From assembly GCA_903873905.1 (NCBI GenBank), contig CAIQQJ010000178.1, positions 1 through 63,900 on the forward strand: a stretch of DNA of 63,900 nucleotides, in the 5' to 3' direction. Of the stretch, positions 1 to 63,900 are shown piece by piece. The stretch comes from an uncultured Flavobacteriales bacterium. GTDB lineage: Bacteria; Bacteroidota; Bacteroidia; Palsa-965. Positions within the stretch are counted from its first letter, which is position 1, and each line of letters starts with the position of its first letter. Below the pieces are notes generated by a model. That model ran no database searches. It was not told where the DNA came from and saw only the letters and a list, made by a program, of their open reading frames with translations. Both the position numbers and the translations under genes were made by a program.

Positions 1-2
1 CC

Positions 3-824
3 ATAAGCATTGATCCAACTGGGAATATATTTTTAACAGGATATTTTAATGGCGACTCAATCACTTTCGGTTCCACAACACTGACAAATCCAAATGCAAA
101 CTGGAATTCTTATGATGTGTTCGTCGTCAAATTTGATTCAAATGGAAATGTAATTTGGGCGAACAGTGCAATAGGCACAGCAGATGATCGATCTTATTCA
201 ATAAGTTCTGATGTATCAGGCAGTGCTTTTATAATAGGAAAGTTTTCCAGCCCGATCATCACTTTCGGTTCCACTATTCTCATTCGGCCTTTGGCTTCAA
301 TTGATCCAATATTCATTGTCAAGTTCGATGCAAATGGCAATGTGATTTGCGAATCAGCCCTTGCAAGCGGTGGCGATGACAATAGTGGTATAAGTGCTGA
401 TCATTTTGGCAATGCTTATATAGTTGGCGACTTTCAAGTAAACCCTTTCATTGTCGGTTCTGATACATTAGCATTGTCAGGGCTTCGAGAGGATGTTTTT
501 GTTGCAAAATTTAGGGCTAATTGTATTGTTGAATCAGTGCCAGAATTCCATAATGAAAATCCCATCACCATCTCTCCCAACCCCTCCAATGGAATTTTCA
601 CAATAAGCGGGACTGGGGACTCAAGACTGGGGACAGTGGAAATTGAAATCGACAATCTCTTCGGAGAAATCATTTTCTCCGAATGGATCCCTTCCGGACA
701 ATCAACTATCATCAATCAAACATCAACAATCGATCTGAGCAATGAAGTGAATGGGATTTATTTTGTGCGAGTGATGGAGGGGAATAAATTAATTGGCGTG
801 GGAAAAATAATTGTTACGGATTAG
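3..824 (+). CDS. Secreted SBBP-repeat protein with T9SS sorting domain (5' end outside window)
   Basis: The frame is open from the left edge (first full codon at base 3), so this is the C-terminal 273 residues of a larger protein. Tandem units of the form VFVVKFDSNGNVIW and IFIVKFDANGNV, with D-x-x-G-x-x-Y/F-x-x-G between them, match SBBP beta-propeller repeats of surface proteins. The last ~80 residues form a type A T9SS sorting domain: an SPNPSNG start, GEIIFSEW in the middle, GIYFVRV, and a basic/hydrophobic end (KIIVTD). T9SS cargo crosses the outer membrane and loses this domain. A GTG at 117 is only an internal valine codon. The function of the mature protein cannot be told. Family call is secure; role unknown. 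Confidence 0.85.
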   Translation: MSIDPTGNIFLTGYFNGDSITFGSTTLTNPNANWNSYDVFVVKFDSNGNVIWANSAIGTADDRSYSISSDVSGSAFIIGKFSSPIITFGSTILIRPLASIDPIFIVKFDANGNVICESALASGGDDNSGISADHFGNAYIVGDFQVNPFIVGSDTLALSGLREDVFVAKFRANCIVESVPEFHNENPITISPNPSNGIFTISGTGDSRLGTVEIEIDNLFGEIIFSEWIPSGQSTIINQTSTIDLSNEVNGIYFVRVMEGNKLIGVGKIIVTD

Positions 825-857
825 GCGTATTTTTGATTAAACAAATAAAAAAATCCC

Positions 858-1124
858 TTGCCAACTATTTCCATGTTTTTTGGATTGATTATCAGGATGT
901 ATTATTCTCCCAAAGAACACAATCCTCCGCACATTCATGTGTACTATCAGGATTTGGCATCCGTTGTAAATATTGAGAATTGTAAAATCGTGAAAGGAAA
1001 TTTACCGGCAAAACAAACAAGATTAGTGAATGCATGGATTGAAATTCACAAGGAAGAATTGCTTGCGAATTGGGAATTATGCCAGAACGGAGAAAAACCA
1101 TTTCAGATTCAACCTTTGCAATAA
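858..1124 (+). CDS. DUF4160 domain protein
   Basis: An 88-residue protein starting at a TTG codon with MPTISMFFG, the usual opening of DUF4160 proteins. The diagnostic block is IRMYYSPKEHNPPHIHVYY near residues 13-31. The gene ends one base before the start of the DUF2442 gene, so the two are almost certainly co-transcribed and translationally coupled. DUF4160 and DUF2442 genes are often paired in bacteria; they have been suspected to be toxin-antitoxin-like or regulatory modules, but no activity is established that I know of. Start choice rests on the family-typical N-terminus, since the first ATG would remove it. Confidence 0.85.
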   Translation: MPTISMFFGLIIRMYYSPKEHNPPHIHVYYQDLASVVNIENCKIVKGNLPAKQTRLVNAWIEIHKEELLANWELCQNGEKPFQIQPLQ

Positions 1125-1125
1125 A

Positions 1126-1446
1126 ATGAAAAGTTATCTAGCTATAATTGACGTTAAGCCACTTGGGGATTATCAACTTCTACTGACTTTTGCGAATGGC
1201 GAAAAGCGAATGTTCGATGCAAAGCCCTATCTCAACAAAGGTATTTTCAAAGAACTCAAATCGCCGGAAGTATTCAATACGGCTCACATCAGTTTTGATA
1301 CAGTTGCATGGAACAACGAAGCTGATTTTGATCCTGAAATGTTGTATGAATTGAGCAAACGTATAAAGGAAAAAAAATATTCCAAAGCAAAAAATCAATT
1401 CTCGTCAGCAGCCGAACCTGTAATCAAATACAAGAAAAGGAAATAG
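1126..1446 (+). CDS. DUF2442 domain protein
   Basis: A 106-residue protein read from the ATG one base after the DUF4160 stop codon. The pattern (short beta strands with LLLTFANGEKRMFD, then a PYL..G.F..L block and VAWNNEADFDPEMLY) is that of DUF2442, a small domain often encoded beside DUF4160. The C-terminus has a basic tail (KYKKRK) that could contact nucleic acid, but this is only a guess. A longer in-frame extension to 1030 would overlap the DUF4160 gene and is not favoured. Together the pair forms a compact two-gene cassette between two T9SS-related sequences. Confidence 0.8.
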   Translation: MKSYLAIIDVKPLGDYQLLLTFANGEKRMFDAKPYLNKGIFKELKSPEVFNTAHISFDTVAWNNEADFDPEMLYELSKRIKEKKYSKAKNQFSSAAEPVIKYKKRK

Positions 1447-1453
1447 CAATAAG

Positions 1454-1546
1454 GATCGTGGTGATTTGTCGAGTGGAATTTATTTTGTGCGTTTGGTGGA
1501 GGGAAATAAATTAATCGGGACGGGGAAAATAATTATTACGGATTAA
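1454..1546 (+). pseudogene. Orphan T9SS sorting-domain fragment
   Basis: Right after the DUF2442 stop the sequence reads, in one frame, DLSSGIYFVRLVEGNK then LIGTGKIIITD and a stop at 1544-1546. This is nearly the same as the last residues of the secreted protein at the left edge (GIYFVRVMEGNK, KIIVTD), also at DNA level. There is no start codon and no upstream domain. It is therefore the detached 3' end of a second T9SS cargo gene, left behind when the sequence before it was replaced or deleted. The DUF4160/DUF2442 cassette lies exactly between the two homologous tails. Confidence 0.7.
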
Positions 1547-1630
1547 AAAAATGCCGGACATAAAATCCAGCATTCTATTAAATCCATTAAAAGCCACAGC
1601 GTCACAGCATCACAGAGAAAAATAATCTAT

Positions 1631-1664
1631 CATCTGCACATCTGTAATCTGAAATCTGCACATC
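1631..1664 (+). repeat. Dispersed short repeat, ATCTGCACATC family (copy 1)
   Basis: Two ATCTGCACATC cores separated by a TGTAATCTGAA link. Related copies lie at about 10931-11021 and 32571-32605. This copy touches the clpB stop codon, so it would lie in the 3' end of the clpB transcript. Confidence 0.6.
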
Positions 1665-4299
1665 ATTTCTTCACCAATTTCTTAGCTTTCTCTTCCGTAG
1701 AAACGGGTGCTCTGAAAACAATTTCCTTATCGAAAACATCCACAACAATTTCCTGGTGTTTTTGAATTTTTCCAGAAAGCATTTCTTTCGATAATTCATT
1801 CAACACTTTTTTCTGCAGCATGCGTTTGATCGGACGCGCACCGAATTGTGGATCGTATCCCAATTCCGCCATCCATTCAATCGCTTCTTTTGTTGCGGTG
1901 AGTTTAACATCATTTTCCGCAAGCAATTTTTCGATTTGTTTGAATTGCAGTTTCACAATCTCTTCAACATTTTCACGCGTGAGTGGTGTGAACATGATGA
2001 TTTCATCAATACGATTCAGAAATTCAGGACGAATATTTTTCTTCAACAAATCAAAAACTTCCGTCTTTGTTTTTGCCATGATTGCATCTTTATTTTTTTC
2101 AGTCATCCCTTCAAAATTTTCCTGAATGAGATGCGAACCCATATTCGAAGTCATGATGATGATGGTGTTTTTGAAATTCACCACGCGACCTTTATTGTCG
2201 GTCAATCTTCCATCATCCAAAACTTGCAAGAGAATATTAAAAACATCGGGATGCGCTTTTTCAATTTCATCCAACAAAATAACAGAGTAGGGGCGACGAC
2301 GAACAGCTTCTGTCAATTGTCCGCCTTCATCATACCCAACATAGCCGGGAGGCGCTCCCACCAAACGCGAAACACTATGACGTTCCTGATATTCGCTCAT
2401 GTCAATTCGTGTCATGGAATTTTCATTGTTGAATAAAAATTCCGCAAGTGCTTTTGCCAATTCTGTTTTTCCAACACCTGTTGTTCCAAGAAAAATAAAT
2501 GAACCAATCGGTTTGCGTTGATCTTGCAATCCCGCACGACTTCTTCGCACGGCATCTGAAATTGCTTCAATCGCTTCTTCTTGTCCAACCACACGTTGAT
2601 GCAATTCTCCTTCGAGCAACAATAATTTTTCTCTTTCACTTTGCAACATTCTTGAAACAGGAATTCCTGTCCATTGTGCCACCACACTGGCAATGTCTTC
2701 ACTATCGACTTCCTCTTTGATGAGTGGCGTTCCAGTTTTATTTGTCTCTTCTAATTTTTTCTTTACAATTTCCAAACGATCTTCCGCTTCCTTCATTCTT
2801 CCATAACGGATTTCAGCAACTTTTCCATAATCGCCAGCACGTTCTGCATGATCCGCTTCGAATTTCAGATTTTCTATTTTTTCTTTTTCCTTCTGAATAT
2901 TTTCCACCACATCTTTTTCCGATTGCCATTGTGCGCGAAGATCAGCACGCTTGTCATTCAGATCCGCAATTTCTCTTCCGAGATCTTCGAGTTTCACTTT
3001 ATCATTTTCACGTTTGATCGCTTCACGTTCAATTTCCAGTTGACGAATTTTTCTTTCAATCGTTTCCAATTCTGCCGGCATGGAATTGATTTCCATTCTC
3101 AATTTCGATGCTGCTTCATCAATCAAGTCGATTGCTTTGTCCGGAAGAAAACGATCATTGATGTAACGTTGAGAAAGTTCAACAGCAGCAATAATCGCTT
3201 CATCCTTGATTCGAACTTTGTGATGCGCTTCGTATTTTTCCTTGATGCCGCGAAGAATTGAAATGGCATCTTCCGCAGAAGGTTCATCCACCATCACTTT
3301 TTGAAAACGACGTTCAAGTGCTTTGTCTTTTTCAAAATATTTCTGGAATTCATTTAAGGTTGTTGCACCAATCGCGCGAAGTTCACCTCGAGCCAATGCA
3401 GGTTTCAAAATATTAGCAGCGTCCATTGCACCTTCGCCACCGCCAGCGCCAACGAGTGTGTGAATTTCGTCAATGAAAAGAATGATTTCACCTTCAGCGC
3501 TTGTCACTTCTTTCACAACGGATTTCAATCGTTCTTCAAATTCACCTTTGTATTTCGCACCCGCAATGAGCGCGCCCATGTCGAGAGAAAAAATCTGTTT
3601 TGATTTCAAATTATCAGGAACATCACCATTCACAATTCTGTGCGCGATTCCTTCAGCGATAGCCGTTTTACCAACACCAGGTTCACCAACAAGAATCGGA
3701 TTGTTTTTCGTTCTGCGTGTAAGAATTTGCAACACACGACGAATTTCCTCATCACGTCCAATGACAGGATCTAATTTTCCATCGCGCGCCTGCTTGTTGA
3801 GATTGATCGCGTATTTATTTAGTGAATCCAACGTTTCTTCATGCGAAGCGCTGGTAACGGTGGATCCTTTACGCAATTCACGAATGGCAGTTTTCAAATC
3901 TTTGGAAGTAATGCCATTATCTTTCATCATCTGCGCAACCTGATCGCTTGTATCGAGCAATGCCAATAACAAATGTTCAATGGAAACAAATTCATCATTG
4001 AATTCCTTCAAATGATTGACAGCTTTTACCAATGCCTGATTTGCTGTATTGGATAAATATTGCGTGCCACCGCCAGAAACTTTCGGATAAGAATCATTGA
4101 TGCGATCAACAAGTTGCGTGAAGAGGTTTGTATTAACGTTCAGTTTCTTCAGAAGAAACGGCGTTACATTTTCGTCTACAGCGAGAATTCCTTTCAGAAG
4201 GTGTCCAGTTTCAACAGCTTGGTTATTGTTTGCTGTGGCTAATTGTTGGGCCTCCTGAATGGCTTCCTGCGATTTGAGTGTAAAGTTGTTGAGATTCAT
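1663..4299 (-). CDS. clpB: ATP-dependent disaggregase ClpB (Hsp100)
   Basis: An 878-residue Hsp100 chaperone that, with DnaK, pulls polypeptides out of aggregates in the cytosol. Order of parts: an N-terminal Clp repeat domain ([14 protein letters not shown], about 1-145); AAA-1 with Walker [10 protein letters not shown] and Walker B ILFIDEIH; a long coiled-coil middle domain (about 400-525, many E/K heptads), which distinguishes ClpB from ClpA and ClpC; AAA-2 with Walker [10 protein letters not shown] and [14 protein letters not shown]; and a C-terminal D2-small domain. The ATG at 4299 is preferred over an in-frame TTG two codons upstream. Length is normal for the family. No clear -7 box was found upstream, as may be expected for a stress-controlled gene. 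Confidence 0.97.
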
Positions 4300-4430
4300 A
4301 ATCAAGAGTATTAATAAAAAATAAGTTTATTAGAATACAATTAATGATGCTCAAAACACATACCTATTCCCAATTAATGCAATAAAGTCAGGATTATATG
4401 ATTTTTCCTGACGAAAGGTCGTGAAATAAA

Positions 4431-4462
4431 AAAGGGCTTCTGCCAAATGACAGAAGCCCTTT
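4431..4462 (-). terminator. Rho-independent terminator of the Asp-box protein gene
   Basis: A perfect 12-bp inverted repeat (AAAGGGCTTCTG / CAGAAGCCCTTT) with an 8-nt loop, followed on the minus strand by a T-rich run. It lies 19 bases after the stop codon of the gene that ends at 4481. Confidence 0.9.
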
Positions 4463-4480
4463 CCAAAAGATGAAAATGGA

Positions 4481-6352
4481 TTATTCGATAATCAGTTTTT
4501 TGCTGATCAAAGAAGTTCCTTCGATAATATTTACAAAATAAATACCTGCAGAAAGTTTAGCAACCTCAAGATTCAAGATTGATGTTCCCATAGGAAGATT
4601 TTTTGTTTGTGAAGAAACCATTTTGCCTGTAGCATTAAATACAGAAACAGTTACTTCCTGAGAGTTTTTCAGGTTCACCATTACGTTTGCATTTGAGCTA
4701 GTTGGGTTTGGATAAACTTCTACAGAGTTTAGGTTTGCATTGTGTTCAGAAACTCCACTAACTAGATCAGCAACCGGAACGTCAGCATAAACGATATCAT
4801 GAAGAACGTCTTGGTTATCTGGATCAGGATTAGTTGCAGTGAACAAACCATGTCCAGCAATTTGGTCGCGCATGTAAGTCAAATGCATTGAAGTGTTTAC
4901 TGTACGAGCCATAGAAGGATAAACCTTCTCTGATGTCAAATCTGGAGAGATGTTGTAAGGTGTAGTCCATGTTGCACCACCATCAGAGGTTGTCATAGCA
5001 TAAACGTTACGGAAGCTTTTTCCTGTACCATCATCTGTATTTTCCATGATGGAAGAGTAAGCAAGGTAAATGTTACCTGCAGCATCAATTCCTGATGTTG
5101 GGTGTGAAACCAAAGAAACTTGGTAAGTTCCCCAATTCGTTACATCAAGTACTCCGTTTGCATTTAGATCTTCTGGAGTAGCAAGAGTAATAGGCCAGCC
5201 CATTCCTTCGTGCCAGTACATAAGTTCTGCAGTTCCTGGGAAGTAACTTGTTCCAGTTGCTCCAGTACCATCATTCAAAATGCGCATTTTTCCGAACCAA
5301 ACGTGAACATTTCCAGAGTTGTCAATCAAACAACTCAAGGATGCATCATTTGTTACAAGTGTATCAACAATTCCGTCCGCAGGAATAGTATCAGTCAGAA
5401 CATCTGTCCAAGGTGTGAAAGGGAAATCTTGAATAATTGTTTTTGTCCAAGTAACACCACCATCAATAGATTTTGCAAGAACTACGTCCTCACCGAATCC
5501 ACCGATTACGATTGCAACTGTATTTCCTTTTGCATCCATTGCATAACCATCTCCATTCAAACTGTATACCTGTGTGCTGTCAAATGCAGAAAGAAGTTGA
5601 TTTTGAACTGCGAAAGTTTGACCACCATCGTTTGAACGAGAGTACATCATACAGCCATCCTGTCCATGGTAAATAGCACCACCATTACCTGTAGGTTCTG
5701 TAACAGCGATGTGATGAATTACATCTCCTGCAGCTCCACCAACAGCCATACGTGGCCACAAGCAGAAGAAGCCGAAGCCCGGAGGGTTTGAAATTAGAGC
5801 AGTGTTATCTGTCCAAGGTCCTGATCCTTTTACAGGGCGGTAACAGAAATGCATCACAGAATTTGCAGTGTTGTGTGCAGCTGTCATTTCCAATCCGTTG
5901 TCTAAAACAACTAAATCAGGGAAACCTGTACGTGTTGCTTCGTTACGTGTTGTTGCAATAGGACCCCAAGTTGTACCATCGAAATAGTTGTAACCTGTTC
6001 CACGGTCAGGCCAAGAAAGCCATGCACCAAGACCTAATGTGTAAGCGATACTTACAGTTCCATCGCTATTGAAAGCAACACGGCGGTAAGTAGAAGAGTT
6101 TGTTTGAAGTGTATATTTTGTTTGTCCAACAACAACTTCATTCGTTGTAAGCGGAGCCATTGGAGGTAAGTTTGCAATTCGTGCAGCAGCCTCATCTGTT
6201 TGAGCATAAACGCGACTGAATTGCGTTTCGTCACCCTGTTGTAGGTATTTTGCAGGTGTTGGATTTGCAACCTTGATTACATGTACTGGTTGCTGTGCAC
6301 CAACACTAAGACCGGCCACCATAGCCCCAATCATTAGTAGTGATTTTTTCAT
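4481..6352 (-). CDS. Secreted Asp-box (BNR/sialidase-fold) protein with T9SS sorting domain
   Basis: A 623-residue secreted protein. A signal peptide (MKKSLLMIGAMVAGLSVGAQ) is followed by a region with three Asp-box motifs (SNDGGQTF, SIDGGVTW, TSDGGATW). These mark the beta-propeller fold used by sialidases and many non-enzymatic surface proteins. The final ~80 residues are a type A T9SS sorting domain (VEVYPNPTSS, GIYFVNI, KKLIIE). I see no sialidase FRIP motif or catalytic triad that I could assign, so an enzymatic role is not claimed. It stands alone, with its own promoter box and terminator. Confidence 0.85.
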   Translation of the reverse strand: MKKSLLMIGAMVAGLSVGAQQPVHVIKVANPTPAKYLQQGDETQFSRVYAQTDEAAARIANLPPMAPLTTNEVVVGQTKYTLQTNSSTYRRVAFNSDGTVSIAYTLGLGAWLSWPDRGTGYNYFDGTTWGPIATTRNEATRTGFPDLVVLDNGLEMTAAHNTANSVMHFCYRPVKGSGPWTDNTALISNPPGFGFFCLWPRMAVGGAAGDVIHHIAVTEPTGNGGAIYHGQDGCMMYSRSNDGGQTFAVQNQLLSAFDSTQVYSLNGDGYAMDAKGNTVAIVIGGFGEDVVLAKSIDGGVTWTKTIIQDFPFTPWTDVLTDTIPADGIVDTLVTNDASLSCLIDNSGNVHVWFGKMRILNDGTGATGTSYFPGTAELMYWHEGMGWPITLATPEDLNANGVLDVTNWGTYQVSLVSHPTSGIDAAGNIYLAYSSIMENTDDGTGKSFRNVYAMTTSDGGATWTTPYNISPDLTSEKVYPSMARTVNTSMHLTYMRDQIAGHGLFTATNPDPDNQDVLHDIVYADVPVADLVSGVSEHNANLNSVEVYPNPTSSNANVMVNLKNSQEVTVSVFNATGKMVSSQTKNLPMGTSILNLEVAKLSAGIYFVNIIEGTSLISKKLIIE

Positions 6353-6418
6353 TGATGAAGTTTTTTAGTTTTTGTTAGATTAAGGCGGGAACGCCAAAAA
6401 ATTAATTAATTGTAAAGA

Positions 6419-6426
6419 CAAATATA
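6419..6426 (-). promoter_or_regulatory. Candidate -7 box (TATATTTG) for the Asp-box protein gene
   Basis: CAAATATA on the plus strand reads TATATTTG on the minus strand, matching the Bacteroidota -7 consensus TAnnTTTG. A TTTG lies upstream but at a short spacing (15 nt), so the -33 element is unclear. The implied leader is about 60 nt. Confidence 0.5.
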
Positions 6427-6806
6427 GAATAATAGTCTCTTCAAATTGAGACGGATATTATTTTTTTACCCACTTTTTAGATGTATAAATGTTCATTACT
6501 AAAAGGGCTTTTTGTTTTTGGATTTTGTTAATGTTGATTCAAAACTCTTTTGAATTATTATTTTTTAAAATAAGGAATCTATAGAATTATTGATTGGTAA
6601 TGAAGGACGCCAAACTTCCGCTAATTAATGATTGAATCGATTTGTTCAAATTTTGGCTTACGTCAATATGTTGTTAGTCAGGAAGATACGGATTTATGTG
6701 ATTTAGATCTTTTTCTGACTTTTTGTCTTGCGAATAATTTAGTCCCTGATAGTCAATTCATTTATGCAAAGTGGATTATTTATTTAGATAGCGATAGATT
6801 CTGGCT
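6427..6806. other. AT-rich divergent intergenic region
   Basis: The space between the divergent Asp-box protein gene and rpsA. It is very AT-rich. An open frame starting at 6628 runs into rpsA but has no protein-like features. Nothing else is recognisable apart from the promoter boxes at either end. Confidence 0.5.
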
Positions 6807-6814
6807 TATCTTTG
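6807..6814 (+). promoter_or_regulatory. Candidate -7 box (TATCTTTG) for rpsA
   Basis: A full match to TAnnTTTG about 100 nt upstream of the rpsA ATG. The -33 position holds only a partial TTTAG. The long leader could carry translational autocontrol of rpsA, as known in other bacteria, but no structure was identified. Confidence 0.5.
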
Positions 6815-6916
6815 TTCCCCTTAAAAGAAAAAATGGGATTTACCGGCAAATCCCTCGTTTAATCGCCTTTATCTGCCGGAATAGAGGCCAGTGTGAAAAC
6901 ACAAAAATTAAAAAAA

Positions 6917-8740
6917 ATGTCAGAAAATTTAACTGCTCCATTGGTTCAACCAGAATTTGACTGGGATACCGTTGGGAAAAAACAGGATTTCTATTCGAAA
7001 GAAGAAATCGAACGTCTCGAAGTACTTTATGGTGGAACACTCAAATCGATTGTTGACCATGAATTAGTTGAGGGAGCTGTTGTATCAAAAAACAACAAAG
7101 AAGTAGTCGTGAATATCGGCTACAAATCTGATGGAGTAGTTCCTCTTTCAGAATTTCGCTACAATCCTGATTTGAAAATCGGTGATAAAGTGGAAGTTTA
7201 TGTTGAAAGTCAAGAAGACAAAAGTGGTCAACTTGTTCTATCACATAAAAAAGCACGTGCAATGAAATCATGGGAGCGTATCAACAATGCTCTTAATGGA
7301 GACGAAATCATTAAAGGTTTTGTTAAATGCCGTACTAAAGGTGGTCTTATCGTTGATGTTTTTGGAATCGAGGCTTTCTTGCCAGGTTCACAAATTGACG
7401 TTAAGCCTATTCGTGATTATGATATTTATGTTGGAAAAACAATGGAATTCAAAGTTGTGAAAATCAACAATGAGTTTAAGAACGTTGTTGTTTCTCATAA
7501 AGCTCTTATCGAAGAAGAACTTGAAGCACAGAAAAAAGAGATCATCGGAAAACTTGAAAAAGGTCAAGTACTTGAAGGAACTGTTAAGAATATTACCAGT
7601 TACGGAGTATTTGTTGACTTAGGTGGTGTTGATGGTCTTATTCACATAACCGATTTGTCATGGGGACGTATTTCTCACCCAGAAGAAATCGTTAAACTTG
7701 ATCAGAAAATCAATGTTGTTATCCTTGATTTTGATGATCAGAAAAAACGTATTGCACTTGGTCTTAAACAACTTTCTTCCCATCCTTGGGAAGGTCTTTC
7801 TGCTGATCTCAAAGTTGGAGATAAAGTTAAAGGCCGCGTAGTTGTTATTGCTGATTATGGTGCTTTCGTTGAAGTTCAAGCAGGCGTTGAAGGACTCATT
7901 CACGTTTCCGAAATGTCTTGGTCACAACATTTGCGCAGCGCACAGGACTTCTTGAAAGTTAGTGATGAAGTTGAAGCAGTTGTATTGACACTTGATCGTG
8001 ATGAGCGTAAAATGTCACTTGGTATTAAACAACTAAGTCCTGATCCTTGGAAAGATATTCTTGATAAATATCCAAAGAATTCTCGCCACACAGCTAAGGT
8101 TCGCAATTTCACCAATTTTGGAATCTTCGTTGAATTGGAAGAAGGAATTGATGGTTTGATTCATATCTCTGATTTGAGTTGGTCTAAAAAAATCAAGCAC
8201 CCATCAGAATTCACTAAAATCGGTGAAACCATTGATGTAATTGTTCTTGATGTTGATGTTGAAAATCGTCGTCTGAGTCTTGGTCACAAACAACTTGAGG
8301 AGAACCCTTGGGATGTTTTCGAAACAGTATTCACTGTTGGATCTGACCACAAAGGAACAATCATCAGTGCAAATGATAAAGGTGCTGTTGTACAACTTCC
8401 TTATGGAGTTGAAGCATTCTGCCCTAATAAGCATTTGATGAAAGTCGAAGGTGGCAACGCCAAAGTCGAAGAAATTCTTGACTTCAAAGTATTGGAATTC
8501 AATAAAGATTCCAAGAAAATCATTGTGTCGCACCGTAATACCAACGAAGCGATTGCAATTGAAGAAAAAGAATCGCGCGGCGGTGCTAAGAAAGAAGGCG
8601 GAAGCAAAGGCGCCGGAGAAGAAACCAAAAAAGCTGTTAAGAAGGTTAAAGACAACCAAGAAAAAACAACTTTTGGTGACGTTGCCGGATTAGCTGATTT
8701 GAAATCTGCTCTCGAAGACAAAGAACAAGGCAAAGAATAA
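6917..8740 (+). CDS. rpsA: 30S ribosomal protein S1
   Basis: A 607-residue S1 protein that helps the 30S subunit bind mRNA. Six S1 (OB-fold) repeats are visible, each with a G-x-V-x(n)-YGVFVDL- or YGAFVEV-like core and a GLIHISDLSW-like strand; the last three are the most regular. The C-terminal tail (after about residue 540) is a highly charged K/E-rich extension, common in this phylum. The ATG at 6917 begins MSENLTAPLVQPEFDWD; an in-frame GTG eight codons upstream is less likely. The gene is monocistronic: it has its own promoter box and a strong terminator. Confidence 0.96.
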   Translation: MSENLTAPLVQPEFDWDTVGKKQDFYSKEEIERLEVLYGGTLKSIVDHELVEGAVVSKNNKEVVVNIGYKSDGVVPLSEFRYNPDLKIGDKVEVYVESQEDKSGQLVLSHKKARAMKSWERINNALNGDEIIKGFVKCRTKGGLIVDVFGIEAFLPGSQIDVKPIRDYDIYVGKTMEFKVVKINNEFKNVVVSHKALIEEELEAQKKEIIGKLEKGQVLEGTVKNITSYGVFVDLGGVDGLIHITDLSWGRISHPEEIVKLDQKINVVILDFDDQKKRIALGLKQLSSHPWEGLSADLKVGDKVKGRVVVIADYGAFVEVQAGVEGLIHVSEMSWSQHLRSAQDFLKVSDEVEAVVLTLDRDERKMSLGIKQLSPDPWKDILDKYPKNSRHTAKVRNFTNFGIFVELEEGIDGLIHISDLSWSKKIKHPSEFTKIGETIDVIVLDVDVENRRLSLGHKQLEENPWDVFETVFTVGSDHKGTIISANDKGAVVQLPYGVEAFCPNKHLMKVEGGNAKVEEILDFKVLEFNKDSKKIIVSHRNTNEAIAIEEKESRGGAKKEGGSKGAGEETKKAVKKVKDNQEKTTFGDVAGLADLKSALEDKEQGKE

Positions 8741-8752
8741 TAATGATAATGC

Positions 8753-8805
8753 ATCCGGGCGGTGCCTCCTCCCGGATTACTAAAAATCACGCCATGGTTT
8801 TTAGT
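8753..8805 (+). other. Two small hairpins between rpsA and its terminator
   Basis: ATCCGGG / CCCGGAT (8753-8759 with 8771-8777) and ACTAAAAA / TTTTTAGT (8779-8786 with 8798-8805) are perfect stems directly in front of the terminator. Together the three hairpins cover almost the whole rpsA 3' untranslated region. They may protect the transcript or be a processed 3' RNA; this is inference. Confidence 0.55.
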
Positions 8806-8806
8806 T

Positions 8807-8840
8807 GTCCCTCCTGAGAAATCAGGAGGGACTTTTTTTT
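8807..8840 (+). terminator. Rho-independent terminator of rpsA
   Basis: A perfect 11-bp stem (GTCCCTCCTGA / TCAGGAGGGAC) closed by a GAAA loop and followed by eight T residues. Confidence 0.95.
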
Positions 8841-9054
8841 AATTAATAATAGTCGAATGGATTGTTCTATAATTGTCTCAAATAAAACTTAGCTTTTCCT
8901 TAGGATCTTCACGCAAAACAGTGAGGGGAATCACGAATTCAATTGACTGTTTTAGTTTGATTCGGTTTTGTGCGAATGTAATTTTGAAAATCTCAATTAG
9001 AGTTTTCAAGTCATTTTGCGAATTAAATAACAAAACCTTTAAAACAAGAATCCT

Positions 9055-9297
9055 TTGCTTTTGCTAAATGGAATTTTATCGTTGATGGTAACACTGTTCA
9101 TGCTGATAAGAATGAAAGAGTATCAGGAATGGAAGATCATTCAGGGTATTGTATTTATCGGATGGGTTTTGGTAGAGTTTTTTCTAATCCAAGAGGCTAA
9201 TACCTTGAAAATATCTTATTTGATTTTGGGTGGGGCGATTCTACTTGGTGGAATTATATTGGGAAGAAGCAGCAGTGATGAAAGAGGAAATAACTAA
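9055..9297 (+). CDS. Small predicted membrane protein
   Basis: An 80-residue protein if started at TTG 9055, or 70 residues from the ATG at 9085. Three hydrophobic stretches are seen with the longer start (LLLNGILSLMVTLFMLI, IIQGIVFIGWVLVEFFLI, ISYLILGGAILLGGIIL), which favours the TTG. Between the first two is a charged loop (RMKEYQEW). The tail is polar (SSSDERGNN). I do not recognise a family. It faces the DUF5683 gene tail to tail with 7 bases between. The region 8841-9054 before it holds nothing recognisable. Confidence 0.5.
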   Translation: MLLLNGILSLMVTLFMLIRMKEYQEWKIIQGIVFIGWVLVEFFLIQEANTLKISYLILGGAILLGGIILGRSSSDERGNN

Positions 9298-9304
9298 TTC
9301 TCAC

Positions 9305-9901
9305 TTAGCGATAATAAAAACGCAATCCAATCATTCCTACAACGCCACTCTTCTCTTGATAAATACTCGGAGAAATCTGCATTGATAAATTGTCACTCAC
9401 ATCAAAAGTTGCCAGATGGGCGTCAACAGCTGCATCAAGAACTTGCAGAGTGTACAATGCGGCCATTCCAATCACACATAAATCTCTGTGCTTTTGATAA
9501 TAATTTTTAAGCGTAACCAAATCATTGTCTGTATATCTTGACAATGAGTCAATTGTTGCTGCATTATTGTCATATCTATAACGAAGGGAGTTTCGGTATT
9601 CAGTGTAATACTTATTGTTAAAAGAAAAGCCATAGACCAATCCTCCGAAACCTGCATAAATGATTGGCGTCTTCCACCATTTTTTATTGTAAATCTGGCC
9701 TAGCCCAGGAAGGCAAGCACTCATGATGGTAGCTTTTTTCGAAGCAGACATTTTTTTCCTTGGAAGCGTATCCGCTTTGGTGGAATCTTTTGAGAACAAA
9801 GAATTCGAAGTGCGGTAATTGACATTCATCCCGAAAGCAAGCTGTGCCTCCGAAAATTTTGGAAGAAGGATTATTGAAATGAAAAAAAGCCAATAACGCA
9901 T
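9305..9901 (-). CDS. DUF5683 domain protein
   Basis: A 198-residue protein with a signal peptide (ends near FSEAQ) and a membrane-associated core, PGLGQIYNKKWWKTPIIYAGFGGL, which is the hallmark of DUF5683. A second hydrophobic segment and a run ending in IGLRFYYR suggest an inner-membrane or periplasmic anchor. In many Bacteroidota this gene sits between parB and dapB. Here it follows parB, but dapB is 15 kb away. Its function is unknown; the constant neighbourhood suggests a link with chromosome partition or envelope growth. Confidence 0.85.
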   Translation of the reverse strand: MRYWLFFISIILLPKFSEAQLAFGMNVNYRTSNSLFSKDSTKADTLPRKKMSASKKATIMSACLPGLGQIYNKKWWKTPIIYAGFGGLVYGFSFNNKYYTEYRNSLRYRYDNNAATIDSLSRYTDNDLVTLKNYYQKHRDLCVIGMAALYTLQVLDAAVDAHLATFDVSDNLSMQISPSIYQEKSGVVGMIGLRFYYR

Positions 9902-10020
9902 TTTCTTAAATGAGATTTGTACAAAGTCAGAAAGCGAAATATTCAGACTGAGGTTTTTTGTCAGAAATTGAATTTTACTACTGTGCTGAAAACCCAGTTT
10001 GATAAAAATCTTTTCGAATT

Positions 10021-10920
10021 CTAAATATCAAGTGCATCAATGATTTTTTCGAGTTCCTCTTCACTTGTGAAAGGAATAATTAGTTTTCCTTCACCTTGCG
10101 TGTTGCTCTTCAATTCAATTTTTGCACCGTATTGTTTCGAAAGACTTTTTATTTTGTCCTGAAATTTTTCGTCGAGATCGCCAGTAAGATTTTTGTGTTT
10201 CAATCGCGGCTCGATTTTTTTCTTGTCACGTGTAAGGACTTCAACATCACGCACGGAAAGATCCTCTTCCATAATGCGATGATAAATATCCACCATGTCA
10301 GAAGACTTTTCGACATTAATCAAAGCACGAGCGTGCCCCATGCTGATTTTTTTCTCGCGAATCCCGAGTTGAACTTCAGGTGGAAGTTTTAGTAAACGCA
10401 GATAATTAGTGACGGTTGAACGTTGCTTGCTAACTTTTTCACTGAGTTGTTCTTGTGTCAAGCTACATTCTTCAATCAAACGTTTGTAGCTAATCGCAAT
10501 TTCAATGGCATCGAGATTTTCGCGTTGGATGTTTTCGACCAATGCCATTTCGAGCATTGCTTGGTCATTCGCCACACGCACATAAGCAGGAACATTTTCC
10601 AATCCTGCCAATTGTGATGCACGAAAACGGCGTTCACCAGAAATGAGTTGGAAGCGATCGTAACCCATTTTGCGAACAGTTACGGGCTGAATAATGCCAT
10701 GCAATTTTATTGATTCGGCCAATTCAGCAAGCGCTTGTTCCTCGAAATGAGAACGCGGTTGAAATGGATTTGCTTCAATTTGAGCAAGTGGCAAATTTGT
10801 TACAGCACCAACAACTGCACCTAATTCATTATTGGCTTTTGCATTTGTTGTAATATCTGTTGATGCGCTTTCAAGAAGTGCGCTTAAACCTCTTCCGAGT
10901 GCGTTTCGTTTATTGCTCAT
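10021..10920 (-). CDS. parB: Chromosome-partitioning protein ParB
   Basis: A 299-residue ParB/Spo0J-family CTPase that binds parS sites and works with ParA in chromosome segregation. The N-terminus (NKRNALGRGLSALL) is the ParA-contact region. The ParB/sulfiredoxin domain has NPFQPR and SGERRFRAS. A helix-turn-helix follows (SLTQEQLSEKVSKQRSTVTNYLRLL). The C-terminus is the dimerisation domain. Located immediately downstream of parA (99 bp), with a repeat-rich spacer between. No convincing parS palindrome was found in the window. Confidence 0.95.
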   Translation of the reverse strand: MSNKRNALGRGLSALLESASTDITTNAKANNELGAVVGAVTNLPLAQIEANPFQPRSHFEEQALAELAESIKLHGIIQPVTVRKMGYDRFQLISGERRFRASQLAGLENVPAYVRVANDQAMLEMALVENIQRENLDAIEIAISYKRLIEECSLTQEQLSEKVSKQRSTVTNYLRLLKLPPEVQLGIREKKISMGHARALINVEKSSDMVDIYHRIMEEDLSVRDVEVLTRDKKKIEPRLKHKNLTGDLDEKFQDKIKSLSKQYGAKIELKSNTQGEGKLIIPFTSEEELEKIIDALDI

Positions 10921-10930
10921 GAATAAATGA

Positions 10931-11021
10931 TTTCAAATGTGCAGATTTCAAATATGCAGATGTCAATGCTAATAATTCAGATTCGTAATCTGAAATTTGC
11001 TCATCTGTAATTTGTAATCTT
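10931..11021. repeat. Dispersed short repeat, ATCTGCACATC family (copy 2) with hairpin
   Basis: The parA-parB spacer is largely made of GTGCAGATTTCAAATATGC-type units, the reverse complement of the copies at 1631 and 32571. It contains a perfect 8-bp hairpin TTCAGATT / AATCTGAA (10976-10983 with 10987-10994, loop CGT). The repeat could tune parB expression relative to parA. Confidence 0.5.
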
Positions 11022-11832
11022 AGTTCTGTGTGATATTTATTATTTTCTCTTCGTCGCTCAATCGAGTCATGTTATTCTTCTGAAGAATTTCTCTTGCTAG
11101 ATTGAGATAATTGATTGCGCCTTTACTTGTGGCATCGTGCATGATAATTGTTTCACCGAAACTAGGAGCTTCACCCAATTTAGTATTGCGTTGAATGATA
11201 GTATCAAAAACCATTGACTGAAAATGGGTTTTTACCTCTTCCACAACCTGATTACTCAAGCGGAGGCGGATATCATACATCGTTAGAAGAATACCTTCGA
11301 TAGACAAATCCGGATTCAAACGTGTTTGTACAATTTTAATTGTGTTCAATAATTTCCCAAGACCTTCTAAGGCAAAATATTCGCATTGAACAGGAATGAT
11401 TACGGAATCGGCTGCAGAAAGCGCATTGAGTGTTACAAGTCCGAGTGAAGGAGAACAATCTAGAATAATAAAATCATATTCCTCTTTCACTTTCGCCAAA
11501 ACATGTTTCATCATTTTTTCGCGGTTCGGAAGATTGATCATTTCAATTTCTGCTCCCACCAAATCAATGTGAGCGGGAAGAAGGTCAAGATTCGGAGTTG
11601 TGGTTTGCAGAATAATATCCTTCGGATCTTTTCCGTCAATGATACATTCGTAAACGCTTGTTTTAATATTCTTAGGATCAAAGCCAACACCAGAGGTGGA
11701 GTTCGCTTGAGGATCCGCATCAACGAGTAGTGTACGATACTCCAGCACTGCGAAACTTGCGGCGAGATTGATTGCGGTTGTGGTTTTTCCAACTCCGCCT
11801 TTTTGGTTTGCTATTGCTATTATTTTTCCCAT
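11020..11832 (-). CDS. parA: Chromosome-partitioning ATPase ParA (Soj)
   Basis: A 270-residue ParA/MinD-type ATPase. It has the deviant Walker A KGGVGKTTTAINLA at the N-terminus (residues 11-24), Walker A' DYDFIILDCSPSLG, and Walker B-like PVQCEYFALEG. It lacks an N-terminal DNA-binding domain, as in chromosomal Soj proteins. Acts on the nucleoid together with ParB. It heads the parA-parB-DUF5683 group on the minus strand and is followed upstream by the UPF0173 hydrolase gene. Confidence 0.96.
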   Translation of the reverse strand: MGKIIAIANQKGGVGKTTTAINLAASFAVLEYRTLLVDADPQANSTSGVGFDPKNIKTSVYECIIDGKDPKDIILQTTTPNLDLLPAHIDLVGAEIEMINLPNREKMMKHVLAKVKEEYDFIILDCSPSLGLVTLNALSAADSVIIPVQCEYFALEGLGKLLNTIKIVQTRLNPDLSIEGILLTMYDIRLRLSNQVVEEVKTHFQSMVFDTIIQRNTKLGEAPSFGETIIMHDATSKGAINYLNLAREILQKNNMTRLSDEEKIINITQN

Positions 11833-11886
11833 TACTTTTTTTAGATTCCCAGTTTTATTTTTAATTCCGAAAACATTGGAATCTTT

Positions 11887-12567
11887 TTATTTTATAATTG
11901 TTTCACCGATTTTCAGCAAGGTGAGTTTTTTCCCAGCTTGTGAAAATTTTTCTATTGCCTCTACTTGATTTATCTGAATATAGCCGTGGGTATTGAAATG
12001 CATTCCAATGATATCATTGCATTTCACAAAATCTGAGGCTATGAGTGCATTATCAATCCCCATAGTGAAATTGTCACCAATTGGTAAAATAGCAAAATCA
12101 ATTTTCATGTACTCTCCAATGAGTTTCATATCATAGGTTAATGCGGTATCTCCGGCAAAATAAAAATTACCATCAACGCTTTCAATTACAAATCCCATTG
12201 GGATTCCTCCATATGATCCATCAGGCATCATACTTGAATGGACGGCATTGACACATTTCAGTTTACCAAAATCAAACTGCCACTGCCCTCCGACATTCAT
12301 TGGATGTACTTTTTCAACTCCATGCTTTTTTACCCATTCGGTAACTTCATAAGGACCAACGACAACAGCGCCAGTACGTTTTGCGATTGCAACGGTATCC
12401 GAAATATGGTCGAAATGTCCGTGTGATTGAAGAATAAAATCAGCTTTGATTGATTCTACATCAATATGAGCTGCCAATGGATTTGCAGCAATATATGGAT
12501 CGAACAATAAATGTTTGCCATTTATTTCAATCCCAAAACAAGCATGGCCGTACCAAGTTACTTTCAT
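11887..12567 (-). CDS. UPF0173-type metal-dependent hydrolase (MBL fold)
   Basis: A 226-residue metallo-beta-lactamase-fold protein of the UPF0173/YtkL-like type. Visible metal ligands: SHGHFDH (HxHxDH motif, about residues 49-55), H around VHSS, and D in FAGDTAL. Members are predicted Zn-dependent hydrolases, with substrate unknown for most. It lies upstream of parA, same strand, 54 bp away, so it may be co-transcribed. Confidence 0.88.
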   Translation of the reverse strand: MKVTWYGHACFGIEINGKHLLFDPYIAANPLAAHIDVESIKADFILQSHGHFDHISDTVAIAKRTGAVVVGPYEVTEWVKKHGVEKVHPMNVGGQWQFDFGKLKCVNAVHSSMMPDGSYGGIPMGFVIESVDGNFYFAGDTALTYDMKLIGEYMKIDFAILPIGDNFTMGIDNALIASDFVKCNDIIGMHFNTHGYIQINQVEAIEKFSQAGKKLTLLKIGETIIK

Positions 12568-12747
12568 ATTATTCTTGTAATTGAGTTAGTGCATCAAGGC
12601 GGATTAATTTCATAGATGTAAAAACCGTTACTTTGGTAGTGAAAATCGGCCCTTGAATTTCGTTCGAAGGTAACGAATTGGAGTCCATGAGTAGGGTAGC
12701 ACGAAGAGCAAATTTTCAACAAAACAGGATTAAACCGTTGACAAATT

Positions 12748-13269
12748 ATGATTACGATTATTTCCGGAACGAATAGGAAAAACAGTAAAACTCTTATTGT
12801 TGCGAAAGCATATGAGGAGATCTTGAGAAGTAGTGGAACTGAATGTCAAATTTTCTCTTTGGAAGAATTGCCATTAGATTTTGCATTTTCATATTTATCT
12901 GATCCTAAGTCAGATGAAATAGATCAGTTAATGAATAAATACATACGCTCTGCTACGAAGTTTGTGGCGTTGATTCCTGAATATCAGGGAACATTTCCCG
13001 GAATATTCAAGCTGTTTTTAGATAGTGTTCACCCTCGTGATTTGGAAAACAAAAAGATTGCGTTGGTTGGTATTTCGTCCGGTCGAGCTGGGAATCTTCG
13101 TGGCCTCGATCACTTAACCAATGCATTGCATTATTTGAAAATGCATGTTTTGCATAACAAATTGCCAATATCCAAGATCAGCGAGTTGATCAGTAAAGAT
13201 TATAAATTGGTAGATGAGGAAACACGTGATTCGCTAAAAAAACAGGCAGAGCAGTTCTTGAAATATTAG
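12748..13269 (+). CDS. NADPH-dependent FMN reductase family protein
   Basis: A 173-residue flavodoxin-fold oxidoreductase. The FMN phosphate loop SGTNRKNSKT is at residues 5-14, and the second flavin loop PEYQGTFPG is near residue 77; a GISSGRAGN loop follows. Family members reduce FMN, quinones, azo dyes or chromate using NAD(P)H. The physiological substrate cannot be told. Single gene, divergent from the UPF0173 gene and convergent with the TPR lipoprotein gene. Confidence 0.88.
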   Translation: MITIISGTNRKNSKTLIVAKAYEEILRSSGTECQIFSLEELPLDFAFSYLSDPKSDEIDQLMNKYIRSATKFVALIPEYQGTFPGIFKLFLDSVHPRDLENKKIALVGISSGRAGNLRGLDHLTNALHYLKMHVLHNKLPISKISELISKDYKLVDEETRDSLKKQAEQFLKY

Positions 13270-13307
13270 ACTTTTTAGGGAAGCTGCTTGTCTTTAAAAT
13301 TTGTATT

Positions 13308-13340
13308 GCGGGTAAATCAGAATTATTTACCACCCGCTTT
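13308..13340 (+). terminator. Possible terminator overlapping the 3' end of the TPR lipoprotein gene
   Basis: GCGGGTAAAT (13308-13317) can pair with ATTTACC-A-CCCGC (13324-13336) and is followed by TTTT. It would end the plus-strand FMN reductase transcript; its right arm lies inside the convergent gene. One bulged base weakens it. Confidence 0.4.
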
Positions 13341-14351
13341 TAATCGCTCCAATTCTTCCAAAGCAGTAGCAGCTTTTGTATAATTAGGATCAACAGTTAA
13401 GGCCATTTTGTAATCAACTTCAGCGTTTGCCAAATCACCTTTTTTCTGAAAGCACCACCCACGACCATAATAACCTCTTGGTTCTTTGGGATTATCTTCA
13501 ATTGCTGAACTAAAATATTTCATTCCTTCGTCAACCACACCAAGTTTTACTGCGTGCAGCATTCCCAAATTAAAATGTGCATCGAAGTTGTGAGGGTTGA
13601 CTTTCAGCAAAGCTGTATAGGTTTCAATCGCTCCATTGTAATTGTCAGTTTCTTGGTAATACATTGCAAGGTTATACAAAGCCTCTTCGCTATTCGGATT
13701 TATTTTCAAGGCATTTAGGTAATAACTTTCTGTTAGAGGATTTCTTTGGGCAGCGCATATTAATCCCAATTGAATATAGGCGTTGTAATAATCAGGATCC
13801 TGTTCAACGGCTGTCTGCATACTTGAAATTGCACGGATGGTATCGCCCTTGTCTTTGAACAACATTCCTTTCATGAAATAAGCCTGTGCGCAGTGAATGT
13901 CTTTGTGTAATGCTTGATCAAGTAGTTTTATTTCTTCCTCATAATTTTTCATGTAGTGATGCAACTGGGCAAGGCGCAAAAGACAATCGATATTATCTGG
14001 GTTTACAGCAACAGCGCGCTCCAGCAATTGTTTTGTTCGTGTAACTTTTCCGGTGAAAAAATTAATATCGGCAGCTGCGATTAAATATTCCGCTTTGCTG
14101 CTGTCGATTGCAAGAATGCGATTCATATCGGCAAGAGAAGCTGAATAATCTTTTGTATTCATGTAGAGTTTTGCGCGCTTCATGTAAAGCTCAAGATTGC
14201 CAGGGTCTTTGCGAATCAATTCACTGACGGTAGAGATGGAATCTTTTCCTTGCAAAGAATCGGCTGTTGTTTTTTCTCCGCCATTTCCACAAGAAGCAAA
14301 TGCGATGAGTGTAGTGGAGGAGAGAAGGAAAAATATTTTTCGAAGTTTCAT
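13323..14351 (-). CDS. TPR-repeat lipoprotein
   Basis: A 342-residue lipoprotein. The ATG at 14351 gives a clean signal peptide ending in the lipobox AFASC (MKLRKIFFLLSSTTLIAFASC); an in-frame ATG seven codons upstream is rejected. The mature part is about eight tetratricopeptide repeats (e.g. AEYLIAAADINFFTG, CAQAYFMKGMLFKDKGD, EEALYNLAMYYQETDNYNGAIETY, PRGYYGRGWCFQKKGDLANAEVDY). TPR lipoproteins are usually scaffolds for envelope complexes. Specific partners are unknown. Confidence 0.88.
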   Translation of the reverse strand: MKLRKIFFLLSSTTLIAFASCGNGGEKTTADSLQGKDSISTVSELIRKDPGNLELYMKRAKLYMNTKDYSASLADMNRILAIDSSKAEYLIAAADINFFTGKVTRTKQLLERAVAVNPDNIDCLLRLAQLHHYMKNYEEEIKLLDQALHKDIHCAQAYFMKGMLFKDKGDTIRAISSMQTAVEQDPDYYNAYIQLGLICAAQRNPLTESYYLNALKINPNSEEALYNLAMYYQETDNYNGAIETYTALLKVNPHNFDAHFNLGMLHAVKLGVVDEGMKYFSSAIEDNPKEPRGYYGRGWCFQKKGDLANAEVDYKMALTVDPNYTKAATALEELERLKAGGK

Positions 14352-14367
14352 TTTATTTAAAAAAAAT

Positions 14368-14420
14368 CCCATCGCTTCCGAAAAGTATCGGTTTGGGATG
14401 GGGATGTATGGTCAAATGTA
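14368..14420 (-). promoter_or_regulatory. Hairpin and candidate -7 box upstream of the TPR lipoprotein
   Basis: CCCATC...CCGA...TCGG...GATGGG (14368-14402) forms an imperfect nested hairpin in the leader. CAAATGTA at 14413-14420 reads TACATTTG on the minus strand, a full TAnnTTTG match. Between 14421 and 14929 I see no gene; a plus-strand frame at 14500 has no protein-like character. Confidence 0.45.
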
Positions 14421-14712
14421 TGGAAAGAGTTCGGAGTTTGGTGTTGAGAGTTTGTAGTTTTTCGAATTGGCTTATAATGTGGAGGTTCTTGCGAGATAAG
14501 TGGTTAGAAAAACAGTTTTGAATCGTGGGATATTTAAAAAATGTACCTGCGCGTATATTATTGAAAAAAGGATTAACGGCACGTTAACTCCCAATATAGA
14601 TTATGTTAGAATCAATCCGAAATGTTTCGAGTTGAACGAATTGATTTTGTTCAGAATTGATCATTTTTCAATTTATTTTGAATTTCATAACACCATTCAT
14701 TTTCACTAAAAG

Positions 14713-14742
14713 AAACGGACCAACATTTCTGTCAGTCCGTTT
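14713..14742 (-). terminator. Possible terminator downstream of recA
   Basis: AAACGGAC / GTCCGTTT is a perfect 8-bp inverted repeat with a 14-nt loop, followed by a T-rich stretch on the minus strand. It lies about 190 bases after the recA stop, so the assignment is weak. Confidence 0.4.
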
Positions 14743-14929
14743 AAGGATAATTTGCAATGAATTTAGAATGATGAAAAGAAAAAACAACAAACCATGGCAG
14801 GAAAGCAATTAATCTTTCATCATCCTATTTCAACAAAACCTCTAGCCGATTTTTCTTTCAGCGTGTTTTTTGTCAGCTATCGATTTAATTCATATTCTTT
14901 CTGACAAAAAATGTATCGAAGACTGGTTT

Positions 14930-15976
14930 TTAAGCTTCAACCAATTCAGCAATAGATGATCCAGTAGAAAGAACTTCACGAATTTGTCTTTCGATTCTGT
15001 CCTGCAATTCAGGATTATCAATGAAAATTTGTTTCACCGCATCACGACCTTGACCAAGTTTCTGATCTTCATAAGAGAACCATGAACCAGCTTTCTTAAT
15101 GATGTTGTGTTCAACACCCAAGTCAATCACTTCTCCAAGACGGGAGATTCCTTCTCCATAGAGAATATCGAATTCAGCCAGACGGAAAGGAGGAGCCACT
15201 TTATTCTTCACCACCTTCACACGTGTGCGATTTCCCATTACCACTTCACCTTCTTTCAATTGTGTAGAACGGCGAATATCCAATCGAACGGATGCGTAAA
15301 ATTTCAAGGCGTTACCACCTGTTGTGGTTTCTGGATTACCGAACATCACTCCAATTTTTTCACGAAGCTGATTGATGAACATGCAGCAACATCCTGTTTT
15401 GGAAATTGTGCCTGTGAGTTTACGTAATGCCTGTGACATCAAACGTGCGTGCAATCCCATTTTCGAATCGCCCATTTCACCTTCAATTTCTGCTTTTGGT
15501 GTCAATGCCGCAACGGAGTCAATAACTATAATATCAATCGCGCCAGAGCGGATCAAGTTTTCAGTGATCTCCAGTGCTTGTTCTCCATTGTCAGGTTGTG
15601 AAATCAGCAAGGAATCGATGTCAACACCAAGTTTTGCAGCGTAGAAACGATCGAATGCATGTTCCGCATCAATGAACGCAGCTATACCACCTGCTTTTTG
15701 TACTTGTGCAATTGCATGAATAGCAAGTGTTGTTTTTCCTGATGATTCAGGTCCATAAATTTCAATCACTCGGCCTTTCGGGTAACCACCAACTCCAAGT
15801 GCAATATCCAATGTAAGTGAACCTGTTGGAATTACTTCCAGATGTTCAACTGGACTATCACCCATTTTCATGATAGTGCCTTTGCCGTAAGTTTTCTCTA
15901 GTTTGTCAATTGTAAGCTGTAGGGCTTTCAGCTTCTCTTTGTTTACTTCTTTGTCCTTGTCTTTTTCTTTGCTCAT
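14930..15976 (-). CDS. recA: Recombinase RecA
   Basis: A 348-residue RecA. Walker [10 protein letters not shown], Walker [23 protein letters not shown], loop L2 region [22 protein letters not shown], and the C-terminal domain are all present. It forms filaments on single-stranded DNA for homologous recombination and drives LexA self-cleavage where LexA exists. The N-terminus is lysine/glutamate-rich ([15 protein letters not shown]). Length is normal. It is monocistronic with its own -7 box. Confidence 0.98.
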
Positions 15977-16027
15977 GATAAATAAGATTTGCGCGTTTAT
16001 AAATAATTGATTTTCGATTTAATGAAG

Positions 16028-16035
16028 CAAAAATA
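16028..16035 (-). promoter_or_regulatory. Candidate -7 box (TATTTTTG) for recA
   Basis: CAAAAATA on the plus strand reads TATTTTTG on the minus strand, a TAnnTTTG match about 50 nt before the recA start. The region 16036-16395 behind it is AT-rich and holds nothing I can recognise; no SOS-box palindrome was identified. Confidence 0.45.
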
Positions 16036-16395
16036 GAGGTTTACTTAATATATGCAACATCTCAGTTCAAATAATTATTAACAAAGCCTAATAATAATAC
16101 ACAATATCTGATGTTAAAATATGTATAAGGCTATAAAACAGATATATACAGGTATATAACTTTTGCCAATATTTTATTTGCAAATATTAAGTATGGCGAT
16201 AAAAAAGGAGCTGTGTTTCCATTTATATGCTAGTTATTGCAATAATTTTGGTCGGAAAATTGAGTCACAAAAAAGTCTGTTGCCACAACAGGACATGGTG
16301 ATCAAAGTTTTCAGAACAGATCTTTGAATTAATAAATCTATAGGGTTGCTTATTTACCACTCAATCAGCAATTCAAATTTTTTAAATCATTCAGA

Positions 16396-16605
16396 TTAAG
16401 CTATTCTTTGAAATGTGTCTTCTATTTTTCCGAATTCATTCTTCAAAATCAGCAGTCTTCCTTCTATATCGGACTCTTTTAGGAAATCATAATTCTTCAA
16501 AAAGAATTCCAATTTCAGTGTATCTTTATTTTTTGAATAAAATATAGTATTGAAAAGGGTGTAAAATTCTACGGCACCAAAATCTACTGATGACTCGGCT
16601 TTATG
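16396..16605 (-). pseudogene. Possible gene remnant without a start codon
   Basis: On the minus strand an open frame of about 69 codons ends at a TAA (16396-16398). It has protein-like composition: VEFYTLFNTIFYSKNK, then LKLEFFLKNYDFLKES and LLILKNEFGKIEDTF. No ATG or GTG occurs; it is closed upstream by a TGA inside the first codons of the histidine kinase gene. It looks like the C-terminal end of a lost gene, cut off by the sequence that carries the kinase. Chance in an AT-rich region cannot be excluded. Confidence 0.3.
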
Positions 16606-18297
16606 TCACTTCACATTGAACTCATTGCTAAACTTGATAATTTCGCTAATCGCTTAGTGTATATTACTGATATTGATTTATTGGTTAAGACTAGTGGAGA
16701 AATTATTGATGAGATTGTAGATGTTGAATATTCAGGACTTTACCTGATTGATCATGAAACGAAAAAGTTGACGCTTTCATATTCAAAAGGGTTTACGGAA
16801 GAGGAGAAAGCCGAAGCTGTGCGCACTGTAATGGATCGACATCCAGGTTGGGTAATCCGAAATAATAAAATCCTGAATATTGCTGATGTCGATAATGATC
16901 CCGATAACATTTCTTCTGATAGTAAACGACGACTCCATGTTCGCTCCCGACTTTGGTTGCCTGTTATCATGCGAGGGGAGAGTGTTGGAGCGTTCGGTTT
17001 TTCAAGTTCTAAACCGAATCAATTCACAGAGGAGCATATCGCATTGTTGCGTTTCGTTACCAATGTTGTGAGTGTTGTATATGTGAATATTCAATACAAG
17101 TTGGAGCAGGAAATCGTCAAATACAATCTTGAACGTTCCATTGAAGAAATAAAACGAGCGAAGGAATTGAAGGAGAAGTTCCTTGCAAATATGAGCCACG
17201 AGATCAGAACTCCTATGAATGCTGTTATGGGAATGAGTGATTTGCTGAAGAATACTAAATTAGATAAGGATCAACGTTTTTATCTAGAGGCAATTTCTAT
17301 TTCTTCTGAACATCTGCTAGAGCTTCTAAACGACATTCTCGATTTTTCAAAGATCGATGCGGGTCAATTAACTATTGAAAAAATACCATTTTCCATTCGA
17401 ACCTCATTTGAGCGAATTCAACATGCCCTGCATTTAAAGATTGATGAAAAACACCTCATTTTTCATTCTTATGTAGATGAACGTATCCATCAAAAACTCA
17501 TTGGCGATCCGCTGCGTTTTACACAAGTCATTACAAATCTGCTGGGTAATTCTATCAAGTTCACCAGTCAGGGGAATATTAGTCTTGCGGCTAAACTTGT
17601 TCATGATGATGACTCAAATCAGATAATAAGTTTTAGTGTAAGTGATTCGGGAATTGGAATTGATAATGAAAAACTAGAATCCATTTTCGACAGTTTCAAG
17701 CAAGAAGATGACAGCATTACGCGTAAATATGGTGGCTCCGGATTAGGCCTTGCCATTTCAAAGGAGATTGTTGAGTTAATGGGAGGTACGATTTCGGTTG
17801 AAAGTGAAAAAGGAATAGGAACTAAATTTTCAGTGCAGTTGAGTTTTCCAAAATCTATTGAAATTAATTCAGCGGAACAGAAACAGGAACCCAACACAAC
17901 AAAACCATTGTTGGAAAATAGTGTTGTGCAGCGAAGTCTTGATATTTTGGTTGTGGAGGATGATAAGCTGAATATGTTTTATGCATCTGCGGTGCTTACC
18001 AAATTGGGCCATCGAGTGGATGAGGCAATGAATGGCATTATTGCAATTGAAAAAATCAAACTCAAGAAGTACGATATCATTCTCATGGATATGCAGATGC
18101 CAGAAATGGATGGACTTACAGCAACTCGCATTATCCGTACAGAATTGCATAATGAGGTTCCAATTATTGCTCTTACTGCCAATGCAATCAAAGGCGATTA
18201 CGAACGCTGCATTGAAGCCGGTATGAACGATTATGTTTCAAAACCATTAAATGTTGAGTATTTGAAAATGAAAATATTGAAATGGACATCAAATTAA
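16603..18297 (+). CDS. Cytosolic hybrid histidine kinase (GAF-HisKA-HATPase-REC)
   Basis: A 564-residue signalling protein without membrane segments. Order: GAF-like sensor (about 1-165), a coiled linker (165-190), HisKA with phosphoacceptor His199 in NMSHEIRTPMN, HATPase_c with N box (VITNLLGNSIKFT), G1 (SDSGIGI) and G2 (KYGGSGLGLAISKE), and a receiver domain at the C-terminus with Asp496 in LMDMQMPEMDG and the conserved K in YVSKPLN. No Hpt domain or output regulator is encoded nearby, so the phosphate acceptor downstream is unknown. A small soluble ligand, redox or light could be the GAF signal; none is supported. Confidence 0.93.
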   Translation: MSLHIELIAKLDNFANRLVYITDIDLLVKTSGEIIDEIVDVEYSGLYLIDHETKKLTLSYSKGFTEEEKAEAVRTVMDRHPGWVIRNNKILNIADVDNDPDNISSDSKRRLHVRSRLWLPVIMRGESVGAFGFSSSKPNQFTEEHIALLRFVTNVVSVVYVNIQYKLEQEIVKYNLERSIEEIKRAKELKEKFLANMSHEIRTPMNAVMGMSDLLKNTKLDKDQRFYLEAISISSEHLLELLNDILDFSKIDAGQLTIEKIPFSIRTSFERIQHALHLKIDEKHLIFHSYVDERIHQKLIGDPLRFTQVITNLLGNSIKFTSQGNISLAAKLVHDDDSNQIISFSVSDSGIGIDNEKLESIFDSFKQEDDSITRKYGGSGLGLAISKEIVELMGGTISVESEKGIGTKFSVQLSFPKSIEINSAEQKQEPNTTKPLLENSVVQRSLDILVVEDDKLNMFYASAVLTKLGHRVDEAMNGIIAIEKIKLKKYDIILMDMQMPEMDGLTATRIIRTELHNEVPIIALTANAIKGDYERCIEAGMNDYVSKPLNVEYLKMKILKWTSN

Positions 18298-18314
18298 AAA
18301 ACAAAAAACCTTGT

Positions 18315-18824
18315 CTATTTAAGAATCTGGTCAGCGTGTCCAACTGTATCCACTTTCGAAATTACTTCTTCAATCATTCCTTTTTCATCAATCACAAAAG
18401 TCGTCCGTAAAATTCCTTCAAACTCTTTCCCCATGAATTTTTTCTTGCCCCACACATCATAGGCTTTAATCAATTCCAATTGCTCATCTGCTATTAACGG
18501 AAAAGGCAAATCATATTTCTCAATGAATTTTTTATGTTTCACTGGTGTATCTGCACTCACACCTATCACAACATAACCTTCTTTCAACATTCTCTTGTAA
18601 TTATCCCGCAGGCTGCAGGCTTCTGCAGTACAACCCGGCGTATTGTCTTTCGGATAAAAATACAAAACCACTTTTTTTCCTTTCAAGGATTTCGAATCAA
18701 ATTCTTTTCCGTTCTCATCAATTCCTTTAATCGCCGGCGCTTTATCTCCCACCTTTATTTTTGATTCATGTTTAGTGAATGAAACATTCGATGCCGCTTT
18801 AGAAATCATTTTTTTGATTGACAT
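18315..18824 (-). CDS. bcp: Thioredoxin-dependent peroxiredoxin, BCP type
   Basis: A 169-residue BCP/PrxQ-type thiol peroxidase. The peroxidatic cysteine is in YPKDNTPGCT, with a resolving cysteine five residues later (TAEACSLRD), the atypical 2-Cys arrangement. It reduces H2O2 and organic hydroperoxides using thioredoxin. ATG at 18824 is chosen; the first ~15 residues before the core (SIKKMISKAASNVSF) are a short basic extension. Tail to tail with the histidine kinase gene. Confidence 0.92.
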   Translation of the reverse strand: MSIKKMISKAASNVSFTKHESKIKVGDKAPAIKGIDENGKEFDSKSLKGKKVVLYFYPKDNTPGCTAEACSLRDNYKRMLKEGYVVIGVSADTPVKHKKFIEKYDLPFPLIADEQLELIKAYDVWGKKKFMGKEFEGILRTTFVIDEKGMIEEVISKVDTVGHADQILK

Positions 18825-18906
18825 ATATTTTGTTTTAAATTTTATGAAAGCAGACAACTGCACAATGCAATCTAACGTCTTTTCCCTACCGCTATTTTAA
18901 TCATTT

Positions 18907-19076
18907 GGGCGTGCCCTCGTCATGACAATTGTCACTGAACTAAAGAACATTTCCATTGACGAGGTCGGGCTATTCGTTGCCAGTCCTCTGCCGCAGTGTC
19001 TGGTTTGAAAACCCGACACTGCGGCTTTCGGGCTTTCTCCCGAATGGACCACTATGTGGTACTACTATCCCTCACG
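18907..19076 (+). repeat. Hairpin-bearing intergenic repeat, GGGCGTGCCC family (copy a)
   Basis: Starts GGGCGTGCCC, has GGTCGGGCT in the middle, CGGGCTTTC later and ends ATCCCTCACG. It carries two perfect hairpins with unique stems: CCTCGTCA / TGACGAGG (18915-18922 with 18957-18964) and CCGCAGTGTC / GACACTGCGG (18991-19000 with 19015-19024). Sister copies at 24971, 26946 and 60766 keep the frame sequence but have different stems. It fills the gap between trmN6 and the peroxiredoxin gene. Confidence 0.75.
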
Positions 19077-19201
19077 AAAAAAACTGCATCAAAAGCAAAA
19101 AAGTCTTTGTGAAAACATTTATTTCAAATTTCAAATTTCAACCTTCCAACCTTTTTCCGAGGGGATTCCTTCGGAACAACTTTCCCAATGACAACTAAAA
19201 A

Positions 19202-19924
19202 CTACATATTCAAATAATACTCTTTTGTCAATTCCTTATACTCATCTGTGTAATGTTGCGCATTCAAATTATCTTTTTCAATAATCAATATTGATTCGGA
19301 GACTTGTGGTTTTGCTGTAAATCCAAATTGCATCAACAAACGTTTTTCTGTTTTTTCAGGAGTCGTTTTCACTCTTGTTATTCTGCGCAAATGCAAACCT
19401 TTCGCTTCTGCCATTTCACGAAACTGCTCGCCTTCTTTTGTGGGAAGAATTACGTAAAACTTTCCTTCTTTCGAAAGCAATTTGTTTGCAGCATGAATTA
19501 AATCGCCAAAGGGAAGCAAAATGGTGTGTCGTGCTTTTGTGCGCGATTCTTCTGTTGTAGGTTGCGCATCTGAAAAATAGGGTGGATTGCTAACGATCAA
19601 ATCATATTTCTCATCGTGCATCTTTTCAAAATCCTGAACTGATATATGTTGCACATGAACTCGATCGGCCCAAGGAGATTTTTTTACATTTTCTTTCGCC
19701 TCTTCTGCCGTTTGTTCGTCAATTTCAATTGCATCAATTGTAGCCCCACATTTTTGTGCAAGCATCAAGGCAATCACTCCCGTTCCCGTTCCAATATCCA
19801 ACGCGCGTCGCACGCCATAGGTTTTTGCCCACGCACCCAACAGCACAGCATCCGTGCCCACTTTCATGGCGCACTTGTCTTGATGAATTATAAATTGTTT
19901 GAATGCAAAACTGCTGTGTGACAT
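19202..19924 (-). CDS. trmN6: tRNA1(Val) adenine-37 N6-methyltransferase
   Basis: A 240-residue SAM-dependent methyltransferase of the YfiC/TrmN6 type, which methylates A37 of a valine tRNA. SAM loop: ALDIGTGTGVIALML (motif I); acidic end of strand 2: IDAIEIDE; catalytic motif VSNPPYF (NPPY, N6-adenine type). The N-terminal FKQFIIHQDKCAMKVGTDAVLLGAW is typical of the family. It follows rimM on the same strand, the order I would expect in this phylum. Confidence 0.93.
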   Translation of the reverse strand: MSHSSFAFKQFIIHQDKCAMKVGTDAVLLGAWAKTYGVRRALDIGTGTGVIALMLAQKCGATIDAIEIDEQTAEEAKENVKKSPWADRVHVQHISVQDFEKMHDEKYDLIVSNPPYFSDAQPTTEESRTKARHTILLPFGDLIHAANKLLSKEGKFYVILPTKEGEQFREMAEAKGLHLRRITRVKTTPEKTEKRLLMQFGFTAKPQVSESILIIEKDNLNAQHYTDEYKELTKEYYLNM

Positions 19925-20029
19925 AATGGATCAATGTCTAAGCTACAAAAAAATGATTTAGAATTAAGAATTAAGGATTAAAAATTAAGAATGGAAATAA
20001 GCCTCATCTGTTTAGAAAATCTTTAATGC

Positions 20030-20584
20030 TTAATCTTGATCATCAGGAACATCATTGCCCAAGGTAAGATAGAGTTCAATCAAACCTTCCGGTGATGTAA
20101 CATATAATTTCCGCTCTGCACGATCCACTTTTATAATTGCACCTTCCGAAAGTGGAATCATCACTTCCTGTTTCCCGCTCTTGATTTTTATTACTGGTTG
20201 CATCATTCTGTCAAGAATTTCTTCTGCTATTCCCACTACACCGAATCGTTCATCTATCACTTCAAATCCTACAATTTCATGATTGTAAAATGTTTTATCA
20301 TTCAGCTTTGGTAATTTATCTAGCGGTAGAAAAACAGAACACTTTAAAATACTCCGTGTGTCATCTGGTTTATCAACTCCATCCAATTTAACCGTTAGAG
20401 AATTTCCATTCAGCTTTGTTCCCTTCACAAAAAAAGGAACGAGTGAACCGTGCAATTCTATAAAAATGGAATCTAATTTTTTATAACGTGATGGATCATC
20501 TACATCCAATTCAATAATCACTTCCCCTTGCACACCAGAGGCGCGGAGGGTATATCCAAGCATGAAACAATCCGTTTTATTCAC
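20030..20584 (-). CDS. rimM: Ribosome maturation factor RimM
   Basis: A 184-residue RimM: an N-terminal beta-barrel (FMLGYTLRASGVQGEV) and a C-terminal PRC-barrel (FGVVGIAEEILDRMMQPVIKI, MIPLSEGAIIKVD). It binds ribosomal protein S19 and helps 30S head assembly. I choose the GTG at 20584 (NKTDCFMLGY follows) because the family starts there; the frame continues 26 codons upstream with non-conserved sequence and would run through the promoter. A TATCTTTG box ends 4 nt before this GTG, so the mRNA is probably leaderless. Usually next to rpsP, but here they are 3.7 kb apart. Confidence 0.92.
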   Translation of the reverse strand: MNKTDCFMLGYTLRASGVQGEVIIELDVDDPSRYKKLDSIFIELHGSLVPFFVKGTKLNGNSLTVKLDGVDKPDDTRSILKCSVFLPLDKLPKLNDKTFYNHEIVGFEVIDERFGVVGIAEEILDRMMQPVIKIKSGKQEVMIPLSEGAIIKVDRAERKLYVTSPEGLIELYLTLGNDVPDDQD

Positions 20585-20588
20585 AGCG

Positions 20589-20596
20589 CAAAGATA
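20589..20596 (-). promoter_or_regulatory. -7 box (TATCTTTG) 4 nt before the rimM start
   Basis: Plus-strand CAAAGATA. The 4-nt gap to the GTG would place the transcription start at or next to the start codon. The same layout is seen at dapB, DUF423, DUF3089 and the SPOR outer-membrane protein gene. It also decides the rimM start. Confidence 0.6.
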
Positions 20597-20642
20597 TGCA
20601 TGATCCCGATAGTTTTTTAAATGGAGATTAGAGACAGTTTTC

Positions 20643-20682
20643 GAAAAAAAAGAGGCAACCATTACAGCCGCCTCTCTTTTTT
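20643..20682 (-). terminator. Terminator after the TonB-dependent receptor gene
   Basis: AGAGGC / GCCTCT with a 13-nt loop, flanked by A8 and T-rich runs on both sides, so it could work in either direction. It separates the receptor transcript from rimM. Confidence 0.75.
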
Positions 20683-20703
20683 TTATAAAAAATTGAATTT
20701 ATT

Positions 20704-22917
20704 CTAATAATGAAAACGAATCGCTGCATAGATATTTCTTCCCGGAGCATTCATTCCACTTGCAAAATAGCGGTATTGTGTATCGAAAATATTGTCAATT
20801 CCAGCCTGAACAGTCAACAGTTTGCAAGCCTTGTATGAAAAATGCAAATTAGCTGTAAGCCACGCAGGCATTCCCATTGGAGTTGCATATTGTTCATTGT
20901 CTTCACCATTCAAATAATAGTCCTTCAATTTCTTCGCTCCGTTGTAATTGATGAAGAAATCAGAGCTGAACTTATTATTGGAATAGGTAAGTTGCAATCT
21001 TGACATCACCGGAGGAATATGATCAAGTGGAGCATTGCTGGAATCCGTCAAAATTCTTCCATAAGTATAATTCACCACGAGACTCATTGAGAAATTATCA
21101 CTCAGCTTTGTTCTGAAGTTGGAAGAAAATCCATAAATGAAGGCTTCCCCCTTATTCTGATTGGCATAAACGGCACTCATCGAACCATCATACAGAATGG
21201 AGTCTTTTCCTTCATATTGGAATTTGTCGGTTACAATTGCATTCTGAAATTGTGTGTAGTACAGGTAATTTTCCCAACTGGTTTTTCTGTTGAAGATTTT
21301 TGTAACACCCAATTCATAATTGATGGTTTGTTCTGGTTTCAAATCCTTATTCGGAACAATCAACATTCCTGGGCCTGATTCAAATACTTTACTCAAATCA
21401 TCAACAGTAGGTGCACGGAATCCAGTTGATACCATGAGTGAAAGTTTCAAATCATCGGAAGGTGAATGAATCAAACCTACACTTCCAGAATAAACGGGAT
21501 TGCTTTGGTCTGCTGCCTTGTATGGGAGATGAAAAAATGAAGTGTCAACAAAAGTGGAATGAAGTGTGATTATTCCAAAACGAATTCCATCAACCAAAGT
21601 CAACTGATCATTGATCATGAATGTATGCGAAAAATAAAGTGCCGCATCAAGCATTGTATTATCTCCATCTGGATAACGTGTATCGAGCGGACTGACAACT
21701 CCTGTTACGATATTTTCACTATTTGCTGTAGAAGTCAGCATATTGTATTGTGCATCGAATCCAAAACGGATATTGTGTTTGAGCGTGCTTTTCTGAAATT
21801 CAAGATTTGAACCAATTACACCAACATTTTCAATTCGATTATGTAGATTATCATTGTTGAATTTCCGATCATGTCGGCTTTCTGTAATTGCTTGATAGTT
21901 TACACCGAAGTGAATGTTCTGGAATTTTGCTTCAGCATTTTTAACATTCAAATCATAAGCAGCAAGCATTCGTGTTTGTGGACCATAATACCATTCTGCA
22001 TTTTTCAATCCGGTTGAACCTGGATCCGTCAAACGATCATAACGGGGAACATCGGAGGAATTTGAAAACTGAATGTTTAGTCCGTGGGTTGCATGTTCGT
22101 TCTGTTTGTAAGCAAATTTCTGTAGAATGTCGTATTGTGAATATCCGGTTTGCACCTGCAAATACCGATCAGCATTTTTCACAAGAGAATCTTTCCCATT
22201 TATTCGTTTCACATAATACGGACGCTCACCATAGGCCCCTGTGTAAAATGGATTTTGATTTTCGCCGCCTCTTAAATCGCCAAACTTGGCATAGGTGATG
22301 GAAGTGAGTGATGCGAATTTTTCCATGCCAATATTAAAATCAACATGTCCGGTAAATTCATTGTCTGAACTTCCATAACGAGTCATGGCATTTACACGAA
22401 TATTTTTTGCAGAATCTTTCTCGGCAAACATTGGATTTTTTGTGTAGAAGTGAATCACTCCACCCAATGCAGCACTTCCATAAATGGTGGATGCCGGTCC
22501 GTACAAAATTTCTGTTCGATCAAGAATATTATTATCAATAGTGACAATATTCTGCAAGTGACCGCCTCTGTAAATGATGTTGTTCATTCGAACACCATCC
22601 ACTTCAAGCAAAATCCGGCTTGCTTCAAAACCACGAATAACAGGACTTCCGCCACCAAGCTGGCTTTTCTGAACAAAAACATTTCCAGTGTTGCTCATCA
22701 CATCTGCAGAAGTTTGTGATTGTGTATTTGCAATATCCTCTGAGGTGAGAACATCGACCTGCTGTGCAACTGTCTTTTTGGTTTCTTCCGCTCTATTCAC
22801 AGAGATAATTACTTCTGACAAAGTGTGTTTTGTGGTGTCAGTCGGGATTGTTTGTGCAAATGAAAACTGGAATCCGCATAGCAGCATTGCGGATATTACA
22901 TGATATCTTAATTTCAT
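20704..22917 (-). CDS. TonB-dependent outer membrane receptor (haem/iron type)
   Basis: A 737-residue outer-membrane transporter. The ATG at 22917 gives a signal peptide (MKLRYHVISAMLLCGFQFSFAQ); 26 further in-frame codons upstream are not needed. A TonB-box-like stretch (TLSEVIISVNRAEE) precedes the plug domain (SPVIRGFEASRILLEVDGVR, NIIYRGGHLQN, GPASTIYGSAALGGVI). The 22-strand barrel ends in aromatic RFHY. Plug motifs resemble haem/haemoglobin and siderophore receptors, but the substrate is not proven. No N-terminal CarboxypepD-like domain and no SusD partner, so it is not a SusC-type glycan system. It lies between rpsP and rimM, apparently inserted. Confidence 0.9.
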   Translation of the reverse strand: MKLRYHVISAMLLCGFQFSFAQTIPTDTTKHTLSEVIISVNRAEETKKTVAQQVDVLTSEDIANTQSQTSADVMSNTGNVFVQKSQLGGGSPVIRGFEASRILLEVDGVRMNNIIYRGGHLQNIVTIDNNILDRTEILYGPASTIYGSAALGGVIHFYTKNPMFAEKDSAKNIRVNAMTRYGSSDNEFTGHVDFNIGMEKFASLTSITYAKFGDLRGGENQNPFYTGAYGERPYYVKRINGKDSLVKNADRYLQVQTGYSQYDILQKFAYKQNEHATHGLNIQFSNSSDVPRYDRLTDPGSTGLKNAEWYYGPQTRMLAAYDLNVKNAEAKFQNIHFGVNYQAITESRHDRKFNNDNLHNRIENVGVIGSNLEFQKSTLKHNIRFGFDAQYNMLTSTANSENIVTGVVSPLDTRYPDGDNTMLDAALYFSHTFMINDQLTLVDGIRFGIITLHSTFVDTSFFHLPYKAADQSNPVYSGSVGLIHSPSDDLKLSLMVSTGFRAPTVDDLSKVFESGPGMLIVPNKDLKPEQTINYELGVTKIFNRKTSWENYLYYTQFQNAIVTDKFQYEGKDSILYDGSMSAVYANQNKGEAFIYGFSSNFRTKLSDNFSMSLVVNYTYGRILTDSSNAPLDHIPPVMSRLQLTYSNNKFSSDFFINYNGAKKLKDYYLNGEDNEQYATPMGMPAWLTANLHFSYKACKLLTVQAGIDNIFDTQYRYFASGMNAPGRNIYAAIRFHY

Positions 22918-23031
22918 CTTGTAAAAATTTAAATGATTTTGGAAAAACAATAATTCGCAGCAACAATCCAATTTGTGGAGGCGCTGTATTTTCAATCCAA
23001 TATTATTTTAGGAATGAAATAAAAAATTTGC

Positions 23032-23505
23032 TTAAACCAATCGAGGCGGAGGGGAGGAAATTTCGAGTTCGCGAGAATGAATCAGATCAATATCTGTTCG
23101 AAAAGTAATTTCATGAAAACCTTTATTTGTAAAGGAAAGTTGAAATGAAGGATGTAAATAAACGGAAGTTAGAAGTTGTACTATTTGATCTGGCTGATTT
23201 TTATTTTGCTTACTATTATTTATGGAAAGGTTGATTTTTTCAATGATTTCGTCCTCCTCCATATCATTAAAAACTTCCAAGGAAACCTTATTTCCAGAAA
23301 TGCTCACCGATTTCACGTCATACATTCTCCCATTCATAGAAATTTCAGTTTCATTGATTTTACACGTCTGAAATTCCGATACCGAAAGTGTGATTTTCTG
23401 CATTCCCATTTTTGTGGATACAATCCTTTCACGCATTTCCTGCTTCACATAATACTGCTTCAATCCATAGAACACAAAAACACCACCTGATTGAAGCAGG
23501 AGCAT
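23032..23505 (-). CDS. Small membrane-anchored protein next to the TonB receptor
   Basis: 157 residues from the first ATG, with a polar domain of beta-strand character after one membrane segment and a proline-rich C-terminus (SSPPPRLV). The ATG at 23505 cuts the membrane helix. Reading 11 codons further upstream gives an N-terminus LKKTVYILLFAM that looks exactly like a signal anchor beginning MKK, but with CTG (23536-23538) instead of ATG; a stop precedes it by two codons. The true start may thus be a CTG, or the ATG has mutated. I do not know the family. It sits directly upstream of the receptor gene and may serve it. Confidence 0.65.
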   Translation of the reverse strand: MLLLQSGGVFVFYGLKQYYVKQEMRERIVSTKMGMQKITLSVSEFQTCKINETEISMNGRMYDVKSVSISGNKVSLEVFNDMEEDEIIEKINLSINNSKQNKNQPDQIVQLLTSVYLHPSFQLSFTNKGFHEITFRTDIDLIHSRELEISSPPPRLV

Positions 23506-23662
23506 TGCAAATAATAATATATAAACTGTCTTTTTCAGAGGACTTTATTTACTAACGAAGATAATGATAAAATGAAGATTTGGTGTGATTGTACTGCAAA
23601 ATTATTAGTCAATTGCAATTGATAATTACATCAGCATATCGCAACATCAGCACATCTTCTCA

Positions 23663-24205
23663 CTACTTCTTCAAATCAAAATACTTCCTAACTACATGAA
23701 TGTAATGTTCGCCAGGATAAACATTTTGCTCGGCCTCAATCTTTTTTCCTTTTGCAGAAAGAACAATTCCAAAATTAACGGTATCGCGGTCAATGGTAAT
23801 TGGTCCGCCTTTGCAGTCCAAAATCCGAATATATCTTTTGGTTGAAATGGTCGCCTTCACACTTTTGAAATTTTTATTTTGAAGAATCGTATCCAAGGCC
23901 ATGGAAAAAGCAAATCCAAAATCCGAATCTGCTTCTGAAATTCCAGAATTCAGTTTCTTCGAATAGCTCTCAAATCGAAGTGAATCTGGTCGTAAGAAAA
24001 TAATTTCACTGCCGCTGATGAATGCCGTGTCCGTCAAATGTGTCCCTATCAATACAGTTGAATCTTTCTTCGAAATAATTGAATCCGTTTTTGTTTTTAC
24101 AGAATCCATATTTACGAGTGAATCATTACTCGAATTAGTTGCAGGTTGATTACAACTAATTGCGATTAGTGAAATAACTGAAAGGAAGAACGTTTTTTTG
24201 ATCAT
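23663..24205 (-). CDS. Hypothetical lipoprotein
   Basis: A 180-residue lipoprotein starting at 24205, with signal MIKKTFFLSVISLIAISC (lipobox AISC), then a Ser/Asp/Thr/Lys-rich linker and a compact domain (FISGSEIIFLRPDSLRFESY, FKSVKATISTKRYIRILDCKGGPITIDRD). No family recognised. It lies between rpsP and the TonB receptor pair, after a terminator, so it is separately expressed from rpsP. Its two cysteines besides the lipidated one are few; no metal motif is evident. Confidence 0.7.
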   Translation of the reverse strand: MIKKTFFLSVISLIAISCNQPATNSSNDSLVNMDSVKTKTDSIISKKDSTVLIGTHLTDTAFISGSEIIFLRPDSLRFESYSKKLNSGISEADSDFGFAFSMALDTILQNKNFKSVKATISTKRYIRILDCKGGPITIDRDTVNFGIVLSAKGKKIEAEQNVYPGEHYIHVVRKYFDLKK

Positions 24206-24240
24206 GGGAATTATGTTATGGGAACTTGACAACTAATTAA

Positions 24241-24271
24241 AAAAAAGACCCGAGATATTAGTCTCAGGTCT
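24241..24271 (-). terminator. Terminator of rpsP
   Basis: AGACC-C-GAGA / TCTC-A-GGTCT stem with one internal mismatch, followed on the minus strand by six T residues, 23 bases after the rpsP stop. Confidence 0.8.
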
Positions 24272-24293
24272 CACACTTATTAGCACGTTAATA

Positions 24294-24818
24294 TTACGCG
24301 TTATCTGTATTCTCAGCAGCTGGAGTTTCAACAACTTCAGCTTTTGGCTCTTCAACAACAACTGCATTCTTCGCTGCAATTTTTGCAATACGAGCTTCGT
24401 TTGCGGCTGTCTCAGCTTGCGCGCGCTTTTTGTCAGCACTTAAAGCAGAATCGGTAAGACCTGTTTTTTTGCTTTCAACTTTCGCTGCTTTTTCTTCCAT
24501 CCACCTCGCCAATTTAGCATCGGCTTGCTCTTGTGTAAGAGCGCCTTTTTCTACACCGCGATATAAATGGTGACGCATCATGACTCCTTTGTAAGAAAGG
24601 ATTGCGCGACAGGTATCAGTCGGTTGTGCACCGGTTTTGATCCAGTTAAATGCGCTGTCCATGTCAATTTCAATTGTTGCCGGGTTCGTGTTCGGGTTGT
24701 AGGTGCCTATCTTTTCAATAAACTTCCCATCCCGTGGGGTACGACCGTCGGAAACAACAATGTGGAAGAATGCATAAGCTTTCTTACCGTGGCGTTGTAA
24801 TCTGATCTTCGTAGGCAT
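24294..24818 (-). CDS. rpsP: 30S ribosomal protein S16
   Basis: 174 residues. The first ~80 are the conserved S16 core (MPTKIRLQRHGKKAYAFFHI, DGKFIEKIGTYNPNT, PTDTCRAILSYKGVMMRHHL). The remaining ~90 form an Ala/Lys/Glu-rich extension (AEVVETPAAENTDNA end) that is common in Bacteroidota and absent from the E. coli protein. A -7 box lies 37 nt before the start and a terminator right after the gene, so it is expressed alone, unlike the usual rpsP-rimM pair. Confidence 0.96.
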   Translation of the reverse strand: MPTKIRLQRHGKKAYAFFHIVVSDGRTPRDGKFIEKIGTYNPNTNPATIEIDMDSAFNWIKTGAQPTDTCRAILSYKGVMMRHHLYRGVEKGALTQEQADAKLARWMEEKAAKVESKKTGLTDSALSADKKRAQAETAANEARIAKIAAKNAVVVEEPKAEVVETPAAENTDNA

Positions 24819-24854
24819 TAGTTAATAGTTTTAGTTTTCCCATTATTGGGACGG

Positions 24855-24862
24855 CAAAGGTA
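24855..24862 (-). promoter_or_regulatory. Candidate -7 box (TACCTTTG) for rpsP
   Basis: Plus-strand CAAAGGTA, a TAnnTTTG match giving a leader of about 30 nt. Confidence 0.5.
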
Positions 24863-24970
24863 GTGATTTTCCTTGAAATACCAGTATTTCGGAGGAATTA
24901 CCAATTACCAGATTACCAATTACCAATGAAATTGATGTTTTTCCTCCGTGTCTCCGTGGTTTTTCCCTTT

Positions 24971-25070
24971 GCGTGAGGGATAGAAGTGGAAAGCCCATCC
25001 CAACAGTATTGTTGGGAAGGACTTGGAACGAAAAGCCCGACCCCAACATTTCTGTTGGGGGCACGCCCCC
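24971..25070 (-). repeat. Hairpin-bearing intergenic repeat, GGGCGTGCCC family (copy b)
   Basis: Minus-orientation copy: plus strand begins GCGTGAGGGA and ends GCACGCCCCC. Its two hairpins are CCCCAACA / TGTTGGGG (25041-25060) and CCCAACA / TGTTGGG (24999-25016), each with a 4-nt loop. It lies between prfC and rpsP. Just beside it (about 24898-24930) is a run of ATTACCAATTACCAG units whose inverse recurs at 26902, on the other side of prfC. Confidence 0.75.
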
Positions 25071-25164
25071 AAAAAATGAATTATGAATATCGAATATCGA
25101 ACACCGAATATCGAAGTGAATGAATTTTTGAATCCTTGAATTTTTGAATCCTTGAATTTTTGAA

Positions 25165-26754
25165 TCACTTGGCATCAAACTCACTCGATGTGTGAAACTG
25201 AATTTCCTTGAAATATTCCTTGGTTGCATTTAAAGACCACTCTGTATCAGCGAAAAATACGGGACGTTCGTGAATGTCGTAGGCGATTACTTGTGCTTTT
25301 CGTTGTAGGAAATCTTCCAATGCTTTTTTGTTTTCGGATGTTACCCAAAGTGCCTTGTGGAAATTAAGAGGGGAAAACGAACATTTTGCGCCGTATTCAT
25401 TGGTGATTCGGAATTGGATTACCTCGAACTGAAGATCACCTACCGTACCAACAATTTTCCGTGAACCGGGTTGTTGAATGAATAATTGTGCAACACCTTC
25501 TTCTGTCAACTGACGAATTCCTTTTTCCAATTGTTTGCTTTTCATTGGATCTTTATTCTCCAATTCCTTGAAAATTTCGGGAGAAAAGCTTGGAATTCCC
25601 TTGAAATGCAAATCTTCGCCTTCTGAAAGTGTGTCGCCGATTTTGAAATTTCCGGTGTCAAACAATCCAACCACATCGCCGGGATAGGCATTCTCAATCA
25701 ACTTCTTTTCATTGGCCAAAAAAGTTGTTGGATTAGCATAACGCACATTTTTTTTCAGACGTGTGTGGTAATAGAATTTATTTCTTTCGAATTCTCCAGA
25801 ACAAACACGCACAAATGCAATACGATCTCTATGGTTCGGATCCAAGTTCGCGTGAATTTTGAAAACGAATCCTGTAAATGGTTTTTCAATTGCATTCACA
25901 ACACGTTCTTCTGCTTGACGTGCACCTGGAGGCGGTGCAATTTCCAAAAATGTATCCAACAATTCCTGCACACCGAATGTATTGATCGCACTTCCGAAAA
26001 ATAGGGGAGCGAGCAATCCATCACGATACAATTCCGCGTCGAACGGTTCAAAAACACTTTCCAATAATTTAATGTCATCGCGCAATTTCACAACCAAATC
26101 ATCCTTCACATAATTCAGGATTTCATCAGCGAAAACATCATTGATTTTAATTCCAGCTTCTGATTTTGCAGTTTTGTGTGGTGTGAAAATATTCAGTTCT
26201 TTCTGATGCAAATTATAAACACCTCGGAAAGAACTTCCCTTTGAAATGGGCCAAGAAAGTGGTGCCACATGAATGCTCAATTTCTCCTCAATCTCTTCCA
26301 TCAAATCAAACGGATCTTGTCCTTCGCGATCCAATTTATTTACAAAAATCATCACAGGCGTATTACGCATGCGACAAACATCCATCAACTTTTGCGTTTG
26401 TTCCTCCACACCTTTCACACTGTCCACAACAAGAATTACGGAGTCAACTGCAGTCAAAGTTCTATAAGTATCTTCCGCAAAATCCTTGTGACCGGGCGTA
26501 TCCAAAATGTTGATTCGCTTTCCGCCATATTCAAATGCCATTACCGAAGTTGAAACAGAAATTCCACGTTGCTTCTCAATTTCCATGAAATCGGAAGTGG
26601 CCGTTTTTTTGATCTTATTGCTTTTCACCGCACCCGCCGTTTGAATAGCTCCGCCGAACAACAAAAGTTTTTCCGTCAAGGTGGTTTTTCCCGCATCAGG
26701 GTGACTGATGATGGCAAACGTTCTTCTTCTCGCTATTTCCTGCTCTTGTGTCAT
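25165..26754 (-). CDS. prfC: Peptide chain release factor 3
   Basis: A 529-residue translational GTPase that recycles RF1/RF2 from the ribosome after termination. G1 [14 protein letters not shown]2/switch region with [12 protein letters not shown]3 DTPGHKDF, G4 FVNKLDRE are all intact. The C-terminus holds the RF3-specific domain III ([14 protein letters not shown]). ATG 26754 gives the family-typical [19 protein letters not shown]; a further 15 in-frame codons upstream are not conserved. A CAAATTTA box lies just upstream. The gene is flanked on both sides by inverted dispersed repeats. Confidence 0.95.
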
Positions 26755-26780
26755 TGGTCTGATCAAAGTATTTGAGGGCG

Positions 26781-26788
26781 CAAATTTA
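26781..26788 (-). promoter_or_regulatory. Candidate -7 box (TAAATTTG) for prfC
   Basis: Plus-strand CAAATTTA, 26 nt before the prfC start, matching TAnnTTTG. Confidence 0.5.
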
Positions 26789-26945
26789 ACTTTAATCAAA
26801 CACCATATTGATAAAAAAAGTTGAAAAGTTGGAATTTGAAAAGTTGAAAAGTTTTTCGATAGCCAATTGTCAACTAACTACTGACAACTGACTACTATTT
26901 CCATTGGTAATTGGTAATCTGTAATCGAATAATCTGTAATCATTA

Positions 26946-27042
26946 GGGCGTGCCCTTCCTTCGTCAGGTCGGGCTTTCCGCTCCAAGTCCGTCAACGCTC
27001 ATGCCCACGCGCTTCGGGCTTTCCGCTGCAATCCCTCACGCA
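26946..27042 (+). repeat. Hairpin-bearing intergenic repeat, GGGCGTGCCC family (copy c)
   Basis: GGGCGTGCCC, then GGTCGGGCTTTCCGCTCC, CGGGCTTTCCGCT and ATCCCTCACGC. Stems are short and poor in this copy. It sits between prfC and dapB. A TTGGTAATTGGTAATCTG run just before it (26902-26922) is the inverse of one near copy b. The rest of 26755-27142 is AT-rich with AATCTGTG-like repeats. Confidence 0.75.
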
Positions 27043-27130
27043 AGAAGAAAAAACCACGGACCGCGATAGCTATTGGGGACGAAGGCACGGAGTTTTTTTT
27101 AAATCTGCGCAAATCTGTGAAATCTGTGGC

Positions 27131-27138
27131 TAACTTCG
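27131..27138 (+). promoter_or_regulatory. Candidate -7 box (TAACTTCG) 4 nt before the dapB start
   Basis: One mismatch to TAnnTTTG, followed by CCCA and the dapB ATG. The spacing predicts a leaderless mRNA. Confidence 0.45.
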
Positions 27139-27142
27139 CCCA

Positions 27143-27871
27143 ATGAAAATCGCACTACTCGGTTATGGAAAAATGGGAAAAACCATTGAGGCCATTGCAC
27201 TCAAACGCGGCCATTCCATTGTTCTGAAAGTTGACAAAGACAATTTCGATCCGTTTCCATTGGAGGAATTGAAAAAGGCCGATGTGGCCATTGAATTCAG
27301 CACACCAAAAACGGTTGTAGGAAACATTTTGCATTGTTTTGTAGCAGGCGTTCCCATTGTAGTAGGCACCACAGCATGGAACGATCAAATGGAATTTGTT
27401 GCAGAGAAATGCAAGGAGAAAAACGGAACAATTTTCACCGCTTCGAATTTCAGTTTGGGTGTGAATTTGTTTTTCCGCCTCAATAATCAATTGGCAAAAT
27501 TGATGAATCCTTATTCCGATTATGATGTTTCAATGGAGGAAATCCATCACGTTCATAAACTCGATTCTCCCAGTGGAACAGGAATCACTTTGGCCGATGG
27601 AATTCTTGCTAATCTCGACAGAAAAAAAACGTGGAAAGATTATCCTAATGAATTACCAGCTGATGTTCCGCATGAAGAATTGCCAATTGTTTCCAAACGC
27701 ATTGGTGAAGTTCCTGGAACGCACTCCGTCATTTACAATTCCGATGTCGATAAAATCACCATTACGCATGAGGCATACTCACGAGAAGGTTTTGCTCTCG
27801 GAGCAGTTATCGCAGCAGAATGGCTTTTTGGGAAAAAGGGAATCTTTGGAATGAATGACCTTCTCGGTTAA
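27143..27871 (+). CDS. dapB: 4-hydroxy-tetrahydrodipicolinate reductase
   Basis: A 242-residue DapB, which reduces HTPA to tetrahydrodipicolinate with NAD(P)H on the way to lysine and meso-diaminopimelate for the cell wall. Rossmann loop GYGKMGKTIE at the N-terminus, substrate-binding EIHHVHKLDSPSGTG in the second half. Slightly short, as is usual for this phylum. It starts the dapB-lepB-lepB-TSUP-WbqC run. A LysA-like enzyme at 40407 is probably not the pathway decarboxylase (see there). Confidence 0.96.
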   Translation: MKIALLGYGKMGKTIEAIALKRGHSIVLKVDKDNFDPFPLEELKKADVAIEFSTPKTVVGNILHCFVAGVPIVVGTTAWNDQMEFVAEKCKEKNGTIFTASNFSLGVNLFFRLNNQLAKLMNPYSDYDVSMEEIHHVHKLDSPSGTGITLADGILANLDRKKTWKDYPNELPADVPHEELPIVSKRIGEVPGTHSVIYNSDVDKITITHEAYSREGFALGAVIAAEWLFGKKGIFGMNDLLG

Positions 27872-27875
27872 AATA

Positions 27876-27974
27876 TGTTTGATGGTTGATTTTTGATGTT
27901 GGATTGTAATCTTGCGAACGCGATCATAAAAAAAACAAATATTCAATCAAAAATCAAAAATCAACTATCAAACA
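27876..27974. repeat. Long hairpin in the dapB-lepB spacer
   Basis: A 21-nt arm (27876-27896, TGTTTGATGGTTGATTTTTGA) pairs with 27954-27974 with a single G-U wobble. The loop is 57 nt. It fills most of the spacer and could end or attenuate transcription from dapB into lepB, or protect the dapB mRNA. Confidence 0.6.
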
Positions 27975-28015
27975 TCAAAAATCCCTTCTTACCTTTCGCT
28001 CTCTTAAAATAGCCT

Positions 28016-29671
28016 ATGCAAACCATTCATATTTTCCTTCTCATTTCCGCAGTTCTTTTGCTTGTCGGACTTTACAAAACTTTTGAAAAAGCCGGTGAAA
28101 AAGGATGGAAAGCTTTTATTCCCGTTTACAATTTTATTGTTTGGCTGAAGATCATCAAGAAACCTTGGTGGTGGATTTTTCTTGTTATGATTCCGACAGT
28201 AGGATTCTACATGTTGCCAATCATGATTGTTTTGCTTTCAAATTGTTTCGGGAAAAGAAAATTCGCACAACATGTTCTTGCTGTGTTTGGTTATTTTATT
28301 TGGCTTCCGTATTTGGGATTTTCAAAAGAAATAAAATTTACGGGCGTTCCTCCAGAAGACAAAAAGAAACCAATGTTGAAAGAGTGGGGCGAAGCGGGAA
28401 TTTTTGCAATTATCGCTGCAACATTAATCCGCACCTTTTTCTTCGAGGCATTTGTAATTCCATCTTCTTCTATGGAAGGAACATTATTGGTGGGCGATTA
28501 TTTATTCGTCAGCAAAATGAGTTATGGTGCGAAAGTTCCTGCTATTCCATTGACAGTTCCCTTCACGCACAACACATTGCCATTGACAGAAACCACGCCA
28601 TCTTATCTTAAATGGATTGAACTTCCTTATTGGCGTTTGCCAGGTTTCGGAAAAGTGGAACGTAATGATATTGTTGTTTTTAATTTTCCCGAAGGCGATT
28701 CAGTTTATACGCCGAATCGAAACACAACTTATTATCAGGTTGTGAGAGAAGCTGCATTTAGAAATCATTCTTCTGAAGCTGCCATTCGTCAGCAGATTAT
28801 TGATAACGATATGTTGGTTGTTCATCCAATTGACAAGGAAGACAACTATGTGAAACGTTGCGTTGCCATTTCAGGTGATAAATTGGAAGTGAGAAAGCAT
28901 GTTCTCTATATCAATGGACAAAAAGCCTACGTTCCGAAAAATTTGCAGTACGGATATTTTGTAAAATCCTCCAATGCAAATGCGCTTGATGCTATCAGAA
29001 AAAAATATGCAATTGAAAAAGAGCCTGATGAAAGTACAGACGCTGTTCATCAGATGGGATTTGATCATTTGTTGCAATGTTCTGAAGATGATTTGCAAAA
29101 AATAAAACCTTATTGCGATACCATTATCATGAATGAGGATACTGCAGGTTCATTCAATCCTGAGCTTAATGTTTTTCCACACACCGCTTTTTTCAAATGG
29201 AACAAAGACAATTTCGGACCAATCATCATTCCTAAAAAAGGAATGACCGTTCATCTTTCCATTGACAGTCTGCCACTTTGGGAACGCGCAATTCGCGTTT
29301 ATGAAAACAATACGCTCGAAGTAAAAGGAGGCAAATTTTTCATCAACGGAACTGAAACTTCCACCTATACTTTCCAACAAGATTATTATTGGATGATGGG
29401 AGATAATCGTCATAACTCTCTTGACTCCCGTTTCTGGGGATATGTTCCTGCCGATCACATTGTGGGAAAACCAGTTTTCGTTTGGATGTCGAAAGGAGAA
29501 GAAACAGGTTTCCGACCTGAACGCATGATGAGTTTTGTTTCGAAAGAAGGACTTTCCAAATCTTATTTGTGGTGGGTTGTTGGTGGAATTCTTATCATCA
29601 TCGGTTACGGCCAGTTCAAGAATCGTGGAAAATCAAACGATCCAAAAAAAGTTCCTGCGAAGAAAAAATAG
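28016..29671 (+). CDS. lepB: Signal peptidase I, long form with extra membrane domains
   Basis: 551 residues, twice the length of the E. coli enzyme core. N-terminal ~110 residues are three hydrophobic segments around GWKAFIPVYNF and KKPWWWIF, resembling the DUF5684 fold. Then comes the peptidase: a membrane anchor, the nucleophile Ser in VIPSSSMEGTLLVGDY, and the general-base Lys in DNYVKRCVAISGD, with a long insertion before box E (YYWMMGDNRHNSLDSRFWG). A final C-terminal membrane segment follows. It removes signal peptides from exported proteins. It is followed by a second lepB. Confidence 0.93.
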   Translation: MQTIHIFLLISAVLLLVGLYKTFEKAGEKGWKAFIPVYNFIVWLKIIKKPWWWIFLVMIPTVGFYMLPIMIVLLSNCFGKRKFAQHVLAVFGYFIWLPYLGFSKEIKFTGVPPEDKKKPMLKEWGEAGIFAIIAATLIRTFFFEAFVIPSSSMEGTLLVGDYLFVSKMSYGAKVPAIPLTVPFTHNTLPLTETTPSYLKWIELPYWRLPGFGKVERNDIVVFNFPEGDSVYTPNRNTTYYQVVREAAFRNHSSEAAIRQQIIDNDMLVVHPIDKEDNYVKRCVAISGDKLEVRKHVLYINGQKAYVPKNLQYGYFVKSSNANALDAIRKKYAIEKEPDESTDAVHQMGFDHLLQCSEDDLQKIKPYCDTIIMNEDTAGSFNPELNVFPHTAFFKWNKDNFGPIIIPKKGMTVHLSIDSLPLWERAIRVYENNTLEVKGGKFFINGTETSTYTFQQDYYWMMGDNRHNSLDSRFWGYVPADHIVGKPVFVWMSKGEETGFRPERMMSFVSKEGLSKSYLWWVVGGILIIIGYGQFKNRGKSNDPKKVPAKKK

Positions 29672-29682
29672 TTTAGGAATTC

Positions 29683-29712
29683 GAATCTTCGAAATTGGAA
29701 ATTCGAAGATTC
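29683..29712. other. Hairpin between the two lepB genes
   Basis: GAATCTTCGAA / TTCGAAGATTC (29683-29693 with 29702-29712) is a perfect 11-bp stem with an 8-nt loop. No T run follows, so it is a structured spacer rather than a clear terminator. Related ATTCGAAGATT pieces recur after the second lepB. Confidence 0.55.
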
Positions 29713-29791
29713 AAAACCCTTTTTATTTGATCATCGTATTTGTAATGGAATTCAATTTCAAATTTTCAATTTTCAAATTTCGAATATTCCA

Positions 29792-31033
29792 ATGGATGAT
29801 AGTATTATTCCCGATGATAAAAAGTTTGAAAATTCGGACGCGTTCATTGCTGGAAATGATGATCCATCGGCTGATTATGAAATATCGAATGATTCGGATT
29901 CTATAGTTCCACCGAATATCAATTCCGTGATTCCTGAAGGAAATCCAATTCCCCAAAAAGGGAAAAAGAGAAAAGCACCTTTTCGAGAATGGTTTGAAGC
30001 ATTGGCATTTGCTTTCATCGGAGTGTTGATTGTGAAAGCATTTATTTTCGAACCTTTCGCAATTCCATCCGCTTCCATGGACAACACTTTGCTTGAAGGT
30101 GATTACATCGTTGTGAATAAGCTTGCTTATGGAGCACGCCTGCCACAGACACCTTTGAGTCTTCCGTTTTCACACCAAACCATTGGTAGTTTTCCTTCCT
30201 ATGTGACTTGGTGGACTTGGAATTACCATAGAGTCCCAGGGTATTCCGAAATCAAACGCAATGATGTTATAGTTTTTAATTTTCCTGCGGAAGAACTTTT
30301 TCCTTTAACAGGAAAAGCCACGAATTATCCAGTTGATCATCGTACTCATTTTATTAAGCGTTGTGTTGCGTTGCCTGGAGATACTTTTAAAATTGAGGAC
30401 CGCGAAGTTTTTGTCAATAGAACCAAATTGCCTTTTCCTAAAAATGTTTTGTTCAATTACAATGTAAAAATGGATTCTGCAGATCGTGTTGGTTTGAAAT
30501 TGAAAAAACTGGGAATGGTTCGTGAATGTCAACAGGGAAATTATAGTATTCTGACAATAACGCTACTCCCTAAACAGGCCGACAGTCTTCGATTGATCAG
30601 TAAGATTGTTTCTGTTGAAGCGGAAAATTCACATGCTGGCGCATATGACGGACAAATTTTTCCGCACGATGAAAGATTTGCTTGGAACCAAGATAATTTC
30701 GGCACTATCATCATTCCGAAAAAAGGAGCGACCATTCATCTTTCTGCAGATTCACTTTCGATTTATGAAAGAATTATTGTGAGCTATGAACACAACCGTA
30801 TTGACGTAAAGAATGATTCCATTTTTATCAATGGAAAATACGCTACGACTTATACGTTTAAATTGAATTATTATTTCATGATGGGTGACAACAGGCACTA
30901 CTCTATGGATTCGCGATATTGGGGATTTGTTCCCGAAGATCATATTGTAGGAAAAGCGACGATGATTTTATTTTCTTACGACAAACCGGATGGTCACGTA
31001 AGATGGGATCGATGTTTTAAAACGATTGAATAA
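29792..31033 (+). CDS. lepB: Signal peptidase I, second copy
   Basis: 413 residues. After an acidic N-terminal region (MDDSIIPDDKKFENSD and following, about 65 residues) come a single anchor (FREWFEALAFAFIGVLIVKAF), the catalytic Ser in AIPSASMDNTLLEGDY, and Lys in HFIKRCVALPGD, with box E FMMGDNRHYSMDSRYWG. It lacks the N-terminal membrane module and C-terminal helix of its neighbour. Both copies keep the Ser/Lys dyad, so both should be active. The pair likely arose by old duplication; the proteins differ greatly. Different substrate sets are possible. Confidence 0.93.
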   Translation: MDDSIIPDDKKFENSDAFIAGNDDPSADYEISNDSDSIVPPNINSVIPEGNPIPQKGKKRKAPFREWFEALAFAFIGVLIVKAFIFEPFAIPSASMDNTLLEGDYIVVNKLAYGARLPQTPLSLPFSHQTIGSFPSYVTWWTWNYHRVPGYSEIKRNDVIVFNFPAEELFPLTGKATNYPVDHRTHFIKRCVALPGDTFKIEDREVFVNRTKLPFPKNVLFNYNVKMDSADRVGLKLKKLGMVRECQQGNYSILTITLLPKQADSLRLISKIVSVEAENSHAGAYDGQIFPHDERFAWNQDNFGTIIIPKKGATIHLSADSLSIYERIIVSYEHNRIDVKNDSIFINGKYATTYTFKLNYYFMMGDNRHYSMDSRYWGFVPEDHIVGKATMILFSYDKPDGHVRWDRCFKTIE

Positions 31034-31151
31034 ATTTGAAAATTTAATATTCGAAGATTTGAAATTCAAAACCATCAGAATTCTGATATTAAATTTCACT
31101 TATTCCCAAAAATAATTTTCAGAATTTCGAATTTCAAATAATCGAATATTA

Positions 31152-31931
31152 ATGCACGAACTTCTTTCCAATTTCAATTTTTATTTTTTATTGGTTGCTG
31201 CTTTCTCAGCAGGATTTATTGACGCGATTGTTGGAGGAGGAGGATTGATCCAATTGCCTGCATTCTTCCTTGCATTTCCAAGTATTGCACCTGCAGTAAT
31301 TCTAGGATCAAATAAATTTGCCTCGTTTTCTGGAACTTCAGTTGCTACGGTGGGCTATTTGCGAAAGCGACCTGTGAAATGGCAAGCAGTATTGCCCGCT
31401 GTTATTACGGCATTGGTATTTTCAATGATCGGTGCGCATCTTGTTTCGCTTTTCGATAAAAATCTTCTGAAACCTTTTGTTCTAGTTCTTCTCATTTTAG
31501 TTGCCATTTATACTTTTTTCAAAAAGGAATTGGGCTTGACACAGAAAAAAGGAGTGGAGGGAATTCAGATTACAATTGCATCCTTGCTAGCCGGTGCACT
31601 TCTTGGATTGTATGATGGGTTTTTCGGACCGGGCACTGGAAGTTTTTTGATTCTTATTTACATCAGTGTTTTTGGATTTGATTTCTTAGATGCATCAGTA
31701 AGTGCGAAGGTTATTAATTGCGCAACAAATGCGGCGGCACTTTGCTATTTTATTTACACGGGGAATATTCGATTCGATTTAGCCATTCCTGTAGCGATTT
31801 GTAATATGATCGGTTCTTTTCTTGGTGTGAGAATGGCTTTACTAAAAGGCAGCGGATTTGTAAGAGTGCTTTTTCTTATTGTTGTTAGCGGAATGATTTT
31901 GAAATTTGCTTGGGATATTTTTTATAAATGA
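31152..31931 (+). CDS. TauE/SafE (TSUP) family permease
   Basis: A 259-residue inner-membrane protein with about eight hydrophobic segments and the duplicated TSUP signature: FIDAIVGGGGLIQLPAF in the first half and LGLYDGFFGPGTGSFLI in the second. Members export or import sulfur-containing or organic anions (sulfite, sulfoacetate, taurine). The substrate is not deducible. The stop codon overlaps the WbqC start by 4 bases (ATGA), so the two are coupled. Confidence 0.92.
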   Translation: MHELLSNFNFYFLLVAAFSAGFIDAIVGGGGLIQLPAFFLAFPSIAPAVILGSNKFASFSGTSVATVGYLRKRPVKWQAVLPAVITALVFSMIGAHLVSLFDKNLLKPFVLVLLILVAIYTFFKKELGLTQKKGVEGIQITIASLLAGALLGLYDGFFGPGTGSFLILIYISVFGFDFLDASVSAKVINCATNAAALCYFIYTGNIRFDLAIPVAICNMIGSFLGVRMALLKGSGFVRVLFLIVVSGMILKFAWDIFYK

Positions 31932-32560
31932 TTAATTCATCAAATATTATTTTGCCTTGTGTTTACCTTGGACCTATCCAGTGGTATTCGAAACTGCTAT
32001 TGCATCCAGAAATTCTAATTGATCAGCACGAAAATTATGTCAAACAAACTTGGCGAAATCGATGTAGAATTGTTGGTGCTAATGGAATTCAGGATTTGGT
32101 AATTCCAATTCATCTTGCAGGAAATCATACGCCAATGAATGATGTGAAAATTAATTACGATGGAATCTGGCAAAGACAACATTGGCAATCGATACGTTCC
32201 GCTTATGGAAATTCTCCCTTCTTCGATTTTTATGCCGATTATTTTTCTCCCTTCTACGAAAGTACTAGATGGGAAAATCTGATTGATTACAATTCTGAAA
32301 TTTTATCGATCACCATTAGGTTATTAAAACTTGATGTGAAAATTTCTTTGACCGATGAATATTTTGACGCAAAGGATAATGCAACTGATTTTCGAAAAAT
32401 AATTTCTCCAAAAAAAACCATTGAAGAAGATTCTGATTTTTCTCCCAAAAGATATGTTCAGGTTTTTGAAGAACGTCACGGTTTTATTCCAAATCTCAGC
32501 GTTATTGATTTGTTGTGTTGTTGTGGATCAGCATCGAAGGAAATTATTGTTTCACACTAA
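31928..32560 (+). CDS. WbqC family protein
   Basis: A 210-residue protein with the WbqC pattern (LPCVYLGPIQWYSKLL, DQHENYVKQTWRNRCRIVGANG, VPIHLAG, WQRQHWQSIRSAYGNSPFF). WbqC-like proteins occur in polysaccharide loci and are thought to be glycine/amino-acid-transfer-related, with function not fixed. In many Bacteroidota wbqC follows lepB, as here after a permease. Ends before a repeat block. Confidence 0.88.
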   Translation: MINSSNIILPCVYLGPIQWYSKLLLHPEILIDQHENYVKQTWRNRCRIVGANGIQDLVIPIHLAGNHTPMNDVKINYDGIWQRQHWQSIRSAYGNSPFFDFYADYFSPFYESTRWENLIDYNSEILSITIRLLKLDVKISLTDEYFDAKDNATDFRKIISPKKTIEEDSDFSPKRYVQVFEERHGFIPNLSVIDLLCCCGSASKEIIVSH

Positions 32561-32570
32561 TCACTAATAA

Positions 32571-32605
32571 TCCGCACATCTGCACATCAGAAATCTGCAC
32601 ATCAC
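32571..32605 (-). repeat. Dispersed short repeat, ATCTGCACATC family (copy 3)
   Basis: CCGCACATCTGCACATCAG plus AAATCTGCACATCAC; it overlaps the stop codon of the minus-strand gene that ends at 32602, as copy 1 does for clpB. Confidence 0.6.
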
Positions 32606-32982
32606 TTTTTTTTCCTTGCTTTAGGAATTTTCCCCACTCTTGCATCTCCTTTCAAAATCATTTCGCAAATACGAATGGCTGAACTTTCAAAATCATCGGC
32701 TTCAACCGGAATCATTTGCCATTCAGTTTCTTTTTTTCCATCTGACAAAAGAAAAACGGAATGCATAGAAGGAAATTCTTTTTTCAAGGACGCATGATGT
32801 TCAGTTGATGTTGCCATCCAAATTCCATTAGCATCTTCATGATCATCTCGCTGACGAAGGATTATCATTATTTTTTCACGAAGATATATCGCGTGACAAC
32901 CAAACATCGGTTTGATGACAATGTTCAGAGGAGAAAGTAAGTCGGTAACAAAGGGGAATGGAACTTTTCGTGAGGCTGCCAT
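32602..32982 (-). CDS. Conserved small protein, TfoX-N-like
   Basis: A 126-residue protein starting at the ATG 32982 (a TTG three codons upstream is possible). The core KPMFGCHAIYLREKIMIIL resembles the TfoX N-terminal fold; later parts NGIWMATSTEHHASLKKEFPS and TEWQMIPVEADDFE are typical of a widespread uncharacterised family in this phylum. The C-terminus is basic (GKIPKARKKK). No catalytic motif. Function unknown; the TfoX relation is only by pattern. Confidence 0.65.
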   Translation of the reverse strand: MAASRKVPFPFVTDLLSPLNIVIKPMFGCHAIYLREKIMIILRQRDDHEDANGIWMATSTEHHASLKKEFPSMHSVFLLSDGKKETEWQMIPVEADDFESSAIRICEMILKGDARVGKIPKARKKK

Positions 32983-32997
32983 TTCACACAAATAAAA

Positions 32998-34116
32998 TTA
33001 TCCTGCGAGGACTTCATTAAGTGGGGGTAAATTTCCCAATCGCTTTAATGTAATGATATGTGAACGCAACGCTTGTCCGAATGTCTCATTTTCCAAATAA
33101 GGAATACCACATTCTTGCGCAGTTTGTTTTACAATTTTTGCAATTTCAGGATAATGAATATGACAGATTTTCGGAAACAAATGATGTTCCACTTGAAAAT
33201 TCAGTCCGCCGATATACCAAGAAATCCACTTGCTATCGCGTGCAAAATCGACCGTTGTGTTCATTTGGTGAATTGCCCAATTATTTTGAATGGAACCATT
33301 TGCATCAGGCATTGGATGCGTTGTACCTTCAACGGTATGCGCCATTTGAAATATGACAGAAAGAATGATTCCCGCAAGAACGTGCATGATAATAAACCCT
33401 GTAACAATTTCCCATACAGGAATATTCAAATAATAAATGGGAACAAATAGTAGCACGAAGAAATAGGCCAGTTTGTTGAAAATGATTTCGAAAAAGAAAA
33501 ATGTATTCTCAGATTTCGTATTGGGATTTACGCCGTTTTTAGTGTAACGGATAAACTGAATAAAATCTTTTAAGGTTGACCAATACAATGTAATTATGCC
33601 ATAAAACAGAAACGCATAAATGAATTGCAATTTTTGAAATCCGTGAAGTTTGGTGTGTGGAGAAAAACGCATTCCTAACTTGTCATCGATATCATCATCG
33701 AGGCCTGTAACGTTTGTGTAAGTGTGATGAAGAATGTTGTGTTGGAGTTTCCAATTATGGGACGAACCGCCGCATAAGTTCACTGTAAAGCCCAGAATGT
33801 TATTGACAAGTTTGCTTTTTGTATAGGCACCGTGGTTAGCATCATGCATCACGCTCATTCCAACACCAGCCATACCTATACCCATTATGGCCCATAAAAT
33901 AAGACTGATCCATGCAGCAGGCTGTAAAACACAAATAGCAATAAACGGCAGAACGTAAGTAGAAATAAGCACGATGGATTTTACAACCATCTTTCTGTTG
34001 TAATAAATTGAAATCTTATTGTCTTTGAAATAAGAGTCAACGCGGCTTTTCACTTTTGTGAAAAATTCATTTTTATCCTGACTGATAAATTTTATCTGAC
34101 CTTTTGGTTGTTTCAT
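32998..34116 (-). CDS. Membrane fatty acid desaturase
   Basis: A 372-residue di-iron desaturase of the acyl-lipid/linoleoyl-CoA type. Three histidine boxes: HDANHGAY, HNILHHTYTN and the HxxHH-type QVEHHLFP. Four or more hydrophobic segments lie between. It introduces double bonds in membrane fatty acids, useful for cold adaptation. No cytochrome b5 domain is fused; electrons must come from a separate ferredoxin or cytochrome. Starts with KQPKGQIKF. Separate from its neighbours by strand runs and spacing. Confidence 0.93.
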   Translation of the reverse strand: MKQPKGQIKFISQDKNEFFTKVKSRVDSYFKDNKISIYYNRKMVVKSIVLISTYVLPFIAICVLQPAAWISLILWAIMGIGMAGVGMSVMHDANHGAYTKSKLVNNILGFTVNLCGGSSHNWKLQHNILHHTYTNVTGLDDDIDDKLGMRFSPHTKLHGFQKLQFIYAFLFYGIITLYWSTLKDFIQFIRYTKNGVNPNTKSENTFFFFEIIFNKLAYFFVLLFVPIYYLNIPVWEIVTGFIIMHVLAGIILSVIFQMAHTVEGTTHPMPDANGSIQNNWAIHQMNTTVDFARDSKWISWYIGGLNFQVEHHLFPKICHIHYPEIAKIVKQTAQECGIPYLENETFGQALRSHIITLKRLGNLPPLNEVLAG

Positions 34117-34349
34117 TAGTTGATTAAGAGATTCGTTGACGGGGCGAACTGATTTTTACTTGAATGGTACTAAGATACGGAGAATTACCCTGCGGAATTT
34201 TGACTAAAACCTACTGAATATGGCTTTAAATTGTATTATAATGCAATTTATGATTGGCATGGAAGAAATAAATGAGTGAAATCGCGTGAAATGATAAGGA
34301 AATATTTTGTGAAGAGATTAATCGGTTTTTTCACAAACAAGCATAAAAA

Positions 34350-34378
34350 AACTCCGAAAGTATTAGACTTTCGGAGTT
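34350..34378 (-). terminator. Terminator of pckA
   Basis: A perfect 12-bp stem AACTCCGAAAGT / ACTTTCGGAGTT with a 5-nt loop, then six T residues on the minus strand. Confidence 0.93.
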
Positions 34379-34396
34379 CTTCAATTCAATAATAAT

Positions 34397-36016
34397 TTAA
34401 GCGTTTACTGACTCCAATTTTGGAGCAGCTTCAAGAATTTCTTTAGAAACTCCAGATGCATATTGCTCAAAGTTTTTTACGAAACCTGAAGCAAGTTTTG
34501 CAGCCTGTATATCGAAAGCATTTTTGTCTTTCCAGGTATTACGTGGCTCCATAATTTCTGTTGGAACATTTGGACAAGTTTTAGGGAAATGCAAATTGAA
34601 GTTTGGTGTAACACCGTATTCAACATCAGCCAATTTTCCTTCGAGAGCAGCTGTAATGAGTGCACGTGTGAAAGAAAGTTTTATTCTTGATCCAACGCCA
34701 TAGGCGCCACCTGTCCAGCCGGTATTTACCAACCAAACATTGATGTCTGGATTTGATTTCAATTTATTGCCAAGTAACTCAGCATATTTTCCAGGGTGAA
34801 GTGGAAGGAAAGCCTTTCCAAAACATGCAGAGAAAGTTGTTTGCGGTTCTGTAATTCCCATTTCTGTTCCGGCAACTTTTGCAGTGTAACCGGAAATGAA
34901 ATGATACATCGCTTGAGCAGTGGTTAGTTTTGAAATAGGAGGAATGACTCCGAAAGCATCTGCAGTGAGGAAGAAAATGTTCTTTGGTGCAGAACCAATT
35001 GATGGCTCCATTGCGTTTGCAATGTGATTGATGGGATAGGCAACACGCGTGTTTTCAGTCTTCCCTGTGTCTTTGAAATCAACCAAACGAGTATTCTCAT
35101 CCATTCCGATGTTTTCCAAAAGCGCACCGAATTTGATTGCTTCCCAAATTTCCGGTTCTTTCTCTTTCGTAAGATCAATGCATTTTGCATAACATCCGCC
35201 CTCAATATTGAAAACGCTTGATTCTGACCAACCGTGTTCATCATCTCCAATCAAGTTTCTGTTTGGATCAGCAGACAATGTTGTTTTTCCTGTACCGGAA
35301 AGTCCAAAGAAAATTGCAGTATCACCAAACTTGCCTTGATTCGCTGAGCAATGCATTGACAAAACACCTTTTTCCTGTGGAAGAATATAATTCAGCAAAG
35401 AAAAAATTCCTTTTTTGATTTCGCCGGTATAACCTGTTCCACCAATGAGGATGATTTTTCTTGTAAAATTCAGAATTGCGAAATTGTGTTGGCGCGTTCC
35501 GTCAATTTTTGGATCAGCCATGAAATCGGGTGCACAAACAATGCTCCATTCCGGATTGAAGGATTGAATTTCTTCTTGTGTTGGACGGAGGAAAAGATTA
35601 TTTGCAAAAAGATTTGACCAAGGTTTTTCTGTTACAACACGAATGTTCAAACGATATTTCGGATCAGCACAAGCATAAGAATCACGCACATAAACTTCTT
35701 TTCCTTCGAGATATGCAGCAACACGATTGTAAAGCGCGTCAAATTTTGCAGAATCGAATTTGATGTTGATGTCACCCCACCAAACAGTTTTTTCTGTGAT
35801 GTCATCACAAACAACAAATTTATCTTTAGGCGATCGTCCTGTAAATTCACCCGTGTCAACCGCAAGCGCGCCTGTATTGCAGAGTACGCCATCGCCACTA
35901 GCAATGGTTTCTTCAATTAATTCCGCAGGAGATAAATTCCAGTACGCAGCCTCTACTTTGTCGAGACCGAGAGTTGCAAGAGTTGAATTCTTGCCTTTGA
36001 AGCCAAATTCTTTCAT
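34397..36016 (-). CDS. pckA: Phosphoenolpyruvate carboxykinase (ATP)
   Basis: A 539-residue ATP-dependent PEPCK that interconverts oxaloacetate and PEP, linking the TCA cycle to gluconeogenesis. The P-loop GLSGTGKTTLSADPNRNLIGDD is followed by EHGWS; the substrate motif RSPKDKF and an arginine-rich site GTRQHNF are in the N-terminal half. Length normal. A CAAAATTA box lies about 80 nt upstream and a strong terminator follows, so it is monocistronic. Confidence 0.97.
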   Translation of the reverse strand: MKEFGFKGKNSTLATLGLDKVEAAYWNLSPAELIEETIASGDGVLCNTGALAVDTGEFTGRSPKDKFVVCDDITEKTVWWGDINIKFDSAKFDALYNRVAAYLEGKEVYVRDSYACADPKYRLNIRVVTEKPWSNLFANNLFLRPTQEEIQSFNPEWSIVCAPDFMADPKIDGTRQHNFAILNFTRKIILIGGTGYTGEIKKGIFSLLNYILPQEKGVLSMHCSANQGKFGDTAIFFGLSGTGKTTLSADPNRNLIGDDEHGWSESSVFNIEGGCYAKCIDLTKEKEPEIWEAIKFGALLENIGMDENTRLVDFKDTGKTENTRVAYPINHIANAMEPSIGSAPKNIFFLTADAFGVIPPISKLTTAQAMYHFISGYTAKVAGTEMGITEPQTTFSACFGKAFLPLHPGKYAELLGNKLKSNPDINVWLVNTGWTGGAYGVGSRIKLSFTRALITAALEGKLADVEYGVTPNFNLHFPKTCPNVPTEIMEPRNTWKDKNAFDIQAAKLASGFVKNFEQYASGVSKEILEAAPKLESVNA

Positions 36017-36096
36017 TTTTATTATCTTTTTATTAGAAAAAACGGAATATTAATTTCCTGTTTTTCTGGGTTAACAAATGATGAATAATCAGGCCA

Positions 36097-36104
36097 CAAA
36101 ATTA
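36097..36104 (-). promoter_or_regulatory. Candidate -7 box (TAATTTTG) for pckA
   Basis: Plus-strand CAAAATTA, a TAnnTTTG match. Leader about 75 nt. No -33 TTG at ideal spacing. Confidence 0.45.
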
Positions 36105-36128
36105 GGAATTCCCTTCCAATGTCGTGTC

Positions 36129-36674
36129 TTAATTGACTTTCTTGCCTTTACATTCCGCATATTCAGAAACGATGACTAATGGTTTGTCAGTCAGTTGAGT
36201 GCGGACATCACGGACGAAAATCTCTTGTTCTCTTGTTGATAACTCGGTAAGTTTTAAACAGTAATCTTTCTCACCTTCTCGGCCCCACTGATACTCGTCA
36301 TACTTTGGATGTGAAGGTTGGGCATCCAACCACTTAACGAAGCTCTCTTGGGTCTGCCAATCAATTCCCGCCCCAATGCTAATGAAGGAAATGCTTAAGC
36401 GATAATTGTTCTTATTCGTATCATTCACAACTGTTGTATTATTTGCAACAACGGTTGTTGTATTTACAGAATCGGGTGGATTATAAACAGTGATTGTTGC
36501 GGTGGTTGATTCGTCGGTTTTGATTTGGACTTCGCCTTGTGTAGTGATTTGCGTGTATGAAGCTGGAGTGGCTTGTGTATTGTTTCCATAGGCATTTGAA
36601 GCAGCCACCGATTTTTGATGGTGACAAGCGCTCAGTAAAATTAAAATACTTGCGAGGTAGAAGAGAGTTTTCAT
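36129..36674 (-). CDS. Hypothetical lipoprotein
   Basis: A 181-residue lipoprotein. The ATG at about 36674 gives MKTLFYLASILILLSAC with a clear lipobox (LSAC); the frame extends 34 codons further but without signal features. A Thr/Asn-rich linker (SVNTTTVVANNTTVVN) leads to a C-terminal domain with SISFISIGAGIDWQTQESFVKWL and EYAECKG. No family recognised. It lies upstream of pckA on the same strand with a promoter box of pckA between. Confidence 0.7.
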   Translation of the reverse strand: MKTLFYLASILILLSACHHQKSVAASNAYGNNTQATPASYTQITTQGEVQIKTDESTTATITVYNPPDSVNTTTVVANNTTVVNDTNKNNYRLSISFISIGAGIDWQTQESFVKWLDAQPSHPKYDEYQWGREGEKDYCLKLTELSTREQEIFVRDVRTQLTDKPLVIVSEYAECKGKKVN

Positions 36675-36824
36675 AAAATATATTTGAAAAGTTTGAATGT
36701 TTAAAGGTAGTCTTTCTAAAAACGTGCCAAATTCATTCCACACACTATGATAGCTTGCAGTACAGTGCAGGCTCAAAATAATTTTACATTTTAAATTCCG
36801 AATTTTGAGTTGTTAAGTAGCACT

Positions 36825-38318
36825 TTATTTGTCAGAATACAATTTCCCGTATTTCTCTTTGGCGTATTCCATGAAATAATTGAAATTCAATTTTTCACCA
36901 GTGACACGTTCGCACAATTCTTTTGCTTCGTAACGTTTTCCATATTGATGAATATTTTCACGCAACCATTTCAGCAGGGAAGAGTAATTTCCAGATTCAA
37001 TTTCCTTTTCGAGTGTAGGAATGTCTTTTTTTGCTTTTGCGAAAAATTGCGCTGCATAAAAACTTCCCAATGAATAAGTCGGGAAATAACCGAAACTTCC
37101 GTGCGACCAATGCACATCCTGCAAACATCCTTCGGAATCTTTTGGAACATCGATTCCCAAATAATCCTTGTAACGCTGATTCCAGAATGCAGGGATTTCC
37201 TCCACTTGAATTTTATTTTCGAACAAGGCTTTTTCCAGTTCAAAACGAACCATGATATGAAAATGATAGGTGAGTTCATCCGCATTGATTCTGATCAAGG
37301 AAGGCTGCACTACATTAATTGCTGAAAAAATATCTTCGGCTGTAGAATTTTTTAATTGTTCAGGAAAAGATTTTTTCAATTCGGAAAATTGACCTTTCCA
37401 AAACGACAAACTTCTTCCCACATTATTTTCCCATAAACGCGATTGCGATTCGTGAATTCCCAATGAAATGGCTTCACCCGATGGCAAACCATATTCTGAA
37501 TTCGGAAGCCCTTGTTCGTATAAGGCGTGTCCGCCTTCGTGAATTGTGCCTGTTATGCAATCCGATAAATTGAATTCATCAATTCTTGTTGTAACGCGAA
37601 CATCTTGTGCGCCAAAATTTATGGTGAAAGGATGTACAGAAATATCTTGTCGTCCATAATTGAAATCAAAACCCATTTGTTTCAAAATGTGAACGCTGAA
37701 ATCCCATTGTTTTCCCTTGTCGTATGAAATGTGCAACAAGTCTTGGGAATGCAAAGGTTTTGAAATGATATTTTTTACGAATGGAACCAATTCGGATCGC
37801 ACTTCATTATAAAGCAATTCAACATCTTTTGTTGTGAGTCCTGGCTCGTGCAATTCCAATAAAGCATCGAGCGCATGTTCCTTATAACCGAGCAGTTCAC
37901 ATTCTTTCCGTTTCAGTTCAACCAACTTCTTCAATTTCGGAGCGAAAATCTTGAAATCACTTTTTGCTTTCGCTTCTTGCCATGCATTGAACGCTTCTGA
38001 AATGCAAGCACTCAATTCTTCCACAAATGCGCGCGAATATTTTTTTGCCCTGCGATAATCTTTCAAAGTCTGTTGCACATTCGCCTTTTGCTTTTCATCC
38101 AGCGAATTTTCATTTTCCAATTGATCCAATAATTTTCCAAGCGCCTCACTCGTCGTCATCTCATGCGAAATTCCCGCAAGTGTAGCTTGTTGACGCGCCC
38201 GCAATTCCGCACCGCCCGCGGGCATATACGTTTCCTGATCCCAACTTAAAAGAGCCGCTGAAAAATTTACGTCAGTGATTCTTTGTAAGGTCGTTTTGTA
38301 TTCTTCGTATAAACTCAT
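36825..38318 (-). CDS. Carboxypeptidase, M32 family
   Basis: A 497-residue metallocarboxypeptidase of the Taq type, all helical, cytosolic. The zinc motif HEGGHALYEQG (HExxH in its M32 variant HEGGH) is at about residue 260, with GIHESQSRLWENNVG following and IRINADELTYHFH for the third ligand region. It removes C-terminal residues from peptides. Length and order normal. It stands alone. Confidence 0.94.
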   Translation of the reverse strand: MSLYEEYKTTLQRITDVNFSAALLSWDQETYMPAGGAELRARQQATLAGISHEMTTSEALGKLLDQLENENSLDEKQKANVQQTLKDYRRAKKYSRAFVEELSACISEAFNAWQEAKAKSDFKIFAPKLKKLVELKRKECELLGYKEHALDALLELHEPGLTTKDVELLYNEVRSELVPFVKNIISKPLHSQDLLHISYDKGKQWDFSVHILKQMGFDFNYGRQDISVHPFTINFGAQDVRVTTRIDEFNLSDCITGTIHEGGHALYEQGLPNSEYGLPSGEAISLGIHESQSRLWENNVGRSLSFWKGQFSELKKSFPEQLKNSTAEDIFSAINVVQPSLIRINADELTYHFHIMVRFELEKALFENKIQVEEIPAFWNQRYKDYLGIDVPKDSEGCLQDVHWSHGSFGYFPTYSLGSFYAAQFFAKAKKDIPTLEKEIESGNYSSLLKWLRENIHQYGKRYEAKELCERVTGEKLNFNYFMEYAKEKYGKLYSDK

Positions 38319-38362
38319 TTTCAGTTTTCAGTTGTCAGGATTCGGTTGTCAGTAAAATAATT

Positions 38363-38794
38363 TCACATGTCACTTGCCACTTGTCCCTTGTCACTTTTCA
38401 AAGTTCCAATCGCTAGTAAAACCCATCCCGAAATGAAACACAATCCTCCGAGTGGAGTAATTGGTCCTAGCCATTTCCAATTGGTTAATCCAATTACATC
38501 TCTCGTACTTAATAAGTAAAGTGATCCGCAGAAGAATACAATTCCTACAATAAAAAGTAGTGATGCAATTTTCAAAAGTTTGGATTCACCTAAAACTTTT
38601 CCAAGAATTCCACAGATGATCAATGCGAAAGCATGGTACATCATATAACGTGATGCTGTTTCGAAGTTCTGAAGCATTTGCAAATCCATTTTGCCGGATT
38701 CAACATAGGGTTTCAAACCGTGTGCTGCGAATGCTCCAAGAATTACTGCTAGAGCTGCGAAGAGTGAACCTGTTACGAGACTTTTTTTAGACAT
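38363..38794 (-). CDS. DUF423 inner membrane protein
   Basis: A 143-residue protein with four hydrophobic segments and the DUF423 core FAALAVILGAFAAHGLKPY and later FCGSLYLLS and ITPLGGLCFISGW. Function unknown across the family. It begins exactly 4 nt after a TATCTTTG box, so its mRNA is predicted to be leaderless. The region 38807-39057 behind it holds AT-rich divergent promoter space for the operon at 39058, with a near-consensus TACTTTTA at 38997. Confidence 0.9.
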   Translation of the reverse strand: MSKKSLVTGSLFAALAVILGAFAAHGLKPYVESGKMDLQMLQNFETASRYMMYHAFALIICGILGKVLGESKLLKIASLLFIVGIVFFCGSLYLLSTRDVIGLTNWKWLGPITPLGGLCFISGWVLLAIGTLKSDKGQVASDM

Positions 38795-38798
38795 GGGA

Positions 38799-38806
38799 CA
38801 AAGATA
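38799..38806 (-). promoter_or_regulatory. -7 box (TATCTTTG) 4 nt before the DUF423 start
   Basis: Plus-strand CAAAGATA; the gap to the ATG is TCCC on the minus strand. Confidence 0.6.
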
Positions 38807-39057
38807 GGGACGCGGGACGTAAAATGGAGATTGTGTTTTATGAATTGGGTGTCAAATAAAAATGACGAATATTATAAATTAGTTATTAAACCTTTTTGAA
38901 AATGTTACGTCATACAATTAGCCGACAAAAAAATACTCTTTGCCGAAATTTTCACGAAACTTTTGTTTTTAACCGTTAATACTAAACTATCGATACTACT
39001 TTTACACCGCCATTGACATTCCTGCGAGAAGAAAACATAAATATAAATCATAGGTGT

Positions 39058-39300
39058 ATGAAGCTTAAAAAAAACATTGCTACAAGCGAATCGGGATTCA
39101 TCTTTAATCCTGCAACTGGAGATTCCTATTCAGCAAATCCAGTTGGATCCGACATCATTCTTCTGATGAAGGACAATAAATCCATTGCCGAGATCAAAAA
39201 AAACATCACGTCTAAATATGATGTGGACGATTCGCAGTTTGATAAAGACTACGATGATCTGTTGGCTCAATTGCGCGACAATAATCTGCTCGAGCATTAA
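39058..39300 (+). CDS. PqqD-like peptide-recognition protein
   Basis: An 80-residue protein with the PqqD fold pattern: MKLKKNIATSESGFIFNPATG, then GSDIILLMKDNKSIAEIKKN (winged-helix helices) and a C-terminal helix DDLLAQLRDNNLLEH. PqqD proteins and the related lasso-peptide B1 proteins are RiPP recognition elements that hold the leader of a precursor peptide for modifying enzymes. I choose the ATG at 39058; a longer start adds 15 residues without match. It is the first gene of a six-gene operon; the next gene starts 17 bases later. No separate precursor peptide gene is visible, which makes the leader-like tail of the third gene interesting. Confidence 0.85.
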   Translation: MKLKKNIATSESGFIFNPATGDSYSANPVGSDIILLMKDNKSIAEIKKNITSKYDVDDSQFDKDYDDLLAQLRDNNLLEH

Positions 39301-39317
39301 TTAATTCCTCAATTTTT

Positions 39318-40385
39318 ATGAAGGACAAAAATAAAAAAGGTGATCGTCCGCGGTATACCGTGGCTGTCACAGGACTAAACGCTATTGATTCCCCTGGGCC
39401 TGGAATGGCCGTGATTCGTGCTGTGCGTGAAGCAAAAGATTATGATGTTCGCATCATTGGACTTTCTTACGAAGCACTGGAACCCGGAATTTACTTGCAC
39501 GATTGGGTGGATAAAACTTATCAGATTCCATATCCAGCAGCAGGAAGTGAATCCTTGTTCGCACGTTTGGAATATATTAATGACATTGAAAAGATTGACG
39601 TGCTCATTCCTAATTTCGATGCGGAGCTTCATAATTTCATTCGTCTTGGAGAGAAATTACGGAAAATTGGAATTGCAACATTTCTTCCAGCAATGGATCA
39701 ATTCGAAGCGCGTGATAAAGTGAATCTTTACGCATTCGGACAGAAACACGGTTTGCTTGTTCCTGCAGATCGAATCATTTATAAAGTAGAAGATCTTGCA
39801 GGAACGGCGAAAGATTTCGGTTGGCCAATTGTGGTGAAAGGGAAATTTTATGAAGCTGTCGTTGCACAAACGCTCGAGCAAGCACAAAAAGCATTTCACA
39901 AATTGCACGCGAAGTGGGGGCTTCCAATTATTGTTCAACAATTTATTTCTGGAAGTGAAATGAACATCGCTGTGCTTGGTGATGGAAAAGGAAATACGAT
40001 TTCTGCAATTCCCATGCGAAAATTATATATCACTGATAAAGGAAAAGCGTGGGCGGGAATTACAGTTGAAGACAATGCGCTGATCGATCTCGCGAAGAAA
40101 TTCATTACAGCAACCAAATGGCGAGGTGGATTGGAAATTGAAATCATGCTTTCTGTTGATGGAAAACCTTACATCATGGAAGTCAATCCAAGATTTCCTG
40201 CGTGGATTTATTTGACAGCAGGAGCAGGACAAAATCAGCCCGCTGCATTGGTTAAGATGGCACTTGGTGAAACGGTTGAGCCTTACACAACTTATGATGT
40301 TGGGAAAATGTTCATCCGTTACGCATGGGATCATATTGTGAACATTGAAGAATTTCAAAAAATTTCCGCATTCGGAGAATTATAA
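39318..40385 (+). CDS. ATP-grasp ligase
   Basis: A 355-residue ATP-grasp enzyme of the carbamoyl-phosphate-synthase-large/biotin-carboxylase relation. A pre-ATP-grasp Rossmann-like N-domain (YTVAVTGLNAIDSPGPG) leads into the grasp: lysine in WPIVVKGKFY, VQQFISGSEMNI for ATP contact, and metal ligands LEIEIML and MEVNPRFPAW. It should form an amide, peptide or thioester bond using ATP, with a carboxylate and a nucleophile. No amidotransferase or carboxylase companion exists here. Operon place between the PqqD-like gene and a LysA-like PLP enzyme recalls the butirosin pair BtrJ (ATP-grasp) and BtrK (decarboxylase). The substrate is unknown. Confidence 0.88.
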   Translation: MKDKNKKGDRPRYTVAVTGLNAIDSPGPGMAVIRAVREAKDYDVRIIGLSYEALEPGIYLHDWVDKTYQIPYPAAGSESLFARLEYINDIEKIDVLIPNFDAELHNFIRLGEKLRKIGIATFLPAMDQFEARDKVNLYAFGQKHGLLVPADRIIYKVEDLAGTAKDFGWPIVVKGKFYEAVVAQTLEQAQKAFHKLHAKWGLPIIVQQFISGSEMNIAVLGDGKGNTISAIPMRKLYITDKGKAWAGITVEDNALIDLAKKFITATKWRGGLEIEIMLSVDGKPYIMEVNPRFPAWIYLTAGAGQNQPAALVKMALGETVEPYTTYDVGKMFIRYAWDHIVNIEEFQKISAFGEL

Positions 40386-40406
40386 AAACGCAAAAAAAAT
40401 ATTCTT

Positions 40407-41768
40407 ATGGCAAAGCTTAAATACGAACGTCCTGTCATCAAAAAATTGAATGCAGGATTAATGAATAAATTCGGAACACGCACGGAATTCGAACCTGTAA
40501 AACATATTGACGGTGTGGCTGTGAAATCACTCATTGAAAAATATGGCTCTCCTGTTTTTGTTATTTCAGAAAGACAAATGCGGAGAAATTACCAGAATGC
40601 AGTTCGTTCTTTCAAGACACGTTATCCGAAAGTGCAATTCGCATGGTCTTACAAAACAAATTACATCAATGCAGTTTGTAATGTATTTCACCAAGAAGGA
40701 TCATGGGGAGAAGTGGTTTCTGGTTTTGAATACAACAAGGCTTTGCGCAATGGTGTTCCCGGAAATAAAATTATTTTCAACGGACCCGATAAATCAGAAC
40801 AGGATTTGCGTGATGCAATAAAAAATGATTCGCTCATTCATATTGATCACTTTGATGAATTGTATTCACTGATCAGTTTGTGTGAAACGATCAATGCAAA
40901 ACCAAGAGTTGCCATTCGTGTGAATATGGACACCGGTATTTATCCAATGTGGGATCGTTTTGGTTTCAATTATGAGAATGGTTCAGCGTGGAATGCTATT
41001 CAGAAAATTATTGGCTCTGGAAAATTGAGATTGGTTGGATTGCATTCACACATTGGTACTTTCATGCTTGCACCTTCTGCCTATTCAGTTGCAGCATCCA
41101 AACTTTGCGATCTCATGTGGCATTGCAAGAATCAACACAATTTGCAATTGCAGTACATTGACCTTGGCGGTGGATTCCCTTCTCAAAATACTTTGAAAGG
41201 TTCTTATTTGCCAGGCACAGATACCGTTCCTTCCATTGATGAATTTGCAGAAGCTATTACAACAACAATTCTGAATTTTGGATTCAAAACTGAAGAATTG
41301 CCTTTGTTGATTTTGGAAACAGGTCGCGCACTTATTGATGATGCAGGATATCTACTTGGTTCTGTCCTTGCAAATAAACGTTTGGCTGATGGACGTCGCG
41401 CAACGATAATGGATTTTGGTGTGAACATCATGTTCACTTCGTTTTGGTACGATCACAAAATAAGTCCTGCACAAGATTTCACACATCACACCGAGGATCA
41501 AGTTGTTTACGGACCACTTTGTATGAACATTGATTGCATTCGAGAAAGTGTGAGTTTGCCTTTGCTCAATCGTGGCGATCATGTTGTGGTACACAAAGTA
41601 GGCGCTTACAACATGACACAGTGGATGCAATTTATTGCCATGCGTCCAAATGTGGTAATGATTGACATGGAACAAACACCACATCTCATTCGTCGTGCTG
41701 AAAAATTGGATGATATTGTTTCATTGGAAGAAATGCCGGCGTATTTGAAAAAGATTGATTTAAAGTAA
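40407..41768 (+). CDS. LysA-like PLP-dependent decarboxylase with leader-like N-terminal tail
   Basis: 453 residues, fold-type III (alanine racemase barrel plus C-terminal beta domain). PLP lysine in FAWSYKTNYI (Lys83), HSHIGT for the ring, GGGFP phosphate loop, LETGRALIDDAG (E-x-GR in place of EPGR), GPLCMNIDC with the catalytic cysteine, and VGAYNM with the tyrosine. These are features of diaminopimelate and related D/L-amino-acid decarboxylases. Residues 1-30 precede the usual start and include KLKYERPVIKKLNAGLMNK: Tyr6-x2-Pro9-x4-Leu14-x2-Gly17, like the leader motif bound by PqqD-type domains. It is in an operon far from dapB, so a role in standard lysine synthesis is less likely. Confidence 0.88.
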   Translation: MAKLKYERPVIKKLNAGLMNKFGTRTEFEPVKHIDGVAVKSLIEKYGSPVFVISERQMRRNYQNAVRSFKTRYPKVQFAWSYKTNYINAVCNVFHQEGSWGEVVSGFEYNKALRNGVPGNKIIFNGPDKSEQDLRDAIKNDSLIHIDHFDELYSLISLCETINAKPRVAIRVNMDTGIYPMWDRFGFNYENGSAWNAIQKIIGSGKLRLVGLHSHIGTFMLAPSAYSVAASKLCDLMWHCKNQHNLQLQYIDLGGGFPSQNTLKGSYLPGTDTVPSIDEFAEAITTTILNFGFKTEELPLLILETGRALIDDAGYLLGSVLANKRLADGRRATIMDFGVNIMFTSFWYDHKISPAQDFTHHTEDQVVYGPLCMNIDCIRESVSLPLLNRGDHVVVHKVGAYNMTQWMQFIAMRPNVVMIDMEQTPHLIRRAEKLDDIVSLEEMPAYLKKIDLK

Positions 41769-41791
41769 TTTCGTGTTCTGAGAATTAATTT

Positions 41792-43957
41792 ATGAATTTT
41801 CTTCAAATAAAATCTTGGCCCAATGCCATTCTTCGAACTTATGCGATTGTTCTTTTTTCGCAGAAGAAATGGCTTGGCGTCTTGCTTTTATTCGTTTCCT
41901 TCTTGAATCCTGTTGCTGGAATGTGTGGGATTATTTCGGTGTGTGCTGCAATTCTCATTGCTGAAGTCACACATTTAAATCAAGCTGGAATTCATAGTGG
42001 ACTTTACAGCTTCAATGCGTTGATGGTGGGCGTTGGAATGGGGACTTTTTATGAAACGGGTTTTGCATTTTATATTGTTCTCTTCACTGCCGTTTTATTG
42101 AGTGTAATACTTTCATCAATTTTAGCTGCCTGGTTTGGAAAATACGGATTACCATTTCTTTCCCTTCCATTTGTATTTACGTTTTGGTTGGTATTGCTTG
42201 CTACGAAAGAGTTTTCATACATTGGTTTGAGTCAACGAAATGTTTATTGGCTCAATGAAATGTATGCAGCAGGAGGACAACCATTAGTTTCCTTTTTTAC
42301 ATGGATTGAGAATTTACCAATGCCAGATGTTGTTGGGTATTATTTCCGTGCATTGAGCGCATTGTTTTTTCAGAGCAATGTTTTGGGTGGAATGATTATT
42401 TGCGTGGGACTATTATTTTTTTCCAGAATACATTTCACCTTATCCATTCTCGGATTTGTTTGTGCATATGGTTTCAATTATCTCACAGGAGGATATGCAT
42501 CTGGAATAAATTATTACAATCTCGGAAGTAATTATATGATGGTTGCATTGGCAATAGGAGGTTTCTTTTCCATTCCATCCAACGCTTCGTATTTATGGGC
42601 GGTATGGAGCATTCCATTAACATCATTGCTCGTAATTGGACTTGGGAAAATATTTGGTGTCTTGTTATTGCCAACTTTTTCTCTCCCAATGTGCCTTATC
42701 GTTATAGCATTCATCTTCTTTATGAAGCAGCGAATGTTTGAGGGAAAATTGAAATTAGCACACATTCAACATTATTCTCCGGAAGTGAATCGTTATCTTT
42801 TTCTTAATGGACAAGAACGTTGGAAGGATTTATATTATTTCCATTTATTTCCTCCTTTCCTAGGAGAATGGGCTGTAACGCAAGGTTATGATGGCAGCAT
42901 CACACACAAAGGTGATTGGAGCAAAGCATTGGATTTTTCAGTGTTAGATGAGGAAATGAAAACTTATTCAGGAGCCGGAGTTCATTGTGAGGATTTTTAT
43001 TGCTTCAATAAACCTGTTCTCGCTCCATGCGATGGAATTGTGGAAGAAATCATTGACAATGTGGATGATAATGCCATTGGTGAAGTGAATACAAAAGAGA
43101 ATTGGGGAAATACAATTGTGATACGTCATTGGACAGGATTGTATACAAAGATGTCGCATTTGAGGAAGAATTCTTTTCGAGTGAAAAAAGGAGATTTTAT
43201 TCACCGTGGTGATATTGTTGCATTGTGTGGAAATTCCGGTCGTTCTCCTGAACCGCATTTGCATTTTCAAGTTCAATCTTTTCCACACGTAGGTTCGAGC
43301 ACAATTGAATATCCGCTTGCCTATTATGTTGTGCGAGAACACAAAAAAATAATTCCTGAGAATTTTTCTATTCCTAAGGAAGGCCAACTCATTAGCAGTG
43401 TTGAAATAAATTCTTCAATGAGTGATGCATTCCGATTTCAGCCTGGATTCAAAACAACATTCCGCATTTCTGAAAATGGAATTGACACGGAAGAAACTTG
43501 GGAAGTCTTTACAGATGCATGGAATCATACGTACATCTGGTCGAAAGAAAAAAAATCTACAGGATATTTTGTGAATAATGGAACGGTGTTTTATTTCACA
43601 GGATTTTATGGCGACAAAAGTTCTTTGTTGTATACTTTTTATCTCTCCTGTTATCGTGTTATGCTCTCGATTATGAATGGGGTTTCGATTAAAGACAGTT
43701 TCCCTTTGCATTTGCTTGGTAATAGTCCAAGGATGTGGTTACAGGATTTTGTTTGTCCATTTTTCATATTTATGAAACAGGAATTTTCAATCCATGCAGA
43801 GGAGCGAGGTGATTCGATGGATTTTGGAAATGTGGTTCTTCATTCGCAGATGAAAGGAAATATCGGAAAAGCGCAAATGGATGGAGAGGTTTTGGTTGTG
43901 AATGGAAAGATTGAGAAAATTATGGCAGGAAGTAAGGAGGCGGTATGCGTGGCTTAA
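41792..43957 (+). CDS. Urea-transporter domain fused to M23 (LytM) peptidase
   Basis: 721 residues in two modules. Residues ~1-315 are an integral membrane urea-channel fold: GLYSFNALMVGVGMG near 70-84, the duplicated UT signature GLPFLSLPFVFTFW (119-132) and LLPTFSLPMCL (292-302), with about ten membrane segments. After a linker, residues ~365-500 are a LytM/M23 endopeptidase: zinc ligands His372 and Asp381 (HKGDWSKALDF), APCDGIVEEI, WGNTIVIRHW, YTKMSHLRKNSFRVKKGD, and PHLHFQV with His489 and His491. Residues ~500-721 are a further beta-rich domain without known motif. The active site appears complete. This join of a small-amide channel with a wall hydrolase is unusual. It overlaps the next gene by 13 bases. 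Confidence 0.9.
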   Translation: MNFLQIKSWPNAILRTYAIVLFSQKKWLGVLLLFVSFLNPVAGMCGIISVCAAILIAEVTHLNQAGIHSGLYSFNALMVGVGMGTFYETGFAFYIVLFTAVLLSVILSSILAAWFGKYGLPFLSLPFVFTFWLVLLATKEFSYIGLSQRNVYWLNEMYAAGGQPLVSFFTWIENLPMPDVVGYYFRALSALFFQSNVLGGMIICVGLLFFSRIHFTLSILGFVCAYGFNYLTGGYASGINYYNLGSNYMMVALAIGGFFSIPSNASYLWAVWSIPLTSLLVIGLGKIFGVLLLPTFSLPMCLIVIAFIFFMKQRMFEGKLKLAHIQHYSPEVNRYLFLNGQERWKDLYYFHLFPPFLGEWAVTQGYDGSITHKGDWSKALDFSVLDEEMKTYSGAGVHCEDFYCFNKPVLAPCDGIVEEIIDNVDDNAIGEVNTKENWGNTIVIRHWTGLYTKMSHLRKNSFRVKKGDFIHRGDIVALCGNSGRSPEPHLHFQVQSFPHVGSSTIEYPLAYYVVREHKKIIPENFSIPKEGQLISSVEINSSMSDAFRFQPGFKTTFRISENGIDTEETWEVFTDAWNHTYIWSKEKKSTGYFVNNGTVFYFTGFYGDKSSLLYTFYLSCYRVMLSIMNGVSIKDSFPLHLLGNSPRMWLQDFVCPFFIFMKQEFSIHAEERGDSMDFGNVVLHSQMKGNIGKAQMDGEVLVVNGKIEKIMAGSKEAVCVA

Positions 43958-45192
43958 GAAACATTATTTTCATTTTAATTTTCAGTGTTGGAAAATTATC
44001 CGCACAGCAATTAACTTTCCCATATGTTGATAGTGCAACCTATGCAATGTATTTGAAGGGTGATTACAATGAATTGATAAAACTTGGCAGTAAAGCCATT
44101 AAGCAGGGAATAGATTATCCCTTACTTCGTGTGCGAATGGCAGAAGCCGCAGAATTGAATAATGATTTTTCAACTGCGGAGAAAATTTATCGAGGAATTG
44201 TTATTACTGATACAACAAATGCCAATGCGCATTATCAAGTTGCTCAGAATAATATTTTTCTAAACCGTTATGATATTGCGGAATATTATGCGCCAACTTT
44301 AAATGTTGTGCAACGGAAAAATCTCGGGTTGAAAAAACATGCGCTGATTGAATCTGTAAATTTTGAGGCAGGATTGAAACACCCAGGAGACACTTCTCGT
44401 GGAAATGCTTATTTCGGAAGTGTTGGTATTTCCTCTCGACTTTTTTACCGATGGACTTTGTACCAATCTATTACGCCATATGGTCAAACGGTAACGGACA
44501 GCGATACGACATCTTCATTTCCTTTTCATCCAGCGCATATTGGGCAAATAAATTATTATGCAAAATTACACGGACAAATTTTCCCACATTTGGGAGTGAC
44601 GGCTGCATTTTATCATTTTTCTTTACGTGAAAAAGTTACGGATTGGATTCCTCCGCAGCAAAATGGACCGCACATGGGACCTCCGACACCACCGCCAACA
44701 ATCACTCAAAATGGATTTTATTTTGTTGGAGGGCTGCGTTGGAATTTGCCGAAGTTAGAGTTGCATGGAGAATATGTTGTTGGTCAAATGAATAGTTCCT
44801 CCTTCTCGCAAATGGGAGTGTCATTCATGTATTTGCCCTTTGGAAATTTGTATTCTTACGTAAGAGGTGAATGTTATTATCAACTTCCAACAAATTCTGG
44901 AAACGGTAATTTGGTTTTCATTCCAACTCTTGGTTTCAAGTTGCAGAAGAAAGTTTGGTTTGAAGCCACAGCGACATTTGGAACATTCAATAATCTTGCC
45001 CAGAATGAAGGAGCCTATTTTTTCAATATGTATGATGCAACAAAATTGCGTTACGGAGGCACCTTATTCCTTCTTGCAGGAAAGAAAAGCATTTTTACAT
45101 TGAATTATTTGCAGGAAACAAAATTAATCTCGAATACCAATTCAACTTATCAACAACCATCAATAACCTTTGGACTACAATGGAAACTATGA
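43945..45192 (+). CDS. TPR plus outer-membrane beta-barrel protein
   Basis: 415 residues. Signal peptide (MRGLRNIIFILIFSVGKLSA), then TPR-like helices (about 25-125: YLKGDYNELIKLGSKAIKQG, LNNDFSTAEKIYRGIV), then a C-terminal barrel with alternating aromatic strands (YRWTLYQSITPYG, YSYVRGECYYQLP, SITFGLQWKL). This is the plan of YaiO-like exporter/outer-membrane proteins in polysaccharide export. A Pro/Gly-rich loop (PPQQNGPHMGPPTPPPT) lies between strands. It should sit in the outer membrane and could give the operon product a way out. Starts inside the end of the preceding gene; stop overlaps the next start (ATGA). Confidence 0.8.
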   Translation: MRGLRNIIFILIFSVGKLSAQQLTFPYVDSATYAMYLKGDYNELIKLGSKAIKQGIDYPLLRVRMAEAAELNNDFSTAEKIYRGIVITDTTNANAHYQVAQNNIFLNRYDIAEYYAPTLNVVQRKNLGLKKHALIESVNFEAGLKHPGDTSRGNAYFGSVGISSRLFYRWTLYQSITPYGQTVTDSDTTSSFPFHPAHIGQINYYAKLHGQIFPHLGVTAAFYHFSLREKVTDWIPPQQNGPHMGPPTPPPTITQNGFYFVGGLRWNLPKLELHGEYVVGQMNSSSFSQMGVSFMYLPFGNLYSYVRGECYYQLPTNSGNGNLVFIPTLGFKLQKKVWFEATATFGTFNNLAQNEGAYFFNMYDATKLRYGGTLFLLAGKKSIFTLNYLQETKLISNTNSTYQQPSITFGLQWKL

Positions 45193-45809
45193 AAAAAATA
45201 ATTGTCGCACTCATGTTGTGCGTTATTACAACCGCTCAGGCGCAAACGACCACCACACAAACTGATTTGCAAACGGCTTTCAAATACAGTTATGCCTGCG
45301 AAGCTGCAGGGAATTACACGGATGCAATTGGATATCTCACCAAGGTTTATGATGAGAAAAGTTATGAAATCAATCTTCGCCTGGGATGGTTGAATTACGC
45401 AACGAAGAATTGCCCAACTTCAATTTCCTATTACCAAAAAGCAATTGACTTGCGCCCTTACGGAATTGAAGCGCGGCTGGGTTATGTGAAACCGGCTTCT
45501 GCATTGGAAAAATGGGATGATGTTCTTGCACAATACGAAGCCATTCTGAAAATCGATCCGCAAAATTCAACCGTGAATTATTATACTGGAATGATTTATT
45601 ATAATAGAAAGGATTATTTAAAGGCTGCAGGTTATTTTGAAAAAGTGGTAAATCTTTATCCCTTCGATTACAATTCATCCTTAATGTTGGGCTGGTGCGA
45701 TGTGTTCTTGGGAAAAATGAGCGATGCTAAAATCCTTTTCCAAAAAGTATTGCTTTACAGTCCAAGTGATGCTTCTGCATTGGATGGATTGAAAAGAGTA
45801 GGTCAATAG
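45189..45809 (+). CDS. Secreted TPR protein
   Basis: A 206-residue periplasmic protein from the ATG at 45189, which overlaps the previous stop (ATGA); an in-frame ATG three codons upstream is also possible. Signal peptide MKKIIVALMLCVITTAQA, then about five TPR units (YACEAAGNYTDAIGYLTKV, NYYTGMIYYNRKDYLKAAGYF, LMLGWCDVFLGKMSDAKILF). Likely a periplasmic partner of the barrel protein encoded just upstream. It is the last gene of the operon; a strong bidirectional terminator follows. Confidence 0.85.
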   Translation: MKKIIVALMLCVITTAQAQTTTTQTDLQTAFKYSYACEAAGNYTDAIGYLTKVYDEKSYEINLRLGWLNYATKNCPTSISYYQKAIDLRPYGIEARLGYVKPASALEKWDDVLAQYEAILKIDPQNSTVNYYTGMIYYNRKDYLKAAGYFEKVVNLYPFDYNSSLMLGWCDVFLGKMSDAKILFQKVLLYSPSDASALDGLKRVGQ

Positions 45810-45871
45810 TTTTTATTCAACACCCTGTTAAGAAAGGCGCTACCTATAATGATGTGGCGCCTTTCACAATT

Positions 45872-45903
45872 AAAAAAGGATAGCAATTTTGCTATCCTTT
45901 TTT
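45872..45903. terminator. Bidirectional terminator after the PqqD operon
   Basis: AAAAAAGGATAGCAA / TTGCTATCCTTTTTT, perfect, with A and T runs that suit both strands. It separates the plus-strand operon from the convergent DUF4476 gene. Another stem (GAAAGGCGC / GCGCCTTTC, 45832-45865) lies just before it. Confidence 0.92.
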
Positions 45904-45926
45904 AATTCAAAATATTTCAAAAATTA

Positions 45927-47015
45927 TTATTTGTGTGATTCGATGTAAGAATTCAATTTGTCAACAGATCCTGAAAAAGTAAATCCATCGTTCAATTGAT
46001 AATAATTATTTGGATCAGTTGTTTTTCCATAAGCAAACTCAGCCCAATCCACTTTAGTATCTTCGAAACTGAACAATGCCATAATTTCTTTTATTTGAGA
46101 AGTACTCATACAATTTGTATTGAGAACCTGTTTGGCAATTTTCAATTTTTGATCCTCGAATGATTGTCCTCCAACTGATTTTTTTGCATTGGCAAAATCA
46201 GATGAACTCATAGGAAAAGCACACTGATTGGAAGCAGGCGGTGGTGTTGCTGTGCTTGTATTACTTCCTCCAGTTGTAGTGGAAGAGGACGAGGACGAAG
46301 TTGTAGTAGTAGTAGTTGAAGTGGATGTACCTGTTCCATTCATTCCATCATTCACATTGATATTAATTCCAATTCCAACGCCACCTGCATTCATACCAAC
46401 ATTGATATTATCTGCAGTTCCTCCTGTTGTGGTTGTAGTGGTGGTGGTTGAACTTGTGCCACCTGTTCCGTCCCCAACTGTTGTTGTGGTTTGGCTTCCT
46501 GTGTTATTCGGTACAATTACAACTCCTGTGTTTACGTTAGTGCCAGTTGTTGTAGAACCCGTTGTTGTGGTTGTTGTGTTGGAATAATTCGTTGCATTTC
46601 CTGAAGGATTGAATACATAAATAACTTGTCCAGGTGCTGCTGGTCCTTGTGGGGTAATGTCGGCAACGCTCTGGCCCTTAAGTTTCATCCCCTTTTTTCC
46701 GTTTGCAATAACATATGTGAATTCCTTGTTGGTTACATTTTCTCCACCATCCATCAAATAAACATTTTGATCAATAGGAGCAAGGCCAGCATTTTCAAAA
46801 ATGACACGTACTTTATAATTCGAGGCGTTTAGACCAGTAACTTTTACATTCGTTTCTGGTTTTTCATTCTGCTTTAGGCCATTTACAATAAGTGAGAATT
46901 TATCGCCGTCTTGCGAAAAGACAACAATATTGTTATTTAATGTTTGAGCGAATGCAAAACAAGTAGAAAGCAATAGCGCTGATGACATGGAAAATTTTCG
47001 GAGAGTTGTTTTCAT
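45927..47015 (-). CDS. DUF4476 domain secreted protein
   Basis: 362 residues: signal peptide (MKTTLRKFSMSSALLLSTCFAFAQ), a beta-rich N-domain (KFSLIVNGLKQNEKPETNVKV, the usual opening of DUF4476 proteins), a long Thr/Ser/Gly low-complexity linker (about 140-265), and the C-terminal DUF4476 helical domain (MSSSDFANAKKSVGGQSFEDQKL, CMSTSQIKEIMALFSFEDTKVDWAEFAY). Widespread in Bacteroidota with unknown function. The Thr repeats are coded by ACA/ACC-rich tracts, prone to length change. 47016-47403 upstream holds AT-rich sequence with a CAAAGGTA box at 47110-47117 for this gene. Confidence 0.85.
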   Translation of the reverse strand: MKTTLRKFSMSSALLLSTCFAFAQTLNNNIVVFSQDGDKFSLIVNGLKQNEKPETNVKVTGLNASNYKVRVIFENAGLAPIDQNVYLMDGGENVTNKEFTYVIANGKKGMKLKGQSVADITPQGPAAPGQVIYVFNPSGNATNYSNTTTTTTGSTTTGTNVNTGVVIVPNNTGSQTTTTVGDGTGGTSSTTTTTTTTGGTADNINVGMNAGGVGIGININVNDGMNGTGTSTSTTTTTTSSSSSSTTTGGSNTSTATPPPASNQCAFPMSSSDFANAKKSVGGQSFEDQKLKIAKQVLNTNCMSTSQIKEIMALFSFEDTKVDWAEFAYGKTTDPNNYYQLNDGFTFSGSVDKLNSYIESHK

Positions 47016-47403
47016 TTTTAGTAGTTAATGGTTTTTGAAATTTCTTATTCCAAGTGTTGTGCCAAAACTGAAAAACAGAAAAAGTTTTCGGTTTCGGACC
47101 GTTTGATTTCAAAGGTATGTAGATGTCGTGCAGAAATAAAGGACTTCGTTGAATTTCGAATGTAATTATGCGAATAAGTATAGTTAATCGATTCCGCTTG
47201 CAATTGCCGAATCGTATTCAAATCTTTTTTAGTTTGAGAATTCGCATGTTTATGGATCCCTTGTATTCTATTGAAGTGCTTGATTTTAGGTGATAATATT
47301 GGTCCAATTATGAATTGGTTAAGGTGATTTAATTTTTGTTAGTTTCTTAAGAAATTGAAAATCAATTATATATAGACGAATCCTATATTATTGTCGATAA
47401 GAC

Positions 47404-47433
47404 TTGACTTTATGTCAATAAAAACTACTTTTG
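47404..47433 (+). promoter_or_regulatory. Promoter with both elements (TTG-N19-TACTTTTG)
   Basis: The clearest promoter in the window: TTG at 47404-47406, 19-nt spacer, TACTTTTG at 47426-47433. It gives a ~32-nt leader to the lipoprotein gene at 47471. Confidence 0.7.
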
Positions 47434-47470
47434 TGGCCTCAAATAACCCTACACAAATAAAAAATCAAAC

Positions 47471-47857
47471 ATGAAAAAGTTTTTCAATTTCTCCATCCTA
47501 CTGACTGCATTGACATTCGCTTCTTGTGGAAAAGAAAATATTGCTGCTCCAGTGAATAATACACCATATAATATCAATGTTGAATATCGTATTTCAGATG
47601 TTTCTGGACATGTCAATATCCAGTACAATCAACCTGATGCTAATGGCCAAATCGTAACCCAATCCATGTCGGTAGACAGAACGAATTATTCCACTGCATT
47701 CACTTGGAAAAGTGGGCAAGAATTAAGTGTAATAGCTTCAAATTCAACTCCTTCGGCAAAGGAGATTAATGTTGAAATTTATGTAAATGGGGCACTCTTT
47801 AAAACAGGTTTAGCTAACTCGCCAAATGCAATTGCGACCGCAAGCGGACGTTTCTAA
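47471..47857 (+). CDS. Small lipoprotein, MmpS-like pattern
   Basis: A 128-residue lipoprotein: MKKFFNFSILLTALTFASC with lipobox FASC, then one beta-sandwich domain (INVEYRISDVSGHVNIQYNQP, FTWKSGQELSVIASNS, INVEIYVNGALFKTG, ending ATASGRF). The strand pattern and the closing ASG resemble the MmpS/immunoglobulin-like fold, but the similarity is weak. Single gene with a good promoter and terminator. Function unknown. Confidence 0.75.
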   Translation: MKKFFNFSILLTALTFASCGKENIAAPVNNTPYNINVEYRISDVSGHVNIQYNQPDANGQIVTQSMSVDRTNYSTAFTWKSGQELSVIASNSTPSAKEINVEIYVNGALFKTGLANSPNAIATASGRF

Positions 47858-47876
47858 TAAGTATTATTTCAAAAAC

Positions 47877-47904
47877 AGACTACTCATTTTGGGTAGTCTT
47901 TTTT
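47877..47904 (+). terminator. Terminator of the small lipoprotein gene
   Basis: AGACTACTCA / TGGGTAGTCT (one G-U wobble), 3-nt loop, followed by a T run. Confidence 0.88.
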
Positions 47905-47966
47905 GTTTTTTAGAAAGTCCATTTCCTGCAATTTTTAAAACAAAAATCTCGATTCATAATTCACTA

Positions 47967-47974
47967 TATCTTTG
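47967..47974 (+). promoter_or_regulatory. Candidate -7 box (TATCTTTG) for the saccharopine dehydrogenase operon
   Basis: A full TAnnTTTG match 15 nt before the ATG at 47990. Confidence 0.5.
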
Positions 47975-47989
47975 AAATAAATAGCGCAT

Positions 47990-49345
47990 ATGAAAACAAT
48001 TCTTGTCATTGGAGCTGGCCGTTCTTCTTCCTCATTGATTCAATATCTTCTTGATCATGCAACTGAAGGCAAGTGGGTTTTAAAAGTTGGTGATGTTGAT
48101 GAAAAAAATGCAATCGCAAGGGTTGGAGGACATCCTTCAGGTTCTGGATTTAGATTTGATATTACAAATGCTGCTCAACGCGAGAAGGAAATTTCGAATG
48201 CAGTTCTTGTTGTTTCCATGTTGCCCGCTTCCATGCATGGTGCTGTCGCAAGTGATTGTGTGCGCTTGGGCAAACATCTTGTCACATGTTCTTACGTTTC
48301 CGATGAAATGCGTGCGCTTGATGCAGAAGCAAAATTGAAAAATATTATTCTTCTCAATGAATGCGGCCTAGATCCAGGAATCGATCACATGTCGGCAATG
48401 CAGATTATTGACAGAATAAAAAATGCTGGAGGAGAAATGAAGGCTTTCTATTCCTATTGTGGCGGATTGGTTGCACCCGAATCGAATGATAATCCGTGGG
48501 GGTATAAATTTTCTTGGAATCCTAGAAATGTAATTCTTGCAGGTCAAGGAACAGCGCAGTTCATTGAAAATGGAAACTATAAATATTTGCCATATTCCAG
48601 AGTTTTTGGTCAGGCAACAACGATAAATGTTGATGGCATGGGTGCATTCGATGCTTATGCAAATCGGGATTCACTTTCCTATCGTGCTGTTTATGGTATT
48701 GAGAATATTCCAACCATGTTGCGAGGAACTTTAAGAATGCCAGGTTTCTGTAAAGCTTGGAATGCATTTGTGCAATTGGGGTGGACGGATGACACATGGA
48801 AAATTCACAACGCAAATAAACTTTCCTATTCGCAATTGATTGAATCATTTCTACCTGCAGGAAAGGATTCCATCAAAGAACGACTTGCGAAATTTTTGGG
48901 GGAAAATATTGAAAGCGATGTGATGAAGAAACTAGAGTGGCTTGGAATTTTCTCTGATGAAAAAACAAAATTAACTGAAGCAACGCCTGCACAAATATTA
49001 CAAGATCTTTTAGAACGTAAGTGGCTGTTAAAACCTGGCGATAAGGATATGATTGTGATGCAACATCGTTTTGAGTATACACTCAACGGAAAAAAGCACC
49101 GCGTAATTTCTTCCCTTGTTGTAAAAGGAGAAAATGAAATTCATACTGCGATGGCAAAAACAGTTGGGATACCAGCGGCAATTGCAGTGAAAAGGATTTT
49201 ATCGGGTGAAATAAAACGTACGGGCATTTGTGTTCCTGTAACAAATGATATTTATGAACCCATTTTGAAAGAATTGGAAAGTTTCGGTGTTCGATTTGAG
49301 GAGAAAGAAGAAATACTGAATTCTCTTGAAACAATTGCTGAATAA
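47990..49345 (+). CDS. Saccharopine dehydrogenase family protein
   Basis: A 451-residue Rossmann-fold oxidoreductase. The nucleotide loop GAGRSSSSLIQYL is at the N-terminus; SMLPASMHGAVASDC, CGLDPGIDHMSAMQ and SYCGGLVAPESNDNPWGYKFSWNP match the saccharopine dehydrogenase (glutamate-forming) fold. Family members act in lysine breakdown, or in homospermidine and carboxyspermidine synthesis; the exact substrate is not clear. First gene of a three-gene operon; its stop codon shares a base with the next ATG. Confidence 0.9.
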   Translation: MKTILVIGAGRSSSSLIQYLLDHATEGKWVLKVGDVDEKNAIARVGGHPSGSGFRFDITNAAQREKEISNAVLVVSMLPASMHGAVASDCVRLGKHLVTCSYVSDEMRALDAEAKLKNIILLNECGLDPGIDHMSAMQIIDRIKNAGGEMKAFYSYCGGLVAPESNDNPWGYKFSWNPRNVILAGQGTAQFIENGNYKYLPYSRVFGQATTINVDGMGAFDAYANRDSLSYRAVYGIENIPTMLRGTLRMPGFCKAWNAFVQLGWTDDTWKIHNANKLSYSQLIESFLPAGKDSIKERLAKFLGENIESDVMKKLEWLGIFSDEKTKLTEATPAQILQDLLERKWLLKPGDKDMIVMQHRFEYTLNGKKHRVISSLVVKGENEIHTAMAKTVGIPAAIAVKRILSGEIKRTGICVPVTNDIYEPILKELESFGVRFEEKEEILNSLETIAE

Positions 49346-50454
49346 TGGATGGAATTTCTAAGCCCGAAGTGCTCCGGAGAATTCCAATGTTTTTCATTGT
49401 TGGAATGGGAAGATCGGGAACGACTTTATTGAAATCCATTATGGATAATCACCCGGAACTAATTTGTCCACCGGAATCCAAATTCATTTTGTTTCTCAGA
49501 AGAAAATATCGACATAAGCTATTAGAAAAAAAAGATGTAGAGCAAATCATTAAGTATGTCAGCGACGATCGGAAAGTGCAGGCTTTTTGGAATTTGGATT
49601 TTGAATTGCTGAAAAAAAATCTGGAAGCTTGTGTTGACAAAGGAGGAAATTACAATGATATCTGCAAATTAATTTATCTCCACGATCCTTCCGCACTTCC
49701 AAAAAAGAACATCAAATTTATTGGCGACAAGAATCCGGGTTATACCATGTATATCGATTGGTTCAATGAGAATTTTGAAGGATCGAAATTCATTCATGTC
49801 ATCCGTGATTACCGTGATTGTATTGCTTCGTACAATCGTGTTTTCAAAAAAAGCTTTGTTGGCATTCTTGCAAAAACTTGGATGGCCTACACGGAAAAAG
49901 TGGAAAAAATGAAACGTTTATTTCCTGATCGGTTCATCACGGTGCGTTATGAAGACCTTACAAATAATCCCGATCAGGAAATCGCAAAGATTTGTGAATT
50001 CCTGAAAGTTCAACCTGCTCAAAGCATGCTTGGGTACAGTGAGAAAATCCGTGAACAATCTGAGAAATTTAATTCTGATGATTTTAATAATATTCATGGT
50101 GAATTATTGAAGCCCATTCACAATAAGAATATCGGTAAGTATAAAAAATACCTGACAGAAAAGCAGGTTGAAATAATTGAATTCATTTGTGGTAAGAAAG
50201 GGAAAGAATATCACTATGAACCGACACTCCAACAGAAAGGAAATTTTATTTTTCCATTCATTCAATTTTATTCTTCACTTATTTGCCGAATTGAAATTTC
50301 AGTAATCAGATTTTATTATTGGACGCCTTATTTCCTTCGTGTATTCTTTCGGAAATCCAGCAACTTCCTATTTTCTGTTTTCCGTTATTCCAATAAATTC
50401 AATCATGCCGAATTGATGTCAAAGAAGAAACCGATAAAAAAATCCATTGGCTGA
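49345..50454 (+). CDS. Sulfotransferase family protein
   Basis: A 369-residue enzyme with the PAPS-binding 5'-phosphosulfate loop VGMGRSGTTLLKSIMDNHP (about residues 19-37) and the 3'-phosphate motif VIRDYRDCIASYNRVF. It should transfer a sulfate from PAPS to a hydroxyl or amine of a carbohydrate or lipid. The C-terminal ~60 residues are basic and aromatic (FYYWTPYFLRVFFRKS), maybe membrane-associated. It overlaps the acyltransferase gene by 8 bases, so both probably act on the same acceptor. Confidence 0.88.
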   Translation: MDGISKPEVLRRIPMFFIVGMGRSGTTLLKSIMDNHPELICPPESKFILFLRRKYRHKLLEKKDVEQIIKYVSDDRKVQAFWNLDFELLKKNLEACVDKGGNYNDICKLIYLHDPSALPKKNIKFIGDKNPGYTMYIDWFNENFEGSKFIHVIRDYRDCIASYNRVFKKSFVGILAKTWMAYTEKVEKMKRLFPDRFITVRYEDLTNNPDQEIAKICEFLKVQPAQSMLGYSEKIREQSEKFNSDDFNNIHGELLKPIHNKNIGKYKKYLTEKQVEIIEFICGKKGKEYHYEPTLQQKGNFIFPFIQFYSSLICRIEISVIRFYYWTPYFLRVFFRKSSNFLFSVFRYSNKFNHAELMSKKKPIKKSIG

Positions 50455-51583
50455 ATTCTCTCCTCAAAATAAGTATTTTAAAAATTTGGATGGCCTAAGA
50501 ACAATAGGCTCGCTGATTATTTTTATTGCCCACGTGGAAGATGTTAAGCGATTGAATGGGGAAACAAATATTTTCAAATGGTTTATCAATCTTGATATTG
50601 GAAGTTCTGCAGTTTCCCTTTTTTTTGTGCTGAGCGGTTTCTTGATTACACTTGGTTTGTTAAACGAAAAAAAGCAGACGGGAGAAATTTCAATTCGCAA
50701 ATTTTATTCCCGTAGAATCCTGCGTCTTTGGCCACTTTACTATTTTGTTTGTTTAATCACCATTGTATGCTTATGGCGAATTGAGCCTTTTTCATCCTCG
50801 TTATCCACATCAGGCACATCAAGTCATCTGGTTCTTGCTGCTGGAATATTTCTATTTCATCTTGCCAATTTTCAAATGTTGGTGCCAGGAACTTATTTGG
50901 GTCACGTGTGGTCCATTAGTGTCGAAGAGCAATTTTATTTGCTTTGGCCAATTCTAATAAAATATGCTGCGAAAACGGGAAAAGCAATTGTCATTTTATT
51001 TTTCTCGCTCATCGGTTTTAAAATCATTTTTAGTTTGGTGGTGCATTTTTTTCATTTGCAGGATTCGAATGAATACATAAAAGTGTTCACAAAGGTTTTG
51101 TACCTGTCCCGTTTTGAAAGTTTGGGCCTCGGTGGATTTATTGCCTATTTATGGATTTATCATCCGCAAAGAGCATCCTTTTTATTCAAGAAAAATTTTC
51201 AGATTGCCGTTTATGTTTTTGCAATTATTTATCTCTTAACAGGAAGAAAAATCATGTTGTTGGATCAAGTTGTACTTTCCATGTGTTTTGCAGTTTTTAT
51301 TTTGAACCTGGCTTACAATGAAAATTCAATTGTCAACTTCAGAGAAGGAATTTTTACAAAATCAGGAAAGTATTCCTACGGATTTTATTTGTGGCATCCC
51401 ATCTGCATTGGCTTGTCATTCCAACTTGTTTCAATGATGGGACATGGTTTTCAAATAACACAACACATTTCATTTTATATTGTGTCGTTTATTTTCACCG
51501 CAATAATCACAATGCTTTCTTATAAATTGATTGAAAGACCATTTTTAAAATTAAAAAAATACTCATCTAAAATAAAAGCATAA
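50447..51583 (+). CDS. Membrane acyltransferase 3 family protein
   Basis: A 378-residue integral membrane protein with about ten hydrophobic segments. Motifs of the acyltransferase 3 family: LDGLRTIGSLIIFIAHV with the catalytic His, FFVLSGFLIT, FYSRRILRLWPLYY, and WSISVEEQFYLLWP. Members O-acetylate or otherwise acylate surface glycans. Starts at a TTG overlapping the sulfotransferase end. With it and the upstream dehydrogenase it could decorate a cell-surface glycan or lipid; this is inference. Confidence 0.9.
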   Translation: MAEFSPQNKYFKNLDGLRTIGSLIIFIAHVEDVKRLNGETNIFKWFINLDIGSSAVSLFFVLSGFLITLGLLNEKKQTGEISIRKFYSRRILRLWPLYYFVCLITIVCLWRIEPFSSSLSTSGTSSHLVLAAGIFLFHLANFQMLVPGTYLGHVWSISVEEQFYLLWPILIKYAAKTGKAIVILFFSLIGFKIIFSLVVHFFHLQDSNEYIKVFTKVLYLSRFESLGLGGFIAYLWIYHPQRASFLFKKNFQIAVYVFAIIYLLTGRKIMLLDQVVLSMCFAVFILNLAYNENSIVNFREGIFTKSGKYSYGFYLWHPICIGLSFQLVSMMGHGFQITQHISFYIVSFIFTAIITMLSYKLIERPFLKLKKYSSKIKA

Positions 51584-51588
51584 AAAAA

Positions 51589-51607
51589 CCTCTCCAAATT
51601 GAAGAGG
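51589..51607. terminator. Likely bidirectional terminator
   Basis: CCTCT / AGAGG with inner CAA/TTG pairing and an A7 run on the left. It lies between two convergent genes (51583 and 51629). Confidence 0.6.
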
Positions 51608-51628
51608 CTCTTTATGAAAAGATATTTT

Positions 51629-52099
51629 TTAGGCTTGTTTTGGAACTGCATTTTTTGGAGCAACCACGCTGCTATCTGAATTAGGTTGATTAGTAGCTGG
51701 TACTGCAGTTGAATTTACTTTTCCCTTTTTTACTTTAGGTGATCCTGATTCATCAATTGCGATAGGAGCGCTTTCATTAGGAGCACCAACATCTGCTGCT
51801 GATTTATTACTTGATCCTTCTTCCTTTGGAGCAGATGGGTTTGAAGATCCTGGTGCTGTTGTACTTTGTTGTTTGGTTTTTGGTTTTGGTGCGCCACTTT
51901 CATCAATTGTAATTCCTCCGCCACCAGTTGAAGAAGCTCCTCCTCTTGTTGCCCCACTTGACTTCTTTGAATTTTGCGTCGCTGTGGAATCAACTTTCTT
52001 CGCATCTTTCTTTTGCCCAGTCTTTGAAGATTGTGCCATTGCTGAATGTGAGAAAGCCATTCCTGCGAAAACAAATAAAATAGTGAGAAGACGTTTCAT
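51629..52099 (-). CDS. Secreted low-complexity protein
   Basis: 156 residues: signal peptide (MKRLLTILFVFAGMAFSHSAMA), then a hydrophilic Ser/Lys/Pro/Thr-rich chain. Two internal units are alike: ITIDESGAPKPK and IAIDESGSPKVK, about 55 residues apart. It has no hydrophobic core and is probably disordered. A CAAAGATA box (52127-52134) supports expression. Family not recognised. It lies downstream of the SPOR outer-membrane gene on the same strand. Confidence 0.65.
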   Translation of the reverse strand: MKRLLTILFVFAGMAFSHSAMAQSSKTGQKKDAKKVDSTATQNSKKSSGATRGGASSTGGGGITIDESGAPKPKTKQQSTTAPGSSNPSAPKEEGSSNKSAADVGAPNESAPIAIDESGSPKVKKGKVNSTAVPATNQPNSDSSVVAPKNAVPKQA

Positions 52100-52126
52100 G
52101 TTGAAAGGATTTATTTTAATGTGTTA

Positions 52127-52134
52127 CAAAGATA
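52127..52134 (-). promoter_or_regulatory. Candidate -7 box (TATCTTTG) for the low-complexity protein gene
   Basis: Plus-strand CAAAGATA, 28 nt before the start at 52099; full match to TAnnTTTG. Confidence 0.5.
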
Positions 52135-52158
52135 ATGCCATGAGAATTAAAATTGATT

Positions 52159-54381
52159 CTATTTCATCAATTCAAGAGCCTCAGGAACTGATATTTGTTG
52201 ACCTTTAAAGAATGCGATTACAAACGCATCGGGAAATCCAGCTGCTCTCATTTGATCGCGTAAAGCAAGAATTGCTTTGTAGTCGTTAGTACTTCCATTT
52301 GTATAACGAGTTAAACCAGCTGTCGTCAAATCGTGGTTCACACCTGAAATCTTATTTAAACTTGCCATTACATCCGTTGGAACTGCATTCTTGAAAACGC
52401 CTAATTGAACTTTAAATTCAATCAAGGATTTCACATTTGCACTTTGTTGTGTGGAATCAGATAAATTTTCTTTTTCTTGCTTGACATAAATAGCTCCAGC
52501 TTTTTCAAGAGGAATTCGTTTACCGGCTTTGTAAGCTGTAATAAAAGCGCCACCATATCCTTTTACCAAAAGCGCAGCTTTCGCCTTTGCTGCATCATCA
52601 AAAGTGGAGTAGGAGCCACTCATGTATTTATATAAACCATCTTCCGTTTTCACGACAGTTAGATTAGGTACATCAGCAAATGTGCCTTTTGAAATTGGAT
52701 GTGTAAAAGCTCCAAGTTGAACTCTGAAGACAACAGCATTTATGTCATCGGTATTACCAGTAGGGCCAGTAACACCAACTGAACCAGTAGGACCTGTTAC
52801 TCCAACCGAACCAGTAGGACCAGTCACTCCAACTGAACCTGTAGGACCAGTAACTCCAATTGAACCAGTAGGACCAGTCACACCAACAATTGGCGTATTT
52901 ACAAAAACATCTTTTACTTCAATATATTTTCCACTTGCATTCTTGTAAACCAAAACAGGATGAGAAAATCCTTGGGCTTCTAATTGTTTACGACGTTTTT
53001 CTGCGTCACGCAAATCGTAGAATTTTCCTGCAGTGTAAATTGTGGAAGAATCTTCCAACATGGAGCCAGTTAAATCTGAAACACTCAATAATCTTGTCAA
53101 GATTTCATTGGATACACCTTTACTGTAAGTGCCAAGTGAAACCATGTAAACCTTTTTATCAGAAGCTCCAGTACCAGCTAAATTCTGTTTTGATTTGATC
53201 GTTTCATGCTGCGCAAAGAGTTCTCCTGTTGAATCGTTGTACATATCCCAACGCATTTGAATTAGGGAATCTGTTAGTCCAACTCCAACTTCATCTGTGT
53301 ATGTTCCAAGAGATGTTCCCAATTCTTTGTCTCGATAATTTGGTGTTAAATCTGCATCCTCATCAATTGGACAACCTTTCAAATCAACTTCAACACCTAA
53401 TGGAGTTCCTGCGCAGGAATCTTTCAAATCAATCACACCATCTTTATCATAATCCCATTGCTCAATTGCATAATAATCCACATCACTGAAAGGATCTTTT
53501 CCTGTTGAGTCAACAGTTTCTGCTGGCCCAGTTAAATTATAGCGAAGGGAAAAAGAAGTGAAAAGAAAATTGTCATTCATACTTGTCCCAACTCTAGGAC
53601 CTGCACTGGCAGAAGTTACACCATCCAAATAATCAGTAAAGCTAAAATGAACAACTGTACCTATTTTCAGATCCACTTTATCTGTCAATTGCATTAAAAG
53701 GCCTGCACCAACAGGAACAGCAAACGAACGTTCAGCATATTTTCCAAAACCATCGAGGTTTTGTTCCCGCACATCTGTTTCATAGGTGTAATCGCGAACT
53801 AGAAAAGATGCCTGATAAGCAAAAGGATCATTTTCAGGAAGACTTCTTATTGAACCATCCGACCAATAATTATAGGCCAAACCATTCGCATCATATAAGT
53901 CGGTCTTTGTCAAAAATTCAAATGATTCAAAGCCAACAGAAATCCATGGATGAATAGGATGAGTAGGCTTTATGAAATTTTCGAAATTATATTCTAGTTG
54001 AACTCCACCAACACGTAATTGTGATTCAAAATTTAGGTTTCGATAAATCAAACGCTCATTTGCTCCGATTTTTCCAAACATGGTATAAAATCCAAAACGT
54101 AGATAAGGATTGATTGGTTGATTGAGACTTAATTCAAAACCAACTCTGCTTACCTGTGGACTAACGGCATGTTTCTGATAAAGATCGCCGTAATAGGAAA
54201 ACATTCCAGTTCCAATGCCGAGTGTTGGTTTAAAGACAAAAGGAGTCGGAGCCGACTTCTGCTGCTCGTCCATATTAGGACGAGATAGAGAGGAAGTATC
54301 AGTCTGCGCTATAAGTGAATTAGCAGATACAAGCAGGACAAATGCCAATGAAATATAAGGCGAAAGTCTGTGTTGTGACAT
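52159..54381 (-). CDS. Outer-membrane protein with TSP3, collagen-like and SPOR-like modules
   Basis: 740 residues. After a signal peptide (ends near SLIAQ) comes a ~270-residue outer-membrane barrel ([25 protein letters not shown]), then a Ca-binding thrombospondin type 3 stretch ([30 protein letters not shown]), then three SPOR-like units: around [27 protein letters not shown] and [13 protein letters not shown], each with a GxY/GxF strand and a final xAFxxAxxxGxxIxxxxA block. Between units 1 and 2 is a pure Gly-X-Y run of 14 triplets. It may join the outer membrane to peptidoglycan or to glycan-bearing partners. The -7 box 4 nt before the ATG predicts a leaderless mRNA. Confidence 0.82.
52756..52884 (-). 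repeat. 27-nt tandem repeat coding for a Gly-X-Y collagen-like run
   Basis: Five near-identical units coding [10 protein letters not shown], that is 14 triplets of Gly-X-Y. The units differ at synonymous sites, which argues against a very recent expansion. Length change by slippage in whole triplets would keep the frame. Confidence 0.9.
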
Positions 54382-54385
54382 TAAG

Positions 54386-54393
54386 CAAATTTA
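54386..54393 (-). promoter_or_regulatory. -7 box (TAAATTTG) 4 nt before the SPOR outer-membrane protein start
   Basis: Plus-strand CAAATTTA; spacing identical to rimM, DUF423 and DUF3089. Confidence 0.6.
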
Positions 54394-54419
54394 GCAAGAA
54401 GATTGAGAATAGAACAAGA

Positions 54420-55829
54420 TTATCGAATCCATTTCTGACTAGTAATCATTAAAGCTTCCTGAATAGTAATGCGTTTTCCGTTGCTGTGTGCAGTTACAAA
54501 AGCATCAGCAACGCCTTTTCCCTTAATTTCCTCACGGTGATCATGGGCAGTTTGGTAATTTGGGAAAGAACCTGTTGTGTATTTGTTTAGACCATTATCT
54601 TGTTCTGTGTTTACTTCACCAACAATATGAAAAGTGTTTTTATAATAAGAAACAGGAACAATTCTTGTCATTGCCGCAATTTGAACGCTGAAGTTTACGC
54701 CAGGAGATATAGCCGTTGTAGTACTGCTTGTTATTTGATTACTTGTATCCGTTTGGTTATTTGATTTTGCAACAGGATTAGGATCTGGTGTGCTATTTGC
54801 TTTTACAACTGTGTTTGGTTCTTGTTTGTTATTTGTTTTTGCAACCGTATTCGGATTCTGTTTGTTATTTGTTTTTGCAACCGTATTTGGATCCTGTTTG
54901 TTATTTGTTTTTGCTGCAGAAATGGAATCTGCTGCGCTATTTGTTTTTACGATGGTGTTAGGATCGGGAGTGTTGCTTACAATGACCTCTTTGGACTTTA
55001 GTTTTATTATTGAAGTTGGAATTGCTACAATTTTTCCAGTTTCATTTTCAACATAAGAAAAATGACCTGTGATGGTTTGATTTCCTTGCAAATCTGGAGA
55101 AACAATTACGCGGTATTGGATATTCAAGGTATGTTTTGCAGGAAGAACAAACCAAGTGAATTTCACTACTCCATTTTCAAATTTGAATTCGCCACCATCT
55201 GCTTTGACAAGTTTGGCTGTGAATCCAGAAGGAAGCGTGTCTTCAATTTTCCCAAAACTGGTAAGGTCTTCTTTGTGAATGACAAGGTCAACAAGAAAAA
55301 CTTCACCCACTTCATCCTTAGGAACAACTCGTTCAATATTCACTGTAACACTTGGTTTTGCTGTTGAATCAGGATCCGTTTTGGTTGCAACAACAATATT
55401 ATTTCCCGCAACAACATTAACTTTCATTGGAGTCAAGTCAATGTTACTTGGAAGGTTATCTACTGTATGGGAAAGTTTGTTGTTGAATGAAAAATCACCA
55501 CTTGCATCGGCAGGTGCTGTTACTTTATATGAAATCTTCAATTCTTTCTGATCGCCCACACGAGACCAGAGAAATTTCGCAGCTTGCTTATCGAATTTAT
55601 AAGAAGCTCCAGCAGTTTCTACTTTTTCCACAGTCCATCCAATAGGAAATTCCATTGAATAACGCATGAAATCGGTTTCACCATTAGTCTGGATTGTTAC
55701 TTCAACAAGAAAAGCTTCACCGGCCTTTACAGATGAAGGAGCTTTTACTTCTGCAGAAGGAGTTCCCACAAAAAGTTTGAAGATCATTACGATGATTAGA
55801 TTGACAACAATGATTAGTGGTCGGATCAT
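54420..55829 (-). CDS. Envelope protein with two beta-sandwich domains and a SPOR-like module
   Basis: 469 residues. An N-terminal membrane anchor (IVVNLIIVMIFKLFV) is followed by two similar beta-sandwich domains (VKAGEAFLVEVTIQTNGETDF and VGEVFLVDLVIHKEDLTSF; each with an FLW or FTW strand), a 12-residue repeat linker (KTNNKQDPNTVA-type, four units) and a C-terminal SPOR-like module (FSVQIAAM, YTTGSFPNYQTAHDHREEI, DAFVTAHSNGKRITIQEAL). The last module is clearly akin to those of the neighbouring outer-membrane protein, so both may act together on the envelope. No family name for the whole is known to me. Confidence 0.75.
   Translation of the reverse strand: MIRPLIIVVNLIIVMIFKLFVGTPSAEVKAPSSVKAGEAFLVEVTIQTNGETDFMRYSMEFPIGWTVEKVETAGASYKFDKQAAKFLWSRVGDQKELKISYKVTAPADASGDFSFNNKLSHTVDNLPSNIDLTPMKVNVVAGNNIVVATKTDPDSTAKPSVTVNIERVVPKDEVGEVFLVDLVIHKEDLTSFGKIEDTLPSGFTAKLVKADGGEFKFENGVVKFTWFVLPAKHTLNIQYRVIVSPDLQGNQTITGHFSYVENETGKIVAIPTSIIKLKSKEVIVSNTPDPNTIVKTNSAADSISAAKTNNKQDPNTVAKTNNKQNPNTVAKTNNKQEPNTVVKANSTPDPNPVAKSNNQTDTSNQITSSTTTAISPGVNFSVQIAAMTRIVPVSYYKNTFHIVGEVNTEQDNGLNKYTTGSFPNYQTAHDHREEIKGKGVADAFVTAHSNGKRITIQEALMITSQKWIR
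54770..54925 (-). repeat. 36-nt tandem repeat (12-residue KTNNKQxPNTVA units)
   Basis: Four or so units in the linker of the envelope protein; three are nearly perfect. Unstructured Asn/Lys/Thr/Pro linker, likely able to cross the peptidoglycan. Confidence 0.8.
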
Positions 55830-56101
55830 AATTTTCCGTTTGCGTTATCGTTTATTGATTGAAAAAAAATCTATCAATTGGTTGATATCTTCAGCAGGCT
55901 AATTGTATTACCTGCTTGTGGATTATGGCAAAACTATTCGAAGCAGAAGCGTCTTTTTTCTTTGTGCAGTAGACTTACAAACATGAATTTGTTAATGGAG
56001 AGCAAGAATTCCAGTTCTTATTGGGAAATAGAAGGGGAGCAAGCGATTTCGTCAATGAAAAAGCAGCTTACAGTTGTTAACATTTGATTGTTGAAAGCGA
56101 A

Positions 56102-56133
56102 AAACCCTGCTGAATATTTCATCAGCAGGGTTT
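56102..56133 (-). terminator. Terminator of the LOG-family gene
   Basis: A perfect 12-bp stem AAACCCTGCTGA / TCAGCAGGGTTT with an 8-nt loop, T-rich on the minus side. The rest of 55830-56101 shows no gene or clear element. Confidence 0.88.
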
Positions 56134-56153
56134 CTTTGAAAAATGGAAACAAA

Positions 56154-56861
56154 TTAGAAATTCGGTTTCAACATATATTGCGAATAGAAATCATTGATAA
56201 TTTTTACAGCTTGGTCTGCAGTATCCACAACATGAAAAAGGCCCAAATCACTTTCATTCAAGTTGTGTTCTTTGGCAAGCATGGTTTGTTTGATCCAATC
56301 CACAAGACCATTCCAGTAGGAGGACCCAACAAGAATAACAGGAAAGTGTGCGATTTTTGAAGTTTGAACAAGCGTCAAAGCTTCAAATAATTCATCGAGT
56401 GTACCGAATCCCCCTGGCATAGCAATAAATCCTTGCGAATACTTCAAGAAAATTGTTTTGCGCACGAAAAAATAATCGAACGTTACCAACTTATCATAGT
56501 CCACATAAATATTTGCGTATTGTTCAAATGGAAGTCTGATATTCAATCCAACAGATTTACCTTTTCCTTTTTGCGCACCTTTATTCGCAGCTTCCATTAT
56601 ACCAGGACCACCACCAGAAATTACTCCGTAACCTTCCTTGCAAAGTTTTTCAGAAATCTCTTCAGCGAGTTGGTAATATATGTTGTCAGGTTTTGTTCGT
56701 GCCGATCCAAAAACAGAAACGCATGGACCGATTTTTGCCATCTTCTCAAATCCTTCAACAAATTCAGACATGATTTTAAAAATTTGCCAGGAATCACCCG
56801 CTTTAATTTCATGCCAATCTTTTTCTGCAAATGCTTTTCTGATTTTTTCTTCGTCTGTCAT
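56154..56861 (-). CDS. LOG family (lysine decarboxylase-like) protein
   Basis: A 235-residue Rossmann-like protein of the LOG/TIGR00730 type. Diagnostic motifs: SGGGPGIMEAANKGA and MPGGFGTLDELFEALTLVQT (PGGxGTxxE). LOG proteins are 5'-phosphoribohydrolases that free cytokinin-type bases or other N-glycosides from nucleotide monophosphates; the old 'lysine decarboxylase' label is wrong. The bacterial role is not settled. Alone on its strand run. Confidence 0.9.
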   Translation of the reverse strand: MTDEEKIRKAFAEKDWHEIKAGDSWQIFKIMSEFVEGFEKMAKIGPCVSVFGSARTKPDNIYYQLAEEISEKLCKEGYGVISGGGPGIMEAANKGAQKGKGKSVGLNIRLPFEQYANIYVDYDKLVTFDYFFVRKTIFLKYSQGFIAMPGGFGTLDELFEALTLVQTSKIAHFPVILVGSSYWNGLVDWIKQTMLAKEHNLNESDLGLFHVVDTADQAVKIINDFYSQYMLKPNF

Positions 56862-57005
56862 ATATGGTATTGAGTAATGAGTATTTAGTATTGAGAAATG
56901 TTTTGGGATTTTACTTGCAAACGGTGAACCGTTATAATAGGAGAAAGTTCTACATCGTAATTGTCTTGTTCATGTAACGATTAGATAATTGATATTGTTT
57001 CAAGA

Positions 57006-59891
57006 TTAACGTAAAATAACGGGTGAAGATAATTCCTCTTTCAAGAATTTTGCAGTAAAACTTCTCGTATTCTTCGCGACAATTTCCGGCGTTCCTTCTG
57101 CTAGAATTTCTCCTCCACCAATTCCACCTTCAGGCCCCAAATCAATTACATGATCAGCGACTTTAATTATATCCATGTTGTGTTCTATTACAAGCACAGT
57201 ATTTCCTTGATCAACCAATTTGTCAAGAACTTCAAGAAGAATTCGGATATCCTCGAAATGCAAACCTGTTGTTGGTTCATCAAGAATATAAAGTGTATTT
57301 CCTGTTTGTTTGCGCGCAAGTTCGGTCGCGAGTTTTACGCGTTGTGCCTCTCCACCTGATAGTGTAGTGCTTTGTTGACCAAGTGTAATGTAACCCAATC
57401 CAACATCCTGCATGGCTTTCACTTTCAAAAGTATGGTAGGATGAAATTCAAAAAATCCAACAGCAGTGTCAATTGTCATTTGCAAAACATCACTGATGCT
57501 TTTTCCCTTGTAACGAACTTCCAGCGTTTCACGGTTGTATCTTTTTCCATTGCAGGTTTCGCACAAAACATAAACATCAGGAAGAAAATTCATTTCAATC
57601 GTTCTCAATCCTGCACCTTGACATGTTTCACAACGACCACCTTTTACGTTGAAGGAAAATCTCCCAGGTTTATATCCACGGATTTTCGCTTCTTGTAATT
57701 CAGAAAATAAGGTTCGTATATCGGAAAATACATTTGTGTAAGTTGCAGGATTTGATCGTGGTGTTCTTCCAATTGGCGATTGATCAATCTCAATTACTTT
57801 ATCAATGTGTTCAAGTCCGTGAATTTTTTTATACGGAAGTGGTTTTTGTTGACTTCGATAAAAATGTTTGCTGAGAATTGGATAAAGTGTTTCATTGATC
57901 AAGGATGATTTTCCACTTCCACTGACACCCGTTACGCAAATGAATTTGCCAAGCGGCAATGCGATCGTTACATTTTTCAAATTGTGGCCAGTACAACCAT
58001 CCAAAACAATTGCTTTTCCATTTCCTTTTCTTCTTGTTGCAGGAATGTGAATTTGCTTTTTACCTGTGATATAATCCGTTGTAAGTGTTCCGAATTTCAA
58101 TAATTCACTTGGAGTTCCTTCAGCAACAACAAATCCACCATGCACGCCAGCGCGAGGGCCAATGTCAATAACATAATCAGCTGCGAGAATCATTTCCTTA
58201 TCGTGCTCAACAACAATCACGGAATTTCCGATGTCGCGCAATTCTTTCAGGGCATGAATCAAGCGCACATTATCACGTTGATGTAAACCAATACTTGGCT
58301 CATCAAGAATATAAAGTACGCCCACCAATTGCGATCCGATTTGTGTTGCCAAACGAATTCTTTGCGCTTCTCCTCCTGAAAGGGAACGTGAAGTACGATC
58401 AATCGATAAATAATCCAAGCCAACATCCAACAAAAACTGCAATCGATTTCTGATTTCCTTTAAAACTTCTATTGCGATGGTTCTTTGTCTTTCGCTGATA
58501 CGATCTTCAATTCCAGTGAGCCAGATTTTCAATTCTGTCAATGACATGGAAGCCAATTCAGAAATATTTTTTTCTGCAACACGGAAATACAAAGATTCTT
58601 TTTTCAAACGTGTTCCTTTGCATTTCGGACAATCGGCTTCATTCATAAATTCCTGCGCCCATCTCTGTACACCGCTCGTTCCTTCTTGCTCCTGACGCGC
58701 CAAGAAATTCACGACACCTTCAAATGACAAAGCATAACTTGTTCCGCTACTGTTGGAATCGTTTTTGACTTTCAACATTTCATCTGTTCCATAAAGAATT
58801 GCATTGAGCGCGTCTTCAGGAATGTCACGAACAGGATCAGAAAGTTTGAATTTAAATTTATCTGCAATTGCATCAAGTTGTTTGAAGATCCAAGAGCTGC
58901 GATATTCTCCAATGGGTACAATCGCACCCGACTTTATGCTTTTTGTTTTTACAGGAATTATTTTGTCAATGTCAATTTCCAGAATGTGACCAAGTCCATT
59001 ACATTTTGGGCATGCTCCATACGGAGAATTGAAAGAAAAAATATTTGGTGCTGGATCGTCGTAAGAAATTCCGGAAGTTGGACACATCAAGTGTCGAGAG
59101 AAATGACGCGCCTCACCTGTTTCATTTTTGGTACCTTTTGCTTCCGCCACCATCATTGTTCCCTTGCCATGCTTCAGCGACAATTTCACCGATTCTGCAA
59201 TTCGTTGACGATCTTCTTGATTTACCTGAATTCTGTCAATGACAATTTCAATGTCGTGAACTTTGTATCGATCGAGTTGAATTCTGGTGGTGAGTTCAAG
59301 TAACTCTCCATCGACACGTGCGCGTAAAAATCCTTGTTTGCGAATGTGCTCGAATAATTCGCGGTAATGTCCTTTTCTTCCTTTGACAACAGGAGCCAAG
59401 AGAAAAACCTTTTTTCCTTCGTAAGTTGAAAGAATCAAATTAATAATCTGATCGTCGGTGTAGCGAATCATTTTTTCGCCCGACATGTATGAATACGCAT
59501 CGGATGCACGCGCATATAACAAGCGAAGGAAATCGTAAATCTCAGTTATTGTTCCAACTGTTGAGCGCGGATTTTTATTTACGGTTTTCTGTTCAATGGA
59601 AATAACAGGAGAGAGCCCCGTGATTTTATCTACATCCGGTCTTTCCAAATCGCCGAGAAATTGTCGTGCGTATGCGGAAAAAGTTTCGATGTAACGACGT
59701 TGTCCTTCGGCATAAATAGTGTCGAATGCGAGAGATGATTTTCCGCTTCCGCTGAGGCCTGTAATTACAACTAGCTTATTTCTTGGAATGGAAACGCTGA
59801 TGTCTTTAAGATTGTGAACGCGCGCGCCAAAAACTTCGAGCGTTTCGTTTTCACTTTCGGCAATGGGAGGAAGTGTGTGAATGTCGGACAT
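57006..59891 (-). CDS. uvrA: Excinuclease ABC subunit UvrA
   Basis: A 961-residue UvrA that scans DNA for bulky lesions with UvrB. Two ABC ATPase halves: Walker A GLSGSGKSSLAF and GVSGSGKSSLIN, with signature LSGGEAQRIRLATQ and LSGGEAQRVKLA. Zinc modules: CPKCNGLGH, CPKCKGTR, CETCQGAG and CETCNGKRY. Length normal. A CAAAGTTA box lies 20 nt before the start. Monocistronic. Confidence 0.98.
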   Translation of the reverse strand: MSDIHTLPPIAESENETLEVFGARVHNLKDISVSIPRNKLVVITGLSGSGKSSLAFDTIYAEGQRRYIETFSAYARQFLGDLERPDVDKITGLSPVISIEQKTVNKNPRSTVGTITEIYDFLRLLYARASDAYSYMSGEKMIRYTDDQIINLILSTYEGKKVFLLAPVVKGRKGHYRELFEHIRKQGFLRARVDGELLELTTRIQLDRYKVHDIEIVIDRIQVNQEDRQRIAESVKLSLKHGKGTMMVAEAKGTKNETGEARHFSRHLMCPTSGISYDDPAPNIFSFNSPYGACPKCNGLGHILEIDIDKIIPVKTKSIKSGAIVPIGEYRSSWIFKQLDAIADKFKFKLSDPVRDIPEDALNAILYGTDEMLKVKNDSNSSGTSYALSFEGVVNFLARQEQEGTSGVQRWAQEFMNEADCPKCKGTRLKKESLYFRVAEKNISELASMSLTELKIWLTGIEDRISERQRTIAIEVLKEIRNRLQFLLDVGLDYLSIDRTSRSLSGGEAQRIRLATQIGSQLVGVLYILDEPSIGLHQRDNVRLIHALKELRDIGNSVIVVEHDKEMILAADYVIDIGPRAGVHGGFVVAEGTPSELLKFGTLTTDYITGKKQIHIPATRRKGNGKAIVLDGCTGHNLKNVTIALPLGKFICVTGVSGSGKSSLINETLYPILSKHFYRSQQKPLPYKKIHGLEHIDKVIEIDQSPIGRTPRSNPATYTNVFSDIRTLFSELQEAKIRGYKPGRFSFNVKGGRCETCQGAGLRTIEMNFLPDVYVLCETCNGKRYNRETLEVRYKGKSISDVLQMTIDTAVGFFEFHPTILLKVKAMQDVGLGYITLGQQSTTLSGGEAQRVKLATELARKQTGNTLYILDEPTTGLHFEDIRILLEVLDKLVDQGNTVLVIEHNMDIIKVADHVIDLGPEGGIGGGEILAEGTPEIVAKNTRSFTAKFLKEELSSPVILR

Positions 59892-59911
59892 TGGCGGAAA
59901 AATTAAGAATG

Positions 59912-59919
59912 CAAAGTTA
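59912..59919 (-). promoter_or_regulatory. Candidate -7 box (TAACTTTG) for uvrA
   Basis: Plus-strand CAAAGTTA, TAnnTTTG match about 20 nt upstream of the ATG. Confidence 0.5.
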
Positions 59920-60023
59920 CGGTTTAGTGGGGAGTTTGCACTTGTGAGTTAGTCGTGAATTATGAATTCTTTTGTAAGTTTTCATATTTCGTATATTCGT
60001 GAAATCCGCCAAACTAATCCACC

Positions 60024-60620
60024 ATGAAAAGAACAGTTGTTTTTGTAATATTTAGCTTTTGTTTTCTGTTTTCAGGAAATTTATTTGCATTTCACTTTGA
60101 TTTCTCAAAAAGCAAATTGGACAAATCCGATTCGCTGAGTGAAAAAGCACTTTTTGAATTGAGTTTTGGTCAATCGATGTTGTTTATTTCGAATAGCAAG
60201 ACGTTCAACATTAGAAATAATAATGCAATTGTTATTCCTACCAGTGCAATATTATTTTTTGCAGAATTTCGGCCCTTCAAAAAAGTGAGGCTACCTGTTT
60301 TTTTTAATTTGCCAACTGAAACAAAACAATTTCTTGTAAATGGTGCATTAGTAAATGAGCGCGCCTCGCCAACTTTTGGTACAGGACTTGAATTCAAAAT
60401 ATTCAAAGCGAAGCTTGACGAAAAATCATTCTTGGAAATGGAAGCAGGACCCTTGGCAAGTTTTTTATTGGACGTTCACGGTGTTGTAAAATTCGCGCCT
60501 GTCATTGCAGCAAGAATACGATTGGTGCGAGGGAAATACTTCGTAATGTATCTTGGAACCAGTTACTCGATTGGAATTGATTCGTGGGGTATTTTATATG
60601 GAACGGGAACTGTTTTTTAG
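60024..60620 (+). CDS. Hypothetical outer-membrane-like protein
   Basis: 198 residues, signal peptide (MKRTVVFVIFSFCFLFSGNLFA), then alternating hydrophobic strands (FELSFGQSMLFISN, AIVIPTSAILFFAEFRPF, GTGLEFKIFKAKL, APVIAARIRLVRGKYFVMYLG, ILYGTGTVF) typical of a small beta-barrel. The C-terminal Phe fits an outer-membrane protein. Promoter-like TATATTCG at 59992. Divergent from uvrA. Family not recognised. Confidence 0.65.
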   Translation: MKRTVVFVIFSFCFLFSGNLFAFHFDFSKSKLDKSDSLSEKALFELSFGQSMLFISNSKTFNIRNNNAIVIPTSAILFFAEFRPFKKVRLPVFFNLPTETKQFLVNGALVNERASPTFGTGLEFKIFKAKLDEKSFLEMEAGPLASFLLDVHGVVKFAPVIAARIRLVRGKYFVMYLGTSYSIGIDSWGILYGTGTVF

Positions 60621-60765
60621 AAAAGGCAAAAGGGATTTATAATTTGTTAATTGCCAATTTTCAATTTTCAATTGTTATTTTACCACTAATGGACGAAGGG
60701 TTCAAGAATTGGAAACTCTATCTTAATAAAGACCATTGTAATAATTCTTTTGTAGTGTTTTTTTT

Positions 60766-60813
60766 GCGTGAGGGATTGGAGCAATCCCCACAATACTGTT
60801 GGGGGGCACGCCC
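60766..60813 (-). repeat. Hairpin-bearing intergenic repeat, GGGCGTGCCC family (short copy d)
   Basis: Plus strand GCGTGAGGGATTGGAG and a CCCCACAATACTGTTGGGG hairpin, then GCACGCCC. It has only one of the two hairpins. It lies between the convergent genes ending at 60620 and 60849. Confidence 0.7.
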
Positions 60814-60848
60814 ATAAAATTCTGATATTAATTGGTGGTGTTATTTTT

Positions 60849-61922
60849 CTAGAGAGGATTCTTCTTCAAATATTCTTCACACCTCAAGGTTACATTTTCG
60901 CGAATATTCATGTAATACAAACTGTAATCCATGATGTGATAATTGTCGCCTTTCAGATAGCCTTCGGCATTAGGGGCATGTGTCCAAATGATTTTTGTTG
61001 GAGAAATTTTGGCATCAATCATACCCTTATCAATGCGGTCAAATGTTTTTGGAACTGATCCAAGATTTAGACTTGCAGGAGCATATGCTGTATCTCTTTT
61101 CCAAGTGAGGGGATTTACGCAAACGTAACTTGTGCAATTTTGAAATCCAGGAGCGCAAACTTTATTTTTTGTGGGTTTATTATAATTGGTCCCGTATTTC
61201 CTGGAATGCCATGCAACATAACAATCGGTTTGTGAAGAAGAATCGCAAGGAACAAGTGTTGTAAAAGTATTTTCACTTACAACACCGCCAATCAAATAAG
61301 CAGCGACTAAAAGTTTTTTCATCTTCGGATCGTTGTCAAAAAAATCATGAAGAATTCTTTGCGCCATATAGGCACCTTGGCTATGCCCTGCAATAATCAT
61401 TGGTCGCCCATGATTGTAATTTTTCAAATAATATTCGAAAGCCAGTTTGATGTCGGTGTATGCAGTGTCTAATGCTTCATAGCCGTTTCCTTTTCCATCG
61501 AGAAAGGAAGCGTAGGTTGCTTGACGATAACGAGGCGCATAAACTTTGCAGCTTGCATTAAAAGCGCTTGCTTGCATGCGAATGGGATAAATGTCGGTGA
61601 GACGATTTATGCCTTTGTCGTTGATATCGGCATTCCAATTTGTGCCGTGAAAATCGGTTGTTGGATGAATGAAAAACACATCCACTTTTGCATTGGCTTG
61701 ACCATCTATCATTCCTGAACCTGTGATGATAGCATCGGCACTGTCTATTTTTGTTGGAAGGGCAGTCCAACTATTTTCATTTGAATAATCTGGTTTTGGT
61801 GGAGTAGTGTAGTGAGAAAAACTTCTCCAAGGTTTTATGCATTGAGGTAACAAAATTGTCAAAATACAAGAACAAGTCAGAAGAATAATCCAGTTCGGAT
61901 TAATGTGTTTATTGGAAAACAT
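60849..61922 (-). CDS. DUF3089 alpha/beta hydrolase
   Basis: 357 residues. An N-terminal hydrophobic anchor with a Cys (IILLTCSCILTILLPQC) suggests a lipoprotein or membrane-tethered protein. The hydrolase fold has KVDVFFIHPTTDFHG, the nucleophile elbow IAGHSQGAYMAQ, and a late HIMDYSLYYMNI region with a candidate His. DUF3089 proteins are serine hydrolases of unknown substrate. A TATCTTTG box ends 4 nt before the ATG, predicting a leaderless mRNA. Confidence 0.88.
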   Translation of the reverse strand: MFSNKHINPNWIILLTCSCILTILLPQCIKPWRSFSHYTTPPKPDYSNENSWTALPTKIDSADAIITGSGMIDGQANAKVDVFFIHPTTDFHGTNWNADINDKGINRLTDIYPIRMQASAFNASCKVYAPRYRQATYASFLDGKGNGYEALDTAYTDIKLAFEYYLKNYNHGRPMIIAGHSQGAYMAQRILHDFFDNDPKMKKLLVAAYLIGGVVSENTFTTLVPCDSSSQTDCYVAWHSRKYGTNYNKPTKNKVCAPGFQNCTSYVCVNPLTWKRDTAYAPASLNLGSVPKTFDRIDKGMIDAKISPTKIIWTHAPNAEGYLKGDNYHIMDYSLYYMNIRENVTLRCEEYLKKNPL

Positions 61923-61926
61923 TGGG

Positions 61927-61934
61927 CAAAGATA
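61927..61934 (-). promoter_or_regulatory. -7 box (TATCTTTG) 4 nt before the DUF3089 start
   Basis: Plus-strand CAAAGATA; gap to the ATG is CCCA on the minus strand. Confidence 0.6.
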
Positions 61935-61945
61935 GAAAAGCCGAA

Positions 61946-63025
61946 CTACTTTTTGTCAATGGAAAGCGAATCTATTTTGTTTTGTGAATTATTAATTCTT
62001 ACGGATGTGTCAGGAAGAATGGTAGCTGATTTTGAGGTTGAATCACGAATGTCAAGTCCATAAAGTTTTACGCCTTTTTTAGGAAAGAGGATTAGGTAAG
62101 ATTTATGGTCGGGATTGTTCAGCGAATTTTTCAATAGCCAGGGATTCATCGCTTTTAGAATTTGGAGGGAAGAGGAATTGGCGATGGCGAATGCATCTAA
62201 ATCCGTAATTGTAGAATCAACCTTCACAGTATAAGTTGGGATTGGTGCAAAGTAATCTTGCTTGCTGATTTTATATCCGTATGCTTCAGGACGTAAAATG
62301 ATTTCTTTGAAGGCGAGTAAACGATAAATATACATGGCAGTTTCATCGTTTAAATCGAGGTCATAATAATTATCCCCTTCTTGTTTTTGTAATTGATTGT
62401 CGAGCGCTCCCATTCCCATATCATACGCAGCAGTGGCGAGGGTCCAACTATTGTAGTGCCGATAAGCATCTTTTATGATTTTGCAGGCTGCATCTGTGGC
62501 TTTTTCAACATTAAAACGTTCATCGACCTGATCTGTTACCTCCAAGCCGTAAGTCCTTGCCACAGGAACCATTATTCCCCAAAATCCACCAGAATTGGCT
62601 AGGGCTGTTGAATTAGTAAGACCACTTTCTAAAATTGCAACATACTTGAAATCGTCGGGCACGCCATTTTTTTTCAGAATAGGTTCAATTAAAGGAAACC
62701 AACGAGTGGATTTTTTATTTAGGATAAGTGTTTGGGGTTGAAAGAAGGTGTTGACAAAGAATTGTTTTTCCAATGCTTTTTTAACGCCGAAATTATTTAT
62801 CGGAACTTTCTCTCCGCAATAATTCAGGTCCTTTGGAATTGAAACACCTAGAAGTTTATAATCGGGGAAAAACAAATCCTTATAATCCGTGTCGGCGACT
62901 GGATTGTGAAAGGAGAGATAAATAAGTTTTGTACAAAGGAAGAGCAGGAAAAACACAGGTAAGGCAAGGATATGCCGATACCAATGGGAAAAGAATTTAT
63001 TCAGCTTTTGGAGCACTGTCTTCAT
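61946..63025 (-). CDS. Membrane-bound lytic transglycosylase (MltD-like)
   Basis: 359 residues. A membrane segment (HILALPVFFLLFLCTKLIYLSF) leads to an SLT-type lysozyme fold: catalytic Glu in YVAILESGLTNSTALANSGGFWGIM, then WTLATAAYDMGMG. A LysM-like C-terminal part (YTVKVDSTITDLDAFAIANSSSLQILKAMNPWL) should bind glycan. It cleaves the peptidoglycan backbone with 1,6-anhydro formation. It overlaps the upstream transferase by 29 bases, so the two are coupled. Confidence 0.88.
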   Translation of the reverse strand: MKTVLQKLNKFFSHWYRHILALPVFFLLFLCTKLIYLSFHNPVADTDYKDLFFPDYKLLGVSIPKDLNYCGEKVPINNFGVKKALEKQFFVNTFFQPQTLILNKKSTRWFPLIEPILKKNGVPDDFKYVAILESGLTNSTALANSGGFWGIMVPVARTYGLEVTDQVDERFNVEKATDAACKIIKDAYRHYNSWTLATAAYDMGMGALDNQLQKQEGDNYYDLDLNDETAMYIYRLLAFKEIILRPEAYGYKISKQDYFAPIPTYTVKVDSTITDLDAFAIANSSSLQILKAMNPWLLKNSLNNPDHKSYLILFPKKGVKLYGLDIRDSTSKSATILPDTSVRINNSQNKIDSLSIDKK

Positions 63026-63900
63026 TTACTTTCAATGGTTGCTTTGAAACTTTAGTTACTAAAAACAAGGTTCCCAAAACAATCAGGAAATATGCTCCGA
63101 AGATTAAAACATGGGTGAATTTCCAGTTTACAATGGTTCCTTGAATAACAAAGATCATCATCATGGAAATAATTGAAATTCCGGAAAATGCCATTGCAAC
63201 TTGGCTATCACTCAAGCCAAGGTAGGAAAGGTGATGTGTTGTGTGATCTTTCCCCCCAATCCAGGGTGATTGTTTTCGAGCAAGTCGATTGATGACAACT
63301 ATGGTGGTATCACAAATTGGAATGATGAATGCGAGTAGTGTAATGATCACTTGTTTGGTATGAAAATAACTTCCGCCGAAATCAGGAGCATTCCAAAAAT
63401 AATTAATTCCAATTGTTGCCAAGAGTACTCCAAGAAACTGACTTCCCGTATCGCCCATAAAAATTTTTGAAGGATGCCAATTGAAAAACAAAAATCCACT
63501 CAATGCAGCAATGATTCCAAGAATCATAATAATATGCACATTATAAAAATCGTGATTGATATAAATGGAGAACAATGCTTCAAATAGAATGATGATCGAA
63601 ATGCAAGCCGTAATTGCATCCATGTTATCGAGCATGTTGACTGAATTCATTATTCCAACCACCCAAATGATCGTCAGCAAATCGTTTAGGATTGCATTTT
63701 CAAATAAGTGAATGGACTGATCTGTTGCGATGAGAATGACACCGCAGAAAATTTGAACAAAAAGTTTTAAGAATGGTTTTGTATTATACGCATCATCTGC
63801 AAGGCCCATTACAAAAGCTATTGTAACCACGGCAAGCATTCCAAGTAATTCTCTGTTTAAGGGCAGTGGATGTAGTGGAAAAAATACGCTATAACAGGAA
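62997..63900 (-). CDS. WecA/MraY-like undecaprenyl-phosphate sugar-1-phosphate transferase (5' end outside window)
   Basis: The frame stays open to the right edge (about 20 residues before Met at 63839, reading FFPLHPLPLNRELLGM), so the gene is cut. It has at least eight membrane segments and the family motifs: GLADDAYNT (DD pair), NSVNMLDNMDAI, FNWHPSKIFMGDTGSQFLG, and HTTHHLSYLGLS near the C-terminus (HH motif of WecA/TagO rather than MraY). It would load a sugar-1-phosphate (usually GlcNAc-1-P) onto undecaprenyl phosphate to begin a surface glycan. Confidence 0.9.
   Translation of the reverse strand, partial: SCYSVFFPLHPLPLNRELLGMLAVVTIAFVMGLADDAYNTKPFLKLFVQIFCGVILIATDQSIHLFENAILNDLLTIIWVVGIMNSVNMLDNMDAITACISIIILFEALFSIYINHDFYNVHIIMILGIIAALSGFLFFNWHPSKIFMGDTGSQFLGVLLATIGINYFWNAPDFGGSYFHTKQVIITLLAFIIPICDTTIVVINRLARKQSPWIGGKDHTTHHLSYLGLSDSQVAMAFSGISIISMMMIFVIQGTIVNWKFTHVLIFGAYFLIVLGTLFLVTKVSKQPLKVNEDSAPKAE

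Follow-up and report, generated by a model that had tools for sequence, protein, structure and literature searches.

A conserved six-gene operon of Bacteroidota in which a lasso-type RRE appears to recognize a leader-like arm on a decarboxylase

Introduction

Two decarboxylases of siderophore biosynthesis are FslC/FigC, which acts on N-citrylornithine, and SbnH, which acts on N-citryl-diaminopropionate. Urea-transporter (UT) folds are passive channels, usually for very small solutes, and the termini of the solved urea transporters are cytosolic. Lasso-peptide biosynthesis relies on a B1 RRE, a precursor leader with a YxxPxL motif, a transglutaminase-like B2 protease and an asparagine-synthetase-like cyclase (C). 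The motif bound by lasso RREs is [Y/W]xxPx[L/V/I/F/A], and D70 of LppB hydrogen-bonds the leader tyrosine (PMC13381572). In the butirosin system, BtrK decarboxylates its substrate on the carrier protein BtrI (PMC7857480).

The operon described here shares features with each of these systems. As in lasso clusters, an ATP-dependent bond-former and a peptidase occur within one operon; the RRE has TbiB1 (2e-13) and TfuB1 (3e-10) as its closest solved relatives, and a [YF]xxPx[ILV] motif is present. In contrast, this motif lies on an enzyme and not on a precursor, and an ATP-grasp ligase and an M23 peptidase replace the B2 protease and the cyclase, neither of which was found among the six proteins with Pfam and NCBIfam. 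The pairing of an ATP-grasp enzyme with a LysA-fold decarboxylase, probably acting on a conjugated amino acid, recalls BtrJ/BtrK/BtrI, but the operon adds an RRE, an arm and dedicated membrane and outer-membrane proteins, and the same searches detected no acyl carrier protein comparable to BtrI among the six. FslC/FigC and SbnH are the nearest to the PLP enzyme in solved fold and in sequence and share the Cys-Met of its catalytic loop, although identity is 27%, the partner is an ATP-grasp enzyme instead of an NIS synthetase, and the operon lacks a siderophore receptor. The full-length UT fold resembles dvUT and UT-B but is fused to M23 and a further domain, in an operon without urease. The TPR-like N-terminus, predicted outer-membrane barrel and periplasmic TPR partner are reminiscent of the exporters PgaA, VexE and Slam, whereas significant family membership and polysaccharide synthesis genes are lacking.

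Operon organization and conservation

All six plus-strand genes proposed by the first-pass annotation are present as open reading frames in the window, the whole 63,900-nt stretch of DNA analysed (Table 1). The gaps of 17, 21 and 23 nt and the 13-nt overlap between the UT-M23 and TPR-barrel genes were described correctly. If the last gene begins with the ATG at 45180, the final overlap is 13 nt; the 4 nt given earlier is valid only from the second ATG (45189), which had been assumed as the start. The strong terminator was also recovered, as two hairpins that lie past the final stop codon, at 45832-45865 and 45868-45907; after the second one both strands are T-rich. These hairpins were not picked up by a generic terminator scan, and an Rfam search returned no match.

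Table 1. Features of the operon and their positions in the window
Feature	Position	Strand	Evidence or remark
PqqD-like protein, 80 aa	39058-39300	+	Pfam PF05402 PqqD, E 1e-11
PqqD Asp64 codon, counterpart of LppB D70	39247-39249	+	Covaries with arm aromatic residue
ATP-grasp ligase, 355 aa	39318-40385	+	Pfam ATP-grasp, E 6e-12
LysA-fold PLP enzyme, 453 aa	40407-41768	+	Pfam Orn_Arg_deC N 4e-27, C 6e-12
N-terminal arm of PLP enzyme, residues 1-28, MAKLKYERPVIKKLNAGLMNKFGTRTEF	40407-40490	+	Leader-like tail; motif in 112/113 loci
YERPVI, predicted PqqD-binding motif, residues 6-11	40422-40439	+	Motif counts and lasso RRE comparison
Invariant Lys21 codon, disordered arm	40467-40469	+	Conservation; possible acceptor site (speculative)
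UT-M23 fusion	41792-43957	+	Pfam UT 1e-49, M23 1e-15
Urea-transporter domain, residues 1-312	41792-42727	+	PF03253 1e-49
M23 domain, residues 346-512	42827-43327	+	PF01551
C-terminal beta-rich domain of UT-M23, residues 540-721	43409-43954	+	AlphaFold2 model
TPR-barrel outer-membrane protein, 415 aa	43945-45192	+	Sequence reading; TPR in relatives
Periplasmic TPR protein, 209 aa	45180-45809	+	Pfam TPR; alternative start 45189
Two strong hairpins, transcription terminator	45832-45907	+	z = -9.65

Scoring of adjacency in Bacteroidota showed that the pqqD, ATP-grasp, PLP enzyme and UT-M23 genes are kept in the same order at no fewer than 113 loci, with almost no exceptions (pqqD-grasp 107/109, grasp-PLP 111/112, PLP-UT-M23 106/106). 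In the downstream part of the 113-locus survey, UT-M23 is joined to the TPR gene in 80/84 cases, and the barrel was detected in 74/82. The first-pass annotation had named rare co-occurrence of the homologues as a reason to abandon its reading; the ATP-grasp family and the full-length UT-M23 fusion occur in the identical 34 genomes (34/34) out of 395 Bacteroidota genomes. This recurrence and co-occurrence are far above chance, and the six genes are a real, strictly conserved, self-contained unit.

The family is found in ~9% of the sampled Bacteroidota genomes and in 19% of the sampled Bacteroidia. The operon is missing from all six other genomes of its genus, the nearest of which carries three other genes at the site. 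No system with the whole set was known to the first-pass annotation, and the open-access literature on the gene set, on RRE with decarboxylase and on UT with M23 gave nothing on the operon. The family is widespread in Bacteroidota and apparently undescribed so far. Its carriers include culturable bacteria such as Hymenobacter gummosus and Hymenobacter edaphi.

The PLP enzyme and the ATP-grasp ligase

The PLP enzyme is identified by its residues and domains as a PLP-dependent decarboxylase of the alanine-racemase fold: the PLP lysine, the catalytic Cys, the GAY tyrosine and both domains are present. It keeps K83, H215, C372, D376 and Y401, with C372-M373 in place of the C-E of LysA. The catalytic loop reads C-M-N/Q-I-D in 109/109 of these enzymes, without the acidic residue that follows the Cys in LysA (C-E-S-x-D), and the Cys-Met, shared with FslC/FigC, suggests a conjugated substrate. 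The enzyme scores 213.6 against the LysA model (cut-off 297.9) and 205.5 bits against the N-citrylornithine decarboxylase (FslC) model NF041039 of NCBIfam (cut-off 500); its nearest solved structure is 7kh2, FslC/FigC (Z 46). A decarboxylase paralleling BtrK had been proposed. BtrK does belong to the same clade, but the closest type is N-citrylornithine decarboxylase.

The ATP-grasp ligase belongs to a carbamoyl-phosphate-synthase-like family (PRK12767 / ATPgrasp_Ter), under every NCBIfam cut-off, and is distantly D-Ala-D-Ala-ligase-like. This group membership and the lack of a precursor gene at the operon set it apart from graspetide ligases.

Family-level names alone would allow the two enzymes to be housekeeping LysA- and CarB-like genes that neighbour transport genes by chance. 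This is hardly credible. The genome carries its own LysA, with a C-E-S-S-D motif, adjoining an aspartate kinase, which rules out the lysine-pathway role that the first-pass annotation had held open for the PLP enzyme; both subfamilies lie far under the curated cut-offs, and the perfect 34/34 co-occurrence of the ATP-grasp family with UT-M23 by itself already refutes a chance neighbourhood.

A leader-like arm on the PLP enzyme and its pairing with PqqD

From its sequence, the PqqD-like protein is a stand-alone RRE of the lasso-peptide (B1) type. Across 113 loci, N27 is invariant (113/113), D64 is kept in 108, and position 68 is Phe in 103 (Leu in the window). A role as a LysW-like carrier loaded at the C-terminus was ruled out, as the C-terminus is variable.

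The recognition domain claimed by the first-pass annotation is thereby confirmed as to type; its target is probably not a separate peptide but the PLP enzyme's own N-terminal arm. The motif [YF]xxPx[ILV] is found on this arm in 112/113 loci at nearly fixed spacing, and the arm is not present in the solved relatives of the enzyme. It is predicted to be disordered (pLDDT 40-60, against ~90 in the remainder of the enzyme). The arm lies outside the fold, yet its conservation is close to that of the fold (0.68 vs 0.72): P9 and K21 are invariant (112/112) and G23 nearly so. Arms with Phe are not covered by the published motif, which has Y or W at this position, and HMM scans with leader models gave sub-threshold matches only (DUF5972, E 0.014-0.056; tryglysin, 0.063).

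D64, which by analogy with LppB D70 should contact the arm tyrosine, is lost in precisely those loci with a Phe arm, which form one clade. The table of D64/Tyr versus non-D64/Phe is 106:0:0:5, the best among the 80 PqqD columns, and 27:0:0:4 in newly found loci; among 36,240 column pairs, that of D64 and the arm aromatic residue has the highest normalised MI and the 16th-highest MIp. The Phe/non-Asp loci of the 106:0:0:5 set form one clade, so this covariation may reflect a single event; class-wide searches for further independent Tyr-to-Phe events added loci, none shown outside that clade. Motif and covariation make the PLP enzyme's leader-like arm a likely docking site for PqqD. The RRE thus appears to grip a tail on the operon's own enzyme and not a separate precursor peptide.

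A classical RiPP pathway, with the precursor unlinked or too small to notice and the arm motif only aiding assembly of the RRE complex, would fit the lasso type of the PqqD protein and the lineage-specific upstream genes, one of which, seen at 20 loci, codes for a small secreted protein. It is quite unlikely: no conserved small gene was found in the operon gaps or upstream at the loci surveyed, the gaps, mostly shorter than 100 nt, leave no space for a precursor gene at the majority of loci, and the genes directly upstream differ by lineage.

If PqqD does read a leader motif on an enzyme, RREs would reach beyond precursor peptides, the arm would be a natural docking tag, and a simple rule would follow for finding non-RiPP pathways in RRE clusters without a precursor.

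The UT-M23 fusion and the outer-membrane components

The UT domain aligns with human and bacterial urea transporters over 310 residues (Z 37-38), and the M23 domain with LytM domains (Z ~14); the C-terminal domain lies outside all structure matches found for the full protein. At sites equivalent to Q24, E187, T130 and T294 of dvUT, which belong to its urea site, the 28 UT-M23 proteins show Q24 in 22 (Ile in the window), E187 in none, mostly Ser for T130 and T294 in two. The earlier term "urea channel" is therefore valid for the fold only, as the E187 and T294 positions are mostly replaced.

The M23 metal and catalytic residues H372, D381, H456, H489 and H491 are invariant (28/28). Orientation was assessed from charge counts and homology. 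The charge pattern of the UT domain and the full-length alignment with transporters whose termini are cytosolic place the M23 domain, with reasonable likelihood, on the cytoplasmic side, which makes the periplasmic peptidase of the first-pass annotation doubtful. M23 relatives elsewhere bear signal peptides, which keeps some probability on a periplasmic location.

The TPR-barrel protein has, on reading its sequence, a signal peptide, a TPR-like N-terminus and a predicted beta-barrel. The window's copy has no significant Pfam match; TPR matches occur in the N-terminus of 7/13 relatives, and relatives also give TPR matches of the VexE/PgaA type. A sequence search with the barrel found no solved barrel. 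The TPR protein belongs to a conserved family.

An outer-membrane barrel with a periplasmic TPR protein, secreted M23 relatives and the distant likeness of the ligase to D-Ala-D-Ala ligases would also suit a cell-envelope system. The ligase and the PLP enzyme would build an unusual wall or envelope block, while a periplasmic M23 domain would cut peptidoglycan to seat the barrel and TPR protein or to alter the wall. This explanation is unlikely, given that the M23 domain is placed in the cytoplasm, that the operon is patchy even within a genus, unlike wall genes, and that the RRE and the arm are left without explanation.

Proposed mechanism

The making of a small amide or peptide-like compound and its movement across the envelope, as the first-pass annotation suggested, still seems the likeliest reading, with peptide recognition revised to docking on the enzyme arm. 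A complete RRE-held biosynthesis-and-transport system, from docking through ligation and decarboxylation to exit of the product via UT-M23 and the TPR-barrel, is given about an even chance. By gripping the arm (YERPxI), PqqD would bring the decarboxylase to the ATP-grasp ligase, which would couple a carboxylate and an amine. The decarboxylase would then take the alpha-carboxyl off the conjugated amino acid, its pocket lacking an acidic residue to grip a free side-chain amine. This course, with ligation first and decarboxylation next, is somewhat more likely than not. The product, a small amide or N-acyl-amine, would be passed to the inner-membrane UT-M23 and leave through the TPR-barrel and its partner; export is slightly favoured over import. 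The passive nature of UT folds and the very small solutes they usually carry speak against this route.

Alternatively, the arm could itself carry the substrate. PqqD would present it, the ATP-grasp enzyme would load an amino acid on Lys21 through an isopeptide bond, the PLP domain would decarboxylate it in place, and M23, facing the cytoplasm, would free the product at the channel mouth. In peptidase-containing ABC exporters, a peptidase cleaves cargo in a comparable way. The invariance of Lys21 in a disordered arm, with G23 nearly invariant, is consistent with this, as are the invariant M23 catalytic residues of a domain predicted on the cytoplasmic side, where peptidoglycan is absent, and the precedent of BtrJ/BtrK/BtrI (PMC7857480). 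Nevertheless, Lys21 may merely be a second docking contact, and the signal peptides of M23 relatives could mean a periplasmic domain; loading of the arm is rather unlikely. That the enzyme took over a RiPP leader as a swinging carrier, loaded on Lys21 by the ATP-grasp ligase and decarboxylated by the same polypeptide, with the peptidase fused to the UT fold clipping and releasing the product outside, is improbable.

In the preferred reading, with docking on the arm and exit through UT-M23, the fusion would put the urea-transporter fold to a new use, and the steps of the system are accessible with small soluble proteins.

Operon Organization

The six reading frames claimed by the first-pass annotation are present on the plus strand, separated, as it had stated, by gaps of 17, 21 and 23 nt between the first four genes. 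Its first overlap of 13 nt is borne out; the last, given as 4 nt, is 13 or 4 nt depending on the start codon. Two strong hairpins at the operon end agree with the strong terminator proposed there, and family searches matched the named families: PqqD, ATP-grasp, a LysA-fold PLP enzyme, urea transporter (UT) plus M23, and TPR. The fifth protein (TPR-barrel) gave no significant family match of its own in these searches; TPR repeats are found in the N-terminus of its relatives. The neighbors, an M32 carboxypeptidase and DUF423 on the 5' side and a DUF4476 gene on the 3' side, all lie on the opposite strand. The DUF4476 protein has a long Thr/Ser/Gly low-complexity middle, and its gene is syntenic in G636, the nearest congener.

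Coordinates of the operon and of the features compared (positions in each locus are local to it).
Feature	Sequence	Positions	Strand
Six-gene operon	window	39058-45809	+
DUF4476 gene, adjoining the operon	window	45927-47015	-
GNAT-type acetyltransferase (~167 aa)	L034	6600-7103	
UT and M23 as separate ORFs (G005)	L062	8944-11198	
OmpA-like protein (517 aa)	L098	3363-4916	
OmpA-like protein (517 aa)	L099	13503-15056	
LLHSNSS protein	L131	12514-13461	
LLHSNSS protein	L139	12476-13384	
LLHSNSS protein	L141	7538-8368	

Conservation as a Unit

The six genes form a real unit. In total, 395 Bacteroidota genomes were searched with the UT-M23 protein (matches spanning both domains) and, separately, with the ATP-grasp protein (E <= 1e-40). 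Each search gave 34 positive genomes, and the two sets are identical; in one of the 34, the two halves of UT-M23 are separate ORFs. Gene order was read in the loci of 33 of these genomes and in 80 more loci from named assemblies. The adjacency across Bacteroidota that the first-pass annotation had proposed as a check held in nearly all testable pairs: pqqD/ATP-grasp in 107/109, ATP-grasp/PLP in 111/112 and PLP/UT-M23 in 106/106, with a TPR gene 3' of UT-M23 in 80 of 84 testable loci. Both locus samples were picked by similarity to two operon genes, and the adjacency of the remaining genes is therefore the informative part. The most variable part is the barrel, detected in 74 of the 82 loci with enough sequence. 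In most loci its length is ~400-500 aa and its N-terminus is TPR-like; predicted barrels of ~280 aa stand in for it in one group of deep branches. Among 395 genomes of the class Bacteroidia, 75 carry the ATP-grasp family. Named isolates with the operon include Hymenobacter edaphi and H. gummosus.

The PLP Enzyme and Its Leader-Like Arm

The operon PLP enzyme keeps the decarboxylase-type residues K83, H215, C372, D376 and Y401. A role in the lysine pathway was rejected: the genome's own LysA, with the motif GPVCESSD and without the N-terminal arm, is located elsewhere, beside aspartate kinase. Met directly follows the catalytic Cys in all 109 operon PLP enzymes. The same Met is found in FigC/FslC, the N-citrylornithine decarboxylase, where it replaces the acidic residue gripping the free side-chain amine (PMC7857480). 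FslC is both the nearest solved sequence and the nearest solved fold, although fold scores (Z 46 to FslC versus 44.8 to LysA) do not separate the two types. Based on the shared Met and on this relatedness, we infer by analogy that the substrate has a conjugated side chain. Within the same clade, BtrK acts on carrier-bound glutamate and MccE on a modified peptide-nucleotide (PMC7857480).

The operon PqqD is a lasso B1-type RRE. Since intergenic gaps are mostly < 100 nt, a precursor gene has no room in the operon. The N-terminal ~28 residues of the PLP enzyme (the arm) are absent from solved relatives, whose alignments begin at model residue 20-38. They carry the motif K-x-x-[YF]-E-[RSK]-P-x-[ILV] in 112 of 113 loci, at a nearly fixed spacing to the catalytic domain; the sole exception is a split reading frame. 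Discrete lasso RREs bind [Y/W]xxPx[L/V/I/F/A]; in LppB, D70 hydrogen-bonds the leader tyrosine and N33 fixes the proline (PMC13381572). By alignment, their putative counterparts in the operon PqqD are D64 (108/113) and N27 (113/113), respectively. The arm is conserved (0.68 versus 0.72 for the catalytic domain) but disordered in the AlphaFold2 model (pLDDT 40-60 versus ~90 for the remainder), and so looks like a docking peptide.

Phe replaces the arm Tyr in five loci, exactly the five without D64 (106:0:0:5); of the 80 PqqD columns, D64 splits the two groups best. A further 27 Asp/Tyr and four non-Asp/Phe pairs, with no mixed cases, came from a wider search. Among 36,240 PqqD/PLP column pairs, D64-Y6 ranks first by normalized mutual information and 16th by MIp. 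Because the five loci form a single clade in the ATP-grasp tree, both changes may have arisen together, only once. The Fisher value (8e-9) takes no account of shared ancestry and is not readable as a probability.

The UT-M23 Protein

Residues ~1-340 adopt a full urea-transporter fold (Z 38). The equivalents of dvUT E187 and T294, which we take to be the urea-site positions of the pore, are kept in 0/28 and 2/28 UT-M23 proteins. Given these changes, the earlier label "urea channel" does not hold beyond the fold. Residues 346-512 constitute the M23 domain of the proposed "periplasmic peptidase", in which every expected zinc-binding and catalytic residue is invariant; its side of the membrane is doubtful. 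No fold is assigned to the rest of the protein. Both termini of mammalian urea transporters are cytosolic, the family profile aligns along the entire transporter domain, and Lys/Arg are scarce in the long middle loop and abundant after the last helix, so that the M23 domain is probably cytoplasmic. A periplasmic location would suit the stand-alone M23 relatives, which start with signal peptides or membrane segments, but the M23 ORF of G005, separate from and overlapping the UT ORF (a natural split or maybe a frameshift), has no signal peptide. The fused domain likely derives from a secreted M23 subfamily of stand-alone proteins (L151-L160), which is common in Bacteroidota and has a distinctive H-x8-D zinc motif region.

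Proposed Mechanism and Novelty

PqqD probably docks the decarboxylase to the ATP-grasp ligase. A conjugated amino acid would be made and then decarboxylated, and the product would be handed to UT-M23 and exit via the TPR-barrel. Alternatively, the invariant Lys21 of the arm could carry the substrate, a reading ranked below plain docking. The operon parts belong to known families. Consistent with the first-pass annotation, no description of the whole set was found in the open-access literature searched, and membership tests placed the operon outside RiPP/lasso pathways and graspetide, butirosin-type and urea-uptake systems. On these grounds, and by sequence and structure prediction, the operon would be new as a system.

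Accessory Nature and Variable Neighbors

The operon is an accessory cassette. All six other genomes of the genus lack it and have the housekeeping LysA homologue only. In G636, three other small genes occupy the site, between matching flanks (M32 and DUF423 on one side; DUF4476 and a saccharopine-dehydrogenase-like gene on the other). The GC content of the operon is that of the surrounding DNA.

Upstream partners, their functions read from sequence, vary with lineage and include a LytS/LytTR-type two-component system and an AraC-type regulator. Such regulation, like the patchy distribution, is in keeping with an inducible compound that is secreted. The GNAT-type acetyltransferase lies directly 5' of pqqD in L034 and 22 other loci, chiefly of Chitinophagaceae-type genomes, and may serve product tailoring or producer protection. 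In ~20 loci (L045-L059), the gene upstream of pqqD encodes a secreted ~280-aa protein with a sorting domain at its C-terminus.

In a few loci, one of two proteins is encoded between PLP and UT-M23. The OmpA-like one, with calcium-binding-type repeats, occurs in two Paludibacter-type genomes. The other, a 276-315-aa protein with an LLHSNSS motif that three loci share, is eIF2B/methylthioribose-isomerase-like by eye and may be an extra pathway enzyme.

Follow-up and report, generated by a model that had tools for sequence, protein, structure and literature searches.

A leader-like N-terminal tail on a fold-III PLP decarboxylase as the likely partner of a PqqD-like RiPP recognition element in Bacteroidota

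The canonical ligand motif of discrete RiPP recognition elements (RREs) is [Y/W]xxPx[L/V/I/F/A], and in LppB the residue D70 hydrogen-bonds the Tyr of the leader, while N33 holds the kink that the leader makes at its Pro; assembly of the LPP complex is weakened by D70A and nearly abolished by N33A (PMC13381572). RREs serve the discovery of RiPP clusters. Many PqqD-like proteins of the discrete kind are encoded where the partner genes that one would expect are missing, and RRE-Finder treats such matches to its discrete lasso model as either possible false positives or members of uncharacterised classes (PMC7470986). Among the decarboxylases that function outside lysine and polyamine synthesis, FigC, SbnH, AcsE, MccE and BtrK all use conjugated amino acids, and BtrK decarboxylates glutamate carried on the carrier protein BtrI (PMC7857480).

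The window analysed here, which is the whole stretch of 63,900 nt from an uncultured Flavobacteriales bacterium (Bacteroidota; GCA_903873905.1, contig CAIQQJ010000178.1, positions 1-63,900), contains a cassette in which the gene of a PqqD-like RRE is followed by those of an ATP-grasp ligase, the decarboxylase, a urea-transporter/M23 fusion, a barrel-like protein and a TPR protein (Table 1). The median gaps among the first four genes are -4, 43 and 28 bases. In most loci the fusion gene accompanies the cassette, and because a homologue of the barrel-like protein (52 of 54 loci) and one of the TPR protein (54 of 54) are conserved 3' of it, the cassette seems to function as a unit of six genes rather than four. 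The ATP-grasp motif E288-x-N-P-R is intact in 112/112 rows, and the M23 residues H372, D381 and H456 are present in 68/68 fusion rows, H489 and H491 in 67/68. The joining of a channel, the urea-transporter domain, to a peptidoglycan peptidase (41792-43957) is an odd pairing. Two further variations of the layout were observed. A gene for a GNAT-like acetyltransferase, assigned as GNAT by reading the sequence, lies just upstream of PqqD in about 22 loci (e.g. L007, 4327-4512), and in two loci (L032, 2423-3453; L082, 3435-4477) an insert of about 1 kb between PqqD and ATP-grasp encodes a protein of secreted type, about 270 residues long, whose C-terminal region resembles a T9SS sorting tail.

Table 1. 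Features of the cassette in the window, with positions counted from the first nucleotide of the window.
Feature	Position	Strand	Evidence
PqqD-like RiPP recognition element, discrete, 80 aa	39058..39300	+	PF05402 45.4 bits; model pLDDT 89; TM 0.86 to TbiB1 with leader
PqqD Asn27, counterpart of LppB N33	39136..39138	+	Asn in 129/129 readable rows, one gap
PqqD Asp64, counterpart of LppB D70	39247..39249	+	residue pairing with tail residue 6
ATP-grasp ligase	39318..40385	+	PF15632, PF02655; E288-x-N-P-R motif
Fold-III PLP decarboxylase; the closest relative of solved structure is N-citrylornithine decarboxylase FigC/FslC	40407..41768	+	
Decarboxylase N-terminal tail, residues 1-27, not part of the LysA/FigC fold	40407..40487	+	PDB alignments
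Leader-like motif Y6-E-R-P9-V-I11 (YxxPxI)	40422..40439	+	[YF]xxPx[ILV] in 122/122 distinct tails
K21-F22-G23, invariant Lys, fixed spacing after the motif	40467..40475	+	K21 in 130/130
Urea-transporter-like membrane domain and M23 peptidase, fused	41792..43957	+	PF03253, PF01551
Cassette-linked protein, read as outer-membrane beta-barrel type (inference)	43945..45192	+	no Pfam hit
Cassette-linked TPR protein	45180..45809	+	TPR matches

The PqqD-like protein exceeds the gathering cut-off of PF05402 (45.4 against 23.4 bits), and its model, with a mean pLDDT of 89, shows the winged-helix type of fold known from leader-bound B1 proteins and reaches TM scores of 0.86 to TbiB1 with its leader (5v1u) and 0.78 to 6jx3. 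The best matches of its profile are two discrete lasso RREs, TbiB1 (E 1.5e-10) and TfuB1 (E 8e-6). Asn27 and Asp64, which are 37 positions apart like N33 and D70 of LppB, belong to the best-conserved residues of the protein. By its Pfam family, its fold and its recognition residues, it is an RRE of the leader-binding type, although binding data are not available. The curated cut-offs of the lasso PqqD models are not reached (NF033530, 31.1 against 70; NF033536, 25.3 against 80). Neither a lasso B2 protease nor a C cyclase was found among the scanned proteins of the cassette and its neighbourhood, nor was an acyl-carrier domain found in the scanned cassette proteins.

For the decarboxylase, the best match in the PDB is FigC with 251 bits. 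Its assignment as the housekeeping LysA was rejected, as it remains below the cut-off of the LysA equivalog TIGR01048 (213.6 against 297.9 bits), which the genome's own, separate LysA (L002) passes with 364.6 bits. The cut-off of the FslC model NF041039 is also not reached (205.5 against 500). In one genome (G501; L170, L172) two reading frames each encode only part of the decarboxylase, representing either a pseudogene or a sequence error.

The open reading frame of the decarboxylase begins with MAKLKYERPVIKKLNAGLMNKFGTRTEFEPV, and the enzyme itself with MAKLKYERPVIKKLNAGLMNKFGTRTEFEPVKHIDG. In all 23 distinct PDB relatives (E <= 1e-20) the alignment begins at residue 28 or later, so that about 27 residues are additional to the LysA fold. 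A sequence-only reading of this DNA had described a leader-like tail of 30 residues ahead of the fold, with Tyr6, Pro9, Leu14 and Gly17 forming a motif of the YxxP...L...G type. The four residues are found at exactly these positions and the extra residues are real, but the PDB alignments shorten the tail to about 27 residues, and the resemblance to leaders needs to be corrected in one respect: YxxP is present, but the hydrophobic residue that matches the canonical [Y/W]xxPx[L/V/I/F/A] is Ile11, not Leu14. This form is satisfied by the window tail with YERPVI, and position 11 is I, L or V in 130/130 rows. Leu14 and Gly17 were dropped as motif residues, since Ile11 sits at the canonical place and position 14, occupied by Met or Leu in homologues close to the window, varies freely in more distant ones. 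In a monomer model of the decarboxylase the tail has a pLDDT of about 35. This proves nothing and was not accepted as a sign of disorder, because there are six stretches below 50 in total, several of them conserved, in a model built on a shallow alignment.

We consider it probable, though by no means certain, that the PqqD-like RRE binds this tail and so joins decarboxylase and ATP-grasp ligase, that a conjugate is then decarboxylated, and that the product is handled at the envelope. The docking of the tail by the PqqD-like protein is, as a separate point, supported by conservation, homology and co-variation, while binding has been neither measured nor modelled. Instead of a separate precursor peptide, the RRE would have as its ligand the tail at the N-terminus of the neighbouring decarboxylase. 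It is inferred that this tail would lie on the RRE as an added strand, its Tyr6, Pro9 and Ile11 placed in the cleft, where Asp64 would hold the hydroxyl of Tyr6 and Asn27 the kink at Pro9; these last two contacts are supported, not measured. That the RRE would tie the decarboxylase to the ligase is deduced from gene order and from the known role of RREs, and a contact between RRE and ligase has not been demonstrated. The ligase would join an amino acid to a partner that remains unspecified, and the decarboxylase, which appears FigC/BtrK-like rather than a true LysA, would remove a carboxylate from the resulting conjugate, a substrate inferred from the action of FigC, SbnH, AcsE, MccE and BtrK on conjugated amino acids. 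On weaker grounds, namely the downstream membrane and envelope proteins and the near-invariant M23 residues, the product may meet the cell envelope and be handled there by the urea-transporter/M23 fusion and the downstream envelope proteins.

The first line of evidence is the conservation of the tail. The pattern [YF]xxPx[ILV], followed after nine residues by K-x-[GA], is kept in all 122 distinct tails, down to about 45% whole-protein identity, with Tyr at position 6 in 104 of them and Phe in the remaining 18. Pro9 and Lys21 are each present in 130/130 rows, and in a diverse set of 20 decarboxylases theirs are the only invariant columns. Across 83 close relatives Tyr6, Glu7, Pro9, Gly17, Asn20, Lys21 and Gly23 are invariant, and the mean entropy of residues 6-27 is 0.62 as opposed to 0.79 for the whole protein. 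The bare motif is not rare, as [YFW]xxPx[LVIFA] occurs within the first 30 residues of 25 of 540 background ORFs and the form restricted to Y/W in nine; it is therefore the conservation of the motif together with K-x-[GA] at fixed spacing, and not the motif alone, that makes the tail more than chance. Because of this conservation, a wrongly chosen start codon was also rejected as the origin of the tail. The sequence-only reading had named a lack of conservation among operon-borne homologues as a finding that would refute it, and with 122/122 distinct proteins keeping the tail this refutation did not occur; its proposal that the tail could dock the enzyme to the PqqD-like protein is, on the whole, supported. 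The genome's own LysA has no such tail, and three distant relatives without it (L146, L154, L155) come from genomes in none of which a cassette-type PqqD is present.

The invariance of Lys21 is also the basis of the alternative that survives best, which we regard as unlikely but which is neither excluded nor shown. Here, leader and core would be placed on one enzyme: the RRE binds the tail and the ATP-grasp ligase modifies it, likeliest at Lys21, so that the tail acts as an amino-acid carrier. The enzyme would be its own RiPP-like precursor, with YxxPxI as leader and Lys21 as a core of one residue, loaded by the ATP-grasp enzyme and with the cargo processed by the enzyme itself. Lys21 follows the motif at a constant distance, has variable neighbours and lies outside the region common to the solved relatives; RREs normally present the following core to a modifying enzyme, and BtrK acts on glutamate held by BtrI (PMC7857480). 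However, an invariant residue can also be structural, no modification has been seen, and the ligase is nearest to small-molecule ATP-grasps (2pn1), not to graspetide ligases. If this alternative were true, the cassette would contain a self-carrying enzyme in which RRE-guided loading replaces an acyl-carrier protein.

The preferred reading, in which the RRE docks the decarboxylase through its tail, is further supported by the distribution of the two genes. With cut-offs of E <= 1e-40 for the decarboxylase and E <= 1e-10 for the cassette PqqD, the decarboxylase was found in 27 of 296 Bacteroidota genomes, about one in 11 of those sampled, and the cassette-type PqqD in exactly those 27; the next PqqD matches in the 296 genomes had E-values of 1e-7 or weaker. 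Within the same order, 3 of 12 genomes contain the cassette, and this patchy spread suggests loss or transfer. Cultured carriers exist in Mucilaginibacter and Pedobacter (loci L016 and L084). In the loci from the collection of named genomes, PqqD, ATP-grasp and decarboxylase occur together in 71/80. Among the nine loci without an adjacent PqqD, five are at contig edges (L013, L039, L064, L079, L080), two contain a run of N (L028, L059), and two have the PqqD elsewhere in the genome (L033, L037). A search of the L028 genome found no PqqD, which is consistent with the N run but is not proof. In the genomes of L033 and L037 the three genes are spread over different contigs and the tail is unchanged, so the tail tracks whether a genome has PqqD and not a position in an operon. 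The supposition that the tail is kept only where the PqqD gene is adjacent thus holds in a modified form: the tail follows PqqD in the genome, but adjacency is not needed. In two further loci, L148 and L228, no PqqD was seen in the locus stretch examined, which for L228 is all that was searched; for L148, which bears the tail, none was found in its genome, which is 60% complete.

The second line of evidence concerns tail residue 6 and PqqD residue 64. Their joint change was set as a test before the data were looked at: Tyr6 loses its hydroxyl when it becomes Phe, so that Asp64 is expected to be free to change, and this change was seen. Of 120 paired loci, 115 pairs were kept after the removal of identical copies and short rows (Tyr-Asp 97, Tyr-Asn 1, Phe-Tyr 15, Phe-His 1, Phe-Phe 1), and 15 of 30 new loci, the rest being repeats or without PqqD, raised the number to 130 (Tyr-Asp 100, Tyr-Asn 1, Phe-Tyr 27, Phe-His 1, Phe-Phe 1). 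Tyr6 is thus found with Asp or Asn64 in 101/101 and Phe6 with Tyr, His or Phe64 in 29/29 pairs, and there is no Phe-Asp or Tyr-Tyr pair among the 130. A total of 885 columns from decarboxylase, PqqD and ATP-grasp were compared in the 112 rows whose ATP-grasp match was long. PqqD64 came out as the best partner of tail residue 6 (0.686), and besides residue 6 itself only tail position 19 and PqqD64 separated the Phe and Tyr rows completely, with 0/355 ATP-grasp columns doing so. In the mutual-information ranking of 113 pairs, from which L090 and L170 were left out, APC correction puts position pair 20-64 at rank 1 and pair 6-64 at rank 2 among 35,392. Pair 6-64 is only 4118th by plain mutual information, because fast-changing columns score higher there, and 11th by MI/H, after nine pairs of near-invariant columns with PqqD72 and pair 20-64.

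The weight of this result is limited by the phylogeny. The Phe6 rows form one clade, with the Tyr-Asn row (L168) nested beside the Phe-His row (SH-aLRT 89 to 93). Residue 6 shows two changes on the best tree and one independent pair on well-supported branches, as determined in part on 62 of the 115 pairs. As Phe6 is essentially one clade, a sign test is powerless, and the second co-change depends on the single row L168, Tyr with Asn, at an SH-aLRT of about 90. The co-variation therefore amounts to one, perhaps two, coordinated events and is not statistical proof. The second-ranked partner of tail residue 6 is ATP-grasp residue 293 (0.657; approximately 40194-40196 in the window); this column could lie on a ligase surface turned towards the docked tail, or it could reflect nothing but clade history, and it shows that clade history can mimic a co-variation signal.

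Conserved long N-terminal arms occur in enzymes, and the tail might accordingly be an ordinary structural arm, a dimer contact or a lid of the active site, whose likeness to the RRE motif is coincidental. K21-F-G23 beside the fold could pack on a partner subunit, and the frequency of the motif alone in background ORFs (25/540) leaves room for coincidence. What makes us doubt this explanation even more than that of a modified Lys21 is the exact YxxPx[ILV] register, the co-occurrence with PqqD in 27/27 genomes, the location of the best partner of residue 6 in PqqD, and the existence of LysA and tailless relatives that do without the arm.

The searches for a separate precursor are in line with the decarboxylase tail as the ligand of the RRE. 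The remark in the sequence-only reading that no other precursor gene is visible in the operon was borne out: the gaps are small, and no conserved short precursor gene near the cassette was found among the most widely shared short ORFs listed (best 15 and best 20), which are pieces of the TPR or acetyltransferase genes. A precursor hidden in the intergenic gaps was likewise rejected; two loci, L032 and L082, carry the insert of about 1 kb, which encodes the secreted-type protein and not a precursor. A profile of the tail alone gave 25 strong matches in 24 genomes, all of them decarboxylases (two in G138); no other tail-bearing protein was found in these genomes, the next match having an E-value of 0.12. 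That PqqD serves an unlinked, fast-changing precursor peptide, with the enzyme tail as a mimic or regulator, is the least credible explanation and can largely be set aside, for although peptides are the normal ligands of RREs and a precursor of different sequence elsewhere would escape the tail profile, the 24 genomes yielded no second tail-like protein, a conserved short ORF was not seen near the cassette, and where the genes have become unlinked it is the decarboxylase that has been kept along with PqqD.

The recognition of leaders by RREs is already well known, but an RRE with the tail of a metabolic enzyme as its evident partner, in a cassette that has no visible precursor, was not found in the open-licence papers searched. 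A description of the cassette was not found there either, and subscription papers may mention it. If the partner of an RRE can be an enzyme tail, part of the orphan RREs would become explainable and could be searched for via YxxP tails on neighbouring enzymes, and leader recognition would, if the reading is true, be a docking code between pathway enzymes.

Compared with the discrete RREs of lasso and LPP systems (TbiB1, TfuB1/FusB1, LppB), the PqqD-like protein has the same fold, Pfam family and recognition Asn and Asp, and the ligand motif YxxPx[L/I/V] is shared as well; the difference is that the motif is here located on an enzyme of 453 residues, in a cassette that stays under the NCBIfam lasso cut-offs and in which no precursor and no lasso protease or cyclase was found. 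Graspetide clusters have in common with it an ATP-grasp ligase combined with leader-type recognition, whereas in this cassette no precursor was found and the ligase is nearest to small-molecule ligases resembling carbamoyl-phosphate synthase. With the FigC/FslC-BtrK group of fold-III enzymes, the window decarboxylase shares the GPxCM and VGAYN stretches in the FigC alignment, but it has about 27 extra N-terminal residues and falls far under the cut-off of the FslC model. The butirosin side-chain module, in which BtrJ is the loading ligase, likewise combines an ATP-grasp enzyme and a fold-III decarboxylase with a small partner protein (BtrI/BtrJ/BtrK); the small protein of butirosin is an acyl-carrier protein, whereas that of the cassette is an RRE.

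Follow-up and report, generated by a model that had tools for sequence, protein, structure and literature searches.

The window analyzed here, a stretch of 63,900 nucleotides from an uncultured Flavobacteriales bacterium, contains six genes between positions 39013 and 45809 that are all encoded on the same strand, in the order PqqD-like protein, ATP-grasp ligase, decarboxylase, UT-M23 fusion, barrel, TPR protein:

39013..39300, forward strand: PqqD-like (RRE-type) small protein (Pfam PqqD, 1.7e-11)
39318..40385, forward strand: ATP-grasp ligase (Pfam ATPgrasp_Ter, 6.4e-12; ATP-grasp_3, 5.7e-10)
40407..41768, forward strand: PLP decarboxylase of the alanine racemase fold, FigC/BtrK-like (Pfam Orn_Arg_deC_N, 4.1e-27)
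41792..43957, forward strand: UT-M23 fusion (UT fold, residues ~1-345; M23, ~349-526; beta-rich part, ~538 to 721)
43945..45192, forward strand: outer-membrane barrel (signal-like N terminus; TPR-like helices, residues 25-127; 14 beta strands, 133-414)
45180..45809, forward strand: TPR protein with a signal-like N terminus (Pfam TPR_2, 2.6e-16)

The UT-M23 and barrel genes share 13 bases, as do the barrel and TPR genes. The fusion gene is an open frame encoding 721 amino acids, and many stops are present on the opposite strand of the same interval in the frame that was looked at.

A Pfam search started with the fusion protein identifies UT (residues 12-310, 1.3e-49) and Peptidase_M23 (residues 406-495, 1.1e-15). 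The AlphaFold2 model, which was built from 42 sequences and has a mean pLDDT of 88.5, consists of the three parts listed above, in agreement with the original prediction of a UT fold, an M23 peptidase and a beta-rich part in one chain. Comparison of the first ~345 residues with solved urea channels yields Z of 35-37 over ~310 residues; for dvUT (3k3f), Z is 36.3 with an rmsd of 2.9 over 310 residues, and the superposition with UTs spans the whole domain. The Pfam match and the superposition of the model together identify the ten helices in two inverted halves that are characteristic of the UT fold, and the motifs GLPFLSLPF and LLPTFSLPM, from which the fold was originally recognized, are located at residues 119-127 and 292-300.

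The M23 part of the model is similar to the LytM, EnvC and ShyA domains, with Z of ~14. The four ligands named in the original prediction, His372, Asp381, His489 and His491, are found at these positions and, together with His456, are invariant in all 149 UT-M23 homologues, so that their presence is not due to chance; the zinc ligands and the catalytic histidine that identify an M23 family member are present in 149/149. The first-ligand motif of LytM is HxxxD, which is shorter than His372-x8-Asp381, and similarly long spacing is seen in secreted M23 relatives. The four residues are predicted zinc ligands on the basis of their invariance and of the spacing in the secreted relatives, not of coordinates, and the peptidase is intact as far as the sequence tells, with predicted activity, rather than a degenerate domain. 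Thus, the fold and the His/Asp/His/His ligands are shared with M23 metallopeptidases such as LytM, ShyA and EnvC and with secreted relatives from Bacteroidota (loci L228-L230), whereas the location of the domain on a polytopic channel, its predicted cytoplasmic position and the longer spacing between the first His and Asp are distinct. At one locus from a single-contig genome (L208:9423-11698), UT and M23 are encoded in two overlapping frames; this split was considered as a clue to topology and set aside as uninformative because overlapping frames are more reminiscent of a frameshift.

The pore of the UT domain differs from that of urea channels. In dvUT, the filter includes an So site (E187, V188, F190 and L293) and an Sm site (L84, T130, L247 and T294), and the Si site includes F80, L129 and a glutamine that is named via UT-A2 Q67 (PMC4357013). 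The dvUT partner of this glutamine was taken to be Q24 from our own alignment, and the residues of the window protein were likewise matched to dvUT by alignment. Under this correspondence, dvUT E187 and Q24 are replaced by Ala190 and Ile19, respectively, both hydrophobic or small. Among the 149 fused proteins, position 190 is occupied by Ala in 89, Ser in 40, Leu in 9, Gly in 6 and other residues in 5, and never by Glu or Gln; the Si position 19 retains Gln in 71/149. In contrast, standalone UTs from the same class (16 sequences, from 21 genomes counted as having a standalone UT) keep both the So Glu/Gln and the Si Gln in 16/16. Given that the So Glu/Gln is absent from every fused protein and kept in every standalone one, UT-M23 is predicted not to be a usual urea channel: the fold is that of UT, and the filter is unlike that of a urea channel. 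The pore motif is thus partly conserved, in that the slot phenylalanine (Phe193) is kept in 49/49 UT-M23 rows and serine mostly takes the place of the Sm threonines (43/49 and 37/49 rows), and the So Glu/Gln is lost. In other words, UT-M23 has in common with the UT/SLC14 urea channels (PF03253; dvUT, UT-B) the whole-domain fold, the slot phenylalanine and Ser/Thr at the Sm sites, and differs from them in the substitution of the So Glu/Gln by Ala, Ser or other residues, in the loss of the Gln24 equivalent in the window protein and in the fusion to M23. The original assignment to urea-type channels holds for the fold and fails for the filter. The score against TIGR03441 is 95 bits, compared with a cut-off of 274.6. 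The absence of urease from the window, which was noted originally, extends to the whole genome of this bacterium, where urease alpha has no match; clear urease (E<1e-50) is found in 7/395 genomes of the class and in only 1 of the 82 genomes with UT-M23. A link to urease was therefore rejected.

The three upstream genes encode putative enzymes and a potential binding protein. Homologues of the PqqD-like protein align from residue ~15, and translation likely begins with the ATG at 39058 (M16); the protein has ~80 residues with an unconserved tail. Ser38 (39124-39126) of its Gly-(Asp/Glu/Asn)-Ser motif, Gly-Asp-Ser in the window, is invariant in 44/44 sequences. For the decarboxylase, the closest solved structure is 7kh2, the N-citrylornithine decarboxylase FigC (1.5e-53), and the residue correspondences given here were read off the pairwise alignment with 7kh2. 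The PLP and pocket residues are invariant in 47/47 decarboxylases, including Thr344 and Cys372-Met373, except for Tyr348 (46/47); this invariance suggests one common substrate. Thr344 and Tyr348 correspond to FigC T327 and Y331, in place of the Asp of ornithine enzymes and the Arg of DAP decarboxylase. The protein does not appear to be a DAP decarboxylase: it scores 213.6 bits against LysA, below the cut-off of 297.9, and Met373, not an acidic residue, is adjacent to the Cys in 47/47. FigC, SbnH, AcsE, MccE and BtrK are grouped as decarboxylases of conjugated amino acids, and in FigC, a Met is adjacent to the catalytic Cys, and Thr and Tyr project from the specificity helix (PMC7857480). The catalytic Lys and Cys, the Met next to the Cys, and the specificity-helix Thr and Tyr are all shared by the operon decarboxylase; the citrate contacts of FigC, H357 and R387, however, are replaced by Ile375 and Gln405 in 47/47, so that the conjugation partner is probably not citrate. 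The substrate, then, is probably a conjugated amino acid other than a citryl one.

The natural candidate for the maker of this conjugate is the adjoining ATP-grasp protein. BtrJ is the ATP-grasp ligase of the butirosin module BtrI/BtrJ/BtrK, in which a small protein is likewise paired with a PLP decarboxylase whose amino acid substrate is bound to a carrier; the operon described here differs in having a PqqD-like protein instead of the acyl carrier and in the additional UT-M23 and envelope genes. The BtrK substrate is carried on an 87-residue carrier (PMC7857480), and by analogy, one could speculate that the PqqD-like protein holds or steers the substrate.

The two downstream genes encode predicted envelope proteins. 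The AlphaFold2 model of the barrel protein (mean pLDDT 93.3) consists of TPR-like helices followed by 14 strands, and the nearest solved barrels are those of small-molecule channels, CymD/FadL/TodX/CymA (Z 19-20, ~10% identity). TPR matches are found in up to 23/50 barrel homologues. PgaA and AlgK/AlgE are export pairs that consist of TPRs and an outer-membrane barrel. The operon barrel is likewise 14-stranded, as in FadL/TodX/CymA, and follows a TPR region as in these pairs; unlike them, the operon lacks a polymer synthase, and the identity to the FadL-type channels is limited to the ~10% given above.

The gene order is fixed within the class, in the named loci and outside the class. UT-M23 matches were detected in 87/395 class genomes, of which 82 encode all or part of the fusion after removal of 5 genomes that match the M23 region only; the decarboxylase is present in 74/395. 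As tallied by eye from the match tables, both are present in 71 genomes, UT-M23 only in 11, the decarboxylase only in 3 and neither in 310 (Fisher p 2.5e-62), and in each of the 3 decarboxylase-only genomes, part of a UT is found at the end of a contig. At 51 loci of the class, PqqD and ATP-grasp genes were found in 46/51, the decarboxylase in 48/51 and TPR in 47/51. Among 80 named loci, 75 include the decarboxylase, and the remaining 5 have less than 450 bases upstream before the contig end. Outside the class, 22 genomes contributed 23 loci, all of which encode ATP-grasp, decarboxylase and UT-M23, with PqqD in 22/23 and TPR detected in 19/23. The suggestion that the fusion is accompanied by PqqD-like and ATP-grasp neighbors is thus borne out for nearly all fusions, with one order and with the decarboxylase in 71/82 UT-M23 genomes; a fusion common in genomes without the operon is not what is observed.

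An alignment scan of a genome collection detected at least 564 stretches encoding a UT-M23 relative, and the best 80 of these belong to Bacteroidota, including culturable Pedobacter and Mucilaginibacter, or to records named only as uncultured bacterium. In the order to which the window bacterium belongs (a single family), UT-M23 is present in 3/12 genomes, and it was not found in six other members of the genus. The window operon matches that of genome G113 from another family at 51-55% for UT-M23 and 79% for the decarboxylase, and those of its own family less closely, at 41% and 69-72%, respectively. The operon is therefore patchy and perhaps was gained horizontally. A plasmid-borne operon was considered and rejected, with one partial, M23-only match among 72,556 records, as was an anti-phage defence function, for which PADLOC gave no match with any of the six operon proteins. 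No report on the UT-M23 fusion or the operon was found among the entries listed in searches of an open-licence library, and the main text of a review on M23 (PMC9662197) has no word starting with "urea".

Among the 11 UT-M23 genomes without a decarboxylase match, the 7 loci analyzed group into a single clade (support 1.0) with other neighbors. In 6/7, a decarboxylase of a different fold, OKR_DC_1, is encoded in divergent orientation, a relative of M. tuberculosis Rv2531c, the activity of which is unclarified according to PMC12910592; 5 of these 6 also encode a different ATP-grasp (PRK06524), and contig ends cut the others. OKR_DC_1, the PRK06524 ATP-grasp and a small protein that looks VOC-like by eye are present at L056, L231, L232, L234 and L236 (L235 is cut). 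In a sample of 90 genomes, OKR_DC_1 was found in 5, 4 of them without UT-M23, where it is adjacent to the same ATP-grasp in 4/4 and to an aminotransferase-like gene (by eye) in 3/4. Given that the decarboxylase-less loci comprise one clade, the swap of the enzymes is one event; independent replacement of both enzymes, which was considered initially and would have lent strong support, was downgraded for this reason and because OKR_DC_1 mostly (4/5) occurs without UT-M23. The alternative decarboxylase/ATP-grasp pairing of this clade is best treated as a lead only.

The position of the M23 domain relative to the membrane is central to the interpretation. In UT-B, both termini are intracellular (PMC5700210). 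In the 49 UT-M23 rows, the loops on the side of the termini contain 1.37 Lys+Arg per 10 residues compared with 0.38 on the opposite side; the values for the 42 rows of another alignment (A2), which overlaps the 49-row set in the window protein and perhaps in others, are 1.65 and 0.26, and those for standalone UTs are 1.84 and 0.25. A hydropathy scan past residue 313 detects no additional membrane helix between UT and M23, with the mean of every 19-residue stretch at or below 1.09. From the full-length match of the UT domain to UTs, and from loop charges that fit the UT-B orientation, we infer that the M23 domain is likely cytoplasmic, next to the inner opening of the pore. Such a placement argues against the local opening of peptidoglycan that was originally proposed. 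It would also be unusual, given that the standalone M23 proteins most closely related to the domain are secreted, with signal-like N termini. The conserved cysteines 404, 479 and 584 include no obligate pair. In the 149 sequences, Cys404 and Cys479 are both present in 124, only Cys404 in 15, only Cys479 in 5 and neither in 5 (p 0.004); this weak association could also be explained by a disulfide and hence a periplasmic location. As proof of such a location, the putative Cys404-Cys479 disulfide was rejected because Cys404 without Cys479 in 15/149 indicates that the pair is not obligate.

Taken together, these observations suggest that the channel, as part of this operon, probably contributes to the synthesis, release and transport of a small amide or amine and not of urea. 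Tentatively, the best explanation is a dedicated system for one metabolite, which would be ligated, decarboxylated, cleaved and passed out. Under this scheme, the cytoplasmic ATP-grasp would form an amide bond between an amino acid and a partner, possibly aided by the PqqD-like protein in the role of binding partner or carrier, and the PLP decarboxylase would strip the carboxylate while the amino acid is conjugated. The M23 domain, docked at the cytoplasmic face of the UT channel, would then cleave the conjugate, releasing a small product, an amine or amide, at the mouth of the pore, so that cleavage would be coupled to passage; this product would reach the periplasm via the altered pore and cross the outer membrane by way of the TPR protein and the TPR/14-strand barrel. 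Export rather than import is a guess. The conserved operon, the folds of the predicted models, the complete active sites and the pore change are results of the analysis; the side of M23, the substrate, the direction and the coupling are inferred. Counting against the scheme are the secreted M23 relatives, the weak cysteine association and the 11 UT-M23 genomes without a decarboxylase match. The more specific proposal, that the UT pore has been converted into the outlet of a biosynthetic pathway, with a cytoplasmic M23 off-loading a carrier- or acyl-bound decarboxylated amine into the pore, is possible although rather doubtful.

An unlikely scenario, which broadens the original idea, is that M23 is periplasmic and trims peptidoglycan, with the UT channel, the TPR protein and the barrel meeting across the wall. 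The secreted standalone relatives, the proximity of the M23 fold to the LytM, EnvC and ShyA types, the two envelope partners encoded next in overlapping genes, the weak association of the two cysteines and a LytTR-type regulator near the operon in 23/45 loci all are compatible with such a conduit. The predicted topology argues against it: the end-to-end match to UTs places the termini on the same side, where the positive loops are, and there is no further membrane helix between UT and M23. Maturation of a RiPP, whereby the PqqD-like RRE would bind a precursor, the ATP-grasp and decarboxylase would modify it and M23 would remove the leader, appears improbable. The PqqD family match fits, and the combination of ATP-grasp with an RRE resembles the logic of graspetides. 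Against this, no conserved precursor-like small ORF, indeed no conserved small ORF other than the PqqD-like one, was found within 3.5 kb at 45 loci, where the positions of other recurrent small ORFs suggest that they shadow the main genes, in antisense or in an alternative frame. The UT pore also is too narrow for a peptide, because UT pores constrict to 2-3 Angstrom (PMC10541013). Very improbable is an ordinary urea channel in which the peptidase domain serves for regulation: the UT fold with Z of 36, Ser/Thr at both Sm sites in most rows, Phe193 in 49/49 rows and the structure of dvUT with 1,3-dimethylurea (title of 3k3g) are all in its favor, and yet it is contradicted by the So position that is never Glu/Gln, by Ile19 and Ala190 in place of Q24 and E187, by clear urease in only 1 of the 82 UT-M23 genomes and none in this one, and by the low TIGR03441 score.

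If the UT pore indeed is such an outlet, the operon would represent a new kind of envelope export system that is spread through Bacteroidota and in which M23, otherwise known as a family of wall-cutting enzymes, acts in the cytoplasm. The fusion is of interest for the natural change in the selectivity filter of its UT fold and for a possible non-wall role of M23 hydrolases. It is neither rare nor free-standing, being part of an operon that is widespread in Bacteroidota, and the gene would otherwise be annotated as a urea transporter. The operon, which would make an uncharacterized metabolite, can be deleted in laboratory-grown strains.

Next to the operon in the window, the reverse strand carries a gene (45927-47015) whose product is predicted to be secreted and includes long low-complexity stretches rich in Thr, Ser and Gly. 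At the other loci, the LytTR-type protein (assigned by eye) is a response regulator whose gene, in examples such as L164, is located ~1-3.4 kb upstream of the ATP-grasp gene. An acetyltransferase-like gene (GNAT, by eye) is found ~0.85 kb upstream of the ATP-grasp gene in 14/45 loci (L169, L159 and L145, among others).
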